The notes beneath the pieces are model-generated. The model made no database searches. It had not been told where the DNA came from and was given only the letters and a program-made list of their open reading frames with translations. Position numbers and translations under genes: made by a program. From Candidatus Bathyarchaeota archaeon (lineage in GTDB: Archaea > Thermoproteota > Bathyarchaeia > Bathyarchaeales > DTEX01), in the NCBI GenBank assembly GCA_018397065.1, contig JAGTRI010000005.1, forward strand, positions 1-64,000: a stretch of DNA of 64,000 nucleotides, read 5' to 3'. Shown in pieces: positions 1 through 64,000 of this stretch (position 1 is the first letter of the stretch; each line of letters opens with the position of its first letter).

Positions 1-1
1 G

Positions 2-646
2 TTTCGTCTTGAAGGACAGAAAACAGCTGCGTTTGAGATTCGAGACCAACTTGGCAAGGTTCCAGACAAGTTGGTTGTGCCTGTTGGAAATGCTGGTAAT
101 ATAAGTGCAATCTGGAAAGGCTTCAAAGAGCTCCATGAATTGGGCTTAATTGAAAGGCTTCCGCAGGTGGTTGGAATACAGGCTGAAGGAGCTGCGCCCA
201 TAGTAAATTCTATTAAACGTAGCTTGAGTGAGGTTAAATTTGTTGAGAAGCCTGAAACTGTTGCAACCGCTATTCGAATTGGGTCGCCTGTTAACTGGAA
301 AAAAGCCGTAAACGCCATTAAGGAATCCAAAGGGCTTGTGGAAACTGTTTCTGACGGTGAAATTCTTGAAGCACAGAGGATGCTTGCTCAGCTGGAAGGG
401 TTATTTGTTGAACCTGCAAGCGCCGCTTCAGTTGCGGGACTCATTAAACTTATCAAGATGGGGTTGGTAGACAAAGACGAAGAGGTTGTCTGCATACTTA
501 CAGGCCACGGGCTTAAGGACCCAGAAATCGTGCTAAAAAGATTTCCGGCTCCAATCGAGGTTGAAGCTACTTTTGAGGCTGTTGAAAGGCTGATGGCGCC
601 GCCGGAACCTGAAACTCAGAAACTCAGTGCGGTGGCTGTTTGCTAG
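2..646 (+). CDS. thrC: Threonine synthase, C-terminal part (5' truncated by window edge)
   Basis: Frame is open from base 2 ([44 protein letters not shown]...), typical PLP fold type II threonine synthase; ORF-track start at 71 is internal. Confidence 0.88.
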
Positions 647-651
647 TTATC

Positions 652-1653
652 TCACGCCGTTGTTTTTGCCTTTTTAAGAACTGTAAGCACATCGTTGAAA
701 ACCGCTGAGACTGTTTCTTTTCCAGCTCCGTAGCCTATAATCGTAATTTCATTTGCCAGGTCTGTTTCGACATGAACTGCGTTAAGCGTGCCGTGAACGC
801 AAAGCGGGTGATTAATTGGCACAAGTTTAGGCGCCACCTCAAGTTTTTTGTCAATTGTTCCGACAAGTTTTATGGCGAACTTCGACTTTTTTGCCAAGCT
901 TACGGCGTTTTGTGTTATACCTCGGATTCCCAGTCGTTCAACGTCTTCGAATTTCGCGTTGCGGTCCATTAGGGCGTTGGCAAGAATGACAAGTTTGCAG
1001 GCTGCGTCGATGCCGTCTACGTCGTAGGAGGGGTCTTTTTCGCTAATTTTTCTCTCTTGGGCCTCCTTTAGCGCAAGTTCGAAGCTTGTTTCCTCAAAAT
1101 ACATCTTCGAAAGAATATAGTTCGTTGTCCCATTAAGAATACCTGAAATCCGTTTAACCTTGTCGCCTTGAAGACACTCGCGGACAAGAGAAAAAATTGG
1201 CACCGCTCCAGCAACGGTCGCTTCAAAGAGAAACTCACAGTTGTTCTTTTTGGCAAGGGCAGAAAGTTCCTGGAAAGCCACTACGAGTGGCCCCTTGTTC
1301 GACGTAACCACGTGAATACCTATGTTTAAGGCTTTTTTTATATATGATAAGCCAGGTTCCCCGTCTTGTATGCGGGTGGGAGTTGCTTCAACCATAAGGT
1401 CTGCGTTGCTTTTTTGGATAAGTTCAAGCGAAGAGCCGTTATCTTTGTAGTTTTTTCCATATTCCGAGAGGTTTTTTATTTTCAATAGCTTTTCTAAGTC
1501 TAAGCCTTCTTCGTTGTAGATGTATCCTTTGCTGTTCGAGACTCCGACTAGTTTAAAGTTTCGGTCATATTTCGTGATTATGTCTCGTTTTTCGTTAATA
1601 ACTCTCACGAGATCTCTTCCGATAAAGCCGAAGCCAACAATTATGGTTTTCAT
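652..1653 (-). CDS. hom: Homoserine dehydrogenase
   Basis: N-terminal Rossmann motif IIVGFGFIGRDLV; GILNGTTNYILSKM and EAQERKISEKDPSYDVDGIDAACKLVILAN motifs. Confidence 0.93.
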   Translation of the reverse strand: MKTIIVGFGFIGRDLVRVINEKRDIITKYDRNFKLVGVSNSKGYIYNEEGLDLEKLLKIKNLSEYGKNYKDNGSSLELIQKSNADLMVEATPTRIQDGEPGLSYIKKALNIGIHVVTSNKGPLVVAFQELSALAKKNNCEFLFEATVAGAVPIFSLVRECLQGDKVKRISGILNGTTNYILSKMYFEETSFELALKEAQERKISEKDPSYDVDGIDAACKLVILANALMDRNAKFEDVERLGIRGITQNAVSLAKKSKFAIKLVGTIDKKLEVAPKLVPINHPLCVHGTLNAVHVETDLANEITIIGYGAGKETVSAVFNDVLTVLKKAKTTA

Positions 1654-1665
1654 TTCTGTGCTCTC

Positions 1666-2136
1666 CTATATTGATGATATTAGTATCACGTCTTCTTCTT
1701 TGGACACCCGTTTTAGCTGGTCGAGAACCCATTCAACACTGTCGGTGGGCACCTCTAGATCGAGTTTTATGCACGCTTCCTTTGAGCTTGGAGCAGACAC
1801 TTCAAGCCCGGAGATTCTCGTGTTTTCAAACTTGGCTTCAATAAGCCTTTTCAGGTCCATTTTGCCTATGAGGATTAATGTGACTCTCGTCGTTTCAATA
1901 ACTTCTTCAGACTTTATTATGACCACATCGATTGCTTTGAGGTCCTCAATTGTTTTTCTCAGGTTTGCTTTTGACGGGAAATCGACTACAAGGCTGACTG
2001 GGACAAATCCTTCGACATGTTTCTCGCGTTCGTGAATTATCGAAATTATGTTTCCCCCATTTTTAGCAATCGGTTCCAAAGCCTTCACAAGTTGTCCCGG
2101 TCTGTCAGCCAAAGCCAATGTGACATCGTACTTCAA
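1666..2136 (-). CDS. ACT-domain amino-acid-binding regulatory protein
   Basis: ALADRPGQLVKALEPIAKNGGNIISIIHERE is an ACT-domain signature; directly upstream of hom on the same strand. Confidence 0.8.
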   Translation of the reverse strand: MKYDVTLALADRPGQLVKALEPIAKNGGNIISIIHEREKHVEGFVPVSLVVDFPSKANLRKTIEDLKAIDVVIIKSEEVIETTRVTLILIGKMDLKRLIEAKFENTRISGLEVSAPSSKEACIKLDLEVPTDSVEWVLDQLKRVSKEEDVILISSI

Positions 2137-2176
2137 AATAGATTCACCTATTCACTTGTATCTTCCTGTCCATGGT

Positions 2177-3847
2177 TTAAAAGCTTGAGTCCGAAGTCTT
2201 GAATGTTCCACCTTTGTCTGCAGATTGAACGATTGACCAGTACCTACGGAGGTAGCCCTTATGAATCTTCGGAGGCTTAGGCTTCCATTTTGCTAAACGG
2301 TTTTTCAGTTCTTCATCTTCTATCATCAAATCTAATGTCCTTTTTGGAACATCAATTTGTATGATGTCTCCGTCTTTTAGGGCTGCTATTGGGCCGCCTG
2401 CCGCTGCTTCAGGTGAAATATGGCCTATGCACAGTCCCCTTGAGGCGCCTGAGAACCTTCCATCCGTTATTAGTGCGACTGACTCGATTAAACCCATGCC
2501 TGCTATCGCGGATGTTGGGGAAAGCATTTCCCTCATTCCAGGCCCGCCTTTCGGTCCCTCGTATCGTATGACAACTACGTCTCCTTTTTTGACCTGTTTT
2601 CCAAGAATTGCCTTCATAGCTTCTTCCTCAGAGTCGAAAACTTTCGCCGGACCTTTGTGAACAAACATCTTCGGTGGAACAGCTGTTACTTTGATCACAG
2701 CTCCGTTTGGAGCTAGGTTTCCGTACATTATGCCTATGCCGCCTTGTTTGTGAATGGGATTGTCAAGCGGACGGATTACTTCCGTGCCGTAGACAACCGA
2801 GTTTTTAATGTTCTCTTTCACAGTTTTGCCAGTGACCGTTATGGCTTCTAAGTGCAGTTTTCCGCTGAGCACGTTCATTAGGGCTGGGATTCCACCAGCT
2901 GCATCTAGTTCCTGAAGATCATGCGGTCCACCTGGACGCATGTCGCACAGGTGAGGCGTCTTTCGCGCTATTTCATCGAAGATTTCGAGAGGCAAATCTA
3001 CGCCTGCTTCGGCTGCTATGGCTTTCAGATGCAGCACCGCGTTTGTTGAGCCGCCTAACGCCATGTCGACTGTTACTGCGTTCTCGAAGGCTTCGCGTGT
3101 CAAAATCCTGGAAGGCGTCAGATTCTCCTTAACCAGTCCTACTATTCTTTCTCCGCTTTTTTTGGCTATCCTAACTTTTTCCGATGAAACTGCGAGGGCT
3201 GTTGCGCATTTTGGAAGAGACATCCCGATAGATTCTGCCACGCATGCCATTGTATTAGCTGTGTACATGCCATTGCATGAGCCGCATCCTGGGAAGGCTC
3301 GGTCCTCGATTTCCTCAAGATCATTTTCTGTAATTTTGCCTGCTGAAGCTTCGCCTACGGCTTCGAAGACAGCTGTCACATCAACTTTCTTGTTTTTATA
3401 CTCGCCTGAAAGCATAGGTCCACCTGTCACGACGATTGAAGGAATGTCAAGTCGGGCTGCCGCCATCATCATCCCAGGCGTAATCTTGTCGCAATTAGTC
3501 AAAAGCACCAGACCGTCGAACCTGTGCGCCTGAACCATAACCTCGACGGAGTCAGCTATCAGCTCTCTTGACGGCAATGAGTAGTTCATTCCCTCATGGC
3601 CCATTGCTAAGCCGTCGCACACAGCAATCGTGTTAAACTCGAAGGGCACACCGCCAGCAGTGTAAACTCCATCTTTAACAGCCTCAACGAGCTTGTCCAG
3701 ATGCATGTGACCTGGAACAACTTCGCTGAAGCTGTTTGCAACCGCTATCAAAGGCTTACCGAAATCCTCATCCGTTAACCCTAAGCATCTCAATATTGCA
3801 CGGTGAGGAGCCCTCTCCAAACCACACTTGACAACATCACTTCTCAA
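2177..3847 (-). CDS. ilvD: Dihydroxy-acid dehydratase
   Basis: 556 aa; [54 protein letters not shown] motifs. Confidence 0.97.
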
Positions 3848-3950
3848 ACCAAAAACCCAAAACCCAATAAAACAAACAACACTTAAACCTTTTCCTTTAA
3901 TTGACTAATAAGGCTCAAAATTTTGATCTGAATCTGGGTATCGAAAGGCT

Positions 3951-3956
3951 TTTATA
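3951..3956 (+). promoter_or_regulatory. Putative TATA box for first LeuA-family gene
   Basis: TCGAAAGGCTTTTATAG; implies TSS near 3977-3980 and favours a TTG start at 3989 over GTG 3965. Confidence 0.45.
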
Positions 3957-3988
3957 GTTGGTTTGTGTCGGATTTTGTTCTGGTGCAT

Positions 3989-5533
3989 TTGAAATGGGGT
4001 ATTGCTTTATCCAGCGGATTTCCGCGTAAAATCCGAATTTTTGACACAACCCTGAGAGACGGCGAACAGACCCCGGGAGCTTCTTTGACAACTGAAAAGA
4101 AAATAGCGCTAGCTAAGCAGCTAGACAACTTAGGCGTCGACATAATCGAAGCAGGATTTGCAGCTGCATCTGAAGGCGAACTTGAAGCAATAAAGCTCAT
4201 AGTTAAGGAGGGACTTAAGGCTGAAATTTGCAGCTTCGCCCGAGGAGTCAAAAAAGATATTGACGCAGTCAAGGAAAGTGGGGCGAACTCGGTTTTCCTC
4301 GTAATCCCATCTTCAGACATCCACATCCAGCATAAGCTCAAGAAGACAAGAGAAGACATGCTGAAGCTAACAAAAGACATGGTTAGGTACGCGAAATCCC
4401 GTGGACTACTTGTTGAACTTGGACTTGAAGATGCCACCAGAGCAGAGAGGTCTTTCCTAAAAGATATGATAAACGCAGGCATAACAGCAGGCACAGATAG
4501 AGTAACACCATGCGACACAGTAGGCGTCTTAACGCCTGAAAAGACAACCGAGCTTTACACTGACCTGAAACAGACTTTTCCAGAGACATCCTTAGGTGTT
4601 CACTGCCACGACGACTTCGGCATGGCGGTCGCAAACTCGATAGCAGCCTTAAAAGCTGGAGCGGAAGAGGTTCACGTAACAATTAACGGTCTCGGAGAAA
4701 GAGCTGGAAACGCAGCCTTGGAAGAGGTTGTAGTTTCATTGAAGCTGCTTTACAACATTGAGACAGGAGTCAAAACCGAAAAGCTATACGACACATCTCT
4801 ACTAGCTTCGCGGCTAACAGGAATCAGTGTTCAACCGAATAAGGCGATCGTGGGCGAAAACGCCTTCGTACACGAGGCAGGAATTCATACGCACGCTGTG
4901 CTCGCTGAACCCCTAACATACGAGCCGATACCGCCCGAAATCGTAGGAAGAACAAGAAGACTGGGGGTTGGAAAACTCGCAGGATCACGTGGAATCTCCG
5001 CGGTCTTGAAAGAAATGGGACTTTCGCCAACAGAAGATCAGCTAAACGAAATTTTCAAGCGCGTAAAGTCTTTAGGTGACAAAGGAAAAAGGGTCACCGA
5101 CGCCGACCTTCAAGCAGTAGCAGAGTCCGTTATGGGATTGCCAAGCATAAGGGCCATTAAACTTGAAGAGCTAACGGTTGTAACAGGAGACCGTGTAACC
5201 CCTACAGCCTCAGTTAGGCTGAACCTTTATGGCAAGCTCTTAACCGAGGCAGCTACAGGCATAGGACCAGTCGACGCCGCAATGAATGCAATAAGAAAGG
5301 CTGTCTCCGCTGTTGAGCCTATTAGGCTTGAGGAATATCACGTTAACGCCATTACAGGAGGCACAGACGCTTTGGTGGAGGTAATTGTCAGACTTAAGAA
5401 AGGCGACCGGACGGCAACGGCGATGGGAGCCCACGGTGACATCGTCATGGCAAGCGTTGAAGCTATGCTTGGTGGAATGAACGTCCTGTTAACCAACCAT
5501 AATAAAACAGGAAACAATTCCACGACAACTTAA
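3989..5533 (+). CDS. 2-isopropylmalate synthase / (R)-citramalate synthase family (copy 1)
   Basis: IRIFDTTLRDGEQTPGASLT, HCHDDFGMAVANS, NGLGERAGNAALEEV, C-terminal regulatory LeuA domain. ORF track gives 3965; start uncertain. Confidence 0.92.
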   Translation: MKWGIALSSGFPRKIRIFDTTLRDGEQTPGASLTTEKKIALAKQLDNLGVDIIEAGFAAASEGELEAIKLIVKEGLKAEICSFARGVKKDIDAVKESGANSVFLVIPSSDIHIQHKLKKTREDMLKLTKDMVRYAKSRGLLVELGLEDATRAERSFLKDMINAGITAGTDRVTPCDTVGVLTPEKTTELYTDLKQTFPETSLGVHCHDDFGMAVANSIAALKAGAEEVHVTINGLGERAGNAALEEVVVSLKLLYNIETGVKTEKLYDTSLLASRLTGISVQPNKAIVGENAFVHEAGIHTHAVLAEPLTYEPIPPEIVGRTRRLGVGKLAGSRGISAVLKEMGLSPTEDQLNEIFKRVKSLGDKGKRVTDADLQAVAESVMGLPSIRAIKLEELTVVTGDRVTPTASVRLNLYGKLLTEAATGIGPVDAAMNAIRKAVSAVEPIRLEEYHVNAITGGTDALVEVIVRLKKGDRTATAMGAHGDIVMASVEAMLGGMNVLLTNHNKTGNNSTTT

Positions 5534-5586
5534 ATTCCAGCTAAAGAAAGATTCAGAACAAACACGAGGGCAGCTAGTTCAAAAAG

Positions 5587-5594
5587 CTTATAAG
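5587..5594 (+). promoter_or_regulatory. Putative TATA box for ilvB leader transcript
   Basis: AAAAAGCTTATAAGTATC; the expected TSS about 25 nt downstream coincides with the start of the structured leader. Confidence 0.45.
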
Positions 5595-5616
5595 TATCTT
5601 GTTGATAGTTTTGTCG

Positions 5617-5723
5617 GTTTCGTTCCTCTGGAGGACAAGGAAAGTGAGGGATACCCGGGTATGGAGGGACTGCTTCCTCCATTTCTAAACTAGGTTACCC
5701 AGCCTTATCTCTGGAACAAAAAC
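5617..5723 (+). promoter_or_regulatory. Candidate structured RNA leader with short uORFs upstream of ilvB
   Basis: Closing stem GTTT/GTTCC (5617-5626) with GGAAC/AAAC (5713-5723); AAGG:CCTT; GGGTA:TACCC; hairpin TGGAGG(8 nt)CCTCCA at 5662-5681. uORF ATG 5661-5693 = MEGLLPPFLN*; GTG uORF 5644-5688 preceded by GGAGG. Confidence 0.4.
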
Positions 5724-5825
5724 TTAAAATGTTCCTAAACATTTTTAGCAACATCATGCCAGTCCTAACCGAGGAGATGCCGACCGAAAAATTTTCTGGA
5801 CAATGGTTAACGAGAAGGTTCAAAA

Positions 5826-7502
5826 ATGGTAAAAATGACAGGCGCTAAAGCTCTGATAGAGTCTTTGAAAAGACAGAAAGTTGAAGTCATCTTCGGTATA
5901 CCAGGAGGTGCAGTGCTGCCGATTTACGACGTGCTTTACGACTCAGACATAAAACACATACTTATGAGACACGAGCAATGCGCAGCCCACGCGTCTGACG
6001 GGTACGCACGTGCAAGCGGAAGAGTCGGAGTATGCATGGCAACATCTGGACCTGGAGCGACGAATCTCGTTACAGGGATAGCCAACGCATATATGGACTC
6101 GTCGCCAATCGTTGCATTGACTGGTAACGTTCCAAGAGCTTTTATTGGGAAAGACGCTTTTCAAGAAACGGACATCGTAGGCGTCACTACGCCTATCACT
6201 AAATGCAACTTTCAAATTAAAAACGCAAAAGAAATTAGCAAAATAGTGAACACCGCATTTTATGTTGCATCAACAGGTAGACCTGGTCCCGTGCTTATTG
6301 ACTTGCCTAAGGACACCCAAACAGAAGTTGACGACATAGAGTTCGACAACGGAATCATCTTGAGAGGATACAAGCCGAACATCGAGCCTCATCCGTTGCA
6401 AATCGAGAAGGCTGTAAAGCTTCTAGTCCAAGCGGAAAAACCCGTTATCATCGCAGGCGGAGGCGTAATTACGTCGGGAGCACCACAGGAACTTCTCGCC
6501 TTAGCTGAGCTGCTTGTTGCACCTATAGCAACAACACTTATGGGAAAAGGAAGCGTCCCAGAGAACCATCCATTGTCACTTGGAATGCTAGGTATGCATG
6601 GAACCATAACCGCAAACAAGATCGTTCCAGAAGCCGATGTCTTACTTGCTGTTGGAACACGGTTTTCGGATAGAAGTACAGGAAAGGTTGAGACCTTCTG
6701 CAGAGACGCCAAGATAATTCACATAGACATAGACGCAGCTGAGGTTGGAAAAAACATTAGACCTCATGTGCCCATTGTTGCAGACGCGAAACTTGCATTA
6801 AAAGCCATCTATGACAGGCTGATCAAAAGTTTCAACAAGAACGAAAGGTCGCTTTGGATGAACAGAATTCAAGAACAAAAGAAACAGCAGGCAGAGATGG
6901 AGAACAAAGACGGAATGACTCCGCCACATCTGCTTGTCGAATTACGAAAGATACTTCCACAAGACGCGATAATAACAACCGAGGTTGGGCAGAACCAGAT
7001 GTGGTCAGCTTTGTACCTGAAAACCTACAAACCGAGAACATTCATCAGCTCAGGAGGCCTCGGAACAATGGGCTTCGGGTTCCCAGCGTCTTTAGGAGCC
7101 AAGGTTGCATGCCCCGATGTTCCGGTGCTGGACATTGCTGGAGATGGAAGTTTCATCATGACGGAACAGGATCTTGCCACATCGGTTTCATGGAATATTC
7201 CAGTCACTGTGATAGTGTTGAACAACTCGGTTCTAGGTATGGTTGCGCAGTGGCAAAGAATGTTTTACAACAGGCGATACTCAGCAATTGATCTGGGAAA
7301 GATACCTGATTTCGTTAAGCTGGCAGAGGCTTATGGAGCCCAAGGAGTCAGAGTTGGCTCTCCAGAAGAATTCATAAAGGCAGTGAAGATGGCGATGAAG
7401 AGCGAAGTTACAACAGTCATAGATGTGCCTATTTCTTCTGAACAAAACGTGTTTCCCATGGTGCCGCCGGGAGCTGAGATCGACAAGATTATGATTGGGT
7501 GA
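5826..7502 (+). CDS. ilvB: Acetolactate synthase large subunit
   Basis: ThDP enzyme; IFGIPGGAVLPIYD, GPGATNLVTGIANAYMDS, GDGSF...NNSVLGMVAQWQ motifs. Confidence 0.97.
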   Translation: MVKMTGAKALIESLKRQKVEVIFGIPGGAVLPIYDVLYDSDIKHILMRHEQCAAHASDGYARASGRVGVCMATSGPGATNLVTGIANAYMDSSPIVALTGNVPRAFIGKDAFQETDIVGVTTPITKCNFQIKNAKEISKIVNTAFYVASTGRPGPVLIDLPKDTQTEVDDIEFDNGIILRGYKPNIEPHPLQIEKAVKLLVQAEKPVIIAGGGVITSGAPQELLALAELLVAPIATTLMGKGSVPENHPLSLGMLGMHGTITANKIVPEADVLLAVGTRFSDRSTGKVETFCRDAKIIHIDIDAAEVGKNIRPHVPIVADAKLALKAIYDRLIKSFNKNERSLWMNRIQEQKKQQAEMENKDGMTPPHLLVELRKILPQDAIITTEVGQNQMWSALYLKTYKPRTFISSGGLGTMGFGFPASLGAKVACPDVPVLDIAGDGSFIMTEQDLATSVSWNIPVTVIVLNNSVLGMVAQWQRMFYNRRYSAIDLGKIPDFVKLAEAYGAQGVRVGSPEEFIKAVKMAMKSEVTTVIDVPISSEQNVFPMVPPGAEIDKIMIG

Positions 7503-7508
7503 ACGGCG

Positions 7509-8021
7509 ATGACAAGAGAAGGAAGGACGTATATTGTTTCCGCAATTGTCGAACACAAGCCAGGTGTTCTCTACAGCGTCTCCAACATGTTCAGGCGAAG
7601 AGGATTCAACATCGAAACCATCACAGTTGGAGCGTCTGAACAGAAAGACCTTGCTAGATTAACCGTGACGATAAAAGGCGATGAAAGAATGGTTGAACAA
7701 GTCGTAAAACAGCTTCAGAAACTTATAGATGTCGTAAAAGTAAGCATACTTGACCCTGAATATACCGTAACTAGAGAGCTAGCTCTTGTAAAAATAAGTA
7801 CTCTCGACACCAAAGTCAGATCAGACGTCATCAACTATACAGAAATCTTTAAAGGACACGTAGTTGACGTTGCACATGACTCGCTGGTTGTCGAAATCAC
7901 AGGCGATTCAGACAAAATAAATGCATTCATTGAGTTAATGAAACCGTTTGGCTTAAAAGAAATTGCGAGAACAGGAATAACGGCTCTTTCAAGAGGAATG
8001 AAATCTGCAAGAATGGAATAA
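7509..8021 (+). CDS. ilvN: Acetolactate synthase small (regulatory) subunit
   Basis: ACT domain VEHKPGVLYSVSNMFRRRGFNIETITVG; follows ilvB directly. Confidence 0.96.
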   Translation: MTREGRTYIVSAIVEHKPGVLYSVSNMFRRRGFNIETITVGASEQKDLARLTVTIKGDERMVEQVVKQLQKLIDVVKVSILDPEYTVTRELALVKISTLDTKVRSDVINYTEIFKGHVVDVAHDSLVVEITGDSDKINAFIELMKPFGLKEIARTGITALSRGMKSARME

Positions 8022-8038
8022 AAAGGTGATGTTGAAGA

Positions 8039-9028
8039 ATGGTTAAAGTATATTTTGAAAAAGATGCGAGTTTGACCCCGCTGAAAAATAAAACAATCAC
8101 TGTAATTGGCTACGGCAGCCAAGGGCACGCGCAAGCGCAGAATTTGAGAGATTCCGGTTTGAATGTCATAATAGGCTTGAGGAAAGGAGGAGAATCATGG
8201 AAAAAAGCCCAAAAAGATGGGTTCAAGGTCTACGAAATTTCGGAAGCTGCAGAAAAAGCTGATGTAATCTTCGTTCTGGTACCTGACATGGCTCAACCGG
8301 AAATTTATGCAAGAGATATTGCCCCACACCTCCATGAAGGAAAAACCTTGGACTTCGCTCACGGGTTCAACATTCACTTCAAACAAATTGTTCCTCCGAA
8401 AAACGTGGACGTAATCATGGTTGCCCCAAAAAGCCCAGGCATAAGACTTAGAGAAACCTATCAAGCCGGCTTCGGCGTGCCAGCTCTGGTTGCTGTCTAC
8501 CAGAACCCATCTGGCATGGCTATGGAAACTGCTCTAGCCGTAGCAAAGGCTCTTGGTTGCACAAGAGCGGGAGTTATTGAGACAACCTTCAAAGACGAGA
8601 CTGAAAGCGACCTAATCGGTGAACAAACAGTTCTAGTCGGCGGCTTAATTGAGCTAATTAAGAACGGCTTTGATGTTCTCGTCGAGAACGGCTACCCCCC
8701 TGAGTTAGCCTACTTCGAAGCTTGCAACGAGGCAAAGTTGATAATGGACCTTATTTACCAAAAGGGAATCATTGGCATGCTTCGAGCAGTTTCTGACACA
8801 GCCAAATACGGTGGATTGACAGTTGGTCCCAAAGTTATTGATGAGCATGTGAAAGAAAACATGCGGAAAACGGTGAAAAACGTTCAAAACGGAAGCTTCG
8901 CTAAAGAATGGGTTGAAGAACACAAATCTGGAGAAAAAAGACTCAAGGCTCTTATGGAAGAAATCGAAAAGCACCCTCTTGAGCAAGTAGGTAAATTCAT
9001 CAGGAAGACCTCAGGGATTGAAAAATAG
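8039..9028 (+). CDS. ilvC: Ketol-acid reductoisomerase
   Basis: [47 protein letters not shown] motifs. Confidence 0.97.
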
Positions 9029-9057
9029 CTAACATCTGTGATGGAAAAGCGAAAACA

Positions 9058-10320
9058 ATGAACATCGCAGAAAAAATTCTTGCTTTTGCTTCGGGAAAAG
9101 ACGAAGTTAAGCCAGGTGAGATCATAGACGCAAAAGTCGACATGGCGATGGTTAACGAAATTACTGGCCCCCTCGCCATACAAGCCTTTAAGGAAATAGG
9201 AACCCCCAAAGTTTGGGACAGAAACCGTGTAGTTATGGTGTTGGACCATCAGGTTCCAGCTGACTCTGTGAAGTCTGCTGAGCTGCACAAAATTATGAGA
9301 GCCTTTGCTAAAGAGCAGGAGATTCCGTTTTTTTATGATGTTGGCTACGGTGGTGTCTGCCATCAAGTCATGGTTGAAAAAGGTCATGTTTGCCCAGGAG
9401 AACTTGTGGTAGGAGCGGATTCTCACACATGCACATATGGAGCGGTTGGCGCGTTCGCTACAGGTATAGGCTCAACCGAGATGGCTGGCGTATTCGCAAC
9501 AGGAACAATATGGCTTAAAGTTCCTTCAACAATCAAAGTTAACATAACTGGAAAGTTCCAGAGGTTCGTAACACCAAAAGACGTTATACTTTACGTTATT
9601 GGTAAAGTTGGAGCTGATGGCGCAAACTATAGGGCTGTTGAGTTCACTGGTCCGTCTATTGGCAACGTTAGTGTAAGCGGACGGATGACTCTTTGCAACA
9701 TGACAGTTGAAATGGGAGCAAAAACAGGGTTAATCAGTCCAGATAAAGTCACATTAGAATACATTAAAGACGTTACCGACAAACAGTTCAAAATTCTAGC
9801 AAGCGATGAAAACGCGTCTTACGAAAGAGAGGTTGAGGTGAACCTAGAAAAATTAGGTCCCCAGGTTGCCTGCCCACACTCAGTTGACAACGTTAAGCCG
9901 GTCAAAGATGTTGAGGGCACACAAATTGACCAAGCGTTCATAGGCTCCTGCACAAACGGGCGGTTGGAAGACTTAGAATTGGCAGCAAAGTTTCTTTATG
10001 GAAAAAAGATTGCTAAGAACGTGAGGCTAATTATTTCTCCAGCATCGCAGGACGTTTATATGCAGGCTTTAAAACGCGGTTTATTCGAAGTGTTTCTCAA
10101 AGCCGGAGCTTTGGTCTGCAATCCTACGTGTGGTGCATGCTTTGGTGGACACATGGGGTTACTTGCTCCAGGAGAGGTTTGTGTAAGCGCTTCCAACAGA
10201 AACTTCATAGGCAGAATGGGCAGTCCTGAGGCTAAGGTATATTTGGCTTCACCAGCAACTGTTGCAGCCTCAGCTGTTGCGGGAAAAATTGTTGACCCTT
10301 CAACTTTAGGGGAGGCTTAG
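9058..10320 (+). CDS. leuC: 3-isopropylmalate dehydratase/homoaconitase-type large subunit (copy 1)
   Basis: DSHTCTYGAVGAFATGIGSTEMAGV, GSCTNGRLEDL, NPTCGACFGGHMG Fe-S ligand motifs. Confidence 0.94.
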   Translation: MNIAEKILAFASGKDEVKPGEIIDAKVDMAMVNEITGPLAIQAFKEIGTPKVWDRNRVVMVLDHQVPADSVKSAELHKIMRAFAKEQEIPFFYDVGYGGVCHQVMVEKGHVCPGELVVGADSHTCTYGAVGAFATGIGSTEMAGVFATGTIWLKVPSTIKVNITGKFQRFVTPKDVILYVIGKVGADGANYRAVEFTGPSIGNVSVSGRMTLCNMTVEMGAKTGLISPDKVTLEYIKDVTDKQFKILASDENASYEREVEVNLEKLGPQVACPHSVDNVKPVKDVEGTQIDQAFIGSCTNGRLEDLELAAKFLYGKKIAKNVRLIISPASQDVYMQALKRGLFEVFLKAGALVCNPTCGACFGGHMGLLAPGEVCVSASNRNFIGRMGSPEAKVYLASPATVAASAVAGKIVDPSTLGEA

Positions 10321-10322
10321 AC

Positions 10323-10829
10323 GTGAAGGTTTCTGGCAAAGCCGTTGTCTATGGAGACGACGTGAACACAGATGTCATTATTCCAAGTAAGTTCTTAACC
10401 TTGCTTGACCCAACGGAATTATCTAAACATGCCATGGAAGGTATAGATCCGAAATTTGTTGAGAAGGCAAAGAACGGTGTTGTCTTAGTCGCTGCGAAAA
10501 ATTTTGGTTGCGGATCAAGCCGCGAACAAGCTCCACTAGCCCTAAAATATGCAGGCGTTAAATGCGTGGTTGCAGATTCTTTTGCCCGCATCTTTTACCG
10601 AAACGCAATCAACATAGGATTGCCAGTGCTTGAATGCCCAGATGCCTCAAGTCAGATTGAGGAAGGAGACCTGCTTTCAATTAACCTTGATGAAGGGCTA
10701 ATTGTGAACGAGACGAATAAACGGGTTATTAAAGCAACTAAACTTCCAGGCTTCATATTGGAAATCCTGCAGGATGGAGGGTTAATTGCTCACATTAAGA
10801 AGAAAGGAGGAAAAATACGTGACTTATAA
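10323..10829 (+). CDS. leuD: 3-isopropylmalate dehydratase-type small subunit (copy 1)
   Basis: GDDVNTDVIIPSKFLTLLDP, NFGCGSSREQAPLALK, FARIFYRNAINIGLP motifs. Confidence 0.94.
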   Translation: MKVSGKAVVYGDDVNTDVIIPSKFLTLLDPTELSKHAMEGIDPKFVEKAKNGVVLVAAKNFGCGSSREQAPLALKYAGVKCVVADSFARIFYRNAINIGLPVLECPDASSQIEEGDLLSINLDEGLIVNETNKRVIKATKLPGFILEILQDGGLIAHIKKKGGKIRDL

Positions 10830-11850
10830 AATCGCCTTGATTCCCGGAGATGGAATTGGCCCAGAGCTAACGGAGACAACCATGCGTGTGATGAATGCAG
10901 TTCAGGAAAAGTTTGGTCTTAAACTTAAGTTCATTGAACTGGAGGCTGGAGATACGTGCTTAGAAAAAGCTGGGGTTGCGCTTCCAGAAGAAACTGTTAA
11001 GGTCATACAGAATTCAGATGCATGTCTAAAGGGACCGGTTGGTGAGACTGCTGCGGACGTCGTTGTCAAGTTGAGAATGATGTTTGACCTTTACGCTAAT
11101 ATTCGACCAGTAAAGGCGTATCCGACGGTTCAATGTTTGAGAAACGACATAGACCTCGTTATTGTTAGGGAAAACACTGAAGGCTTGTATAAGGGTTTTG
11201 AATTCGTAATTGATGATACTGCTGTGGCATTAAGAGTTATCACACGCAAAGGAAGCGAACGAATAGCGAGGAAAGCCTTCGATTTAGCAATGCTTAGGAA
11301 CAATAAAAGAAAGGTCACAGCTGTGCACAAGTCTAACGTGCTGAAAAAGACATGTGGGCTTTTCGCCGAAGTCTGCAGAAAAGTTGCGGGAGAATACCCG
11401 AACATTAGTTTTAACGAACAGTACGTTGACGCAGCCTCGATGAGGTTGATTAAGGAGCCCCAAGAATACGACGTGATCGTAACAACTAACCTTTTTGGCG
11501 ATATCCTTTCTGATGAGGCAGCGCAGCTTGTTGGAGGACTAGGCATGGCGCCAGGCGCTAACATCGGCGACAACTTTGCCCTTTTTGAGCCAGTTCATGG
11601 CGCTGCGCCGACAAGGGTTGGTAAGCATAATGCGAACCCTTGCTCTATGATTTTAGCCTCAAAGATGATGCTTGAGTGGCTTGGTGAAAAACGCCATGAC
11701 GATGTATGCATGAAGGCAGCGAAGGCTGTTGAAGAAGGCGTGGTTAGAGCTCTGACTAAAGGCTTGACTGTTCCAGACTTTGGCGGCAACCTAACGACAA
11801 TACAGATGGGTGAGGCCATTGCTTCGGAAATATTGAAACTGAATCTCTAA
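10819..11850 (+). CDS. leuB: 3-isopropylmalate dehydrogenase / beta-decarboxylating dehydrogenase
   Basis: IALIPGDGIGPELT, VRENTEGLYKG, TNLFGDILSDEAAQLVGGLGMAPGANIG. GTG start at 10819 with GGAGG upstream, 11-bp overlap with leuD (ORF-track start 10786 too early). Confidence 0.9.
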   Translation: MTYKIALIPGDGIGPELTETTMRVMNAVQEKFGLKLKFIELEAGDTCLEKAGVALPEETVKVIQNSDACLKGPVGETAADVVVKLRMMFDLYANIRPVKAYPTVQCLRNDIDLVIVRENTEGLYKGFEFVIDDTAVALRVITRKGSERIARKAFDLAMLRNNKRKVTAVHKSNVLKKTCGLFAEVCRKVAGEYPNISFNEQYVDAASMRLIKEPQEYDVIVTTNLFGDILSDEAAQLVGGLGMAPGANIGDNFALFEPVHGAAPTRVGKHNANPCSMILASKMMLEWLGEKRHDDVCMKAAKAVEEGVVRALTKGLTVPDFGGNLTTIQMGEAIASEILKLNL

Positions 11851-11878
11851 ATTCCAGCTGTAATGAGGTGAAATAGGA

Positions 11879-13375
11879 ATGGAGTACATAAGAATTTTTG
11901 ATACAACATTGAGGGATGGAGAGCAAACTCCAGGTGTATCTCTTACATCTGAACAGAAATTGGAGATTGCTGTGCAGCTTGACAAGCTAGGCGTGGATGT
12001 AATTGAAGCTGGGTTTCCATCTTCATCTGAAGGCGAACAAAAAGCCGTAAAAGCCATAGTGGCGGCTGGTTTAAAGGCTGAGGTATGCTGCTTAACCCGC
12101 ACTAAAAAGGATGATTTAGACATCGCTATATCATGTAGCCCAAACTCTATTCACACTTTCATCTCAACATCGGAGGTTCAAATGAAGTATGCTTTGAACA
12201 TGACCCGCGAACAGGTTCTAAAGGCTGCTGTTGACTCTGTACAATACATAAAGGATCACGGGCTTATCTGCGAGTTTTCACCAATGGATGCAACCCGAAC
12301 AGATTTAGCCTTTTTAAGGAAAATCTGTAAAGCAGCTGAAGAAGCAGGAGCTGACAGAATTAACATTCCAGACACCGTGGGCATTATGGAGCCTTATTCG
12401 ATGGAAAAACTTATTCGAGAACTAAAAGATGTTGTAAAGACGCCGTTAAGTGTTCACTGTCACAACGATTTTGGTTTGGCTGTTGCTAATTCACTGGCTG
12501 GTGTTGTTGGAGGCGCCTCCCAGGTCCACGTAGCTGTAAATGGGCTAGGTGAGAGAGCTGGCAATGCGTCGCTTGAGGAAGTTGTGATGGGGCTTCACCT
12601 TATCTACAAGAAAAAAACCGGGGTTAACACGCAGCTTATTTACAACACGTCAAGACTTGTTTCGCGGTTAACAGGAGTTGTAATTCAGCCGAACAAGGCA
12701 ATAGTTGGCGAGAACGCGTTCTCACATGAGTCTGGAGTTCACACAAGAGGTGTAACTGTGGAGCCGTTGACGTTTGAGCCGTTCAGTCCAGAAGTTGTTG
12801 GCAGAAGAAGACGGCTGATTGCTGGCAAGCTAGCTGGTAAACATGGCATAAAAGCTGAGTTAGACGAGTTAGGGCTCCATCCAAATGAAGAACAGCTCAT
12901 GAAGATTGTCAGTCGAGTGAAGGAACTTGGTGATAAAGGCAAATCCGTAACTGACGACGATTTGTTCGCCATTGCAAGAACCATAATTGGTGAAGCTGAA
13001 GAAGAAAAAATCATCAATCTGACAGACTTAGCTGTAACAACAGGAATCCACGTTATTCCAACCGCCTCCGTTAAGTTGACGCTTGATGGAAAAGAATACA
13101 TTGCTGCTGAAACCGGCGTCGGCCCAGTGGACGCTGCCATTAGGGCAATACAGAAAATTACGGACAACCTTGCCAGTGTTAGGCTGAAGGAGTACCGTCT
13201 TGAAGCTTTGACAGGCGGTTCTAACGCCGTCGCCGAGGTCATTATTAAGGTTGAGGACAAGTACGGAAACGTTGTTTCAGCAAGAGGCGCCCGTGAAGAC
13301 ATCGTAATGGCAAGCGTTGAAGCTATGGTAAACGGCATCAACAAGCTGTTAACAAGGCAGAGACGTATGAAGTAA
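11879..13375 (+). CDS. leuA: 2-isopropylmalate synthase / citramalate synthase family (copy 2)
   Basis: IRIFDTTLRDGEQTPGVSLTSEQKLEIAVQLDKLGVDVIEAGFP; FSPMDATRTDLAFL; HCHNDFGLAVANS. Confidence 0.93.
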   Translation: MEYIRIFDTTLRDGEQTPGVSLTSEQKLEIAVQLDKLGVDVIEAGFPSSSEGEQKAVKAIVAAGLKAEVCCLTRTKKDDLDIAISCSPNSIHTFISTSEVQMKYALNMTREQVLKAAVDSVQYIKDHGLICEFSPMDATRTDLAFLRKICKAAEEAGADRINIPDTVGIMEPYSMEKLIRELKDVVKTPLSVHCHNDFGLAVANSLAGVVGGASQVHVAVNGLGERAGNASLEEVVMGLHLIYKKKTGVNTQLIYNTSRLVSRLTGVVIQPNKAIVGENAFSHESGVHTRGVTVEPLTFEPFSPEVVGRRRRLIAGKLAGKHGIKAELDELGLHPNEEQLMKIVSRVKELGDKGKSVTDDDLFAIARTIIGEAEEEKIINLTDLAVTTGIHVIPTASVKLTLDGKEYIAAETGVGPVDAAIRAIQKITDNLASVRLKEYRLEALTGGSNAVAEVIIKVEDKYGNVVSARGAREDIVMASVEAMVNGINKLLTRQRRMK

Positions 13376-13398
13376 GATGCCTGATTGAGGTCTAATTT

Positions 13399-14661
13399 AT
13401 GGGTAAGACGATTTCTGAGAAGATTTTTAGTCGTGCTTCTGGAAAAGATGCTTACAAGGGAGACATCGTTATAGCAAATGTCGACGGCGCCATGATGCAT
13501 GATGGAATGGCGAAGCTTGTATTGGACGCCTTTCACGAGATGGGTGGGAAACAACTTTGGGATCCCTCTAAAGTGGCGGCTGTCATCGATCATGTCGCAC
13601 CAAGCGCCAACGAAGCAATTTCTGTTGTTCAAAAAAACCTTAGGGAATTCGCCCTTAAACACGGAGTAAACTTTTTTGAGGTTGGCTCTGGAGTTTGTCA
13701 CCAGCTTATGATTGAGTCAGGATTAGTGTTTCCAGGCGGCTTAGTGGTTGGCTCTGACTCCCACACTTGCACTTACGGCGCGGTCGGTGCATTCGCCACG
13801 GGCATAGGCTCAACCGAGATGGCTGCTGTTTTTTTGTCTGGGAAACTGTGGTTTAAGGTTCCTGAGACGCTAAAAATCAGTGTTGAGGGTAAGCTGCCTC
13901 CTATGGTTTTTCCAAAGGACGTGATTTTGAAGATAGTTGGCACCGTGAAGGCTGATGGAGCTAACTACAAGGCTATAGAGTACTGTGGATCAACCGTGCG
14001 GGAAATGGATGTCGAGGGAAGGCTGACCCTTTCAAACATGGCCATCGAGATGGGAGCAAAAACAGGCTTGATTGAACCGGACAGAAAAACTTTGGCGTAT
14101 TTGAGGTCGCTTGGGCATACCGCACAGATGGGGTACAAAAGTGATGAGGATGCTGAATACTTTCAGAAGCTCTTCTTAGATGTTTCAGATCTTGAGCCTC
14201 AAGTTGCGTGCCCCGACTTGGTTGACAACGTAAAACCAGTTTCAGAGGTTGAGGGCAAAGAGGTCAACCAGGTTTTTCTAGGTTCGTGCACAAACGGGCG
14301 GCTTTCCGACCTTCGAGTGGCAGCGAAAATTTTGAGGGGAAATAAGGTCAAGAGGGGAGTCCGCGTGATTGTTACACCTGCGTCGCGTATGGTTTACATG
14401 CAAGCCTTGAAAGAGGGGTTGATCGAGATTTTTCTGGATGCAGGTTGTGCGGTCTGTAATCCTGGCTGTGGACCTTGCGCTGGTGGGCATCAAGGCATCT
14501 TAGCATCCGGCGAAGTGTGTGTTTCAACGTCTAACCGTAATTTTAAGGCGAGGATGGGAAGCGCAGAGTCACAAATCTTCTTGGTTTCACCTGCAACTGC
14601 GGCTGCATCGGCGGTTGAGGGTAAATTAACTGATCCTCGTAGACTGTTGAAGGAGGCTTAG
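13399..14661 (+). CDS. leuC: 3-isopropylmalate dehydratase-type large subunit (copy 2)
   Basis: SDSHTCTYGAVGAFATGIGSTEMA, GSCTNGRLSDL, NPGCGPCAGGHQG. Confidence 0.94.
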   Translation: MGKTISEKIFSRASGKDAYKGDIVIANVDGAMMHDGMAKLVLDAFHEMGGKQLWDPSKVAAVIDHVAPSANEAISVVQKNLREFALKHGVNFFEVGSGVCHQLMIESGLVFPGGLVVGSDSHTCTYGAVGAFATGIGSTEMAAVFLSGKLWFKVPETLKISVEGKLPPMVFPKDVILKIVGTVKADGANYKAIEYCGSTVREMDVEGRLTLSNMAIEMGAKTGLIEPDRKTLAYLRSLGHTAQMGYKSDEDAEYFQKLFLDVSDLEPQVACPDLVDNVKPVSEVEGKEVNQVFLGSCTNGRLSDLRVAAKILRGNKVKRGVRVIVTPASRMVYMQALKEGLIEIFLDAGCAVCNPGCGPCAGGHQGILASGEVCVSTSNRNFKARMGSAESQIFLVSPATAAASAVEGKLTDPRRLLKEA

Positions 14662-14666
14662 GCTAA

Positions 14667-15167
14667 ATGGTTAAACGTGGCAAGGCTTGGAAGTTCGGAG
14701 ACGACGTTAACACGGATATTATTATTTCAGGAAAATACAAGTTCAGCATAACGGATCTTGATCAGCTTTCTAAGCACGCTATGGAGGCTGCTAGACTCGA
14801 GTTCGCTGCGAAGGTTCAGAAAGGCGATTTTGTTGTCGGTGGCAGAAACTTTGGTTGTGGTTCAAGCAGGGAACAGGCGCCTTTGGTTCTTAAGCATCTT
14901 GGTGTTGCTGCTGTTATAGCGAAGACGTTTGCTCGAATCTTTTATAGAAACGCCATAAACATTGGGCTGCCAGCTGTCGAGTGTGACTGGGTTGACAAAA
15001 TCTGTGACGGAGATGTGCTTGAGGTTGATTTGTCAAAAGGCGTTGTCAGAAACATTTCATGCGGCGAATCCTATGTTGTTAAGCCGTTGCCACCTCAGCT
15101 TCAGTTGATTCTTGACGAGGGTGGGCTTGTCAGTTACGTGAAGAAGCATGGAAAACTGCCATGGTAA
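14667..15167 (+). CDS. leuD: 3-isopropylmalate dehydratase-type small subunit (copy 2)
   Basis: FGDDVNTDIIISGKYKFSITDLDQLSKHAME; NFGCGSSREQAP. Confidence 0.94.
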   Translation: MVKRGKAWKFGDDVNTDIIISGKYKFSITDLDQLSKHAMEAARLEFAAKVQKGDFVVGGRNFGCGSSREQAPLVLKHLGVAAVIAKTFARIFYRNAINIGLPAVECDWVDKICDGDVLEVDLSKGVVRNISCGESYVVKPLPPQLQLILDEGGLVSYVKKHGKLPW

Positions 15168-15253
15168 ATATTCTTGAAGCTTGAAGCAACGTCTCTGGGT
15201 ATCCAAAAGCCTTTTTCGGCTTATATGATTCTTAATGTTTGGAGGACCAAAAA

Positions 15254-16612
15254 ATGTCAGTGAAGAAAGTTTTTAGTTACATTGACTCGCATGTTAACGA
15301 GTTTGTTGAGGACTTAAGGACGCTTTGTGTTCAGCCAAGCATATCGGCTCAAGACAAGGGCATTAGCGAATGCGTCGAGACTCTTAAAGACATGATGGCT
15401 GACGCTGGAATCTGCGTCAAAGTTGTCTCCGTCAAAGACGGCAATCCCGTTGTTTTCGGCGAGCTCAAAAGCAGAGAAGCCAATCAGACTTTAGGTTTCT
15501 ACAACCATTATGATGTGCAGCCTCCTGAGCCTTTGGATCTTTGGGATTTTCCTCCTTTTGAGGCTAGAATTAAGGACGGTAAAATTTTTGCTCGAGGTGT
15601 TGATGACAATAAGGGAAGCCTCGTAGCACGCATAGAAGCTGTAAAGGCTTTGAAGGCGGTTTACCACGACTTTCCTGTGAACCTAAAGTTTTTCGTCGAA
15701 GGCGAGGAGGAGATTGGAAGCCCGCATCTCGGATCATTCGTAAATGAAAACATGGATCTTCTGAGGGCTGACGGGTACGTGTGGGAGGGTGACGGAGTGG
15801 ATGGACAGAACAGGCCGAGCGTTAGTCTAGGAGTCAAAGGTATACTTTACGTGGAATTCAGAGCTAAGGGACCAAAAAGGGATGTGCACTCCTCCCTGGC
15901 TCCGATTGTGCCTAACCCGGCGTGGAGGCTTGTTTGGCTGCTTTCGTCATTGAAGGGGCCTGATGAAAAAATTAGGATTCCAGGATGGTACGACGAGGTT
16001 GTTCCGCCAACCGAAAAAGACATTCAACTCCTTAAGCAGGCGCCTTTCGACGAAAAAGCGGATAAAGAAGAGCTTGGACTTACGGAGTACCTTGGCGGAG
16101 TAACGGGTGTTGAAAGCCAGAGGGTTCTACGGTTTTCTCCGACGTGCAACATCGCTGGGTTTGAGGCGGGCTACACGGGTCAGGGTTCAAAGACTGTTCT
16201 TCCTTCTGAGGCGATGGTTAAGGTTGACTTTAGGCTTGTTGAGGCTCAGAAACCTGATGTTCAGTTTAGGAGGCTTAAAGAGTACTTACATAATTTAGGG
16301 TTCGGTGACGTAACTGTCGTTTATCACGGTGGTTATGAGCCTGCTAAGACCTCGCCTAATGATCCCTTTGTTGTCCGCGTGATTGAAACCGCTGAGAGGG
16401 TTTATGGCTGTAAACCCGTTGTTTGGCCAACTGTTGCTGGGACAAGTCCTTTTTACGTGATCAAGAATTGGATGGGTATCCCTGTTGCATCCGCAGGCGG
16501 CGTTGGATATCCAGGTTCCAAGGTTCATGCGCCTAACGAAAATGTGAGAATCAAGGATTATGTGAATTCAATTAAATTTACCGCTTCGTTGATTCTTTCC
16601 TACAGAATTTGA
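15254..16612 (+). CDS. M20 family metallopeptidase (ArgE/DapE/CPG2-type)
   Basis: FYNHYDVQPPEPLDLWDFPPFEARIKDGKIFARGVDDNKG, EGEEEIGSPHL. ATG at 15254 preceded by GGAGGA (ORF track TTG 15239). Confidence 0.9.
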   Translation: MSVKKVFSYIDSHVNEFVEDLRTLCVQPSISAQDKGISECVETLKDMMADAGICVKVVSVKDGNPVVFGELKSREANQTLGFYNHYDVQPPEPLDLWDFPPFEARIKDGKIFARGVDDNKGSLVARIEAVKALKAVYHDFPVNLKFFVEGEEEIGSPHLGSFVNENMDLLRADGYVWEGDGVDGQNRPSVSLGVKGILYVEFRAKGPKRDVHSSLAPIVPNPAWRLVWLLSSLKGPDEKIRIPGWYDEVVPPTEKDIQLLKQAPFDEKADKEELGLTEYLGGVTGVESQRVLRFSPTCNIAGFEAGYTGQGSKTVLPSEAMVKVDFRLVEAQKPDVQFRRLKEYLHNLGFGDVTVVYHGGYEPAKTSPNDPFVVRVIETAERVYGCKPVVWPTVAGTSPFYVIKNWMGIPVASAGGVGYPGSKVHAPNENVRIKDYVNSIKFTASLILSYRI

Positions 16613-16701
16613 CCGTTTACATTTTTCTTTAGAGTGTTTCGAAGGTTTTTATAGTAAAAGGTTGTAAATATTTATGTGCGTCTTTCTTTTGAGGTGGTTT
16701 T

Positions 16702-19107
16702 TTGATAAGGGAATTGGTTCCTGAGGATCTTAGGAAGGAATGTGATCCTCAGCTGATGGCGTGCGACACAACGGAGGATCTGTCGCCGCTTGAAGAGATC
16801 ATTGGTCAGGATAGGGCTGTTCGAGCATTGAGGTTTGGAATAGATATTGCTGAACGTGGATTCAACATCTTCGTGGCTGGAGTTCCTGGGACGGGAAAAA
16901 CAACGGCTGTCAAAGATTTCTTGGAGGAGGTTGCAAAGACAAAGCCTGTTCCGACCGACTGGTGCTACGTGCATAATTTCCAGAATCCCTATGAGCCTAA
17001 TGCTATTAGTCTTCCTCCAGGGATGGCTAAGATTTTTCAGAAGGATATGGCAAACTTCATTCAGGAGGTGCGTAAGAACCTTCCTAAGGTTTTTGAAAGT
17101 GATGAGTACGCTAGGAAAAGAGAAATTACGATTGGGGCTATTGAAAAAGAAAGGGAGCAGCTTTTCGCTGAGCTAAACATGAAGGCTCAGGCTGAGGGCT
17201 TCATCCTTCAAAGCAGCCCAATTGGATTATTAACTATTCCAGTTGTGAAAGGTCGACCTTTGAATGAAAAGGACTTTCTTTCATTGAGTCCCGAGGTAAG
17301 AGCTGAAATTCAGAAAAAAAGGGATGTTTTGGAAGCTGAATTAAGAAGCGCCATGAGGCAGCTCAGGGGATTAGCGAGAAAGACTGATGAGGCAATCAGG
17401 AAGATGGATCAAGAGGTTGCTTTGTACACAATTGAGTTTGCTATGAGTGAACTGAAAGAGAAATATAAGAATCATAAGGAAATCGTTGATTATTTGATCG
17501 CTGTTCAGAACGATATTTTAGAGAATCTCGAACAGTTTGTTTCGGAGCCTAAGACGCAGGCTCAGCAGCCTTTTCCTTGGGTTGAGGAGCTGCCTTTCAG
17601 GAAGTACGAGGTTAAAGTGGTGGTTGACAATTCTAGCCTTAGGGGTGCACCTGTTGTTTTGGAGCAGAACCCGACTTATCAGAATCTTTTTGGCAGAATT
17701 GAGAAAGAGGCGAGGCTTGGAGTTTTATCCACAGATTTCACTATGATTCACGGTGGTTCGCTGCATGCGGCTAACGGCGGCTATTTGGTTCTTCCAGCTG
17801 GGGAAACTTTGGGCAACATGTTTACTTGGGATAGCTTGAAGAGGGCTTTGATGAACAGGGAAATTATGATTGAGGAGGCAGGTGAAAGACTAGGGTTCAT
17901 AACAACAAAGGGGTTAAAGCCTGAGCCTATTCCTTTAAATGTTAAGGTTATTCTGATTGGTAGCCCTCTTGTTTATGAACTGCTTGTTAGGTATGACCCC
18001 CAGTTCAAAGAGCTTTTCAAGGTGAAGGCGGATTTTGATACCGTGATGGATCGTACAGAAGAGAACATGCGTAAATACGCGGCTTTCATCTGCACTTTTT
18101 GTAAAAAGGAAAAACTTAAGCATCTTGACGCTTCCGCTGTGTCCAAAATAATTGCGTATGGATCTAGGCTTGCTGAGGATCAGGCAAAGCTTTCCACAAG
18201 GTTCGCTGAAGTTGCTGACATTATCCGTGAAGCCAATTTCTACGCGGTTCAGGAAGGATCAAATTACATTACCGCCAGTCATGTAAAAAAGGCAATTGAG
18301 GAAAAAATTTACCGTTCTAACCTGATTCAAGAAAAAATCAAGGAGATGATTAAGCGCGGAGTTTTGCTTATTGACACTGAGGGCTCTGTTGTCGGGCAAG
18401 TTAACGGGTTGTCGGTCACTGGGTTTGGAGACTTTAGTTTTGGTATGCCTTCTCGTCTGACTGCGAGCATTGGTATTGGACGCGAAGGAGTCGTGGACAT
18501 TGAGAGGGAGGCGAAGCTTGGAGGCCCAATTCACACTAAGGGAGTTCTGATTCTTAGCGGCTACCTTTCGAACAAGTACGCTCAGGACAAGCCTCTAACT
18601 CTTTCTGCACGTCTCGTTTTTGAGCAGAGCTACAGCGGAGTTGAGGGAGACAGCGCCTCAAGCGCGGAGCTTTACGCTCTTCTTTCAGCTTTGTCTGGAA
18701 TACCGATTAAGCAGAGCATTGCGGTTACGGGTTCGGTGAACCAGAAGGGTGAGGTTCAAGCGATTGGCGGAGTCAACGAGAAGATCGAGGGCTTCTATGA
18801 GGTTTGCAAGGCGAAGGGGCTCACGGGCAAACAGGGGGTAATGATTCCTGAAAGCAACGTTCAGAACCTCATGTTGAAGGAAGAAATCGTTGAGGCCGTT
18901 AAAGCTGGGAAGTTCCATATTTACTCGGTTAAAACGATAGATGAAGGCATCGAAGTTCTTACAGGCGTAAAGGCAGGCAATAGAAAGTCTGATGGAACGT
19001 TCGAGGAAAACACGGTTAACAGTAAGGTTGACAAACGCCTACGGGAAATGGCTGAAAAGCTCAAAGAGTTTCCAGAGGCCGAGGCATCTAAGAGAAAAGA
19101 GGAATGA
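16702..19107 (+). CDS. Lon-related ATP-dependent protease with AAA_32-like insertion (S16 family)
   Basis: Walker A GVPGTGKT; HAANGGYLVLPAGE; catalytic region EGDSASSAELYALLSALSGIPIKQSIAVTGSVNQKGEVQAIGGVNEKIEGF with Ser/Lys dyad context. Confidence 0.88.
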   Translation: MIRELVPEDLRKECDPQLMACDTTEDLSPLEEIIGQDRAVRALRFGIDIAERGFNIFVAGVPGTGKTTAVKDFLEEVAKTKPVPTDWCYVHNFQNPYEPNAISLPPGMAKIFQKDMANFIQEVRKNLPKVFESDEYARKREITIGAIEKEREQLFAELNMKAQAEGFILQSSPIGLLTIPVVKGRPLNEKDFLSLSPEVRAEIQKKRDVLEAELRSAMRQLRGLARKTDEAIRKMDQEVALYTIEFAMSELKEKYKNHKEIVDYLIAVQNDILENLEQFVSEPKTQAQQPFPWVEELPFRKYEVKVVVDNSSLRGAPVVLEQNPTYQNLFGRIEKEARLGVLSTDFTMIHGGSLHAANGGYLVLPAGETLGNMFTWDSLKRALMNREIMIEEAGERLGFITTKGLKPEPIPLNVKVILIGSPLVYELLVRYDPQFKELFKVKADFDTVMDRTEENMRKYAAFICTFCKKEKLKHLDASAVSKIIAYGSRLAEDQAKLSTRFAEVADIIREANFYAVQEGSNYITASHVKKAIEEKIYRSNLIQEKIKEMIKRGVLLIDTEGSVVGQVNGLSVTGFGDFSFGMPSRLTASIGIGREGVVDIEREAKLGGPIHTKGVLILSGYLSNKYAQDKPLTLSARLVFEQSYSGVEGDSASSAELYALLSALSGIPIKQSIAVTGSVNQKGEVQAIGGVNEKIEGFYEVCKAKGLTGKQGVMIPESNVQNLMLKEEIVEAVKAGKFHIYSVKTIDEGIEVLTGVKAGNRKSDGTFEENTVNSKVDKRLREMAEKLKEFPEAEASKRKEE

Positions 19108-19147
19108 CGTTTTTCCGAAAAAACATCTCGTCTTTAGGTTGCAAAGC

Positions 19148-19300
19148 TCAGGAGATGTAGGATGTGTAGTCTTCTTTGATTGTACCGCATTTTTGGCATT
19201 GCCTGTATCTTTTGCCTGTTTTAGGTGAGAATCCTAGTTCAAGCCAGTTGTGGCGGCACTTGTTTGCGTTTATTTTTGCGGGATTGGCTCGTTTCTTCAT
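19148..19300 (-). CDS. 50-aa putative zinc-finger small protein
   Basis: My own translation: MKKRANPAKINANKCRHNWLELGFSPKTGKRYRQCQKCGTIKEDYTSYIS*; C-x-H...C-x2-C arrangement; below the ORF-track length cutoff. Confidence 0.55.
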   Translation of the reverse strand: MKKRANPAKINANKCRHNWLELGFSPKTGKRYRQCQKCGTIKEDYTSYIS

Positions 19301-19717
19301 AGAAGACCAGAATGTAATGAGCCTTCATTATTGACTTGTGAATCAAGTGTCCAAACTCAGTTTCCTAAGAACAGACACGTATCTTAATTGTCGGTTGATG
19401 TTTTTAGTCTAAAGTTGCGTCAAATGGTCTATGGTTGTGGAAGATCGTGCGTATCTTGGTTTTTGTTTCTGTGAAGATGTTGAGGGGAAGTGGGTATATA
19501 TATTAGGGTCACCTTTCTTGACCATCTACCCTATTCTTGTGCCTGTTTGCGGTTGTTCCATGCATGTTGAGTTTTTTCTTTATGTAGACTTGGAATTGTG
19601 GATTCCCGCATGCTTGGAGACTCTTTGATATATTGCCGAGGGATCTTTTGTGGGTTTGGCTTGATAGAAAACTTTTATTCTTTTGGTGTTTTGTTACTAT
19701 TACTAAGGAGTCGGGGC

Positions 19718-20341
19718 ATGAGCCAAAAAATAGCCGTTGCCACAGTTTCAGGTAAGGCTTACTACTTGCTGGTTAATGAACTTAAGCAGAGGAAGCTTTC
19801 TTTCTTAAGTTGTTTGCCGCAGAAGCCGATTTCGCCTTCAGTCCAAGTGGTCATAACGACGGCTAATGAGAGGCATCTTGTGGACCACCCAAATGTTTTG
19901 GTCTTTGACCCGGAAAGTGACCCTTCTGACGTAGTTACTAGGGCATTGCAGGTAATTCAAAACAAGACGGCTTACAAGGAAGTTACGGTTGGAATAGACC
20001 CTGGAAAAAACTTCGGCGTCGCAGTTCTCGGCGACGGCAAAGTCATAAAAAAGATGCAAATTTTGAGCCTGGAAAAAACTGTTGACACCGTTTTGATGGA
20101 GTTAAAAAAGACTCCAAGCCAGACGAAGCACGTTAAGATTGGGAACGGAATCCCTGAACTAGCTGAGGAAATCGCAGCTAGGCTGGATTTATCTTTGCCT
20201 AGGGACGTGTCAATTGAAATTGTAAGCGAAGCAGGCACAAGCACCCTAAGAGGCGACGGCTTCAGAAAAAAAGTGACTGACGCCGACTCAGCCACAGAAA
20301 TCGGCAGAAAGAACGGAACAATGAAGCCAAGAAGGAACTAG
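19718..20341 (+). CDS. RuvC/RNase H-fold-like protein of unknown function
   Basis: VTVGIDPGKNFGVAVLGDGKVI (strand1-D), EIVSEAGTS (E), KKVTDADSATEIG (D). ATG 19718 with GGAG upstream is more likely than ORF-track start 19598. Confidence 0.65.
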   Translation: MSQKIAVATVSGKAYYLLVNELKQRKLSFLSCLPQKPISPSVQVVITTANERHLVDHPNVLVFDPESDPSDVVTRALQVIQNKTAYKEVTVGIDPGKNFGVAVLGDGKVIKKMQILSLEKTVDTVLMELKKTPSQTKHVKIGNGIPELAEEIAARLDLSLPRDVSIEIVSEAGTSTLRGDGFRKKVTDADSATEIGRKNGTMKPRRN

Positions 20342-20343
20342 CG

Positions 20344-21627
20344 ATGATGCTTAAAGTTGAACGTGGAAAAACCTTACTCGTCGACGGCCCAGCTCGAATA
20401 CAGCTAAACGTAGGAAAACTATCCGTCCTTGGCACGCTAGTTGAGCCTAAAGAACAGATCGTGGTTCGCAGAGGAAAACGGATGCCTCTGGAAAGCATAG
20501 TTGACTGCGAGGTAGAACTGGCTTTAGGAGACTCAGCGTCCTACACAATCATTGAAGGAGACGCAATACCAACCTCATGGAAGCAAGCTGCAGAAAAAAT
20601 TCTTTCACGAGGTGCCCCTACAACCGTTCTTGTTGTCGGCGGAGTTGATTGTGGAAAGACGGCGTTCTGCACCTATTTAGCTAATTCGTCTTTTGCAAAA
20701 AAATTAAAGATCGCCATCGTAGACGGAGACATAGGTCAGTCAGACATAGGCCCCCCAGGAACAGTCAGCCTATGCAAGTTAAACAGCACTGTTGTCGACC
20801 TCTTCAAACTGCAGGCTGACGAATTAAGGTTCATAGGTGTCACAAGCCCAGGTCGCAAACCAAGGGCAGTCGTAGATGCGCTTCAGGCATTAAAGCAAAA
20901 AGCGCTTGAGCAATCATCTGACCTTGTTATTGTTAACACTGACGGTTGGGTAGAGGGGGAGGCAGCTGTTGACTACAAGGTTAACCTTGTGGAAAAACTT
21001 GCGCCAAACGTAATTGTCGCGGTTAAGTGTAATGGCGAGCTGACTCCAATTATTGAGGTTGTGTCTACTAATCATGAAGTTGTAGTCGTTAGCTCACCTC
21101 AGCTTATAAAGAAGCGTGACCAAGAAACCAGAAAGCTTCTGCGAGAGTCAGCGTACAAGAAGTACCTTAAAGAAACAAAGGTTCGCTCTTTCCCGTTAAG
21201 CTGGATTGCCGTCGACGGGGACTTGATGTTCAAAAAAGGCGTAGATTCTTTGCTGAAAAAGCGGATAGAGGGACTTACTGGAAAAGAGGTTCTATTCTGC
21301 CAAGAATTTCCAAACTACGTGGCTGTTATGGTTGGCAAAACGTTTTCGTTCGAAGAGGAACATGTAAAAAAGCTCGAGTCTGAACTTGGAAAACGCGTTT
21401 TCTGCCTTCGACGAGGAGACGAAGAAGGACTTTTAATATCTCTTGAGGACGCAGCTGGAAAGGTTCTGGGGTTAGGAACAATCAGCTACATCGACTTCGA
21501 TAAAGGAAACATCGTAATAAACACGGCTGTAAATGGGGAAGTGACAAAAATTGTGGTTAGCCAAATAAAACTTAACGGCGAAGGACACGAAATTGGTATG
21601 CTATTTGAAAACCTAAGTCTCAGCTGA
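20344..21627 (+). CDS. Clp1/Grc3-type polynucleotide 5'-hydroxyl kinase
   Basis: TTVLVVGGVDCGKTAFCTYLAN Walker A, AIVDGDIGQSDIGPPGTVSL motif typical of archaeal Clp1. Confidence 0.88.
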   Translation: MMLKVERGKTLLVDGPARIQLNVGKLSVLGTLVEPKEQIVVRRGKRMPLESIVDCEVELALGDSASYTIIEGDAIPTSWKQAAEKILSRGAPTTVLVVGGVDCGKTAFCTYLANSSFAKKLKIAIVDGDIGQSDIGPPGTVSLCKLNSTVVDLFKLQADELRFIGVTSPGRKPRAVVDALQALKQKALEQSSDLVIVNTDGWVEGEAAVDYKVNLVEKLAPNVIVAVKCNGELTPIIEVVSTNHEVVVVSSPQLIKKRDQETRKLLRESAYKKYLKETKVRSFPLSWIAVDGDLMFKKGVDSLLKKRIEGLTGKEVLFCQEFPNYVAVMVGKTFSFEEEHVKKLESELGKRVFCLRRGDEEGLLISLEDAAGKVLGLGTISYIDFDKGNIVINTAVNGEVTKIVVSQIKLNGEGHEIGMLFENLSLS

Positions 21628-22314
21628 AGGACAAAGATTCCTAACTGGACAGACGGCGTGAATGGGCTTTAAAGCCTTGCAGTATTTTCGTCCCAAAGAA
21701 ATGAAGAGCAAATGAACAGTCAAGTATTCCTCAGACGGATACAGTTTTTGAAGCGTCTCCCGCACAACATCGTAACTGGCGCGCCTTGGAGCAAGATTCA
21801 GCCTTTTCGAAACCCTGTCCACATGCGTATCAACAGGTAATGTGGGCTTTTGAGCTGAAAAAAGAAGCACAACATCAGCGGTTTTCGGACCGACTCCAGG
21901 CAAGCTCATAAGCCTTGCTCTTGCCTCTTCCAAGTTCAAGTCATGGATGAAACTAAGTGAACAATTGAACTTTTCCAGAACCTGTGCTGCAACCCTTTTG
22001 AGAATCTTAGCTTTATTTCGGTAAAGGCCAGCGACTCTTAATGCTTCTTCAATTTCCGAGATTTCCGCGTTAGCCAATTCTTGGGGCGTGATTGAAAATT
22101 TTCCGGAAAGGTTCTGGTACGCTCTTCGGGTGTTTACCTCAGCTGTAGATTGGCTGATGATTGTTCTAACCAAAACCTTGAAAGGTTCATTCCCGATGTC
22201 TACGAGACGGGGAACGCCGAAATGCTCCTTAAGTGTTTCGAGAACTTGTTCAGCTCTTCTAGTTTCTTCATTCAATAAAGCAGCAGCCTCAGATACCAAT
22301 TTTCTTCGTTTCAC
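21613..22314 (-). CDS. nth: Endonuclease III (HhH-GPD DNA glycosylase)
   Basis: LMSLPGVGPKTADVVLLFSAQKPTLPVDTHVDRVSKRL; C-x6-C-x2-C Fe-S type cysteines near the C-terminus. Confidence 0.93.
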   Translation of the reverse strand: MKRRKLVSEAAALLNEETRRAEQVLETLKEHFGVPRLVDIGNEPFKVLVRTIISQSTAEVNTRRAYQNLSGKFSITPQELANAEISEIEEALRVAGLYRNKAKILKRVAAQVLEKFNCSLSFIHDLNLEEARARLMSLPGVGPKTADVVLLFSAQKPTLPVDTHVDRVSKRLNLAPRRASYDVVRETLQKLYPSEEYLTVHLLFISLGRKYCKALKPIHAVCPVRNLCPSAET

Positions 22315-22512
22315 TTATTTTTAGTCCTTATATGTAAAGGACACTGTTAGGGCTAAACCGCAGCCTCATACGCCATGGCAATGTGTTTCTATCAACCTCA
22401 AATCCATAGCTTTAGACCATATCAAAGTCACCTAGGTCATAAGCAAGAATTGTAAAACGCTCAAATACCTAAAACAGATATTTTGATACCGCATTCGCAA
22501 GGTGATAAGAGG

Positions 22513-23685
22513 TTGCTGAAAAGTCAGCCAACAGCTAAGATTCACAGTTTTCAGCTGCCTAAGAAGATCCTTTTTGGCGTAAAATCTTCTGAGAACGTTG
22601 GGACTGAGGCCAAAGCTCTAGGCGGAAAAAAAGCGTTTCTCGTAACTGACAAAAACCTTGAAAAGACTGGCATACCGGCAAAAATTGAGGAGTCTTTAGT
22701 CAGCCAAGGGTTCGAAGTTAACCTTTTCGATGCAGTTGAGCCTGAACCAGTTCTGGAAATTGCTGAAAACGTTGCGTCTACGGCTAGAAGAAAAAAATAC
22801 GACATCATAGTCGGCGTAGGTGGCGGAAGCGTCCTAGACATGGCGAAAGTTGCAGCGATGTCCCTGACCAACCCTGGGCCAATGCGGAACTACGTCGGCG
22901 TTGACCTTGTTAAAAATCCAAGTGTGCCAAGCATTCTTTTGCCAACCACTGCGGGTACTGGTTCGGAAGTCACTAACGTGGCGGTTCTAACGATCACCGA
23001 GGACGAGTTAAAAACCTCAATTATAAGCCCCCATATGTTTTGTAATGTAGCCATCGTTGACCCAAGCCTAACGTACAATTTACCCCCGCGACTTACGGCG
23101 TCAACAGGGCTGGATGCTTTAAGCCACGCTTTAGAAGCGCTTATATCAGTTAACGCTAATCCAATCACGGACTCACTTGCTATCAAAGCTGTTAAGCTCA
23201 TTTTTGCCAATCTGCCTAAAGCCTACGAAAGCGGAGACCCGGAAAGCAGAGAAGGCATGTGCCTCGGCTCGTTGATTGCTGGAATGTCGTTTGGGAACGC
23301 AGGCGTATGCTTGGGCCACGCGGCGGCTTACACATTCGCTGTGTCATACAAAGTCTCGCACGGAACATCATGCGGCTTGGTTCTGCCCTACGTGTTCAGA
23401 TTCTGCGCTTCATCTATTCCTTTGAAGCTTCCAAAAATCGCAGAATCACTCGAGATTGAAACTGAAAATTTAGGGCTTGAGGAAACGGGTTTAGCCATTT
23501 CAGATGCTATTCTTGGGCTGATGGATAAGTTGCAGATGCCGAAACGGCTGCGCGACTTGAACATTCCACGAAGAGACGTGCCAAAATTAGCTGAAAAGCT
23601 TCTCACATTTAGCCGTCTGATTAAGAGAACCCCGAACCCCTTGTCTTATAATGATGCGGTTAGGCTTTTCGAGACGATGTGGTAG
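22513..23685 (+). CDS. Iron-containing alcohol dehydrogenase
   Basis: VGVGGGSVLDMAKVAAM, LLPTTAGTGSEVT, GLDALSHALEALIS, GHAAAYTFAVSYKVSHGTSCGLVLPYV. TTG 22513 after AGGTGAT likely start (ORF track 22483). Confidence 0.9.
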   Translation: MLKSQPTAKIHSFQLPKKILFGVKSSENVGTEAKALGGKKAFLVTDKNLEKTGIPAKIEESLVSQGFEVNLFDAVEPEPVLEIAENVASTARRKKYDIIVGVGGGSVLDMAKVAAMSLTNPGPMRNYVGVDLVKNPSVPSILLPTTAGTGSEVTNVAVLTITEDELKTSIISPHMFCNVAIVDPSLTYNLPPRLTASTGLDALSHALEALISVNANPITDSLAIKAVKLIFANLPKAYESGDPESREGMCLGSLIAGMSFGNAGVCLGHAAAYTFAVSYKVSHGTSCGLVLPYVFRFCASSIPLKLPKIAESLEIETENLGLEETGLAISDAILGLMDKLQMPKRLRDLNIPRRDVPKLAEKLLTFSRLIKRTPNPLSYNDAVRLFETMW

Positions 23686-23822
23686 CGTGCAAATGGAAAA
23701 ATATTGCCAAGTTGTAGACTATAGTGACGTTCTTGCTGTTGAACAGTCGGTCTTGATTCGAAACTATTTGTAAGTTTTATATGCTTCATTTAAATGGTAC
23801 GTTCATTGGAGCAGTGCCGTAT

Positions 23823-24608
23823 TTGAAGGCGAACAGACTTAGAGAGTTAATGAGAAAAGGCGAACCGACAATTGGAACCCGAATAATGATTTCGTGGCCT
23901 GGGCTGGTTGAGATTGTTGGGAACACAGGCGTCTACGACTATGTTGAGTTTCTAAGCGAGTACGGACCTTACGACCTTTACGACTTCGACAATATTGCAA
24001 GAGCAGCTGAACTAGTAGGCATCTCGTCCATGATAAAAATCGACCAAGAACCTCGAACGTACCTGGCTGGAAGAGCCTTGGCAGCTGGCATTCAAAATGT
24101 GCTTTTCGCCGACATCCGAACAGTTCAAGACGCTGAAGAGGCAGTACGCGCAGTGAGAATGGAACCAAAAGGCCTCAGCGGGTTCAGAATGGATCGAAGA
24201 GTAGGGTACGTTGGCGCCACAGGCACAGCGGCAGACGTCGTGAAAATGTGCGACGAAGCAGTTGTCGCATTGATGATAGAAAAGAAGCAGGCGGTTGAAA
24301 ACCTAGAGGAAATCCTCTCCGTTGAAGGCATAGACATGGTACAATTTGGGCCATCTGACTATTCTGTCAGCATTGGCTTGCCAGGTGACGTGACGAACCA
24401 AAAAGTGAGAGAAGCAGAGCTAAAGACCATAAAGACTGCGTTAAAGATGAACGTGGCTCCTAGAGCTGAAATCTTTAGGCCTGAAGACGCAAAAAGGTAT
24501 ATGGAACTGGGTGTGCGAAACTTCAGCTTAGGCACAGACGTAAGCATCTTAGGCTTCTACTGGAAGAACAGCGGGGCTGAACTGAAAAAGCTTCTTTCAA
24601 AACCGTAA
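23823..24608 (+). CDS. HpcH/HpaI aldolase/citrate lyase family protein
   Basis: LKANRLRELMRKGEPTIGTRIMISWPGLVEIVGNTGVYDYVEFLSEYGPYD; VQFGPSDYSVSIGLPG. ORF-track ATG 23781 sits in a TATA-like TTTATATG, so start is probably downstream. Confidence 0.85.
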   Translation: MKANRLRELMRKGEPTIGTRIMISWPGLVEIVGNTGVYDYVEFLSEYGPYDLYDFDNIARAAELVGISSMIKIDQEPRTYLAGRALAAGIQNVLFADIRTVQDAEEAVRAVRMEPKGLSGFRMDRRVGYVGATGTAADVVKMCDEAVVALMIEKKQAVENLEEILSVEGIDMVQFGPSDYSVSIGLPGDVTNQKVREAELKTIKTALKMNVAPRAEIFRPEDAKRYMELGVRNFSLGTDVSILGFYWKNSGAELKKLLSKP

Positions 24609-24687
24609 GCGTGTTCGGCGAACCGTCGGGGAACCGATAAATACCTAGAGCGACACACTAGTATCGTCGGTTAAGGGCGAAGAAACC

Positions 24688-25053
24688 ATGTCGCAGGCTC
24701 GAGTCATACGGGAAGAAACCAAAGTAGGTGACAACGTCTATTCCGTAGTACTCATCGAAGCCAAAAACGGCTACGTCGTGCTGTTAAGCGAAGGACAGGA
24801 CAGCATCGGAACCCTAGCAGTCTCAGTTCCACAAACCCCAGGAATGATTGGGCCACCATTGTCGTCCACTCTTCTAGGCGAACGAAACGTGACGCTTGCG
24901 AGGATGCTGGCGGAACGCCTCGCTAACAGCTTAAAGAAGATTGTTTTGGTCTCAGTTTTCGTTAAAACCGCAACTGAGGCAGAGGCAGGCCGCATGTTTC
25001 TAGGACTTCTTGAAAAAACCTTGAAGAAGTTGGTGAGGGAAGGTGAGTCTTAG
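24688..25053 (+). CDS. Proteasome assembly chaperone 4 (PAC4)-like protein
   Basis: IGTLAVSVPQ...PLSSTLLGERNVTLARMLAERLANSLKKIVLVSVFV resembles the PAC4 pattern; distant, from memory. Confidence 0.55.
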   Translation: MSQARVIREETKVGDNVYSVVLIEAKNGYVVLLSEGQDSIGTLAVSVPQTPGMIGPPLSSTLLGERNVTLARMLAERLANSLKKIVLVSVFVKTATEAEAGRMFLGLLEKTLKKLVREGES

Positions 25054-26389
25054 AAGTTTTCTCGAAATCTTGGAAGAGAAAAAACAGTTGGTCCACGTGA
25101 AAGAAGAGGTTTCAACAAAGCACGAAATCTCCTCAATAATGGACGCTTTTCAAGACGGCCCAGCGCTTCTTTTCGAAAACGTCAAAAGCCACTCGAAAGT
25201 TGTTGGAAACGTGTGCGGAACACGAGAAAGAATCCTCCAAGCATTAAGCGTATCAGCTGAACAACTTTACCCGAATCTTAGAGACGCGGTGTTGTCGCCT
25301 GAGACTCCCAAGGTTGTTGACGAAGGCCCAGTAAAAGAAGTCGTCGAACCGCCTAGGTTGTCAAAGATTCCCGTGCTAACACATTTCGAAAAAGACGCTG
25401 GACCCTACATAACCTCAGGCGTCGTGTCAGCCCAAAGCCCCGATGGAAAAGTTGAAAACGTCTCAATCCACAGGCTTCAGGTCTTGAACGACAAGCAGCT
25501 TGCCATCCGTTTGGTTCCTAGACACCTTTACAGGCTTTGGACCATGGCTAAAGAAAAGGGTAAAGACTTAGATGTGGCAATTTCAATTGGCGTTCACCCA
25601 GCTGTGCTATTAGCCGCGGCTTGTTCACCGCCTTTTGGAGTAAGCGAATTCGGAATTGCGAACAGGCTGCTATGCGGCTGTCTAAGATTGGTTAGGTGCG
25701 AAAAAGTTGACGCTTACGCAGTCGCTGAGGCTGAACTGGTTCTCGAAGGCAAAATCTCAGTAGCCAAAGAGGTTGATGAGGGACCATTTGTCGACATAAC
25801 GGGCACATACGACGTTCAGAGAAGCCAGCCTGTCGTAGATGTAGTTAGCGTCATGCATCGAAAAGACTACGTTTACCAGGCACTATTGCCCGGAGGCTCA
25901 GAGCACAGGATACTTATGGGACTGCCACGTGAAGCAGCCATTTACGACGCGGTCTCAAACGTCGTCCCAAATGTTAAGGCAGTGAACCTTACGCCAAGCG
26001 GTTGCGGATGGCTGCACGCTGTAATCTCGATTGAAAAACAGACTGATGGAGACGCAAAAAACGCTTTGTTAGCCGCGTTTGCTGGGCATCCAAGCCTTAA
26101 GCACGCTGTGGTAGTAGACTCCGACATCGACGTCTACAACCCTGAACAGGTGGAATGGGCAGTTGCCCTCCGATTCCAAGCAGACGAGGACTTGGTTGTG
26201 ATACCAAAAACGCGAGGATCAACCCTAGACCCGTCAGCTGACCAAGAAAGCGGGTTAACCTCAAAAATGGGCATCGACGCAACGCGACCCCTACGGGTGC
26301 CTAAAGAAAAATTTGAAAAGGCAAAGATACCGAAAACAGGTGCCAGCGAAAAAATTATTACAAAAATTCGGCGAGAACTGTTCGAGTAA
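25043..26389 (+). CDS. UbiD-family decarboxylase (candidate anhydromevalonate phosphate decarboxylase)
   Basis: UbiD hallmarks: VSIHRLQVLNDKQLAIRLVPRHLYRLW, GVHPAVLLAAACSPPFGVSEF, DSDIDVYNPEQVEWAVALRFQADEDLVVIP. Confidence 0.88.
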   Translation: MSLRSFLEILEEKKQLVHVKEEVSTKHEISSIMDAFQDGPALLFENVKSHSKVVGNVCGTRERILQALSVSAEQLYPNLRDAVLSPETPKVVDEGPVKEVVEPPRLSKIPVLTHFEKDAGPYITSGVVSAQSPDGKVENVSIHRLQVLNDKQLAIRLVPRHLYRLWTMAKEKGKDLDVAISIGVHPAVLLAAACSPPFGVSEFGIANRLLCGCLRLVRCEKVDAYAVAEAELVLEGKISVAKEVDEGPFVDITGTYDVQRSQPVVDVVSVMHRKDYVYQALLPGGSEHRILMGLPREAAIYDAVSNVVPNVKAVNLTPSGCGWLHAVISIEKQTDGDAKNALLAAFAGHPSLKHAVVVDSDIDVYNPEQVEWAVALRFQADEDLVVIPKTRGSTLDPSADQESGLTSKMGIDATRPLRVPKEKFEKAKIPKTGASEKIITKIRRELFE

Positions 26390-26396
26390 TGCCTTT

Positions 26397-27575
26397 CTAT
26401 TTGTGGCAAGCTGTTTCGACGCATTGTTTTAACGTTGCTAATCTGACCTTGACCTTGTTCATGGTTGGCGCGTAGAACGCGGTTTTCGCAGAGTTCGTCA
26501 TCAAGGTGTCGACGCCGAGTTCCTTCAGCCACGTTACAACGGCGCATATGTCAGAAACAACCTTTCCGCCAGCTGCCTCAATAGTTTGAATGTGTCGTGC
26601 AGCCTTTGCCTTAACGTGGCGGGACGAGCAAACCCAGAACATAACATTTTCTTTAACCTTTCTTCCTTGAACGAGCCTCGCGACGTTTCTAACTTCGTTT
26701 AATGAGCAGTGTGGGCATCCGACAAAAACCATGTCTGGTTCCTCGCTGCATGTGGAAAGGTCTTCAAAAGCCTTTTTCAAGATTTGTCCATCAACCGCCA
26801 GTCTTTCAAGGTTCTCTGCTTTTTTTGGGCAACGGCTACAGGGATAGAAGACTGACGTCATTCCAGACGAGGCTAAGGCTGCGCTTAGCTGCTTTAAATC
26901 TGCCTCTTTTGGGTAACGTAGGCCTTCGATCACTGGTACTTTGTCCATTAAGTTTTTGCCTAAGAAGATTCCCAGCGCCCCATACCACACTTCGTTTTTC
27001 AGGTCTGTCTCAACCTTAACTAGGACGTTGGGCTCGCGGTTTTCAGGTTTATGCAGCCCGTGGTTTGGGGTTTTCCCGATCAGAGCGGATGCGAGGGCGC
27101 TTGGTCCTCCTTCACGGTTTGTCCATGAGCCTAAGACTGAGTTTGCGTAGACTACGGCTGATGATTCTGCCCACGCTAAGTGGCTGCCTTGTTTTGGCTT
27201 ACTTGCATAGTAAGGAGTGCATGTTAAAACGGGTTTTAGGCCCATGTTCTTGTAGAGTTCAACAATTTTTTCTTGTTTTTCCTTGACTGTTTCAGGCACA
27301 GCAGACCGCATTATTCCCTCGTAGTCGAGTCCTGAAGGGTTAACCGTTGAAGCAACCTTCGCTTTTGCTCCTGTCTCAGCTAAAGATTCGAGGAACTCGA
27401 TGGGAGCGTCGCCAAGAGTTTTGTATGAGACTCCTGAAACGTGAGCTGACTCGATTGGAATCAGTTTTTCCGCATCGAAAAGGTCTCCAAGCTTAACCAG
27501 TATCTTCATCGCGGTCTGGTATGCCCAGCCTTGTTCTCCCTCGTAGATTTTTTCTTCTTCAGCAGTCAAGTGCAA
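26397..27575 (-). CDS. Aconitase X catalytic (large) subunit; candidate phosphomevalonate dehydratase large subunit
   Basis: MHLTAEEEKIYEGEQGWAYQTAMKILVKLGDLFDAEKLIPIESAHVSGVSYKTLGD; CTPYYASKPKQGSHLAWAESSAVVYANSVLGSWTNREGG; VFVGCPHCSL. Confidence 0.92.
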   Translation of the reverse strand: MHLTAEEEKIYEGEQGWAYQTAMKILVKLGDLFDAEKLIPIESAHVSGVSYKTLGDAPIEFLESLAETGAKAKVASTVNPSGLDYEGIMRSAVPETVKEKQEKIVELYKNMGLKPVLTCTPYYASKPKQGSHLAWAESSAVVYANSVLGSWTNREGGPSALASALIGKTPNHGLHKPENREPNVLVKVETDLKNEVWYGALGIFLGKNLMDKVPVIEGLRYPKEADLKQLSAALASSGMTSVFYPCSRCPKKAENLERLAVDGQILKKAFEDLSTCSEEPDMVFVGCPHCSLNEVRNVARLVQGRKVKENVMFWVCSSRHVKAKAARHIQTIEAAGGKVVSDICAVVTWLKELGVDTLMTNSAKTAFYAPTMNKVKVRLATLKQCVETACHK

Positions 27576-28042
27576 GCTTTTTTCCTCTCCAAGATTTTTA
27601 CTGTGCCTTTTCCGCCGTCAACCTCAACGGTGTCGCCTGTTCTTATCTGGGAAATATCGATTTTGTCAACCATGGGAACGTCTGCGATGACTGCTCCAAC
27701 GACTACAACTGGGTCAGCTGTTTCGTTCACAATCGCCTTTGGACCCACGTTCTTTTTTGCAAGCGAGTAAAGAACGTAGCTGCCAACAGTTGACCCGTGC
27801 CCGTGAGGAAAACAAAAAACAACATCTTTGATGCTTTTCCCCAAAAGATCGTGGTTTTTCTCGGTCACCAAGCCGGTCTCGGGATCCACGCCGCCTAGAA
27901 AACTTAGCGGTTTCTTGGATACCAAAGCTGTACCAGATTTAATGCCTGAGACCAGCGGGCGTCCCTTAAGTTCAAGATCCATTTTTTCTACCCTTTTTTC
28001 GAGGCTTATAAAATGAGAGCCAATGTTTCTTTTTTTGGGCAA
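27566..28042 (-). CDS. Aconitase X swivel (small) subunit; candidate phosphomevalonate dehydratase small subunit
   Basis: ELKGRPLVSGIKSGTALVSKKPLSFLGGVDPETG; FPHGHGSTVGSYVLYSLAKKNVGPKAIVNETADPVVVVGAVIADVPMVD; overlaps large subunit by 10 bp. Confidence 0.92.
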   Translation of the reverse strand: MPKKRNIGSHFISLEKRVEKMDLELKGRPLVSGIKSGTALVSKKPLSFLGGVDPETGLVTEKNHDLLGKSIKDVVFCFPHGHGSTVGSYVLYSLAKKNVGPKAIVNETADPVVVVGAVIADVPMVDKIDISQIRTGDTVEVDGGKGTVKILERKKACT

Positions 28043-28048
28043 AACGTT

Positions 28049-28441
28049 TTACTTATACTTAGCGTAAGTTTCTTCTTGCCTTTTTGAAGCCACATCAAGC
28101 AGAGCCTTGTAGTACTCTCCTGTTTCAATTTTTGTGCAGATGTTTCCTAAGGCTTCATGGACGTTTCGGAAGTACTCCTTGTCTGAGGCTTCAAGCCTTC
28201 CTTTTCGAATCATTGCTACGCGGTCTTGAATTCCCAGTCCTGCTTCTCTAAGCGAAACATAAAGAACGCGGTGTTCAACTCTAATAAGCTCTGGACATGT
28301 TTCGTTAGCCAGTTCAACGAGGTCTTCGCCTACTGCCTGAATGTGCGGCATGTCCCAAGACAACATGTAAACTTCGTTTCTTTTGAGGATTTCTCTTAAT
28401 CGAGTCTGAATAATGTTAAGTATCGGCAGAAACCTCTCCAT
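28049..28441 (-). CDS. Hypothetical protein, 130 aa, co-directional with AcnX genes
   Basis: Intact ORF, 6 bp from next gene; charged helical protein, no family recognised. Confidence 0.65.
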   Translation of the reverse strand: MERFLPILNIIQTRLREILKRNEVYMLSWDMPHIQAVGEDLVELANETCPELIRVEHRVLYVSLREAGLGIQDRVAMIRKGRLEASDKEYFRNVHEALGNICTKIETGEYYKALLDVASKRQEETYAKYK

Positions 28442-28592
28442 ATCAGTCTCTTAATTATTAATGGATTTATGCCTTTAAAGATTGCTTAAAAAATGTTACC
28501 GATTAACTGTTCAGCCGTTTCCCTATGGGCGTTTTCTTCTTTTTTGGCACATGCTTTTAAGGTTTTATTGCGAATTTTGTTGTCGAGGAAAC

Positions 28593-29357
28593 ATGCAGCA
28601 ATATGCTGTTGAAACTTTTGACCTTACTAAAAGGTTCGGCAACTACACAGCTGTGAATGGCATAAACCTAAGAGTAGAAGCTGGAACAATTCACAGCCTA
28701 CTTGGGCCGAATGGAGCGGGAAAAACAACCGTGCTAAACATGCTTTCTGGCGTTTTGAAACCCACAAGTGGCTCAGCTAAGATTCTTGGCTTTGACGTTG
28801 AAAAGGAGCCTGAAAAGTCAAAAAGTTTGGTTGGATATTTGCCTGAAGAGCCTCAAATCTATGAAACATTGACAGTCAGAGAGTTTCTGAGGCTTGTCGG
28901 AAGAGCTTACTCGTTACCGAATGATGTTTTGGAAAACCGCATCGACGAATATTTGGAGCTTTTTGACTTAAAACGTGTTGAGCAGAATTTTTGCGGAGCC
29001 CTTTCGCACGGCATGAAACAGCGGGTAGTCGTTTGTTCAATTCTGGTTCATGATCCCAAAGTTATTTTGCTCGACGAGCCGTTCTACGGGCTGGATCCCG
29101 CCTCAAGCAGGCTTTTTAAGGAGATTCTAAGGGACAAAGCTACGAATGGATGCTCAATACTTGTTTCTACTCATATCCTCGAAATTGCTGAACGATTATG
29201 TGATAGGGTCACGATACTGAGCGAAGGGAGAATCGTTGCTGAAGGAACAATGGACGAGCTGAAAGCTAAGGCAGGCATGATTGAAAACACAACTTTGGAA
29301 GACGCTTTTCTTGCACTGACAAGGAGGAATGAACGTTCGCTGGAAAAACAGCTCTGA
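28593..29357 (+). CDS. ABC transporter ATP-binding protein
   Basis: LLGPNGAGKTTVLNMLSGV Walker A; LSHGMKQRVVVCSILVHDPKVILLDEPFYGLDP. ATG 28593 likely start. Confidence 0.94.
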   Translation: MQQYAVETFDLTKRFGNYTAVNGINLRVEAGTIHSLLGPNGAGKTTVLNMLSGVLKPTSGSAKILGFDVEKEPEKSKSLVGYLPEEPQIYETLTVREFLRLVGRAYSLPNDVLENRIDEYLELFDLKRVEQNFCGALSHGMKQRVVVCSILVHDPKVILLDEPFYGLDPASSRLFKEILRDKATNGCSILVSTHILEIAERLCDRVTILSEGRIVAEGTMDELKAKAGMIENTTLEDAFLALTRRNERSLEKQL

Positions 29358-31030
29358 TGATCAAATACGAGTTGATTATGCTTCGGACATCGCTTGCTCT
29401 AAACGTTAGAAAACCAAGCTATGTTGCCAGTCACACAGCGCTTTTTTTAACAGCACTAATAGTAGGCGTCTCAATTGCCCTTTCACCTCAATATTTAATT
29501 ATGGACAATTACCCCTCTGGTCTTTCAGGGTCAAAAGCAGACATTCAAAATATTCTTGGCATTCTTTTTGCTTTTTTGCTGCTTTATACTTTGCTTCGAG
29601 GAGTCTTCAGCCAAGGAGTGAGAAACTACATAACGACAGCGGACAACGACTTTCTCGCCTTAACGCCTATTAATGCACAGTCGCTTGTCTTTGCAAAGTG
29701 CATAAGAAACATGGTGTCTAGGCTCCCAATAGCTTTAATTGCGTTTTTCGTCATGTTTCCTTCTTCACTAGTATTGAAGACACCTTTAGTTTTATTTTTC
29801 ACTGCTTTACTGTCGCTGACTTTGTACATAGAATTTCTTCAAGCCTTAAGCGTCGCAATTCAGTCGACCTCAGACGCGGTTCGGCGCAAAGTCTCTCAAC
29901 GCGCAAGATCCTTTCTTAAAATGGCGGCCCTTATTGTGTTAGCAACCTTCGTTACTGTTGCATTGTTAAGTGCCTATTTCCCAGCTCTGATAAATGACGC
30001 CTTTATGAATGAAACAACAAGGCAAGTTTGGAGCTGCCTACCAAGCACGATAGCCGCATCATCCATTGTCGACCTTATACTATCATGTAACTTCGGCACG
30101 ACAATTTATAACCTTGGCCTTCAGACGATCTTTATCGGCGTGTCTTTAGCTGCAACTTACGCTTCCTCAAAAGTTTTGCATCCAGAACATTTATCTCCAA
30201 GTCATTTGTCTGTTGTCATCCGCCACCCATTTGGGTTTAGCATTGGACGTTTCATCGAACACAGGTTCTGCTGGAAGAGACCCTCCCACATTGTGTTTTT
30301 GAAGGATTTACACCTAACACTCAGAGGAGCATTGATTGACTTTTCAGTTTTGAACTATGTCTTCATGTACGTTGTTTCGATAGCTGTGTGGTTCATGTTG
30401 AACTCGGTTCTTCCGTTGAAGGACATTCCAAACTTTGAAGAAGCACTTAACTCGATGAGAATATTCGTGAAGGAGTTCGTCATAATTCTTGCTTTGATGC
30501 CATTTATCCCAGCACTCACTTCGTTCAGCCGCGAACACGAAAAACTCTGGATTCTGAAATCCTTTCCCTTCAAAAGCAGGGAAACATCTAACGGAAAGTT
30601 TCTTTTTGCCCTAATCATCTCAGCCGTTTCGTTGACCCCTATGGCCCTGACAGCCAGCTTGGTTTTTAACATAACATTTTCAGAGTGGATGTTCGTTGTG
30701 CTTCTTCCGTTTATCATGTTAATCGCTAATTCTTTCGGGGTTCTAGTCGGAGCCTACCTGCCACCGTACGACTTAAACAACCAGATGTCGATTAAGTCAA
30801 CAGGCACCTTTTTCATTTCGTTAGTCTTCATTCTGTCACCGTTCGCCTTGGTCGCCTCCGCAGATTCACCGATGCTTAAGACAGTGTATCTCGCAGTGCT
30901 TGCTGTATACTCGTTTTTTGTCACAAACATCTTTTTAGAAAAAGCCAGTAAGGGGTTCGAAAAAATGGAGTTGAGAAGGGTTTTACCCTGTAACCAAAAT
31001 CCTGAGCAGCCAACGTTGACAGACAATTGA
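29357..31030 (+). CDS. ABC transporter permease (ABC-2-like membrane protein)
   Basis: 557 aa, many hydrophobic segments, start overlaps stop of ABC ATPase. Confidence 0.82.
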   Translation: MIKYELIMLRTSLALNVRKPSYVASHTALFLTALIVGVSIALSPQYLIMDNYPSGLSGSKADIQNILGILFAFLLLYTLLRGVFSQGVRNYITTADNDFLALTPINAQSLVFAKCIRNMVSRLPIALIAFFVMFPSSLVLKTPLVLFFTALLSLTLYIEFLQALSVAIQSTSDAVRRKVSQRARSFLKMAALIVLATFVTVALLSAYFPALINDAFMNETTRQVWSCLPSTIAASSIVDLILSCNFGTTIYNLGLQTIFIGVSLAATYASSKVLHPEHLSPSHLSVVIRHPFGFSIGRFIEHRFCWKRPSHIVFLKDLHLTLRGALIDFSVLNYVFMYVVSIAVWFMLNSVLPLKDIPNFEEALNSMRIFVKEFVIILALMPFIPALTSFSREHEKLWILKSFPFKSRETSNGKFLFALIISAVSLTPMALTASLVFNITFSEWMFVVLLPFIMLIANSFGVLVGAYLPPYDLNNQMSIKSTGTFFISLVFILSPFALVASADSPMLKTVYLAVLAVYSFFVTNIFLEKASKGFEKMELRRVLPCNQNPEQPTLTDN

Positions 31031-31037
31031 TTCCTAT

Positions 31038-32360
31038 TTATATTGCTACTTTTTTGCCAAAAAAGGGCAACCTCTTTCTGCGCAGCGACTTCATCATTCT
31101 TTTAGCCATGTTGTATTGCTGAAGAAGGTTTTTCACGTCTTTCTCTGTTGTGCCCGAGCCTCTGGCGACACGTCTAACCCTTGAGGAGCTTAGTATTTTC
31201 GGGTCTTCCCTTTCTTCAGGCGTCATAGACTGGATGATGACACGCCACTTCTTCAACTGGTCTTCAGCCACGCTCATCTTGTCAGCCGGAATCTCGTAGC
31301 CGAAACCTGGCACCATCTTCAAAATTTTGTCCAGTGGACCCATACTTCGCATAGCCTCAAACTGCTCGTACATGTCAGCCAACGTGAACTTGCCGCTGAG
31401 AATAGCCTTAGCCTTCTTATCAGGAACCTTAACCTCGGCTTCCCTGACCCTTTCAATGAGGCTTTGCAGGTCGCCCATACCTAAGAGCCTACCTACGAAC
31501 CTCGGCGGGTCAAAAGGTTCAATTGCGTCGACTTTTTCACCTGTCCCAATGAACTTTATAGGCGCACCTGTGGCAGCAACAGCAGATAGTGCCCCACCTC
31601 CACGGGCTGAGCCGTCAAGCTTTGCGACGATGATTGAGCCTATAGGCGTGGCTTTATGGAATGCTTCGGCTTGAACAGCAGCTTGCTGACCGATTGTTCC
31701 ATCTATGACCATAATGACCTCGTCTGGTTGAACCGTCCTTTCAAGCATCTTCATTTCCTTTATCAAGCTTTCTTCGTCCTTGTGTCTACCAGCAGTGTCA
31801 ACTAGCACAATGTCAAAGTTTTGGAATCTCTTAAGCCCCTCAGCCGCAACCTTCGAGGCGTCCTTCTCCTTCATGTCCCCGTAAACTGGAACATTAATCT
31901 GCTCAGCGAGCTGCTGGAGCTGAGCGAACGCGCCAGCTCTGAAAGTGTCTGCGCAGACAACTGCTGTTTTGAAGCCTCGCTTCTGAAAGTACCTTGCCAA
32001 CTTCGCGGTTGTCGTCGTTTTTCCTGAACCTTGAATCCCGACAAGCATGAAAACGTTTCTTTTCCCAGACTTCACCGTTAACGGAACAGGTTTTTCGCCT
32101 AGAAATCGCGTTATCTCCTCGTAAACCACCTTGACAATGTGCTCTCTCCTCGGAATTCCAGGCGGAACCTTCTCCTTCAAGGCACGCTCTTCTATTCGTT
32201 TTGAAAGGTCCAAGACTAACTTGACATTCACGTCGGCTTGAAGCATCGACCTTTGAAGGTCGCGGACGAGCTCTCTGACAACGGCTTCGTCGACAACGGA
32301 GACTCTGAGAAGCTTCTTCAACGACTCGTAAAGCGATGAACCCAAACCCTCCAAAACCAA
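31038..32360 (-). CDS. srp54: Signal recognition particle 54 kDa protein
   Basis: GIQGSGKTTTTAKLARYFQKRG, DTAGRHKDE, KLDGSARGGGALS, M-domain GPLDKILKMVPG. Homologues begin (M)VLEGLGSSL, so TTG 32360 is plausible (ORF track 32384). Confidence 0.95.
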   Translation of the reverse strand: MVLEGLGSSLYESLKKLLRVSVVDEAVVRELVRDLQRSMLQADVNVKLVLDLSKRIEERALKEKVPPGIPRREHIVKVVYEEITRFLGEKPVPLTVKSGKRNVFMLVGIQGSGKTTTTAKLARYFQKRGFKTAVVCADTFRAGAFAQLQQLAEQINVPVYGDMKEKDASKVAAEGLKRFQNFDIVLVDTAGRHKDEESLIKEMKMLERTVQPDEVIMVIDGTIGQQAAVQAEAFHKATPIGSIIVAKLDGSARGGGALSAVAATGAPIKFIGTGEKVDAIEPFDPPRFVGRLLGMGDLQSLIERVREAEVKVPDKKAKAILSGKFTLADMYEQFEAMRSMGPLDKILKMVPGFGYEIPADKMSVAEDQLKKWRVIIQSMTPEEREDPKILSSSRVRRVARGSGTTEKDVKNLLQQYNMAKRMMKSLRRKRLPFFGKKVAI

Positions 32361-32584
32361 ACTTCTCAGCCAACCAACAAACAATTAACGTTAAACATTA
32401 AAGATGTTTATTAAAACACTGGTAAAGAACTTGCCCAAAAACCTATCTTTAAAAGCATTCTCAAAATGTTTAACCATAGTCGCTCGATTTTCTTTTCGTA
32501 AAGGTGCCCATTCATCTTAAAAAGAACGTAGGTTAAAGTTTATCAATACTTCAATCGTTCTATCGCTTAAGGTGAGGATTCACG

Positions 32585-33637
32585 TTGAAGATGATTGATT
32601 TGCGAAGCGACACAGTTACGTTGCCAACTGAGGAGATGCTTGAGGCTATCAGGCATGCTAAACTCGGAGACGACGTTTACGGCGAGGACCCAACCGTCAA
32701 CAGGCTTGAGGAGATGGCGGCGAAGAAGATGGGAAAAGAGGCTGCCATGCTTGTGCCAAGCGGGACGATGGCTAACCTTGTGTCGGTGATGTGCAACGCG
32801 AATCGTGGAGAAAGCGCCGTGTTAGAGGCGGATTCCCACATCTACTGGTACGAGCTAGGCGGAATCTCAGCAATCGCAGGCGTACTGCCCCTGCCAGTTA
32901 AGGGAACCTTAGGCGTAATGGATCCGGCTGATGTCGAAGCTACCATTCGACCGAAGGGTCTGCACATGGCAAAGACTACGCTTGTATGCATCGAAAACAC
33001 GCATAATAGGGCTGGAGGCACGATTGTTACGCCTTCGCAAATTGAGGCAATAAGCAAAGTGGCCAAGGAACATGGACTCAGGCTTTACATGGACGGTGCC
33101 CGAATCTTCAATGCAGCCGTCGCATTGAAGGTAGATGTGCAGCAGTTCACGCGGCACGTTGACAATCTCATGTTCTGCCTTTCAAAAGGGCTTAGCTGCC
33201 CAATAGGCTCCATCGTGGTTGGCTCCGAGGAACACATTCAGAAGGCTCGGAGAATTCGTAAAATCCTAGGTGGCGGAATGAGGCAGGCAGGAGTTATTGC
33301 TGCTCCAGGCATAATTGCTCTTGAAAAAATGATTGATCGCCTCGAGGATGATCATCACAACGCCCGTCTGCTCGCTGAAGGGCTTAACAGGATGGAGGGA
33401 ATCAAGATTGACATGAGAACGGTTCAGACTAACATGGTTATCTTCAGCGTTGAAGACTTAGGTGTTAAAGCAGACGTTTTCGTGAAGAAGCTAAGGGAAC
33501 ACGGCGTCCTCGCTGGTAACATAAGCAAAACGAGAGTTAGGATGGTCACGCATAGGGGCATCGAAAAGGAAGACATCTCGAAGGCGTTGACGGCAACTGA
33601 GGAAACAATAAGGGAACTACGTGGGAAAAAGGGTTAA
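32585..33637 (+). CDS. Low-specificity L-threonine aldolase family
   Basis: MIDLRSDTVTLPTEEMLEAI, GDDVYGEDPTVNRLE, VPSGTMANLV, CLSKGLSCPIGSIVVG. Confidence 0.93.
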   Translation: MKMIDLRSDTVTLPTEEMLEAIRHAKLGDDVYGEDPTVNRLEEMAAKKMGKEAAMLVPSGTMANLVSVMCNANRGESAVLEADSHIYWYELGGISAIAGVLPLPVKGTLGVMDPADVEATIRPKGLHMAKTTLVCIENTHNRAGGTIVTPSQIEAISKVAKEHGLRLYMDGARIFNAAVALKVDVQQFTRHVDNLMFCLSKGLSCPIGSIVVGSEEHIQKARRIRKILGGGMRQAGVIAAPGIIALEKMIDRLEDDHHNARLLAEGLNRMEGIKIDMRTVQTNMVIFSVEDLGVKADVFVKKLREHGVLAGNISKTRVRMVTHRGIEKEDISKALTATEETIRELRGKKG

Positions 33638-33655
33638 CGTGCAGATAACCTTTTG

Positions 33656-34054
33656 TCACTTCACACGCATAACTTTGGTTTTACCTAGGATGTTCCAGTA
33701 TTCAACTTCGGCGCCTTCGCTTAGCCTTGGCTTAAGCTCATCCTCTGGAAGAGGCGCCTCAAAAACTTCGTATGATTCAAGATCCATCAGCTGCAGAGAA
33801 TTTGGAAGAATCGCAATTATTTGACCCGTCTTTTTTTCAATCATAGGCATGTCGACCTTGGCGTCCACGGGTTTAACGAAGCTGCGTTTTAGGTTGTCGA
33901 AGACTCCGATGGCGACTACACGAGCTTTTGCTGCGCCGTGTTTTCCGGGTTTAGACTTCGTTATCTCCACTATTCTGCACGGAGCGTCATCTACGATTAC
34001 ATAGCTTCCAACCTTCAGGTCTCCAACATCCACAGGTTTGCTCATAGTCTTCAT
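33656..34054 (-). CDS. Translation initiation factor aIF5A
   Basis: KSKPGKHGAAKARVVAIGVFDNLK with hypusination lysine context SKPGKHG. Confidence 0.95.
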   Translation of the reverse strand: MKTMSKPVDVGDLKVGSYVIVDDAPCRIVEITKSKPGKHGAAKARVVAIGVFDNLKRSFVKPVDAKVDMPMIEKKTGQIIAILPNSLQLMDLESYEVFEAPLPEDELKPRLSEGAEVEYWNILGKTKVMRVK

Positions 34055-34128
34055 CCTCTATTTTTATGAAACCATAACCTTTAACATACGAAAGCTTAAT
34101 TACTATAATAAGTTTCCGCCCATCATTC

Positions 34129-34998
34129 ATGGCACGTGAGAGCTTGACCGAAACCGTTGGCGTAGTAGCCCGCATTGACCGAAAAGAAGCCTTAACCTTA
34201 GCGGCAAAACTAGCTGAAAAGTTCAAAACTGAAGGGTTTCACGTATTCATAGAGACGACGCTAGCAAAACGCCTTAGACTAACAGAAGACTCAGCGCCAA
34301 TCGAAAACATGAAGACAAACCTTATTGTCACAATCGGGGGAGACGGCACAATACTGAGAACATGCCTAAGACTTCCAAAACCCGAGCCTCCGATACTGGC
34401 AATCGACATGGGAGTAAGAGGGTTCCTCACGGAAATCCCGCCTGAAAAAGCATTTGAAGCTGTAGACAAATATTTGAAGGGAGCCTATGCGGTGGAACAG
34501 TACAGCAAACTTGCTTCATTTGTAGGCGACACAAGGCTTCCCGACGCGTTAAACGAGGTTTTCGTCACGTCCCGTCACCTGTCAAAGCTGCTTCACGTAA
34601 GAATAATGAAGGACGACAAGCCCGTTGCAGATTGCCGAGCTGACGGCGTAATCATGTCGACCCAAGTTGGATCAACAGGGTACACGTTTTCAGCAGGCGG
34701 TCCAATTCTAGACCCGGAGCTGGATGCTTTTGTTTTGACTCCGGTTTGCCCAATCACGGTTATGCGCCCAATCGTGTTTTCCGCAACCTCCGAGGTGGCA
34801 GTGGAGCTGCTCAATCCCAAGGTGGCGAAGGTTGTAATTGATGGCGACTTCCAAAAACTTATGGGCGAGAAGACACCGTCGATTCGTGTAAGAAAGTCGG
34901 AGCACAAATCGTCTTTTATTCGTTTTGAAGGCCACTTCTATCAGCGGCTGAAGGCTAGACTGCTTTTTTCGAAAGAGGAAGGCTACGAAAATGGGTAG
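34129..34998 (+). CDS. nadK: NAD kinase
   Basis: VTIGGDGTILRT (GGDGT), NEVFVTSR, ADGVIMSTQVGSTGYTFSAGGPI. Confidence 0.93.
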   Translation: MARESLTETVGVVARIDRKEALTLAAKLAEKFKTEGFHVFIETTLAKRLRLTEDSAPIENMKTNLIVTIGGDGTILRTCLRLPKPEPPILAIDMGVRGFLTEIPPEKAFEAVDKYLKGAYAVEQYSKLASFVGDTRLPDALNEVFVTSRHLSKLLHVRIMKDDKPVADCRADGVIMSTQVGSTGYTFSAGGPILDPELDAFVLTPVCPITVMRPIVFSATSEVAVELLNPKVAKVVIDGDFQKLMGEKTPSIRVRKSEHKSSFIRFEGHFYQRLKARLLFSKEEGYENG

Positions 34999-35527
34999 CC
35001 GTAAAATCTTCGCCCTTGACACTTCAGCCTTCATCGCAGGGTTCAACCCATCTGAAATAGACTACGATGTGTATTCGGTTCCCAATGTTGAAAAAGAACT
35101 TATCAAAGCAGGTTTACCAAAAGTTAGGTTTCAAACAGCAGTAGAGTCTGGTAAACTTAAGATTCAAACTCCACATGCCCGATATGTAGAAGCTGTTAAA
35201 GAGTCTGCTACGGAAACTGGAGATATATTTTGCCTTTCAGAGGCTGACATACTTGTTCTTGCCTTGGCAGCTCAGCTTAAAGACGAAGGAAACACGCCTA
35301 TAGTTGTTACAGACGACTATTCAATGCAGAATGTAGCATCAAAAAACAACATTAGCTTCACCTCACTAGCAACTTTTGGCATCAGATACCGCCTACAATG
35401 GCAAGTATACTGCCCAGCATGCCACAAAAAATACCCATCGAACTACAAACACAAAGACTGTGAAATCTGCGGAACCAAACTAAAAAGAAAACCCAAAACC
35501 AAAAACCCAACAAACCAACAAACATAA
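34991..35527 (+). CDS. Nob1-like endoribonuclease (PIN domain + zinc ribbon)
   Basis: FALDTSAFIAG PIN motif, LSEADILVLALAAQL, TDDYSMQNVA; CPACHKKYPSNYKHKDCEICGTKL zinc ribbon. Confidence 0.88.
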   Translation: MGSRKIFALDTSAFIAGFNPSEIDYDVYSVPNVEKELIKAGLPKVRFQTAVESGKLKIQTPHARYVEAVKESATETGDIFCLSEADILVLALAAQLKDEGNTPIVVTDDYSMQNVASKNNISFTSLATFGIRYRLQWQVYCPACHKKYPSNYKHKDCEICGTKLKRKPKTKNPTNQQT

Positions 35528-35578
35528 AAAAATACACCCCAAAAAACACCCAACAAAAACCCAATCGTTACAAAGGAA

Positions 35579-35646
35579 TACCGGGAAACCCAAGCTGCCG
35601 GGGAGATGAGAAGGGGGTATATTTAGACAGGTTGGGTTTCCCGGTA
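35579..35646. repeat. 15-bp perfect inverted repeat (hairpin) between nob1 and pelA
   Basis: TACCGGGAAACCCAA (35579-35593) ... TTGGGTTTCCCGGTA (35632-35646), 38-nt loop with CTG:CAG extension. Confidence 0.8.
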
Positions 35647-35787
35647 AGTTATCCTCTGCATTTTCCATGTAATAAATTTTTCGCCGTTATATTTTTTGAT
35701 TTTGTCTTTTTTTGTTTTGTGAACCTTTTTCGATAAATTTAACAATGTGTGGTGTCTTACAAGTTTTGTTGTGAAGGTAGCGGTTGA

Positions 35788-36864
35788 ATGAGGATTCTTC
35801 GTAGTGATGTTAAGCATGGCACTGTTGTTGTGTTACCTGAGGTGCTTGATGATTTTTGGGTACTTTATAATGTGATTAAGAAGGGGGACAGAGTGTACAC
35901 TAACACGTCTAGAGAGGTTAGGCTTGGTGACCGATACGATAGGCCAGAGAAAGGAAAGCGCATATCAGTTTTTCTCGGTATTTCAGCTGAAAGTGTAACG
36001 TGGGACCGCTATTTGAATCGGCTTCGGGTTCACGGAATTATCTGCGAAGCCCCGGAAGACGTTGGAGCTGGTTCTCATCACACTTTAAACGTGACCTTGA
36101 ACAAGCCCCTAACGATTGTGAAGGACAACTGGATGAAGTATGAGCTTGACCAGCTTAAGAAAGCTACTGAAACCGGAGCGCCGCCAGTTTCAGTCATAGT
36201 TGTCGATGACGAAGGATACTGCCTTGCTGTTCTCAGAGGATTCGGGTTCGACGTGAAAGCTGAGGAAACTGTTAGTTTACCTGGGAAACAAAGCGCTGAC
36301 GAAAGGACGAAAACTCTTCAAGAAATGTTTAAATCCGCAGCCAGAGCCATTGAGAGTCTTGACTCTGAATTTAGGCAATCCATTGTTGTGCTTGGGGTGG
36401 GCTTCATAAAAAACGAGTTTGTCAGGTTTCTGGAAAATTCTAAGCCTGAACTTCGAAAAGCAGTTGTTGACGTGAAAAGTGTCAACAACAGTGGCAAAGC
36501 AGGCATCGACGAAGCATTACGGTCAGGAATCCTCAACAAGGCGTTGAAGAACGTTAGAATCGCCGAAGAAGCCGAGGCTGTGGAAAAAATTTTGGAAAGA
36601 CTTGGAAAGGAACAGGCAACCGCCACCTACGGGTTAACCGAAGTTGTAAAAGCAAACAACATAGGTGCAGTTGACCAGCTGCTGCTTACAGACAGGAAGC
36701 TAAGAGAAGCCTCAGATGAGGAAAGGCGTGTACTCGAAAGCCTCATGCGAGAAGTTGAGGACAAACGTGGAAAAGTCGTCATAATCAGCACGGAACACGA
36801 GGCAGGAACAAAACTGTCCTCGCTTGGAGGAATAGCGGCGCTCCTAAGATTTCCAATAAGTTAA
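35788..36864 (+). CDS. pelA: mRNA surveillance protein pelota
   Basis: MRILRSDVKHGTVVVLPEVLDDFWVLYNVIKKGDRVYTNTSREV; LLLTDRKLREASDEERRVLESLMREVEDKRGKVVIISTEHEAGTKLSSLGGIAALLRFPI. Confidence 0.93.
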   Translation: MRILRSDVKHGTVVVLPEVLDDFWVLYNVIKKGDRVYTNTSREVRLGDRYDRPEKGKRISVFLGISAESVTWDRYLNRLRVHGIICEAPEDVGAGSHHTLNVTLNKPLTIVKDNWMKYELDQLKKATETGAPPVSVIVVDDEGYCLAVLRGFGFDVKAEETVSLPGKQSADERTKTLQEMFKSAARAIESLDSEFRQSIVVLGVGFIKNEFVRFLENSKPELRKAVVDVKSVNNSGKAGIDEALRSGILNKALKNVRIAEEAEAVEKILERLGKEQATATYGLTEVVKANNIGAVDQLLLTDRKLREASDEERRVLESLMREVEDKRGKVVIISTEHEAGTKLSSLGGIAALLRFPIS

Positions 36865-36872
36865 CTGCGGGT

Positions 36873-38234
36873 TCACTTAGTTTCTTTTATTGCCTTGTTT
36901 ATTTTATTTTCAGCAAAACCAACCAATCTTTGAAGAGCATCTTGGGTCTTCGCTTCGACGGTAAGCCTGACAAGAGGCTGCGTGTTAGATGGTCTTATAA
37001 GGAACCAGCCTTCATCCTCGATTACTTTTACGCCGTCCAAGGTCACTGTCTCGAAGCCGGCTTCTATGAACTCTTTAGCCAGCCTTTTTACAACCAAGAA
37101 TTTTTTCTCTTCAGAGCAAACATAGTTTTTTATGGGTATCCTAGGGTACTCAGGTGTCGAATCAGCGATGTCTGAGAGTTTTATGCCTTTTTTTGAGAGA
37201 ACCTCGGCAACTTTAAGGCTTGTAAATATCGCGTCGTCGAAGCCGTAAACATCCATGAAATAGAAGTGGCCGCTTGTTTCTCCACCGAAGACCGCCTTTT
37301 CTTTCAGTATCTTGTCAACGATGTACGTGTGTCCGACCTGGCTGAGAATGGGCTTTCCGCCGTTAGCTCTGATTGTTTCTTCAACTGCCAGAGAACAACT
37401 AACCTCGTAAACCACCGCTGCACCTGGATTCTTCTTCAAATAGTGGTCAGCCAACATGATAAAGATAACAGTGCTTGAAACCATCCTGCCTTTGTCATCT
37501 ACGAACACTGCTCGATCTCCATCTGCATCGTAGCCAACGCCGAAGTCCGCCTTTTGCCTGAGAACAAGACTTTTCACATCAACCAAAGTCTCTTCACTCG
37601 GCTCAGGGGAATGAGAAGGAAAGGACCCATCAGGTTCAGCGTTAATGGCTGTAACGTTTAGCCCTGTTTTGTCGAAAATTTCTGGTATAAGAACGCAGCA
37701 TGAACCGTTTCCCGGATCTGCGATAATCTTCAGTTTCCGTTGAATTTCTATCTTGCCAGAAACATAATCAATATAGTCCGAGATGGCGGTTAGGTTACGT
37801 TTCATGCTTCCTCGACTAGCGGACCTGAACTTGCCTTCTAAGACGAGGTTTTTTAACTTTTCCATGCCCATACCCATCGAGATGAAACTGTTTCCAGCCC
37901 ATATCTTGAATCCATTCCAGTCAGATGGATTATGCGAGGCTGTAACCATGACTCCGCCGTCTTTGCCATAGTGCACTGAACAAAAATAGAGAAGCGGGGT
38001 AGTAACAACACCGATGTCTTCTACGTTAAGCCCGCCTGCAAGCATACCATCAGAAACCGCACTGCACAGGGATTCTCCACTTTTCCTTACGTCTCTGCCT
38101 ACAAGCATCGTTTTTCCTTCGCCGCCAACGTATACGGCCAATGCATTCCCGATTCTTTTGGCAATTTCATCTGTGATTTCTTTGCCGTATACTCCTCGAA
38201 TGTCATAAGCTCTGAAGATGCCTTCTGAAATCAT
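36873..38234 (-). CDS. Phosphomannomutase/phosphoglucomutase
   Basis: FRAYDIRGVYGKEITDE, VTASHNPSDWNGFK, GYDADGDRAVFVD, GGETSGHFYF. Confidence 0.94.
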   Translation of the reverse strand: MISEGIFRAYDIRGVYGKEITDEIAKRIGNALAVYVGGEGKTMLVGRDVRKSGESLCSAVSDGMLAGGLNVEDIGVVTTPLLYFCSVHYGKDGGVMVTASHNPSDWNGFKIWAGNSFISMGMGMEKLKNLVLEGKFRSASRGSMKRNLTAISDYIDYVSGKIEIQRKLKIIADPGNGSCCVLIPEIFDKTGLNVTAINAEPDGSFPSHSPEPSEETLVDVKSLVLRQKADFGVGYDADGDRAVFVDDKGRMVSSTVIFIMLADHYLKKNPGAAVVYEVSCSLAVEETIRANGGKPILSQVGHTYIVDKILKEKAVFGGETSGHFYFMDVYGFDDAIFTSLKVAEVLSKKGIKLSDIADSTPEYPRIPIKNYVCSEEKKFLVVKRLAKEFIEAGFETVTLDGVKVIEDEGWFLIRPSNTQPLVRLTVEAKTQDALQRLVGFAENKINKAIKETK

Positions 38235-38321
38235 GCGTAAACTTCCAGGCTATAATACTATGAGGATAATTTATTAAAATTTCTGCACATAACTGATTCT
38301 GCAAAAAATTGGTGTCAAAAA

Positions 38322-38774
38322 ATGGTTATAACCGAGGTTATCACAGCGCACGGTCACAGGAATATTCAGGCGAACCATAAAACCACTTTTGAGATAACAA
38401 AAGACGCTCACTTAACAAGTAGGGGAGACTGCATAATCGCGGTGAAAGCAGATAGAAGTCTTGTTGACTTGAGCGACGGATTCAAAGAATCAGCGAGAGA
38501 CAGTAATGCAAGAATAACGATTACAATCGAAGCTGGCAACGAAAAAGAAATTGTGAACGCCTTTGGCGACCCAAACCTTTCACTAAGCCACAAAACAGAC
38601 ATCGTTGTTCGCAAAAGCAATTACATTTGCAGCCGAACATTGGCCGTTAAGGCAGACAAAGCCGCATGTGACCTTTCAAGAAGTTTGGTGGAAAAACTCA
38701 GAAACCCAAACCAAACGGTCAAAATAACTGTGTCTGTCATCAAGTTAAATGACGAAATATGCCGTCCTATTTGA
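38322..38774 (+). CDS. DUF371 family protein
   Basis: AHGHRNIQANHKTTFEITKDAHLTSRGDCIIAVKADRSLVDLS pattern of archaeal DUF371. Confidence 0.8.
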   Translation: MVITEVITAHGHRNIQANHKTTFEITKDAHLTSRGDCIIAVKADRSLVDLSDGFKESARDSNARITITIEAGNEKEIVNAFGDPNLSLSHKTDIVVRKSNYICSRTLAVKADKAACDLSRSLVEKLRNPNQTVKITVSVIKLNDEICRPI

Positions 38775-39849
38775 CAATTGCGTCTAAAACAACTTGCCAT
38801 TCAAAAGGAGCGACCTCTCGGACTATTCTTGCAGCTGAAAATTCGTGGACCTTCCGGCCAGCCTCGTTAAGAGCTTCTGCAAGATGTTTTTTCGCTGAAT
38901 CCAAGGTGTCAGGCCCCTTCGTGAACTCGTAATAGTGCAAGACTCCGCCTTCAGGTTTCAGAGCTTCACTGGCAATGTCAACGTACTCTATCGCGGTTTC
39001 TGGAAGGTTCATTATCACGCGATCAGCTGTTCCACGCAGTCTTTCCTTAACAACTTTTCTAATGTCCCCGAGAATGGGTACAACCTTTCCTAAGACACCG
39101 TTGACAATCACGTTTTTTTCCAAGAATCTTACGGCATCAGGGTTCACATCAACAGCGTAAATCTTGATGTCTTTATGCATCTTGGCCATTAGAATTGAGA
39201 ACGGTCCGACGCCTGCGAACATGTCGACAACGGTTTCTTTTTCTTTCGCTTGCGATGCAACCCTTAAGTGCTCATAGGAGAGCCTAGGTGAAAAGTAAAC
39301 CTTTTCTATGTCTAAGAAAAATTTGCAGCCGTGCTCCTTGTGAACTGTTCCTGTTTTGTGTTGTCCAGCTATGACCTCGTATTGCCTCAGTCTCCGAACT
39401 CCTTTAACAGCGCCTGACTTTGCCAGAACTGTTCGCACGTTTTTGTGAGTCTTAAGGATTATTTCGCCGACGAGGTTTCTGTAATTATTTAGCTCAGAGG
39501 GAACTTCGACTACGGCTATTTCACCTATTAAGTCTAAGGAACGTGGAAAAAGCGGAACGAGATGAGACGGAAGAGACTTAACAGCTAAGTCAAGAGCAGT
39601 TTTAGGTTGATGAGTGCGAACCGTGAATTTCTGAACGACGGTTTTTGAATCGACTAAAGATTTGCGAAATTCCTCGGCTTGCCTTGGAATGGGTTTCTGA
39701 ACCAATGGAATAAAAAGAAAATCGCCTTCTTTAATGATTCCCAGATGTTTGTCAAGCAGACCCAATCTCGAAGCTAAGCGTATAGCTTTTTCGCCCTGTT
39801 TTTTCGAAACTTTTAGGGCATAAGCTTCCGTGGCTGTTTTCCGGTTCAT
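38767..39849 (-). CDS. Class I SAM methyltransferase, Trm5/Taw-type tRNA (guanine-37 N1)-methyltransferase family
   Basis: VYFSPRLSYEHLRVASQAKEKETVVDMFAGVGPFSILMAK, YAVDVNPDAVRFLEKNV, VIMNLPETA. Confidence 0.88.
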   Translation of the reverse strand: MNRKTATEAYALKVSKKQGEKAIRLASRLGLLDKHLGIIKEGDFLFIPLVQKPIPRQAEEFRKSLVDSKTVVQKFTVRTHQPKTALDLAVKSLPSHLVPLFPRSLDLIGEIAVVEVPSELNNYRNLVGEIILKTHKNVRTVLAKSGAVKGVRRLRQYEVIAGQHKTGTVHKEHGCKFFLDIEKVYFSPRLSYEHLRVASQAKEKETVVDMFAGVGPFSILMAKMHKDIKIYAVDVNPDAVRFLEKNVIVNGVLGKVVPILGDIRKVVKERLRGTADRVIMNLPETAIEYVDIASEALKPEGGVLHYYEFTKGPDTLDSAKKHLAEALNEAGRKVHEFSAARIVREVAPFEWQVVLDAIVK

Positions 39850-39898
39850 GAACTGTTTTCATTTCTCCGACGTTTTTCTTAACAAGCATTTTTACTTT

Positions 39899-40936
39899 CT
39901 AATCGATTCTTTGGACTTTTATTCGGTTCAGAATTTCCTGTCCTTGTTCGTCGAGAATCTTTTTCACGTTGCGTTCTGTTACAGCTGTGGTTGTTCCCAC
40001 CATTGTTACGCAAGCTGCGCCTGCGGCTTCGCCCTCCAAAAGAACGATTGGCAAATCCTCGACCGGGATGTCAGAGATTTCAAACCTTTTTTTGCCTATT
40101 GTTTTAAGTAGTCCACTAATTATGCCTGCGCACATAGCGTCGCCTGCACCCGTAGGATCGACTACTTGAACCTTGAAAGACGGCATCTCAAAAAGCAAGT
40201 TCTGCGACATAGCAACCAGCCCTTTTTCTCCCATACTTATAACTACGAAATTTGCACCTTTCTCAATCAAAACCTGGGCTGCCTTTCTAGGGTCATCCTT
40301 ACCCGTCATACCTTTAGCTTCATCCTGGTTACAATGAAATATGTCCGTAAACTTGAGCGAAGGAAAAATTAGGTCCCACCCTCGTTTGTAAGGCTTAACT
40401 ATGTCTAAGAAAGTTAAACAGTTCATGTCCTTCGCCTTTTGGAGAACCATCGGTAGATCCTCGTCGAACCTTCCGGTGAATCCGATTCCGCCGGTATACA
40501 GCACAGCTGGTTCTTCGTCCTCTAAAACTGAGAGTACATATTCTGGGCTTAAATGCCAGTTTGCTCCAATGTCTACGTGAAACCTTCTGTCTTCTCCTGA
40601 AACCACGAGAACCATATCTTTTGATGTACCAGCGTTCTTTACTCTTTGAAGATGCGTGACCAAACTGTGACTTTTTAGCAAGTTTTCCAGAAAGTCGCCG
40701 AAAACGTCTTCTCCCACTGCGCCCACGCAGCTGACCTCTCCTTGTTGCAATCCCAGTTTCCTAAGGTCTATTGAAACGTTTCCTGCGTGTCCACCCATGT
40801 GTACCTCAATTCCGCGCGAAGCAAAAGTCAGTTCACCTGGGCTTGAAATTTTAGGCAAATCAGCAGCGATTATGTCAACCACAAGAATTCCTGCGCATGT
40901 AACCTGCAACCTAACATTACTCCAAACAGTTCTCAA
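39899..40936 (-). CDS. PfkB-family carbohydrate kinase
   Basis: GGHAGNVSIDLRKLGL; DPTGAGDAMCAGIISGLL anion-hole motif. Confidence 0.9.
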   Translation of the reverse strand: MRTVWSNVRLQVTCAGILVVDIIAADLPKISSPGELTFASRGIEVHMGGHAGNVSIDLRKLGLQQGEVSCVGAVGEDVFGDFLENLLKSHSLVTHLQRVKNAGTSKDMVLVVSGEDRRFHVDIGANWHLSPEYVLSVLEDEEPAVLYTGGIGFTGRFDEDLPMVLQKAKDMNCLTFLDIVKPYKRGWDLIFPSLKFTDIFHCNQDEAKGMTGKDDPRKAAQVLIEKGANFVVISMGEKGLVAMSQNLLFEMPSFKVQVVDPTGAGDAMCAGIISGLLKTIGKKRFEISDIPVEDLPIVLLEGEAAGAACVTMVGTTTAVTERNVKKILDEQGQEILNRIKVQRID

Positions 40937-40983
40937 TAGTTAGTAGACACAAAATCATTTATTGTTTTCTGGAACCTTCTTTT

Positions 40984-42015
40984 TCAGTATTCCGACCAGC
41001 CTTCAAGCGCCCTTTTTGCGTAGCCTCGTATGTATTCACGTGCGCGAGCTACCTCCTCTTTCTTTGTAAGTTCTCTGAGTTTTTCTTTGCCCGCTGGGCT
41101 TTGAGCCGTTTTGAGGCACTTTGTAAGCAGTTCCTCATTTACTTCGCCGTCCTTTGTTGTGACTGCGATGTTTTCCTCAAGTTCAGACATTGTGTTGGTT
41201 CCAGGGACAATTGTGCTGACTTCAGGAGACTTAAGTATCCACTTAAGGGCGGTTTGGGCTGGCGTAAAAACGCCTTTTTCGTAGTTGTCTGGAACAAAAT
41301 TTGTAAACGGAATTCCGTAGTACGGCCAACAAAAAGGTTTCATGACGACTACGCCGACTTCTAAGGCTTTACACAATGGAAACAATGTTTGCTTAGCGTC
41401 GTTGCGGTGAAAGTTGTAGGGAACCATAGCCGAGTCGAAGCAGTCAAACTTCCTTATTAACTCGGCGACGAAGCCTGTTTGGTGGTCAGCAACGCCTATA
41501 GCTTTGATTTTCCCTTGTTCTTTAATTTCTCTAAGCACGTTGATGACAAATTCGAATCTTTCACGCGAATAGCCCGCTGACGGTATGTGAACATTGTAGA
41601 CATCTATGTACCCTGTGTTCAGAATCTTAAGTCTCTGCTCAACTCCACTAATAAGGGTGTCTCTCCACCTAGCTTTTGGAGTCGACTGCAACCTCGCCAA
41701 AGGAGTCATCATCTCCGCAGCCACGTAGACCTTGTTTCTCAGACCAAGAGTCTTAAGAGCCAAGCCTAGAGACTGGCATTCTTCAATGACGCCTGTGTCA
41801 AAATAGTTTACCCCAGCCTCGATGGCGCGTTTAATGAGGTTGTTTCTCGGAGCTTGCGTGCTAATCATCTCCTCCTCTTCTATAAGCTGTTCAGGCTCCC
41901 TTTTTCCAGGAAAGTGGTATGGGTTAAGAAAACGTGCGTATTCGTGTCCTCCAAGCCCAATTTCTGAAACCTTGAATCCTGTTCTGCCTAAAATGTGATA
42001 CCTCATCATGTTCAC
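40984..42015 (-). CDS. Aldo/keto reductase
   Basis: YHILGRTGFKVSEIGLGGHEYARF; NYFDTGVIEECQSLGLALK; IKAIGVADHQ; VVMKPFCWPY. Confidence 0.88.
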   Translation of the reverse strand: MNMMRYHILGRTGFKVSEIGLGGHEYARFLNPYHFPGKREPEQLIEEEEMISTQAPRNNLIKRAIEAGVNYFDTGVIEECQSLGLALKTLGLRNKVYVAAEMMTPLARLQSTPKARWRDTLISGVEQRLKILNTGYIDVYNVHIPSAGYSRERFEFVINVLREIKEQGKIKAIGVADHQTGFVAELIRKFDCFDSAMVPYNFHRNDAKQTLFPLCKALEVGVVVMKPFCWPYYGIPFTNFVPDNYEKGVFTPAQTALKWILKSPEVSTIVPGTNTMSELEENIAVTTKDGEVNEELLTKCLKTAQSPAGKEKLRELTKKEEVARAREYIRGYAKRALEGWSEY

Positions 42016-42109
42016 CGCAATTTCGCACTGAAATTGTAAAATTAGTAGACACTTATAATAAACTCTTTCACTCTATATTCAAACCATTTCCATTCAAGGA
42101 ACCTAAGAA

Positions 42110-42927
42110 ATGCCTGAGCTTCCTGAATTACTGTGATAGCCTCACAGGTGCACAGGAAACTTTATGGGGAAACGGTTGCTGAAGCTGAATCGAGGCAGCC
42201 GAAAAACCTTAACATGCCTGTGGCACAGTTTGTTGAAACCATTAAAGGTAAAACTGTTCGTGAAGTGACAAGCAAGGGTAAATGGATGTTTCTTAAGCTT
42301 GAGCCCTCGCTCTTTTTGCTTATTAACCTCGGGATGTACGGTGAACTTCTCTACTATGTCAACAGGCAAAAACTGCCTGAACGCTACCAGTTTAAACTGA
42401 AATTTTCTGATGGAAGCGGGTTCACGATATTCTTTTCGTGGTTTGGATACGTTCACCTTGTCGCTGAAAAGGATTTGAAAAAGCATAGGTTGACGGCTAA
42501 TCTTGGAGCTAATCCTTTAAGCAGCGATTTTTGTTTTGAACGGTTAGAGGACTTGCTCTCGTCGAAGAAGAAGACGAGGATAAGAAAATTCTTGCTGGAT
42601 CAAAAGAGCATATCAGGTATCGGAAACGTGTACGTGCAAGACATACTCTTTCAAAGCAGATTGCATTCAAACCGCGAAATCTCAACTTTGCCACAAAAGG
42701 AGAAACAAGACATAAATAACGCAATAAGAGATGTGTTGAACCTCAGCATCCAGCATGGCGGTTTAGCTTACGAGAAAGACTTCTACGGGCAGAAAGGCAA
42801 GTTTGACAGAACAAAATTTCTAGTCGGCTACAAAGAAGGTAGATCTTGCCCTGTTTGTGGAACGATAATTAAAAAAATTAAGGCTGGCAGCACCTCGTCA
42901 TATATTTGCCCGAGCTGCCAACGATGA
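42110..42927 (+). CDS. Formamidopyrimidine-DNA glycosylase (Fpg/Nei family) with apparent 1-nt frameshift after MPELPE
   Basis: ORF 42133-42927 (GTG start, VIASQVHRKLYGETV...; H2TH and zinc finger CPVCGTIIKKIKAGSTSSYICPSCQR intact); canonical ATGCCTGAGCTTCCTGAA at 42110 is out of frame by one base. Confidence 0.85.
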
Positions 42928-43003
42928 ACTGGCCTGAGTGCTTGGCTATTTCGACCTAGGAAGGCTGAACACAATTTATATCGCGAGTGGCAATCGTTCT
43001 TAC

Positions 43004-44509
43004 TTACTGTACCCTTTCCCATATTGGCGGAATTCTTTTCTGAGCTTCAGAACCGAGGATTATGGGTTTTACGCCGCTTAGTTCGCAGAGGTACTCAAGC
43101 CTGCGAAGGTGGTTTCCTGCAACTGCAAGTATGTGGTTGCTTGGGAACAGCTTAATGAATTCGTCGAACCCGCAATGCAGCCGCGCGTGAACGTGAGGCC
43201 AGGTTGGGTTAGTTTCCTCGTTTAGGACTTTCCTCTCTTCAGGAGGCAGGTCTAAAGCCTCGCCTAAAACGATAACCATGTAAAGCTTGTCGTCCCATAA
43301 GCCGAGACGGGCAAACGTTAACTCGCCTGGCGCAGCGTCAAACTCCACTGAGGCTCCACCTGCCTTAAAGTAGTACTCTAAAGCTGGGTGAAACGTGACC
43401 TTTCTAAAGTTCTCTTCAGGTTTCATGCTTCTCGCTGCGTACCAGCTCGCGTGATTTCCAGAATTGCAGAAGTCCCAAATGTCCTTGTCAGAGTGGTAAA
43501 GCCGAACGTCCATGAAGAGTACAGGCAGCCCTCCAGTTACGTATTTAAGCAGCTGCATTGTTACCGCAGCAAGGGAGTCAGCCTCAGTTGCGCAGACCGT
43601 TGTTTCTTTTGGCCCATTCCAGTCGTAAGGGTCGTTCATAAGCATCTCGGGAACGTCTCCAAGGCAAACGTGCTCTGTTAGTTCACGCTGCCCCTTCAGT
43701 CCACAAAAATCGAATCCTTTCTCTTTATTAACCATCTTCATAGCTAAGTACAGCTTAATCTGGGTCTTCAGGGTTTCTTTGGTAAGCATTTTTCCGTCGT
43801 ACTTCAGCCGCGGTCCAAGGAGGTGTTCGAACCACCTGAGCCCTTTCTCAACCTCGTTTGGGTCAACCTCTTCCATCTTCTTCACGAGGAGAAGCTGGTC
43901 AATCTGGCGAACCGTTACGCCAAAGGCCTTAATAGTCGGGACAAGGTGGAAATAGCCGGTTTCCATGCCCATCGAGTGACCTCCGTACATGCCGTAAACC
44001 TCGTTCTGTATGGTTGTGTAAGCCTGAGAAGCATAGACCCAGTCGATGACCTTCGCCTGAGTTTCAGGGTCATCCATACCACCAACTATGCGTTGGGTCC
44101 TTATTCCAGCCTGCCTTAAAGCGCCGTCTGTAGCGAGAAGACCAACGTTTCCAGGAAACTTTCCGCTGTTATTCGAAAGGCACAGTATAGGCTTGTCTCG
44201 GCCTAGGCTGTTTATGAAGGGCCACACTAGGAAAGGAAAGTTCCACACATAAAAGCAGAGAATAACCTGTTTACAGTTTGCCTTTGAAAGTTCAGCTCCG
44301 ACTTTTTGCGCAGACCTGACTGAGGTTATAGTTTCAGAGCCTGTGACCACTTCAGGAGATGAACCGTCGACGCTTTTTACGCCTTTTCGGATTATTTCAG
44401 CCCATTTTTCAACAACTTCCATGCATTCACGGTTGTTCGCTTTCCAAACGTGCTCCCTTTCGTCGTTCAACATGGCAATGCCAATAGCCGTGTTCTTCAT
44501 ATTCATCAC
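43004..44509 (-). CDS. L-fucose/L-arabinose isomerase-family protein
   Basis: NEVYGMYGGHSMGMETGYF, VCATEADSLAAVTMQLLKYVTGGLPVLFMDVRLY, CNSGNHASWYA. Confidence 0.82.
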   Translation of the reverse strand: MMNMKNTAIGIAMLNDEREHVWKANNRECMEVVEKWAEIIRKGVKSVDGSSPEVVTGSETITSVRSAQKVGAELSKANCKQVILCFYVWNFPFLVWPFINSLGRDKPILCLSNNSGKFPGNVGLLATDGALRQAGIRTQRIVGGMDDPETQAKVIDWVYASQAYTTIQNEVYGMYGGHSMGMETGYFHLVPTIKAFGVTVRQIDQLLLVKKMEEVDPNEVEKGLRWFEHLLGPRLKYDGKMLTKETLKTQIKLYLAMKMVNKEKGFDFCGLKGQRELTEHVCLGDVPEMLMNDPYDWNGPKETTVCATEADSLAAVTMQLLKYVTGGLPVLFMDVRLYHSDKDIWDFCNSGNHASWYAARSMKPEENFRKVTFHPALEYYFKAGGASVEFDAAPGELTFARLGLWDDKLYMVIVLGEALDLPPEERKVLNEETNPTWPHVHARLHCGFDEFIKLFPSNHILAVAGNHLRRLEYLCELSGVKPIILGSEAQKRIPPIWERVQ

Positions 44510-44617
44510 TATACCTAATAGTTAAGGCAAACACAATTAAAGCGTTACGTGAACAAAACAAAGATCTACGAGAAAGAAACTTGATTTTTTTCTTCTTGTC
44601 AAAAATGTTGTTTTTAG

Positions 44618-44747
44618 CGGGCCCGGAGGGAATTGAACCCTCGACCTACGGGTTTCTCTGCAGGTTGCGGCTAGATGCTTAAGAGCTTCAGCCCAGCATT
44701 TCCTGTCTTCGCTGGTCCGCCGCTCTACCTTGCTAAGCTACGGGCCC
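44618..44747 (-). tRNA. Intron-containing tRNA, best reading tRNA-Lys(CTT) with two introns (44687-44716 and 44653-44678)
   Basis: Acceptor GGGCCCG/CGGGCCC + G73; D arm GCTTAGCAAGGTAGAGC; T arm GAGGG TTCAATT CCCTC; removing 30 and 26 nt gives anticodon arm GCGGG-CTCTTAA-CCCGT and a 74-nt tRNA. Confidence 0.75.
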
Positions 44748-44915
44748 ATTTTGGTTCGACGATTAGGTAACTTGCAATAATTGCTAAATAACTTTTTCCT
44801 TACGTGCGCATGCAAAAATATTCGTGTTGAATGAATTTGTCGATTTTGTCTGGGGAAGAGGCATATTTCCATATAAATAGGGTCTAACAAAAGGAGTTGT
44901 TGGTGGTGTTTAGGT

Positions 44916-45722
44916 TTGGGTGAGCTCGTGTTTGTCGGAATGGGGCTTTATGACGAGAAAGGCGTCTCTTTTTGTGGACTGGAGGAGGCTAAAACCTCAG
45001 ATTTTGTTTTCGCCGAGTTTTATACAAGCCTCATGACTGGACTGTCCTTGGAGAGGCTTGAGAGGATGCTTGGGAAAGAGGTCCTTGTTGTTTCACGTAA
45101 AACCTTGGAAGACGACAACGGTGAACCCATTCTGCAGAAAGCCGAGAAACTTAAGGTCGTCTTTCTAGTTCCAGGAGACCCGTTAATCGCGACCACTCAT
45201 GTTGACCTTAGAATTAGAGCTGAGAAGCGTGGAATAAAAACCAGAATTGTGCACGGCGCGTCAATCGTTTCAGCAGCCATGGGGCTTTCGGGGCTTCAAA
45301 ACTACAGGTTTGGGCGAAGCGTCACGGTTCCGTTTTCCGAACCTGGCGGCGTCTATGAGACGCCTTACAATGTTGTCGCGGAGAACAAGTCGCGAGACCT
45401 GCACACCTTGTGTTTTTTGGACATAAGGGTTGAGGAGGAAAGGTTCATGACCGCTCAGGAGGCTCTTAGGATTCTTTTGCTGCTTGAGGAAAAAAACAAG
45501 ATGCATGCTGTAACCCTAGACAGCTTAGCTGTGGGCATAGCTAGAGCTGGAGCTGAGAACGCGGTAGTGAAAGCTGACAGTGTAAAGTCGCTTCTAAACT
45601 ACAATTTCGGCAGCCCGCCGCACACGCTTGTTTTCCCAGCGGAAAGGCTTCACTTCGTGGAAGCAGATGCTCTTGTAAAACTGGCAGGTGCTCCTGAAAG
45701 GGTAAAGAAGATGGCTAGGTGA
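44916..45722 (+). CDS. dphB: Diphthine synthase
   Basis: LVFVGMGLYDEKGVSFCGLEEAKTSDFVFAEFYTSLM; VPGDPLIATTHVDLRIRAEKRGIKTRIVHGASI; YNVVAENKSRDLHTLCFLDI. Confidence 0.95.
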   Translation: MGELVFVGMGLYDEKGVSFCGLEEAKTSDFVFAEFYTSLMTGLSLERLERMLGKEVLVVSRKTLEDDNGEPILQKAEKLKVVFLVPGDPLIATTHVDLRIRAEKRGIKTRIVHGASIVSAAMGLSGLQNYRFGRSVTVPFSEPGGVYETPYNVVAENKSRDLHTLCFLDIRVEEERFMTAQEALRILLLLEEKNKMHAVTLDSLAVGIARAGAENAVVKADSVKSLLNYNFGSPPHTLVFPAERLHFVEADALVKLAGAPERVKKMAR

Positions 45723-45725
45723 AGA

Positions 45726-45986
45726 ATGTTGGCACTTGAGGAACTAGCTGCGAAATACATTCAAAAGACTGAGCGGGTTTTAAGTCTGCTTAAGTCAGTT
45801 AATGTTTCTGTTTTTCCTGATGAAAAGAAAGTTTACGCAGTTGTTGACGAGGCGAAAAGATATCTTGAGGACGCGAAGTATTATTACGAGGAGAAGCGGT
45901 TCGAAACAAGCCTGGTTTCAGTGGCCTACTGCGAGGGGCTGCTGGACTCCTTAAGGATGCTTGGATACGTCGAGTTCACGTGGTAG
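45726..45986 (+). CDS. DUF357 family protein
   Basis: Short helical protein VDEAKRYLEDAKYYYEEKRFETSLVSVAYCEGLLDSLRMLG, placed between dphB and ribL. Confidence 0.8.
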   Translation: MLALEELAAKYIQKTERVLSLLKSVNVSVFPDEKKVYAVVDEAKRYLEDAKYYYEEKRFETSLVSVAYCEGLLDSLRMLGYVEFTW

Positions 45987-45999
45987 GAGAAACAGAGAA

Positions 46000-46467
46000 A
46001 TGGCGGAGGAAAAAAAGGGAAAGGTTGTCTTAGCCTCAGGAGCGTTTGATCTGCTGCATTACGGCCACGTTTATTACTTGACCGAAGCAAAAAAGGCTGG
46101 AGGAGAAAATGCCAAGCTAGTCGTCATCGTTGCGAAAGACAAGACGGTTGAAAAGTTAAAGGGTAACAAGCCCATCATTCCAGAGGACCAGCGGAGGGCC
46201 GTGGTAGAGTCTTTGAAAGTCGTCGACGAGGCGATCCTAGGCTATGAGGACATGGACATGCTTCGGGTTATAGAAAAGGTTAAGCCCGACATCATCGCCC
46301 TAGGCTACGACGAGGAAAGAATCGAAAGAGATCTCAAAAAACTTTTAGAAGAAAAGAAGATCAACATCAAAGTTGTGAGGATCAACCAGTTCACAGAAAA
46401 AGACCTCGTTAGCTCATCGAAAATAAAGCGGAAAATAATCGAAAACTACCACGCGAACGTGACCTAG
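46000..46467 (+). CDS. ribL: FAD synthase / cytidylyltransferase-like protein (RibL type)
   Basis: ASGAFDLLHYGHVYYLTEAKKAGG HxGH motif; ALGYDEE; SSSKIKRKI. ATG 46000 likely start. Confidence 0.85.
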   Translation: MAEEKKGKVVLASGAFDLLHYGHVYYLTEAKKAGGENAKLVVIVAKDKTVEKLKGNKPIIPEDQRRAVVESLKVVDEAILGYEDMDMLRVIEKVKPDIIALGYDEERIERDLKKLLEEKKINIKVVRINQFTEKDLVSSSKIKRKIIENYHANVT

Positions 46468-46537
46468 TTCTGTTTATACTAAGATTCCATTATGGAAATA
46501 AGAAAAAAGAAGAATATTGATTGACGGAATTACGTGT

Positions 46538-49500
46538 TTACTTGTGGATTACTATGCTGCCGCCTGAAATAACAGTTGACAAGTCTGCAGTGTCTGGATC
46601 GCCAAGTTGGTTGTCGTAGACTGTCACGCCTGTTTCTATGTCCCAAATTCTTATTCTAAACATGTCTCCATCCTTGGATCCGCCGTCGATGATTGATAGA
46701 ATGAAGCCGTAGTCTCCCGCGCCATTAACTGTGCCTGATCCCTTGCATATTGCTTTGTTTCCTGAAACCACCAGCCAATCGTAGCATGCGCCCTTAAATT
46801 TAAAGCCTGCAACAGGAAGGAGGAACTCGATGTTTCCTGTTGGAACACTTGCGCCTTTATGATAATTTGAAACAAAGGCGAAGGTTGCTTTACCTTTAAG
46901 CGCAGGGTCAGCTGCGTATGCGCCTGCTGGTGACTGTATCCAGCCGCCTCCTGTGATGAAACCTGCACTTGGATTGTAAACTATAACGTACTCAAACTTT
47001 GCTGTGCCAAAATCGCCATAATCATCCATAACAGTAAGCGTCACAGTGTAAACGCCGGCTGCGGTGTAAGCATGTTGACCTTTGACTAGGCCACTTCCCT
47101 CCGTCTCTAATATGGTACCAGCGGAACTTGTTCCGTCGCCCCAATCCCAAATAGCCGTGTGGCTGTCAAGGAACCCTTGGTCAGTGAAATTTGCGTTGGC
47201 AGTTATTTGTGTGTTTATCAACAAGGGGTCTGCTGAGGCAACTACTTGGCTAAGGACTGGTGCCACGTTCCTCACGGTGACAATGAAAGAATCCGAGGAT
47301 GATCCTCCGTCGTCATCTGTGACTGTTAGTGTAACCGTGTAGGTGCCTTCATTGTCGTACTTGTGGGTAGGTGTTAATGATCCGGTGCAGGTTGATCCGT
47401 CGCCGAAGCTCCATGTGACGGTATGAGTGTCTGCTGTTCCTGGATCCGAGAAGTTGCCCGCAAAGTTTACAAGTTCTCCTTCATTGACAAGATGGTTCTC
47501 ACCTGCCTCCACGTTTGGAGCTACGTTGAGTACTGAGACGGTTACTGTCGCGGTGTCTGTTGAGCTGTAAAGGTCTATGACTTTAACTGAGGCAGTGACA
47601 ACTCCGTCGTCTATTGCAGGTATAGAAACAATAGATCCGTGAGCGTCATCATATTCTCCGTCGGAATCCAGATCCCAGTCGTAGGCAGTGATTGTTCCGT
47701 CAGGGTCATATGATCCTGTTGCGTCTAGCTGTATTTGTTCTCCTTCGTTGACGCTCTCTGGACAAGATATGGAGGCTACGGGAGGTTTGTTGATGCTGAA
47801 GGTTATTGTTGACGGGGCTTCCTGGTTTCCTGCTATATCTGTGGAGTAGAAAGAAACTGTGTGGTCTCCTGCTGTTGATACTGTTAATGTAGTTCCCTCT
47901 GTGGAGGTTGCTCCGTTAAGTGAATAATAGGTGCGGTTAACTCCTGAAGTTTCGTCGACGGCCTGTAAGTTGACCACAACGTCTGAGATGTATATTCCGC
48001 TGGGCGCCTGCTCGCCTACTAAGATAGCGGTCGTTTGAGGTGGCGTTTTATCAATCTTGATTGTTGTCTGCTTTGTTGACTCTATGTTTCCAGCCTTGTC
48101 TATTGAGTAGTACATGATTGTGTTGACTCCATCTTGGCTTACTGTCAATGCACCCATGCTGATTTCTTGACGTACGCTTCTCTGTATTGTAACGTTGTCG
48201 AATTGAACAATAGCACTTTGACCATAATCTGCCCAAGCGATTAGACCAAATTTGCCATTTGTTGCTTCAGGATCAAAAAACAGCATTCCTTCCAGCCAGT
48301 AAGTATCTAGCGACTTTACAGTTATTTGGAATATGCCGCCAACTTTTTTCACCGAAAGTGCATACCATTTATTAGGCCGCATTGAACCGGAAAAATACCG
48401 CCGTAGTACAATCACACCGTTCTTGACAACTAACAGATATGATTCCCCGTAGTTTATACGAACTGCATAGTAGCTATTTGTTGATTGGTCGTACCCGAAA
48501 ATTAGTCCCCCTCCCTGCATATTCCAACCTTGAAACTTCACATAGGCGGTTAAATTCCAATCGTCAAGCAAATCCGAGCCTGAAATTAGAGACTTAGCTA
48601 CGACACCTGCGCCTGAACTTACATTGTAAATGCCATTGTTGATTGTCCATGCTCCGCTCTCAACGATCCACTCCTGCTTTGCAGATGAGAAATCATCGTA
48701 GAACAGGGTCTGCGGTTGATAGCCAAGGTCTTTGTAGTAAGTCTGCCATTCGCCTCCATTAACTGCAACCTTGGTTTCCACAGTGGCTCCATCTGTAAGG
48801 TCGTTTGTCAAGTCACTACCGTGCAGTGAAATTTGGACGTCTGAGGTGTACCAGCCATTCTGACCTAAAACGCCATCGTCTATGTTGACTTCTGTTTCTG
48901 GGCTTTGGTTGTCTCTGTTATAAAGAGAGACATAGTAACTGGCTGCATAGTATTTACTGATCCACATTCCGCCTTTTGGATTAGGCTTGACTTGCGAAGG
49001 TACAAATGGGTACAAGTTGATTTCATGGATTACTGTTTTGGTGCTGGGGTCGAAGAGAAGTATCCTTCTATTGCCTGAATGGGTGTCGGTTATCCATATT
49101 ATGCCTTGTTGGTCTACGTCTAACATATGGTCGCTTTGGTCTTGTATTGGAAAAATGTTGATTTGTTCTATTCTGTTGGTTTTGGGGTCATATTTTACGA
49201 ATGGGTAAATGCCCCATGAATGACCATTTGCCAGAATCATCCAAACCATTCCAGAGTTGTCGACGCACAGGCTTCGTGGAAAAAGTGAGGCTTCAATAAG
49301 AGGTATTTTATATCTTGTATATTTCTTGGTGGCAATGTCGAACTTGTAGATGTACTGAAATCCTGCTCTTATCCAAATATTACCTTGACCGTCCACATAT
49401 TTTGCTTCGATATTGCAGACATCTGGTGTTGGATACACCATCAAAGCGTTAGTTACAGGATTGTATTCGTAAAGACATCTATAATCACCGTAGCCAGGAG

Positions 49501-49960
49501 TTGGATTATTATTTTCAAGGTAAACTAATCCGTTTTTGCCAACTACAATATTACTTAGCCAAATAGGTCCTCCGACATAATAAGGCTTCCTCGTAATAGC
49601 TCCGGTAGCTGTGTCAAATGAATAGATCTCCAAGTGTGTAGAATTACAACGAGCCGTCCATATCTTCAGATTCGAATCGATATCCCATTTGTCGAAATAA
49701 ATGTTCGGTGGAAGAGGATAAGTCAACTGGTTTCCTGTTTCAGCTTCAACCATTAAAAATCTAAGTTGATTGGTAGTTGAGCAGAGTATCCACACATTGC
49801 CGTTTACATCGACCTTCCAATTGCTAGACGGAACGAGATAATCTTCATAATGGAACATGTAAGGCTGTATTTCAGCTTTAACTGTCACAAGCATGATGGA
49901 GACTTCAAGAGCAAACAATAACATGACAAAAGACAGGTTTCTTATGAACTTCTTCAACAT
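46538..49960 (-). CDS. Large secreted multidomain protein: signal peptide, Vgb/SMP-30-like beta-propeller, concanavalin-like jelly roll, Ig-like/OmpL47-like repeat, PKD repeats, unique C-terminal domain
   Basis: Hydrophobic N-terminus [25 protein letters not shown]; repeated [11 protein letters not shown]-like blades; [18 protein letters not shown]; PKD motifs [37 protein letters not shown] and [11 protein letters not shown]. Confidence 0.85.
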   Translation of the reverse strand: [1140 protein letters not shown]

Positions 49961-50060
49961 TCATTCCTCTTTTTTCTTCCATTTCTTCAAAGGTATGTGT
50001 TTAGCTGACTTGTTCAGTCAATTCTCTTTTCCCAGTTATAAATTTTATTTTAAAAAATTC

Positions 50061-50427
50061 AATATTGTCAAGTTTTTGTTCTGAGTAGTGTGTTGTACCA
50101 TGCTATAAAGGTTTCCATGAATGTTTTTGCGGTTTGGATGGTTGAGTTGTTTGGGAAGTTGTTGCTGAAGCGTTTTGTTCTGGCTTTGAGTGTGCCGAAC
50201 CAACGTTCGATTCGATTGCGCATTCCGAAGGTTACGTGCTTCCACCTTAAGCCTAGGCTTGTTAGGGCTTCAGGGTACCATGGTTCCTTATCCACCAAGA
50301 TGAGGGGCTTACGGTTCCAACAGAACACTCCGGACCATTCAACCCTACCTACCAAAACAGAAAACGGGTTCAACACAAATCACCGACAGACTAATACGAA
50401 GAACCCACAGAAAAACTTGACAATATC
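50061..50427 (-). mobile_element. Internally deleted IS6/IS240-like insertion element (367 bp)
   Basis: 16-bp TIRs ATATTGTCAAGTTTTT (50062-50077)/AAAAACTTGACAATAT (50411-50426); flanking AAAAATTC direct repeats at 50053-50060 and 50428-50435; transposase C-terminus inside. Confidence 0.82.
50068..50376 (-). pseudogene. Transposase remnant (C-terminal part of DDE domain, IS6-like)
   Basis: KPLILVDKEPWYPEALTSLGLRWKHVTFGMRNRIERWFGTLKARTKRFSNNFPN...ETFIAWYN; N-terminal HTH and first catalytic D absent. Confidence 0.85.
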
Positions 50428-50505
50428 AAAAATTCATACGCGCACTAAAGTATATTTATTAAGAGACTGTTACTGCGATGAGCATTGACATTTTTGTTGC
50501 GTCTA

Positions 50506-50566
50506 CAAGTTTAAATGATATAAAACTTAGAAAAACCCAAAAAAGAGACAAAAACATTTAAACTTG
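50506..50566. repeat. 12-bp inverted repeat in AT-rich spacer downstream of IS remnant
   Basis: CAAGTTTAAATG (50506-50517) / CATTTAAACTTG (50555-50566). Confidence 0.65.
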
Positions 50567-50837
50567 CTTGTTGCATTGGACCTTTCAACAAAAAGAGACA
50601 GATTGAATTTACTATGACTCAGAGAACAGCTTGATCAGATTAAAGTAGAAATGCGGTATTCGAAACTAAAGGTGAATTACTGAACAGAAAAAATTTGGTC
50701 CCAATCATTATTCGACTTTTTGTTAAAATCTATTTCATATTCTTTTGAAGAAATTACATTCTTGATTCGTTGCATGCCATTTTTCTTATAATGTCAGTTT
50801 ATATCTGGCGTTTCACCTAAAAATCGAGGTGAACCCC

Positions 50838-51779
50838 ATGGAGCGTACTGAGGCACTTGATATTGCTGAAGCTACACTTCATAATTCTGGTTTCATGGTA
50901 TCTCGGAGATGCAATTCTAAAATAAGTTGCTTCGATTTTGCTGCTCGTAAAGAAGAAAACATTGTTTTCGTCAAGGTTCTTATCGACATTAAAGACATTT
51001 CGCCAAGCGATGCAATTGGGCTTCGAGAAGCAGCAAAATGCTTTGACTGTACATCGCTTATTATTTCAGATATGAATGGTAACGAAAAACTAAGCGACGA
51101 CACACTTTATTCCAGATACGATGTCTATGTTGTGACATTCAAGACACTTGACGATATTGTAAGGGGCACTTACCCAATGATAGAGGCGACTCCCGGCGGG
51201 TACTTCGTGAGATTAGATGGAGACGAGATTAGGGCGCGAAGGCACGATCTTGGGTTGTCAATTGGAAAACTTGCTGGAATGGTAGGAATCTCGAGGAGAG
51301 CATTATATGGTTACGAAAGAGAACTTACTAGAGCTTCTGTCTCCATAGCTTACAAGCTAACAGAAATACTGGGTGTTCCGCTTGTTAAGACAATAAACAT
51401 TCTTAGAAACAGCCAAAATAACCACGAAACAGACGAAAATTCTCAACAACCAAGCTACATCAAAAATAAGATCCATAAATTAATCATTGATAAGTTTACT
51501 CAACTTGGATTTAGGGTTACTCAATTGAGGCGAGTACCCTTCGATTTTGTTGCTAGCTGCCCAAAGACGAACCTGAGAATAATTGGAAGTTTTTTAAAGA
51601 AAAAAAGGAAAGACATCGACAGCCAAGTAGAGGAAATGACGAGTCTAGGCGAAGTAATAAAGGCAAAACCAGTCTTTTTTGGCATTAGCCAAAGTAATAC
51701 GCAGATAAACATCCCTTTTTTGGGATTAGAAGACCTTACAAAGTTGTCAAAAATAGAAGAACTTACGTCTCTACTTTAA
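50838..51779 (+). CDS. Archaeal HTH (XRE-type) transcriptional regulator with flanking nuclease-fold-like domains
   Basis: Central HTH: IRARRHDLGLSIGKLAGMVGISRRALYGYERELTRASVSIAYKLTEILGVPLVK. ATG 50838 after GAGGTGA (ORF track 50829). Confidence 0.85.
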   Translation: MERTEALDIAEATLHNSGFMVSRRCNSKISCFDFAARKEENIVFVKVLIDIKDISPSDAIGLREAAKCFDCTSLIISDMNGNEKLSDDTLYSRYDVYVVTFKTLDDIVRGTYPMIEATPGGYFVRLDGDEIRARRHDLGLSIGKLAGMVGISRRALYGYERELTRASVSIAYKLTEILGVPLVKTINILRNSQNNHETDENSQQPSYIKNKIHKLIIDKFTQLGFRVTQLRRVPFDFVASCPKTNLRIIGSFLKKKRKDIDSQVEEMTSLGEVIKAKPVFFGISQSNTQINIPFLGLEDLTKLSKIEELTSLL

Positions 51780-52438
51780 ACCAAGCTTCCCTGAAAAGGG
51801 TTGTTAGCATCTATAATTTTCTTTGCTGTAATCCAAGACCTTCGAACATGCTCAGGATAAAATCCATAGGTCTTAACCCAATTTTTTAAAAAAGATATTG
51901 TTTTTGGGTCAGAACAGTAGCCGGAGCCTATGTTCCCAAAAATTTTGTTGAGTTCAGCGATTGCTTTGTCGCGTTCAACCTTCGCGATAATTGAGGCAGC
52001 GGAAACTACGGGATAGGTTCGGTCAGCTTTATGTTCTGAGATTATCTTAACCTTGAATGGAACCTTTTCTGCAATGTGCTCTGCGTATCTCTCTGGAAGG
52101 ACATCTGAAGCATCGACGTAGGCAACATCTGGTTTAAGATTGGTTATCACTTCCGCCATAGCATGTGCTTCCAGACGGTTCAAACGATGAAGTTTGCTAC
52201 CGTTTTCAACAACCACGTCGATTTCAGAAGGTGACAGTTTTACAATGTAATGGTCTTTGACAAGTTTAACGATTTCCGTTGCTAGTTTAATCCTTTTTAT
52301 AGGAGAGAGAAGTTTGGAGTCCTTAACGCCAAGGTTTACGAGTTCATGGATTTCATTTTGGTTAACCAGTACTCCAGCTATGACTAGCGGACCTATGATT
52401 GACCCTCTTCCCGCGTCGTCGACTCCGCATACAAACAT
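51776..52438 (-). CDS. rnhB: Ribonuclease HII
   Basis: CGVDDAGRGSIIGPLVIAG; YVDASDV; SAASIIAKVERDKAI; GSGYCSDPKTISFL. Confidence 0.95.
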   Translation of the reverse strand: MFVCGVDDAGRGSIIGPLVIAGVLVNQNEIHELVNLGVKDSKLLSPIKRIKLATEIVKLVKDHYIVKLSPSEIDVVVENGSKLHRLNRLEAHAMAEVITNLKPDVAYVDASDVLPERYAEHIAEKVPFKVKIISEHKADRTYPVVSAASIIAKVERDKAIAELNKIFGNIGSGYCSDPKTISFLKNWVKTYGFYPEHVRRSWITAKKIIDANNPFQGSLV

Positions 52439-52466
52439 GTTTTAGACCTAAACTCATTTAAATAAA

Positions 52467-53033
52467 TTAAAAGTATAACATTTTTCCTAAATTCTCCGAT
52501 AATCCTTTCAGAATTTCTTTAGCAATCAAATTAGGAAGTTCGCATCGGTTGATCGCTGTAACCTCAAAAATTTTGGCGTTTTCTTTGTTCCTTATTGAAT
52601 GAATCAGTGGATGCGCTGCTCGATAGTGGATTGTACCTAAGACCAGTCTATTAGAATCCAACGCTCTTAGCACAGCGTTACAAAAACGAACAGAAAGCAA
52701 CTCCATAGGGCCAACCTCGTCAATAACAACAACATCGGTGGTGGCAACAGCATCCAAAATCGCGTTTACACCAATTGATTCAAGATCATTTAAACAGACA
52801 TAATACTTACCTATTTGGGGACCATGACCTAACTTTTTTCTGGCCAGCCAACCTTTCGACTCGCTACCTAAGTCGTAAATTATGAAGCCATCTCTTTCTC
52901 CGTTTGTTCTTGATTCTTTTGTGATCATGCCTCCAACTTTAACGCCTTTAAATTTGAGTTCATCAATTACCTTAGTCAATACAGTCGTTTTTCCCACACC
53001 GGGACGGCCAGTTATAAAGTAGGCTTTACCCAG
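52467..53033 (-). CDS. Nucleoside-triphosphatase THEP1 family; start uncertain (CTG 53033 proposed)
   Basis: Upstream in-frame extension gives LGKAYFITGRPGVGKTTVLTKVIDELKFKGVKVGGMITKE; VVIDEVGPMELLS; track GTG start 52997 lies inside the P-loop. Confidence 0.82.
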   Translation of the reverse strand: MGKAYFITGRPGVGKTTVLTKVIDELKFKGVKVGGMITKESRTNGERDGFIIYDLGSESKGWLARKKLGHGPQIGKYYVCLNDLESIGVNAILDAVATTDVVVIDEVGPMELLSVRFCNAVLRALDSNRLVLGTIHYRAAHPLIHSIRNKENAKIFEVTAINRCELPNLIAKEILKGLSENLGKMLYF

Positions 53034-53100
53034 TTTAACCCCTGCTTTATTGTCGTATGACGCAAAATAAAGGTATTCAGTGTACTTTAATCCTTTCGTT

Positions 53101-53568
53101 TCAGAACTGCTGAAGGATATCTTTTTCTTCCATGATATTGTTGCAGTAGTGGCACCTTAACTTTAACGGGTCAGCTTCCTCTAGATAGAAAATTGATTTG
53201 ATCGGTTCGCTGCTGTTGTTCGAAATACAAGAAGGCTTAATGCACTTAACTATTCCTCTAACCACAGACGGCAGCTTGACAGTAAGTTTTTCGGCAACGC
53301 GATAATTTCTTATGATGTTGATTGTGGCGTGAGGAGCAATAAGGGCAATCTTGTCAACCTCCTCAGAGTTGAGCTCACGACCTTCTATCTTAACAATGTC
53401 TTTAACTCCAAGTTTACTGCTTTGAACGTTCATCGCAATCGTCACGGTTCCGCCAGAACGTCCATTTATTCCAAGAATTTTGATGACATCTAAAGCATGC
53501 CCTTTCGTAATATGGTCAATCACTGTGCCGTTTCTAATTTTTGAAACTCTTAAAGATCCAGGCGACAT
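53101..53568 (-). CDS. pyrI: Aspartate carbamoyltransferase regulatory chain
   Basis: LRVSKIRNGTVIDHITKGHALDVIKILGI; C-terminal zinc site CIKPSCISNN...LRCHYCNNIM. Confidence 0.95.
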   Translation of the reverse strand: MSPGSLRVSKIRNGTVIDHITKGHALDVIKILGINGRSGGTVTIAMNVQSSKLGVKDIVKIEGRELNSEEVDKIALIAPHATINIIRNYRVAEKLTVKLPSVVRGIVKCIKPSCISNNSSEPIKSIFYLEEADPLKLRCHYCNNIMEEKDILQQF

Positions 53569-53648
53569 AACAATCGAACCGTCAGAAACTATCTATTCCG
53601 TCAACAGCATAAAAAATTAACCTTTTGAAGTCACAAGTTTTTAATTAA

Positions 53649-54677
<1,029 letters not shown>

Positions 54678-54686
54678 TTTCATTTT

Positions 54687-57566
54687 TTAGGCTTTAACGC
54701 CTTTGTCGTCCCAATATTGCCTAGTTTTAAGGAATTGAATCTTCGCTTTAAGAAGGTCCATGTAAAAGTCATCTTCATTCACATGCATTTTACCGAGGAT
54801 TCTCGATGCAGTTTCAGGCCCGACACCCTTAACTTGGAGGGCTATTACTGCTGTTTTTCCATAGCTAAGTATTAGATCTGCTTCGCGTCGGGTGGTACTT
54901 AGCTCTTTAAGCTCCTCTTCGGTAAAATGCTCTTTTCTAACTCGTCTGTTGAGGAGCCATTTTATTTTTTCGACTTCGTCTTGTTTTCTGAGGCAAGCTA
55001 AAAGCAAATTTCCGCATTTTCCACAGATAGGTTTTTCGGGAATGTCACGAACTCTTGTTTCTAAACTCCAGTCTCCGCATGAGAGACAGAAAAGCACCAC
55101 TTTTCGTGCCTCTATTGATTTTTTCATTCGTTCAATGTCATTAACTATGATTTGTGTCGAAGCCATGAGTTCAGGGACATCGGCGTATTTTGCCAATATG
55201 TGATAACCAATCGGTGATGGAGATTCGTGAGAAAGAACTGTCTTCACCTCTATTTCTCCTGACTTGATTGAATTCATTATCTTTTTCACTGACGAAAGGT
55301 CTATCCGTTCAGCCAGGACCTCTCTGATGGTTTCTTCATAAATAGGAGTGTCTTTGAACCTTTGCGGCAACTTAAAAAGAGTTTGGGGACCAGCTAGTTT
55401 TCCCCTTGGAAGAGCTCCAAATCTTTGGGCTATAAACTTCATTCTTTCCGTGAACGGGAAATGAGCTTTAAGGTATTCGTCAAATGCTTTTTCAACTTTT
55501 CCACCATCTAAACTAAATAAAATTGTTGGAAGTTTTTCTAGGTCTCGGTTCTCAACTTTTCGAGGCGTCTCGATTAGAATACGGTACGCGTCATGCCACC
55601 ATCCTGTGATCAAATCATGCTCGGAAAGAATAGCGTCAAAAATACATCCTAACGTCACATTTGCGGTTTCGCCAAAACAAGAGTGTACAATAACAAAGTT
55701 CTTGTAGCCCTCAATAAGGATAAGATTATTCGTCGGAACAGGAAAACCGCGTTTAAGTTGCTCATTTATCTCATTCACTATGTCTCTTACAACCTCAGGC
55801 GCGACAGAAAGTTTCGCTGCCACATTTCTTAATGCCTCCTCAAAATCTTTGGTTTCATTTAATTCGCTCGCAACTTCCTGTCTCAACCTTCCTGACTCTT
55901 CGGCAATCTCGATGGGTAATGGAAGTAGCTCCCCGTCCCATCCTGGATCAGACGCAAATGGATCTTCTGCAGGAACCACGTAGACCTTGCCTGTCTCATC
56001 TTCGATTTGTACAATGCGCCAGACTCGTCCAGAGCACAGAAAGTTCAGCCCAATTCTAGCTCTTAGAGCCATGAATTCCTCGCCAACAACACCTATTTTG
56101 TGGTCGGAAACAACGTCGATTACGGGATAGCGTCTTTCGTCTGGGATCATAGAAAGATTCTCGTAATAATATCGCCTTGTCCTTTCTGTTTTGCCCAAAA
56201 TGTCTCCTTCCATCCACAATTCCCTAAGCGTATAGAGATACTTAACTACTTCGAGAAAACTGGTTTTCGAAAGGTTACGGTAAGGATAAGCCCTTTTAAC
56301 AATTCTATATGCTTCGTCAACTGTGACTTTACCTTTGTCAAGCAAAATACCTATAATCTGATGCGCCAAAACGTCCAAAGCACCGTCATGAAAACGTATC
56401 GGCTCAGAAAGGTTTCTGTATGCCCGTCGAACTGAAGCTATGGCTTCTAAGGTGTCGTCTGGAAAAGCCGTTATTATGATACCCTGCGAGGTTCTATCCA
56501 GTCTATGTCCGCTTCTTCCTACCCTTTGAATTAGGCTTGAAACACGTCTTGGCGAAAGGTATTGTATTGCCAACTCAATGTTACCTACGTCGATGCCAAG
56601 TTCCAAAGTGCTGGTGCAGATGAGAGCCTTCAGAATTCCATCTTTAAACTTGTCCTCTATTGCCATCCTTTCTTCTCTAGACAAAGATCCATGATGAACA
56701 GCGATGTCTCTGGATAACTGTCTAAGCTTATGTCCAAGCAATTCCGCATTAGTACGGCTGTTGACAAAGACTAATGTTGAAACATGATTATCTATGAGGT
56801 CTAAAATTCGCCTGATTCGAGCTGCAGCTTCAGGAGCGAGGTTCAGGTCTCCGGCTAAATCGTAGTCCTTTTGGTTAGGCATGGGATACTCGATGTTGTA
56901 GACGTAGCTTTTTGGTGGATTAACTTCGATTACTGTCATTTGGCGCTGAGTTCCAGCTACAAAGGAAGCTACTTCCTTCGGGTTTCCAACCGTTGCGGAC
57001 AATCCTATTCTCTGAAAATCGCTGTTTGTTATTTCTCTTAGCCTTTCCAGCGCTACGGTTAGCTGAACCCCCCGTTTATCTTCAGCTAGTTCATGAATTT
57101 CGTCTACAATAACAAACCGAACATTGCTGAGATGTTTTCTCATAAGTCCGCCTGGAAGTATAGCTTGAAGGGTTTCTGGAGTTGTCAAAAGCATGTTTGG
57201 GGGTTTTAAGGCCTGTTTTCGGCGAACCTTTGTCGCTGTATCTCCGTGTCTTACCTCAACAGTTAAGCCGAGAAGATTCGCCCATTCCGTAATTCTTTTC
57301 AACATGTCCCTGTTTAGAGCCCTAAGAGGCGTAATGTACAGAATCATTATTCCTTCTTTATTCCCTATTTCGAGAAATCTTGAGAAAACAGGTAGTAAAG
57401 CTGCTTCTGTCTTGCCGCTTCCCGTTGGCGCAACAATAAGAACGTTTTTTCCCTCTAGAATCTGAGGAATGGCTTTGGCTTGCGGCTCCGTAGGTTCATG
57501 AAGCCCTATCTCTAAAAGTGTCGAATAAACTTTATCGTTTAATAGAGAAAATACACTATTTTTCAC
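54687..57566 (-). CDS. Lhr-type DEAD/DEAH helicase with C-terminal zinc ribbon and HhH-like tail
   Basis: LIVAPTGSGKTEAALLPV, VDEIHELAEDKRGVQL, GLSATVGNP, QRVGRSGHR; C-terminus CLSCGDWS...CGKCGNLLLACLRKQD then VKGVGPETASRILGK. Confidence 0.92.
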   Translation of the reverse strand: MKNSVFSLLNDKVYSTLLEIGLHEPTEPQAKAIPQILEGKNVLIVAPTGSGKTEAALLPVFSRFLEIGNKEGIMILYITPLRALNRDMLKRITEWANLLGLTVEVRHGDTATKVRRKQALKPPNMLLTTPETLQAILPGGLMRKHLSNVRFVIVDEIHELAEDKRGVQLTVALERLREITNSDFQRIGLSATVGNPKEVASFVAGTQRQMTVIEVNPPKSYVYNIEYPMPNQKDYDLAGDLNLAPEAAARIRRILDLIDNHVSTLVFVNSRTNAELLGHKLRQLSRDIAVHHGSLSREERMAIEDKFKDGILKALICTSTLELGIDVGNIELAIQYLSPRRVSSLIQRVGRSGHRLDRTSQGIIITAFPDDTLEAIASVRRAYRNLSEPIRFHDGALDVLAHQIIGILLDKGKVTVDEAYRIVKRAYPYRNLSKTSFLEVVKYLYTLRELWMEGDILGKTERTRRYYYENLSMIPDERRYPVIDVVSDHKIGVVGEEFMALRARIGLNFLCSGRVWRIVQIEDETGKVYVVPAEDPFASDPGWDGELLPLPIEIAEESGRLRQEVASELNETKDFEEALRNVAAKLSVAPEVVRDIVNEINEQLKRGFPVPTNNLILIEGYKNFVIVHSCFGETANVTLGCIFDAILSEHDLITGWWHDAYRILIETPRKVENRDLEKLPTILFSLDGGKVEKAFDEYLKAHFPFTERMKFIAQRFGALPRGKLAGPQTLFKLPQRFKDTPIYEETIREVLAERIDLSSVKKIMNSIKSGEIEVKTVLSHESPSPIGYHILAKYADVPELMASTQIIVNDIERMKKSIEARKVVLFCLSCGDWSLETRVRDIPEKPICGKCGNLLLACLRKQDEVEKIKWLLNRRVRKEHFTEEELKELSTTRREADLILSYGKTAVIALQVKGVGPETASRILGKMHVNEDDFYMDLLKAKIQFLKTRQYWDDKGVKA

Positions 57567-57633
57567 AAACTTTCTACCTAAATACGCTTATGCATGCTTA
57601 TTAGGTTACAGACCTTCTTTAGCCTTTAGTTTG

Positions 57634-58188
57634 TTAATGCATTTTCATATAATTTAGAAATTCGGCGAACGCTATTCTAAATCCATCCGCAAACTTTTTT
57701 TCTCCTTTTCTAAGGCTTTTTTCTATTTTATCTATGCTAAAGAAACCTCCTTTAGCTATCTCTTTTCGGTTGACCGTTATTCGTCCATCAAAGTGGCATA
57801 CATAAAGCATCGAGATTTCACGTTCATCTTCCGTGAAACTGTTAACTTTACCTAGCCTCAACAAAGGAGCATCGATTCCAAGTTCTTCATCGAGTTCTCT
57901 TTTGGCAGCTCCATCATAATCTTCGCCGTACTCTACGTGTCCAGTTGCTGATGCGGTAAAAAACCCTGGATAAAGGTCTTTAGACATTGATCTTTTCTGA
58001 AGAAAGACCTCGTTTCTGCTGTTTACAACGAAAATGTAAACTGATCGATGTATCAAATTACGGTTCAAGTGGCACTCCTTTCTCGTGGCCTTTCCAATAA
58101 CACGGTCATTTTCGTCAACAACGGCAAAAAACTCGCTCATGTCCTTAAACATCCTTAGCACATTATAGCAGTTCTTTATTATGACCAT
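57634..58188 (-). CDS. NUDIX hydrolase (IPP isomerase-like subfamily)
   Basis: Nudix box GHVEYGEDYDGAAKRELDEELGI; FFAVVDENDRVIGKATRKECHLNRNLIHRSVYIFVVNS. Confidence 0.87.
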   Translation of the reverse strand: MVIIKNCYNVLRMFKDMSEFFAVVDENDRVIGKATRKECHLNRNLIHRSVYIFVVNSRNEVFLQKRSMSKDLYPGFFTASATGHVEYGEDYDGAAKRELDEELGIDAPLLRLGKVNSFTEDEREISMLYVCHFDGRITVNRKEIAKGGFFSIDKIEKSLRKGEKKFADGFRIAFAEFLNYMKMH

Positions 58189-59588
58189 TAGATATGAACC
58201 GTTTTGTTGGAGACTGCCCTTGCTGCCTCCATAAGAGCTTCGCTTATAGCTGGATGAGGATGAATTAATTCACCTATTTCATCGAAAGTACATTCTAGTT
58301 TCATCGCTAAGGCAGCCTCGCCAATCAATTCAGTTACATGCGGACCAATTAAATGTACACCAAGGATCTCTCCTGTTTCTTGGTCGCAGACAACCTTTGC
58401 AAACCCATCTGTTTCTCCCAAAGTAATCGCTCTGCCGCTTGCTTGTAACGGAAATTTTCCGGCAGCCACATTATACCCTTGCTGCCTAGCTTCATCTTCA
58501 GATAATCCTACGCATGCAACTTCAGGTTCACAGTACATACAAACGGGAACTGTTTTGTAGTCCATAATTGATTCGTGTCCAGCGATGTTTTCTGCTGCTA
58601 TTATGCCTTCAGCAAAAGCAGCATGGGCGAACATTTTTTTCCCTGTTACGTCGCCAACAGCATATATATTTGGAATATTCGTTTTTTGCCTATTGTCCAC
58701 AACGACGAATCCGTTTTCGAGCTTTACGCCCACTTTTTCTAAACCTAAACCACTGGACAAAGGAAGTCTAGCGTCAGAAATAAGCACTTTTTCAGTGTTA
58801 ACGTGAACTTCAGTCTCTTTTATTGACACATATGTGCCAACCATCCCATCTGGTTCAATTCTGACAGACTTGATATTGGCATTAGTGTGGATTTCGATTC
58901 CCTTTTTCTTTAGAATCCTTTCATAGTTTCTACTAACCTCAGCATCAAATGTTGGCAGAATATTTGAGGCGGACTCAAAGATTTTTACGTCGGCGCCCAA
59001 TGCCTTGAAAATTGTTGCAAACTCTACTCCATAGATGTTGCTACCTATTACTGCTAAGCTGCTTGGACGCTCCCTGAGGCTTAGAGCTCCTTTTGTGGTT
59101 AAGATTTTTTCTTCATCGATTACTGCGTAGGAAACTTTTGGCTCCTCTGACCCTGTTGCTATAATTATATTCTCAGCGTCAACGAATTCTTCTTCGCCGG
59201 TTTGTTTTTTAACACGAATTTGGTTTCTAGAAACAAGAGATGCCCTTCCTTTAATCAAAGTAATTTTATTCTTCTTTATCAAATATTCCACGCCTTGAGT
59301 TAAGCGGTTAACAACGGCGTCCTTGCGAGCCATCATCTTTTCGAAATCCACTTTAATCTCGCTTATATTCACGCCATGTTCTTGAGCTTTGGATATTTTA
59401 CCTAAAAGGGATGTTGTCGCAAGAAGAGTTTTAGTTGGAATACAGCCCCTATTCGTACACGTTCCGCCTAAAGCTTCTTTCTCAATCAGTACAACCTTTT
59501 TTCCAAGCTGCGCTGAACGGATCGCTGAAACGTAGCCTCCGATGCCAGCGCCTATTACTGCAACATCATAACGCGTTGACCCAATCAT
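58188..59588 (-). CDS. Dihydrolipoyl dehydrogenase family
   Basis: DVAVIGAGIGGYVSAIRSAQLGKKVVLIEKEALGGTCTNRGCIPTKTLL redox disulfide; GDVTGKKMFAHAAFAEG; HPHPAISEALMEA. ATG 59588 likely start (ORF track 59618). Confidence 0.92.
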   Translation of the reverse strand: MIGSTRYDVAVIGAGIGGYVSAIRSAQLGKKVVLIEKEALGGTCTNRGCIPTKTLLATTSLLGKISKAQEHGVNISEIKVDFEKMMARKDAVVNRLTQGVEYLIKKNKITLIKGRASLVSRNQIRVKKQTGEEEFVDAENIIIATGSEEPKVSYAVIDEEKILTTKGALSLRERPSSLAVIGSNIYGVEFATIFKALGADVKIFESASNILPTFDAEVSRNYERILKKKGIEIHTNANIKSVRIEPDGMVGTYVSIKETEVHVNTEKVLISDARLPLSSGLGLEKVGVKLENGFVVVDNRQKTNIPNIYAVGDVTGKKMFAHAAFAEGIIAAENIAGHESIMDYKTVPVCMYCEPEVACVGLSEDEARQQGYNVAAGKFPLQASGRAITLGETDGFAKVVCDQETGEILGVHLIGPHVTELIGEAALAMKLECTFDEIGELIHPHPAISEALMEAARAVSNKTVHI

Positions 59589-59720
59589 GGTTTCATCACG
59601 TGAAACAAACAAATACATAAACCTTATTCGTTGATTTTACATAGTTTTTGATGTTTATCTAGATTCTGCAAATCTTATACTGGTTGGTATAATAAACCAA
59701 AAATCCTGCAAGCAAAATAT

Positions 59721-60758
59721 TTATGAGGGGATCAAAAGTACCTTCAAGGCTTTTCGTTCTTCCATAAGTTTGAATCCGTCCTGCCATTTTTCAAGCGGCA
59801 GCTTAGCAGATATCAGTGGCGAGACCCGTATTAGGCCTGAACTAAGAAGGTTCAAGGTTCGTTTCCAGCTTGTCCACACAGTCCCCCATGAACCTTTCAC
59901 GTCAAGTTCTCCTTCAACAATAGAGTCCAGATTGATGTCAGTTGGCTTTCCCGTAAGGCCTAGCAAGCCTACTTTTCCACACCTTCTAACCATTTCAAAA
60001 GCCTGTTTTCGAGCAGCAGAGGAACCGCTTGCCTCAAACACAACGTCGGCCCCTAATCCTTCAGTAAGGTTTTTTACAACCTCAACAGGATTTTCCTTCT
60101 CAACATCGATTATCACGTCAGCTCCGAACTCTTTTGCGACACTGAACCTTTCCTTGTCTGCGCTTACTCCTGTAAGAATTATCTGTTTGGCTCCAGCGAT
60201 TCGGGCTGCCTGCACTGTTAATAGACCCATTGGGCCTGGTCCTAGCACGGCCACTACGTCTCCTGGTTCAACGCTGACTCGTTCAAACGCAGCGCGGACA
60301 ACACATGCAACTAGCTCAGCGACAGAAGCCTCTTGCAATGAAAGTTTTTCTGGTATTTTGTGCAAAATCATTTTTGGAACCGCGACATATTTCGCAAAGG
60401 TCCCATTAGCTTTGTGAGCGCCGAGAATTCGTTTTTCTTCTCCAAGACATCGATTCGCACGGTTTGTTCTACACATCAAACATTGTCCACACGGGATAGT
60501 CGCTGGGGATGTTACGCAGTCTCCTTTTTCGAAACCATCCACGTCTGAACCTTTTTCGACTATAACGCCGGAGTACTCGTGTCCTAAGACGACTGGCGGA
60601 GTATAAAAAGCCAAATCATGGTAAATGTGAATGTCCGTTCCACAGATTCCCGTGAATTTAACTTCAACCAGCACCTCGTCCGGTTTGATCTTTGGAACTT
60701 CAATGTCTCTTAGTTCAACATTTCCTGGTCCACGATCTGTTTTCATGATTGCCTTCAT
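59721..60758 (-). CDS. Zinc-dependent alcohol/threonine dehydrogenase (MDR family)
   Basis: GICGTDIHIYHD, VLGHEYSGVIVEKGSDV, CGQCLMCRTNRANRC structural zinc. Confidence 0.9.
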   Translation of the reverse strand: MKAIMKTDRGPGNVELRDIEVPKIKPDEVLVEVKFTGICGTDIHIYHDLAFYTPPVVLGHEYSGVIVEKGSDVDGFEKGDCVTSPATIPCGQCLMCRTNRANRCLGEEKRILGAHKANGTFAKYVAVPKMILHKIPEKLSLQEASVAELVACVVRAAFERVSVEPGDVVAVLGPGPMGLLTVQAARIAGAKQIILTGVSADKERFSVAKEFGADVIIDVEKENPVEVVKNLTEGLGADVVFEASGSSAARKQAFEMVRRCGKVGLLGLTGKPTDINLDSIVEGELDVKGSWGTVWTSWKRTLNLLSSGLIRVSPLISAKLPLEKWQDGFKLMEERKALKVLLIPS

Positions 60759-60931
60759 ATCGTTTTTCCTTCAGAAAACAAATAACGAAATTTAAGAATT
60801 TAAGACTAAGGAATAAGAAAAATTCATATGGTTCTCTGTGGTTGAGCTTGTATTGATACTTGGCGGAAAATGCTACGAACCAAAATTGTACTATGGCGAC
60901 ATGGAAACAAATCTTAGGTTTGAGAAACAAT

Positions 60932-61699
60932 ATGGAAAATTGGAGATTTATAGACGACCAAGAGACATTTGAAGGTGCCAGAAACTTAGCTATCGATGAA
61001 GCTATATTCATCAATAAAATCGTGAACAACACTCCTACCACGGTGCGCTTCTGGAGAAACCAAAAAACCGTTAATGTAGGTTACTCGCAGACCGTAAAGG
61101 CTGAAGTTAATCTTGACGTTTGTAAAAAAGAAAAAATTGAGGTTGTTCGAAGATTCAGTGGAGGAGGAACAGTTTACCAAGACCTTGGAACCCTTAACTA
61201 TACTGTGGTAATTGACTTTAATCATCCCTTAGTTAGTGGGCTTGATGTTGAGCAGACACTAAAAAAATTGTGTAAAGGAATTATTACTTCGTTAAAAATT
61301 TTAGGCTTAGACCCGATTTTTAAGCCTCCAAGCGATGTTTTAGTCAAAAACAAGAAGGTTTCTGGAAATGCTCAAGCAAGAAGGAAAAACGTGGTTCTGC
61401 AGCATGGAACCCTTTTGGTTAATACAAACTTGGGCTTACTAAACGAGGTGCTTAATGTTCCAAATTTTTGCAGAGCAATAAAAGGTGTAGCAAGCAGAAG
61501 AAGTCCTGTAACTAATTTGTTGGGTGAACTAAACATGCAGACATCTATGGAAACGGTACGGGAAGCTCTTAGACAAGGGTTCGAACGTTCATTTTCCATA
61601 CGTCTCATAGAAGGTGACCTTAACGAAGAGGAAAGAAGACTGGCAAAAAAGCTTTATGAAGAAAAATATTCAAAAAAAGAGTGGACTTTTTGGCGATAA
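60932..61699 (+). CDS. lplA: Lipoate-protein ligase A family
   Basis: ARNLAIDEAIF, VVRRFSGGGTVYQDLGTLNYTVV, KKVSGNAQARRKNVVLQHGTLLV. ATG 60932 (MENWRFID) likely start (ORF track 60860). Confidence 0.88.
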   Translation: MENWRFIDDQETFEGARNLAIDEAIFINKIVNNTPTTVRFWRNQKTVNVGYSQTVKAEVNLDVCKKEKIEVVRRFSGGGTVYQDLGTLNYTVVIDFNHPLVSGLDVEQTLKKLCKGIITSLKILGLDPIFKPPSDVLVKNKKVSGNAQARRKNVVLQHGTLLVNTNLGLLNEVLNVPNFCRAIKGVASRRSPVTNLLGELNMQTSMETVREALRQGFERSFSIRLIEGDLNEEERRLAKKLYEEKYSKKEWTFWR

Positions 61700-61782
61700 C
61701 TGCTCAGATGTCATCTAACAAAAGATTGATGGGTTCTTAATTAATAAAGGTCATATCACATTGAAAGTATGAAGGTGATTGC

Positions 61783-62835
61783 GTGGTCGGTAAAATGAAG
61801 GCTGCAAGGTTTCATGCTCCTGGAAAAATTAGGATTGAAGACATAGACATTCCTCAGATTAGTTCTGAAGAAATTTTGGTCAAAGTGAAAGTTGCTTTGA
61901 CTTGCGGAACAGACGTAAAAATGTATAAACGCGGTCATCCTAAAGTTGTTCCACCAATCACTTTGGGTCACGAATTTTCGGGAACTGTGGAAGAAACAGG
62001 GCAAAAAGTGGCAAACAAATTTAGAGTCGGAGACCGCGTTGCTGTCGCAAATTCAGCGCCTTGCAATGATTGTTTTTTCTGTAAAACTGGCAAACCTAAC
62101 CTTTGCGAGCACCTTTTGGAAACTCTTATTGGATTCAGTGTTGATGGCGCTTACGCTGAGTACATTCGTGTTCCTGCACCAATTGTTAGACAAAATACTT
62201 ACGTTTTGCCTGAAAACATTTCTTTTGAAGAAGCCGCATTGCTTGAGCCTCTAGCCTGTGCAATCAACGGAATCGACGCTGCAAATATTGGCTTAGGAGA
62301 CACCGTCCTAATTGTTGGAAGTGGACCTATAGGTTTAATTCATCTTCAACTAGCCAAGCTCAAGGGGGCAGCGAAAGTTATCGTTACTGACCTTCAGCCG
62401 GAACGCCTCAAAATTGCCTGTAAACTGGGCGCTGATGTAGTTATTGACGCTTCGAAAGAGGATCAGTTGAGCCGTGTTAAAGAAATCACAGGTGGACTTG
62501 GTGCAGACAAGGTTATTGAAGCTGTTGGTCTACCACAGACTTGGGAGCTTGCCTTTCAAATGACTCGCAAAGCTGGGACTACGCTGTTTTTTGGAGGATG
62601 CCCTTCTGGCGCGAAAATATCGTTAGATACTGAGAGGATACATTACGAGGATTTAACGGTTAAGGGCATCTTTCACCACACGCCTGTTTCTGTACTTAAA
62701 GCCTTTAAGCTTATTTCAAGCGGAAGGTTTAATGGTGAACCCCTTATTTCCGAGGAGATGTCACTTTCAGAGCTCGAAAACGCATTGATAAAAATGAGTA
62801 AAGGCGAATGCGTTAAAATAGCCATAAAACCTTAA
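61783..62835 (+). CDS. Zinc-dependent alcohol dehydrogenase (MDR family)
   Basis: CGTDVKMYKRGHP, LGHEFSGTVEETGQKV, CNDCFFCKTGKPNLC. Confidence 0.9.
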   Translation: MVGKMKAARFHAPGKIRIEDIDIPQISSEEILVKVKVALTCGTDVKMYKRGHPKVVPPITLGHEFSGTVEETGQKVANKFRVGDRVAVANSAPCNDCFFCKTGKPNLCEHLLETLIGFSVDGAYAEYIRVPAPIVRQNTYVLPENISFEEAALLEPLACAINGIDAANIGLGDTVLIVGSGPIGLIHLQLAKLKGAAKVIVTDLQPERLKIACKLGADVVIDASKEDQLSRVKEITGGLGADKVIEAVGLPQTWELAFQMTRKAGTTLFFGGCPSGAKISLDTERIHYEDLTVKGIFHHTPVSVLKAFKLISSGRFNGEPLISEEMSLSELENALIKMSKGECVKIAIKP

Positions 62836-62849
62836 AATAAGTTTCATCA

Positions 62850-63560
62850 ATGGAAAAGCAATTAAGCAAGCTTGTAAGTAAATTGGGAAAAAGTGGATGG
62901 TTGAATAAAATGCCGAGCGAAAAAGAAATATTAGGTAAGTTAAGAGACGCAATTGTTAACCTCGACATTGAAGGCGTGAAAAAAGCTTCAGAAGAAGCAA
63001 TATCTTCAGGAATACCAGCTTACAAAGCAGTTATCGAGGGAATGGCCAAGGGAATGGAAATTGTGGGCCAAAAATATGAGAACGGCGAATACTTCCTTGC
63101 AGAGCTAATTATGGCCGGAGAAACAATGAAAGAAGGAATGACGGTTCTTGAGCCGCATCTCAAAACAGGCGACATCAAATCAGCAGGCAAAGTTGTCATT
63201 GGAACAGTGAAAGGCGACCTTCACGACATAGGCAAAAACGTTGTCGTTACACTTTTAAAAGCCGCAAACTTCGACATTGTTGACCTCGGTGTTGATGTAT
63301 CAGCAGAACAATTTGTCGAAGCGGTGAAGAAAAACTCTCCGGACATCGTTGCGATGTCGGCGTTGCTTACAACAACAATGATAGAGATGGAAGGCATAAT
63401 CAAAGCACTTCAAAAGGCAGGACTGAGGAAAAAAGTTAAAATCATCATAGGCGGTGCACCAATAACTCCTGAATACGCAAAGAAAATAGGGGCAGACGCA
63501 GCAGCAAAAGACGCAGTTGAAGGCGTCCGAATCTGCACAGAATGGATGAAAAACAAATAA
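62850..63560 (+). CDS. Methyltransferase cognate corrinoid (B12-binding) protein
   Basis: GTVKGDLHDIGKNVVVTLLKAANFDIVDLGVDV (DxHxxG), SALLTTTM, IGGAPITPEYAKKIGADA. Confidence 0.93.
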   Translation: MEKQLSKLVSKLGKSGWLNKMPSEKEILGKLRDAIVNLDIEGVKKASEEAISSGIPAYKAVIEGMAKGMEIVGQKYENGEYFLAELIMAGETMKEGMTVLEPHLKTGDIKSAGKVVIGTVKGDLHDIGKNVVVTLLKAANFDIVDLGVDVSAEQFVEAVKKNSPDIVAMSALLTTTMIEMEGIIKALQKAGLRKKVKIIIGGAPITPEYAKKIGADAAAKDAVEGVRICTEWMKNK

Positions 63561-64000
63561 ACACAAAACCTTTCTAATCGAAGGTTCTTAATGCGTACAG
63601 AACAACTACTGCTTTATCAGTAAATTTACTACCTGCTGAATAATTAGTCGTTACTTCTGAATCCTACATTAAGGCTAGGTCTGTTGCTAGTGATTATGTA
63701 ATTAGAAAATATTCTGTCTAGTAGCCTTTCTACTTTTTTATTTGGATCAAATGAGACCCCATTATATCTGTAGCACACTTTCCTGCATTTTTAAACTAAA
63801 ATAAAGCTAAAACGTGGGTGTTGCGCTCGATGACACCTTTCCCTTCACCTTTTCTGTTACTGTTTTCTTTTTTAGAGTCTTTAAATAGGATTTTTGTTTT
63901 GTTGTTTTGGTTTTTCAACAAAAAAATAACTTTAGCCGACTATTTTCTTTATGTATTGGAACTTAAGCCTGACCATGTGTACATGGTTAGGGTCTTCTAA

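Follow-up and report, generated by a model that had tools for sequence, protein, structure and literature searches.

A split Fpg/Nei DNA glycosylase gene, probably a young pseudogene, in a Candidatus Bathyarchaeota genome

The archaeal Fpg/Nei DNA glycosylase gene at positions 42,110–42,927 of the 64,000-nucleotide stretch of Candidatus Bathyarchaeota DNA analysed here (the window) is probably a young pseudogene. Aligned to all of its intact orthologues, the sequence is a single base short; we infer that the cells themselves carry the deletion and that the gene is non-functional. The proposed course of events is that one base would have been lost from a GAAATT run about 17 nucleotides past the start codon, whereupon translation from the true start would end after eight residues. 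Re-initiation at an overlapping GTG would then yield a product that lacks Pro2, Glu3 and the PELPE strand, and hence one that would be expected to have no base-excision or AP-lyase chemistry. Within the Fpg/Nei family the Schiff-base nucleophile is the amine of the N-terminal proline, which is exposed by removal of the initiator Met and is accompanied by the neighbouring Glu and by a Lys (PMC11323726). With Nei2, AP lyase activity is lost in the P2A and K51A variants and glycosylase activity in E3A and K51A (PMC11323726).

The locus and its domains

The features of the locus, all on the forward strand, are as follows.

42110–42136: what is left of the true start, ATG CCT GAG CTT CCT GAA TTA CTG TGA (MPELPELL*), carrying Pro2 and Glu3; from translation, and matching the sister start ATGCCTGAGCTTCCTGAA
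42124–42126: TGA in the downstream frame; read from the sequence
42126–42128: site of the one-base loss, GAATT in the window and GAAATC in the sister genome; from alignment to the sister
42133–42927: remaining Fpg/Nei gene of 264 codons in the −1 frame relative to MPELPELL*, with a nominal GTG start and a stop at 42927; from the open reading frame and its domain matches
42139–42417: Fapy_DNA_glyco (PF01149), lacking profile positions 1–10; 50.1 bits against a cut-off of 25.5
42502–42762: H2TH domain (PF06831), intact; 70.8 bits against a cut-off of 34.7
42847–42921: C4 zinc finger (PF06827), intact, with all four Cys aligned; 31.6 bits against a cut-off of 21.3

The first-pass annotation, which had been made without database searches, described MPELPELL* at 42110 with the rest of the enzyme in another frame from the GTG at 42133, and this arrangement is what translation gives. 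The stop of the short frame overlaps the GTG of the longer one (GTGA, 42133–42136), the two frames overlap between 42127 and 42136, and a shift of −1 would be needed to join them. The TGA at 42124–42126 means that no start in the downstream frame can include PELPE. This motif is out of frame with 42133–42927, which upholds the earlier statement that the proline nucleophile would be absent from a GTG-start protein. The consequence of the split is chiefly one for annotation: an automatic call of the GTG start would be labelled as an active Fpg, though a catalytic N-terminus is impossible for it.

The same annotation held that the H2TH region and the C4 zinc finger were intact, and the downstream frame gives profile matches to both. 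The Fapy_DNA_glyco profile is covered from position 11 to 104 in the window copy and from 1 to 104 in the sister protein. The closest described relative is Fpg/MutM, the formamidopyrimidine-DNA glycosylase (NCBIfam TIGR00577 and NF002211; PDB 4cis, 1k82 and 1ee8), with which the window copy shares a whole-length match, the H2TH domain and the C4 zinc finger. The active-site Lys of the N-lobe and the Asn of the H2TH region are also common to both, and the window copy has them like the rest of its clade. Unlike Fpg/MutM, the window copy has no in-frame Pro2 and Glu3, nor any other N-terminal amine followed in frame by Glu. Moreover, the zinc-finger Arg of Fpg/MutM, a position which we take to be R258 of E. 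coli Fpg, is Thr throughout the window's clade. The window copy falls below the two Fpg equivalog cut-offs (172.9 against 212 and 165.6 against 203.3), and the intact sister protein likewise scores below them (201.1 and 196.9, respectively).

The lost base: mutation or assembly error

Orthologues were sought in 257 genomes of the class. The first-pass annotation had proposed a comparison with sister genomes, and one of the same genus (JAGTQS010000016.1) carries an intact gene whose start, ATGCCTGAGCTTCCTGAAATCACCGTAATAGCC, encodes MPELPEITVIA, whereas the window reads ATGCCTGAGCTTCCTGAATTACTGTGATAGCC and is one base shorter. The two proteins are 87–88% identical, and their genes align with exactly one base missing, at about 42126 in a run of A. 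The earlier proposal of a base lost after GAA is thereby confirmed by the sister and the other orthologues at the very place that had been named, and the residue left blank in its reconstruction, MPELPE-x-TVIASQVHRKL, is Ile in the relatives (MPELPEIT). The missing base at 42126–42128 would most simply be one A of the AAA run. Residues P2, E3, P5 and E6 are in frame in 20 of the 20 full-length members of the clade other than the window copy, namely the sister and 19 other close orthologues, and because all of these are in frame the one-base loss is a derived state of the window copy and not a trait of the family. The remnant itself goes beyond chance, as the motif that it encodes is the canonical start and its bases match those of the sister one by one except for the lost base. 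Homologues that truly start at the GTG without Pro2, which would have made the split only apparent, were looked for among the relatives and none was found; the homologous clades that lack proline retain ELPE, and start there rather than at the GTG position.

The gene is patchy and dispensable in this lineage, since 18 of 21 family genomes are without a match to PF01149. Elsewhere in the class, other Fpg/Nei-family copies are also broken, being divided over different frames or cut by stops: L110/L163 (G146:C2), L162 (G119:C26), L178 (G068:C20) and L179 (G117:C29). Either loss of frame recurs in the Fpg/Nei family of the class or those assemblies carry errors.

For the window copy too, the organism may have an intact gene, and the missing base may stem from an error of sequencing or assembly or from a variant of a minority strain, the genome having been assembled from a metagenome; we regard this as the less likely account, albeit one to be taken seriously. 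The contig is C42 of a 46-contig assembly that is 72% complete, only a single base is involved, the reading frame is otherwise open and the pairwise omega between window and sister, 0.21, is inside the range of the window's genes. Against this stands a survey in which all indels were listed over the 61.5 kb of the window that could be aligned to the sister genome, with 58 predicted open reading frames, the frameshift rate being that of this 64-kb window. The indel at 42126 is the only one that clearly breaks a gene whose sister copy is intact. All other frame-changing indels are intergenic, lie at the ends of reading frames, form compensated pairs or fall in reading frames that are broken in the sister instead of the window or have a doubtful start (for example, at 15405). 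With only one clear in-gene frame break over such a length, the window assembly is not generally frame-broken, a lone error being possible. Furthermore, the affected run is merely AAA, and this same gene changes faster and is less constrained on the window lineage (see below). The evidence therefore leans towards a real mutation.

Many apparent stops that were obtained by tblastn of the open reading frames were discounted, as they are located in overlapping antisense frames. At 15239–16612 of the window there is a reading frame of 457 amino acids, the first 55 codons of which match the sister in another frame owing to a two-base difference at 15405; here either the sister is frameshifted or the start lies further downstream. 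The sister also has two extra genes beside the glycosylase locus (L022, 7505–9022 and 11019–12236), which are missing from the window at 42994–42996 and about 44798–44842. By eye, the one resembles an FGGY-type sugar kinase (505 amino acids) and the other an enolase-superfamily sugar-acid dehydratase (405 amino acids).

Selection and possible products of the downstream frame

The protein branch leading to the window copy has a length of 0.121, compared with 0.016 for the sister. When residue changes were polarised against the consensus of the 19 orthologues, 15 fell to the window and four to the sister (p = 0.019), and of the columns that are invariant in eight outgroups, ten had changed in the window and one in the sister. 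Two control genes gave window to sister changes of 22:13 and 4:6, and the direct contrast of the glycosylase with them is borderline (p = 0.36 and 0.05). The call of relaxation rests on the per-outgroup relative-rate counts; enlarging the outgroup set weakened the test of private changes, the asymmetry dropping to 13:5 (p = 0.10). Under a codon model, the omega of the window branch is 0.71 against 0.09 elsewhere (likelihood ratio test, p = 2.5e-5) and a value of 1 is not rejected. Once the sister branch is given its own omega, window and sister do not differ significantly (p = 0.13), a consequence of saturation at the synonymous sites to the outgroups. Among the window's genes, whose median is 0.10, the pairwise omega is only towards the high end. 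Taken as it stands, the faster change in the window copy suggests, without proving, relaxed selection.

The downstream frame has gained no stop and, together with the pairwise omega, this indicates that decay, if any, is very recent. Of the single changes possible in this frame, about 4% would create a stop, and the frame would stay open after 20 to 45 neutral changes with a probability of 0.43 to 0.15. Hence, the open frame is no evidence of function. The window copy resembles a frameshift pseudogene in a metagenome-assembled genome in its single-base loss, its intact orthologues and its lineage-specific acceleration, but differs in being very young and in having an open downstream frame.

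Full-length enzyme might still be made if −1 ribosomal frameshifting, programmed or by chance, fused MPELPE to the downstream frame. The frames do overlap and the shift has the necessary direction, and the first-pass annotation had listed translational frameshifting as an option, but neither the sequence nor the relatives support it and we give it hardly any credence. By inspection of 42110–42136, no slippery heptamer of the form X XXY YYZ is found in the frame overlap (CCT GAA TTA CTG TGA), and re-pairing of the P-site codon one base back would be mismatched at every codon. A slippery-site explanation is thus ruled out by the sequence. Moreover, no orthologue uses a shift at this place, the relatives all being encoded in one frame.

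The overlapping stop and start could alternatively couple translation of the two frames, with the resulting N-terminally truncated Fpg being retained as a non-catalytic DNA-damage-binding protein. The GTGA arrangement and the intact H2TH and zinc-finger domains are in keeping with such a product, and related clades in the class have repeatedly dispensed with Pro2. NEIL3 has Val2, and the P2A variant of Nei2 retains glycosylase activity (PMC11323726), which implies that proline is not strictly needed for this activity. NEIL3 and Nei2 P2A are like the window product in lacking Pro2, yet both keep the rest of the N-terminus, which the window product would lose. The loss would include E3-L-P5-E6, which all of the Pro-less clades retain. 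Since the window branch omega is also compatible with 1, and residues near the H2TH signature have been altered (N167S and A169S), a retained binding protein seems very improbable. A young pseudogene remains the preferred reading and, if the loss is real, the archaeon would be without a Pro-type Fpg and left with a divergent paralogue that has Ile in place of Pro.

Fpg/Nei proteins without proline in the class

A class-wide tree of 65 proteins resolves four groups, each monophyletic at 99% ultrafast bootstrap or above.

Group 1: MPELPE; 21 proteins, including that of the window
Group 2: M-ELPE, the sister clade of the window's Fpg; 15 proteins (L115–L119, L121, L122, L138, L144–L147, L149, L151–L153)
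Group 3: M-S-I/V-ELPE(A), a large Bathyarchaeia clade; 21 proteins (L130, L131, L134–L137, L139, L154–L162, L164–L169, L183)
Group 4: M-I-ELPE; 8 proteins (L005/L123 1495–2310, which is G000:C44:19646–20461; L124–L129, L143)

Glu, Asn and the four zinc-finger Cys are retained in all four groups. Groups 1 and 2 also have the catalytic Lys, whereas groups 3 and 4 carry a different residue there (Asn in group 3). Where Fpg has its zinc-finger Arg, groups 1 and 2 have Thr and groups 3 and 4 have Gly. Within group 2, where the start lies some 500 bp into each locus or else at the match itself, the initiator codon occupies the aligned Pro position in all 15 proteins (ATG in 10, GTG in two and TTG in three) and Glu comes next. 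Stops are found upstream at two codons before the start in L138/L150 and at one codon in L151. Methionine that precedes Glu or Ile is normally retained, which would leave the amine of Met as the N-terminal one. Group 2 is a natural Pro-less Fpg clade, possibly with Met as its N-terminal amine. Group 3 is intact as judged from its sequences, but its members are probably not classical lyases.

The second Fpg/Nei-like copy of the window's own genome is the group 4 protein G000:C44:19646–20461, which begins M-I-ELPEA, lacks both Pro and the catalytic Lys and is not in the sister assembly. It shares 53% identity with a plasmid protein of Parabacteroides distasonis, which also belongs to group 4.

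Among the papers searched there was none on Bathyarchaeota together with formamidopyrimidine, and none on Fpg homologues without an N-terminal proline. The Pro-less clades are of more interest than the split gene. They allow one to ask if Met, Ile or Ser can stand in for proline with its N-terminal amine, or if these proteins are lyase-free glycosylases. A fifth and more distant Fpg/Nei-like type starts MVEGPTAKAYAIKI (L173, L174, L175 and L177), and its Val2-Glu-Gly-Pro recalls NEIL3.
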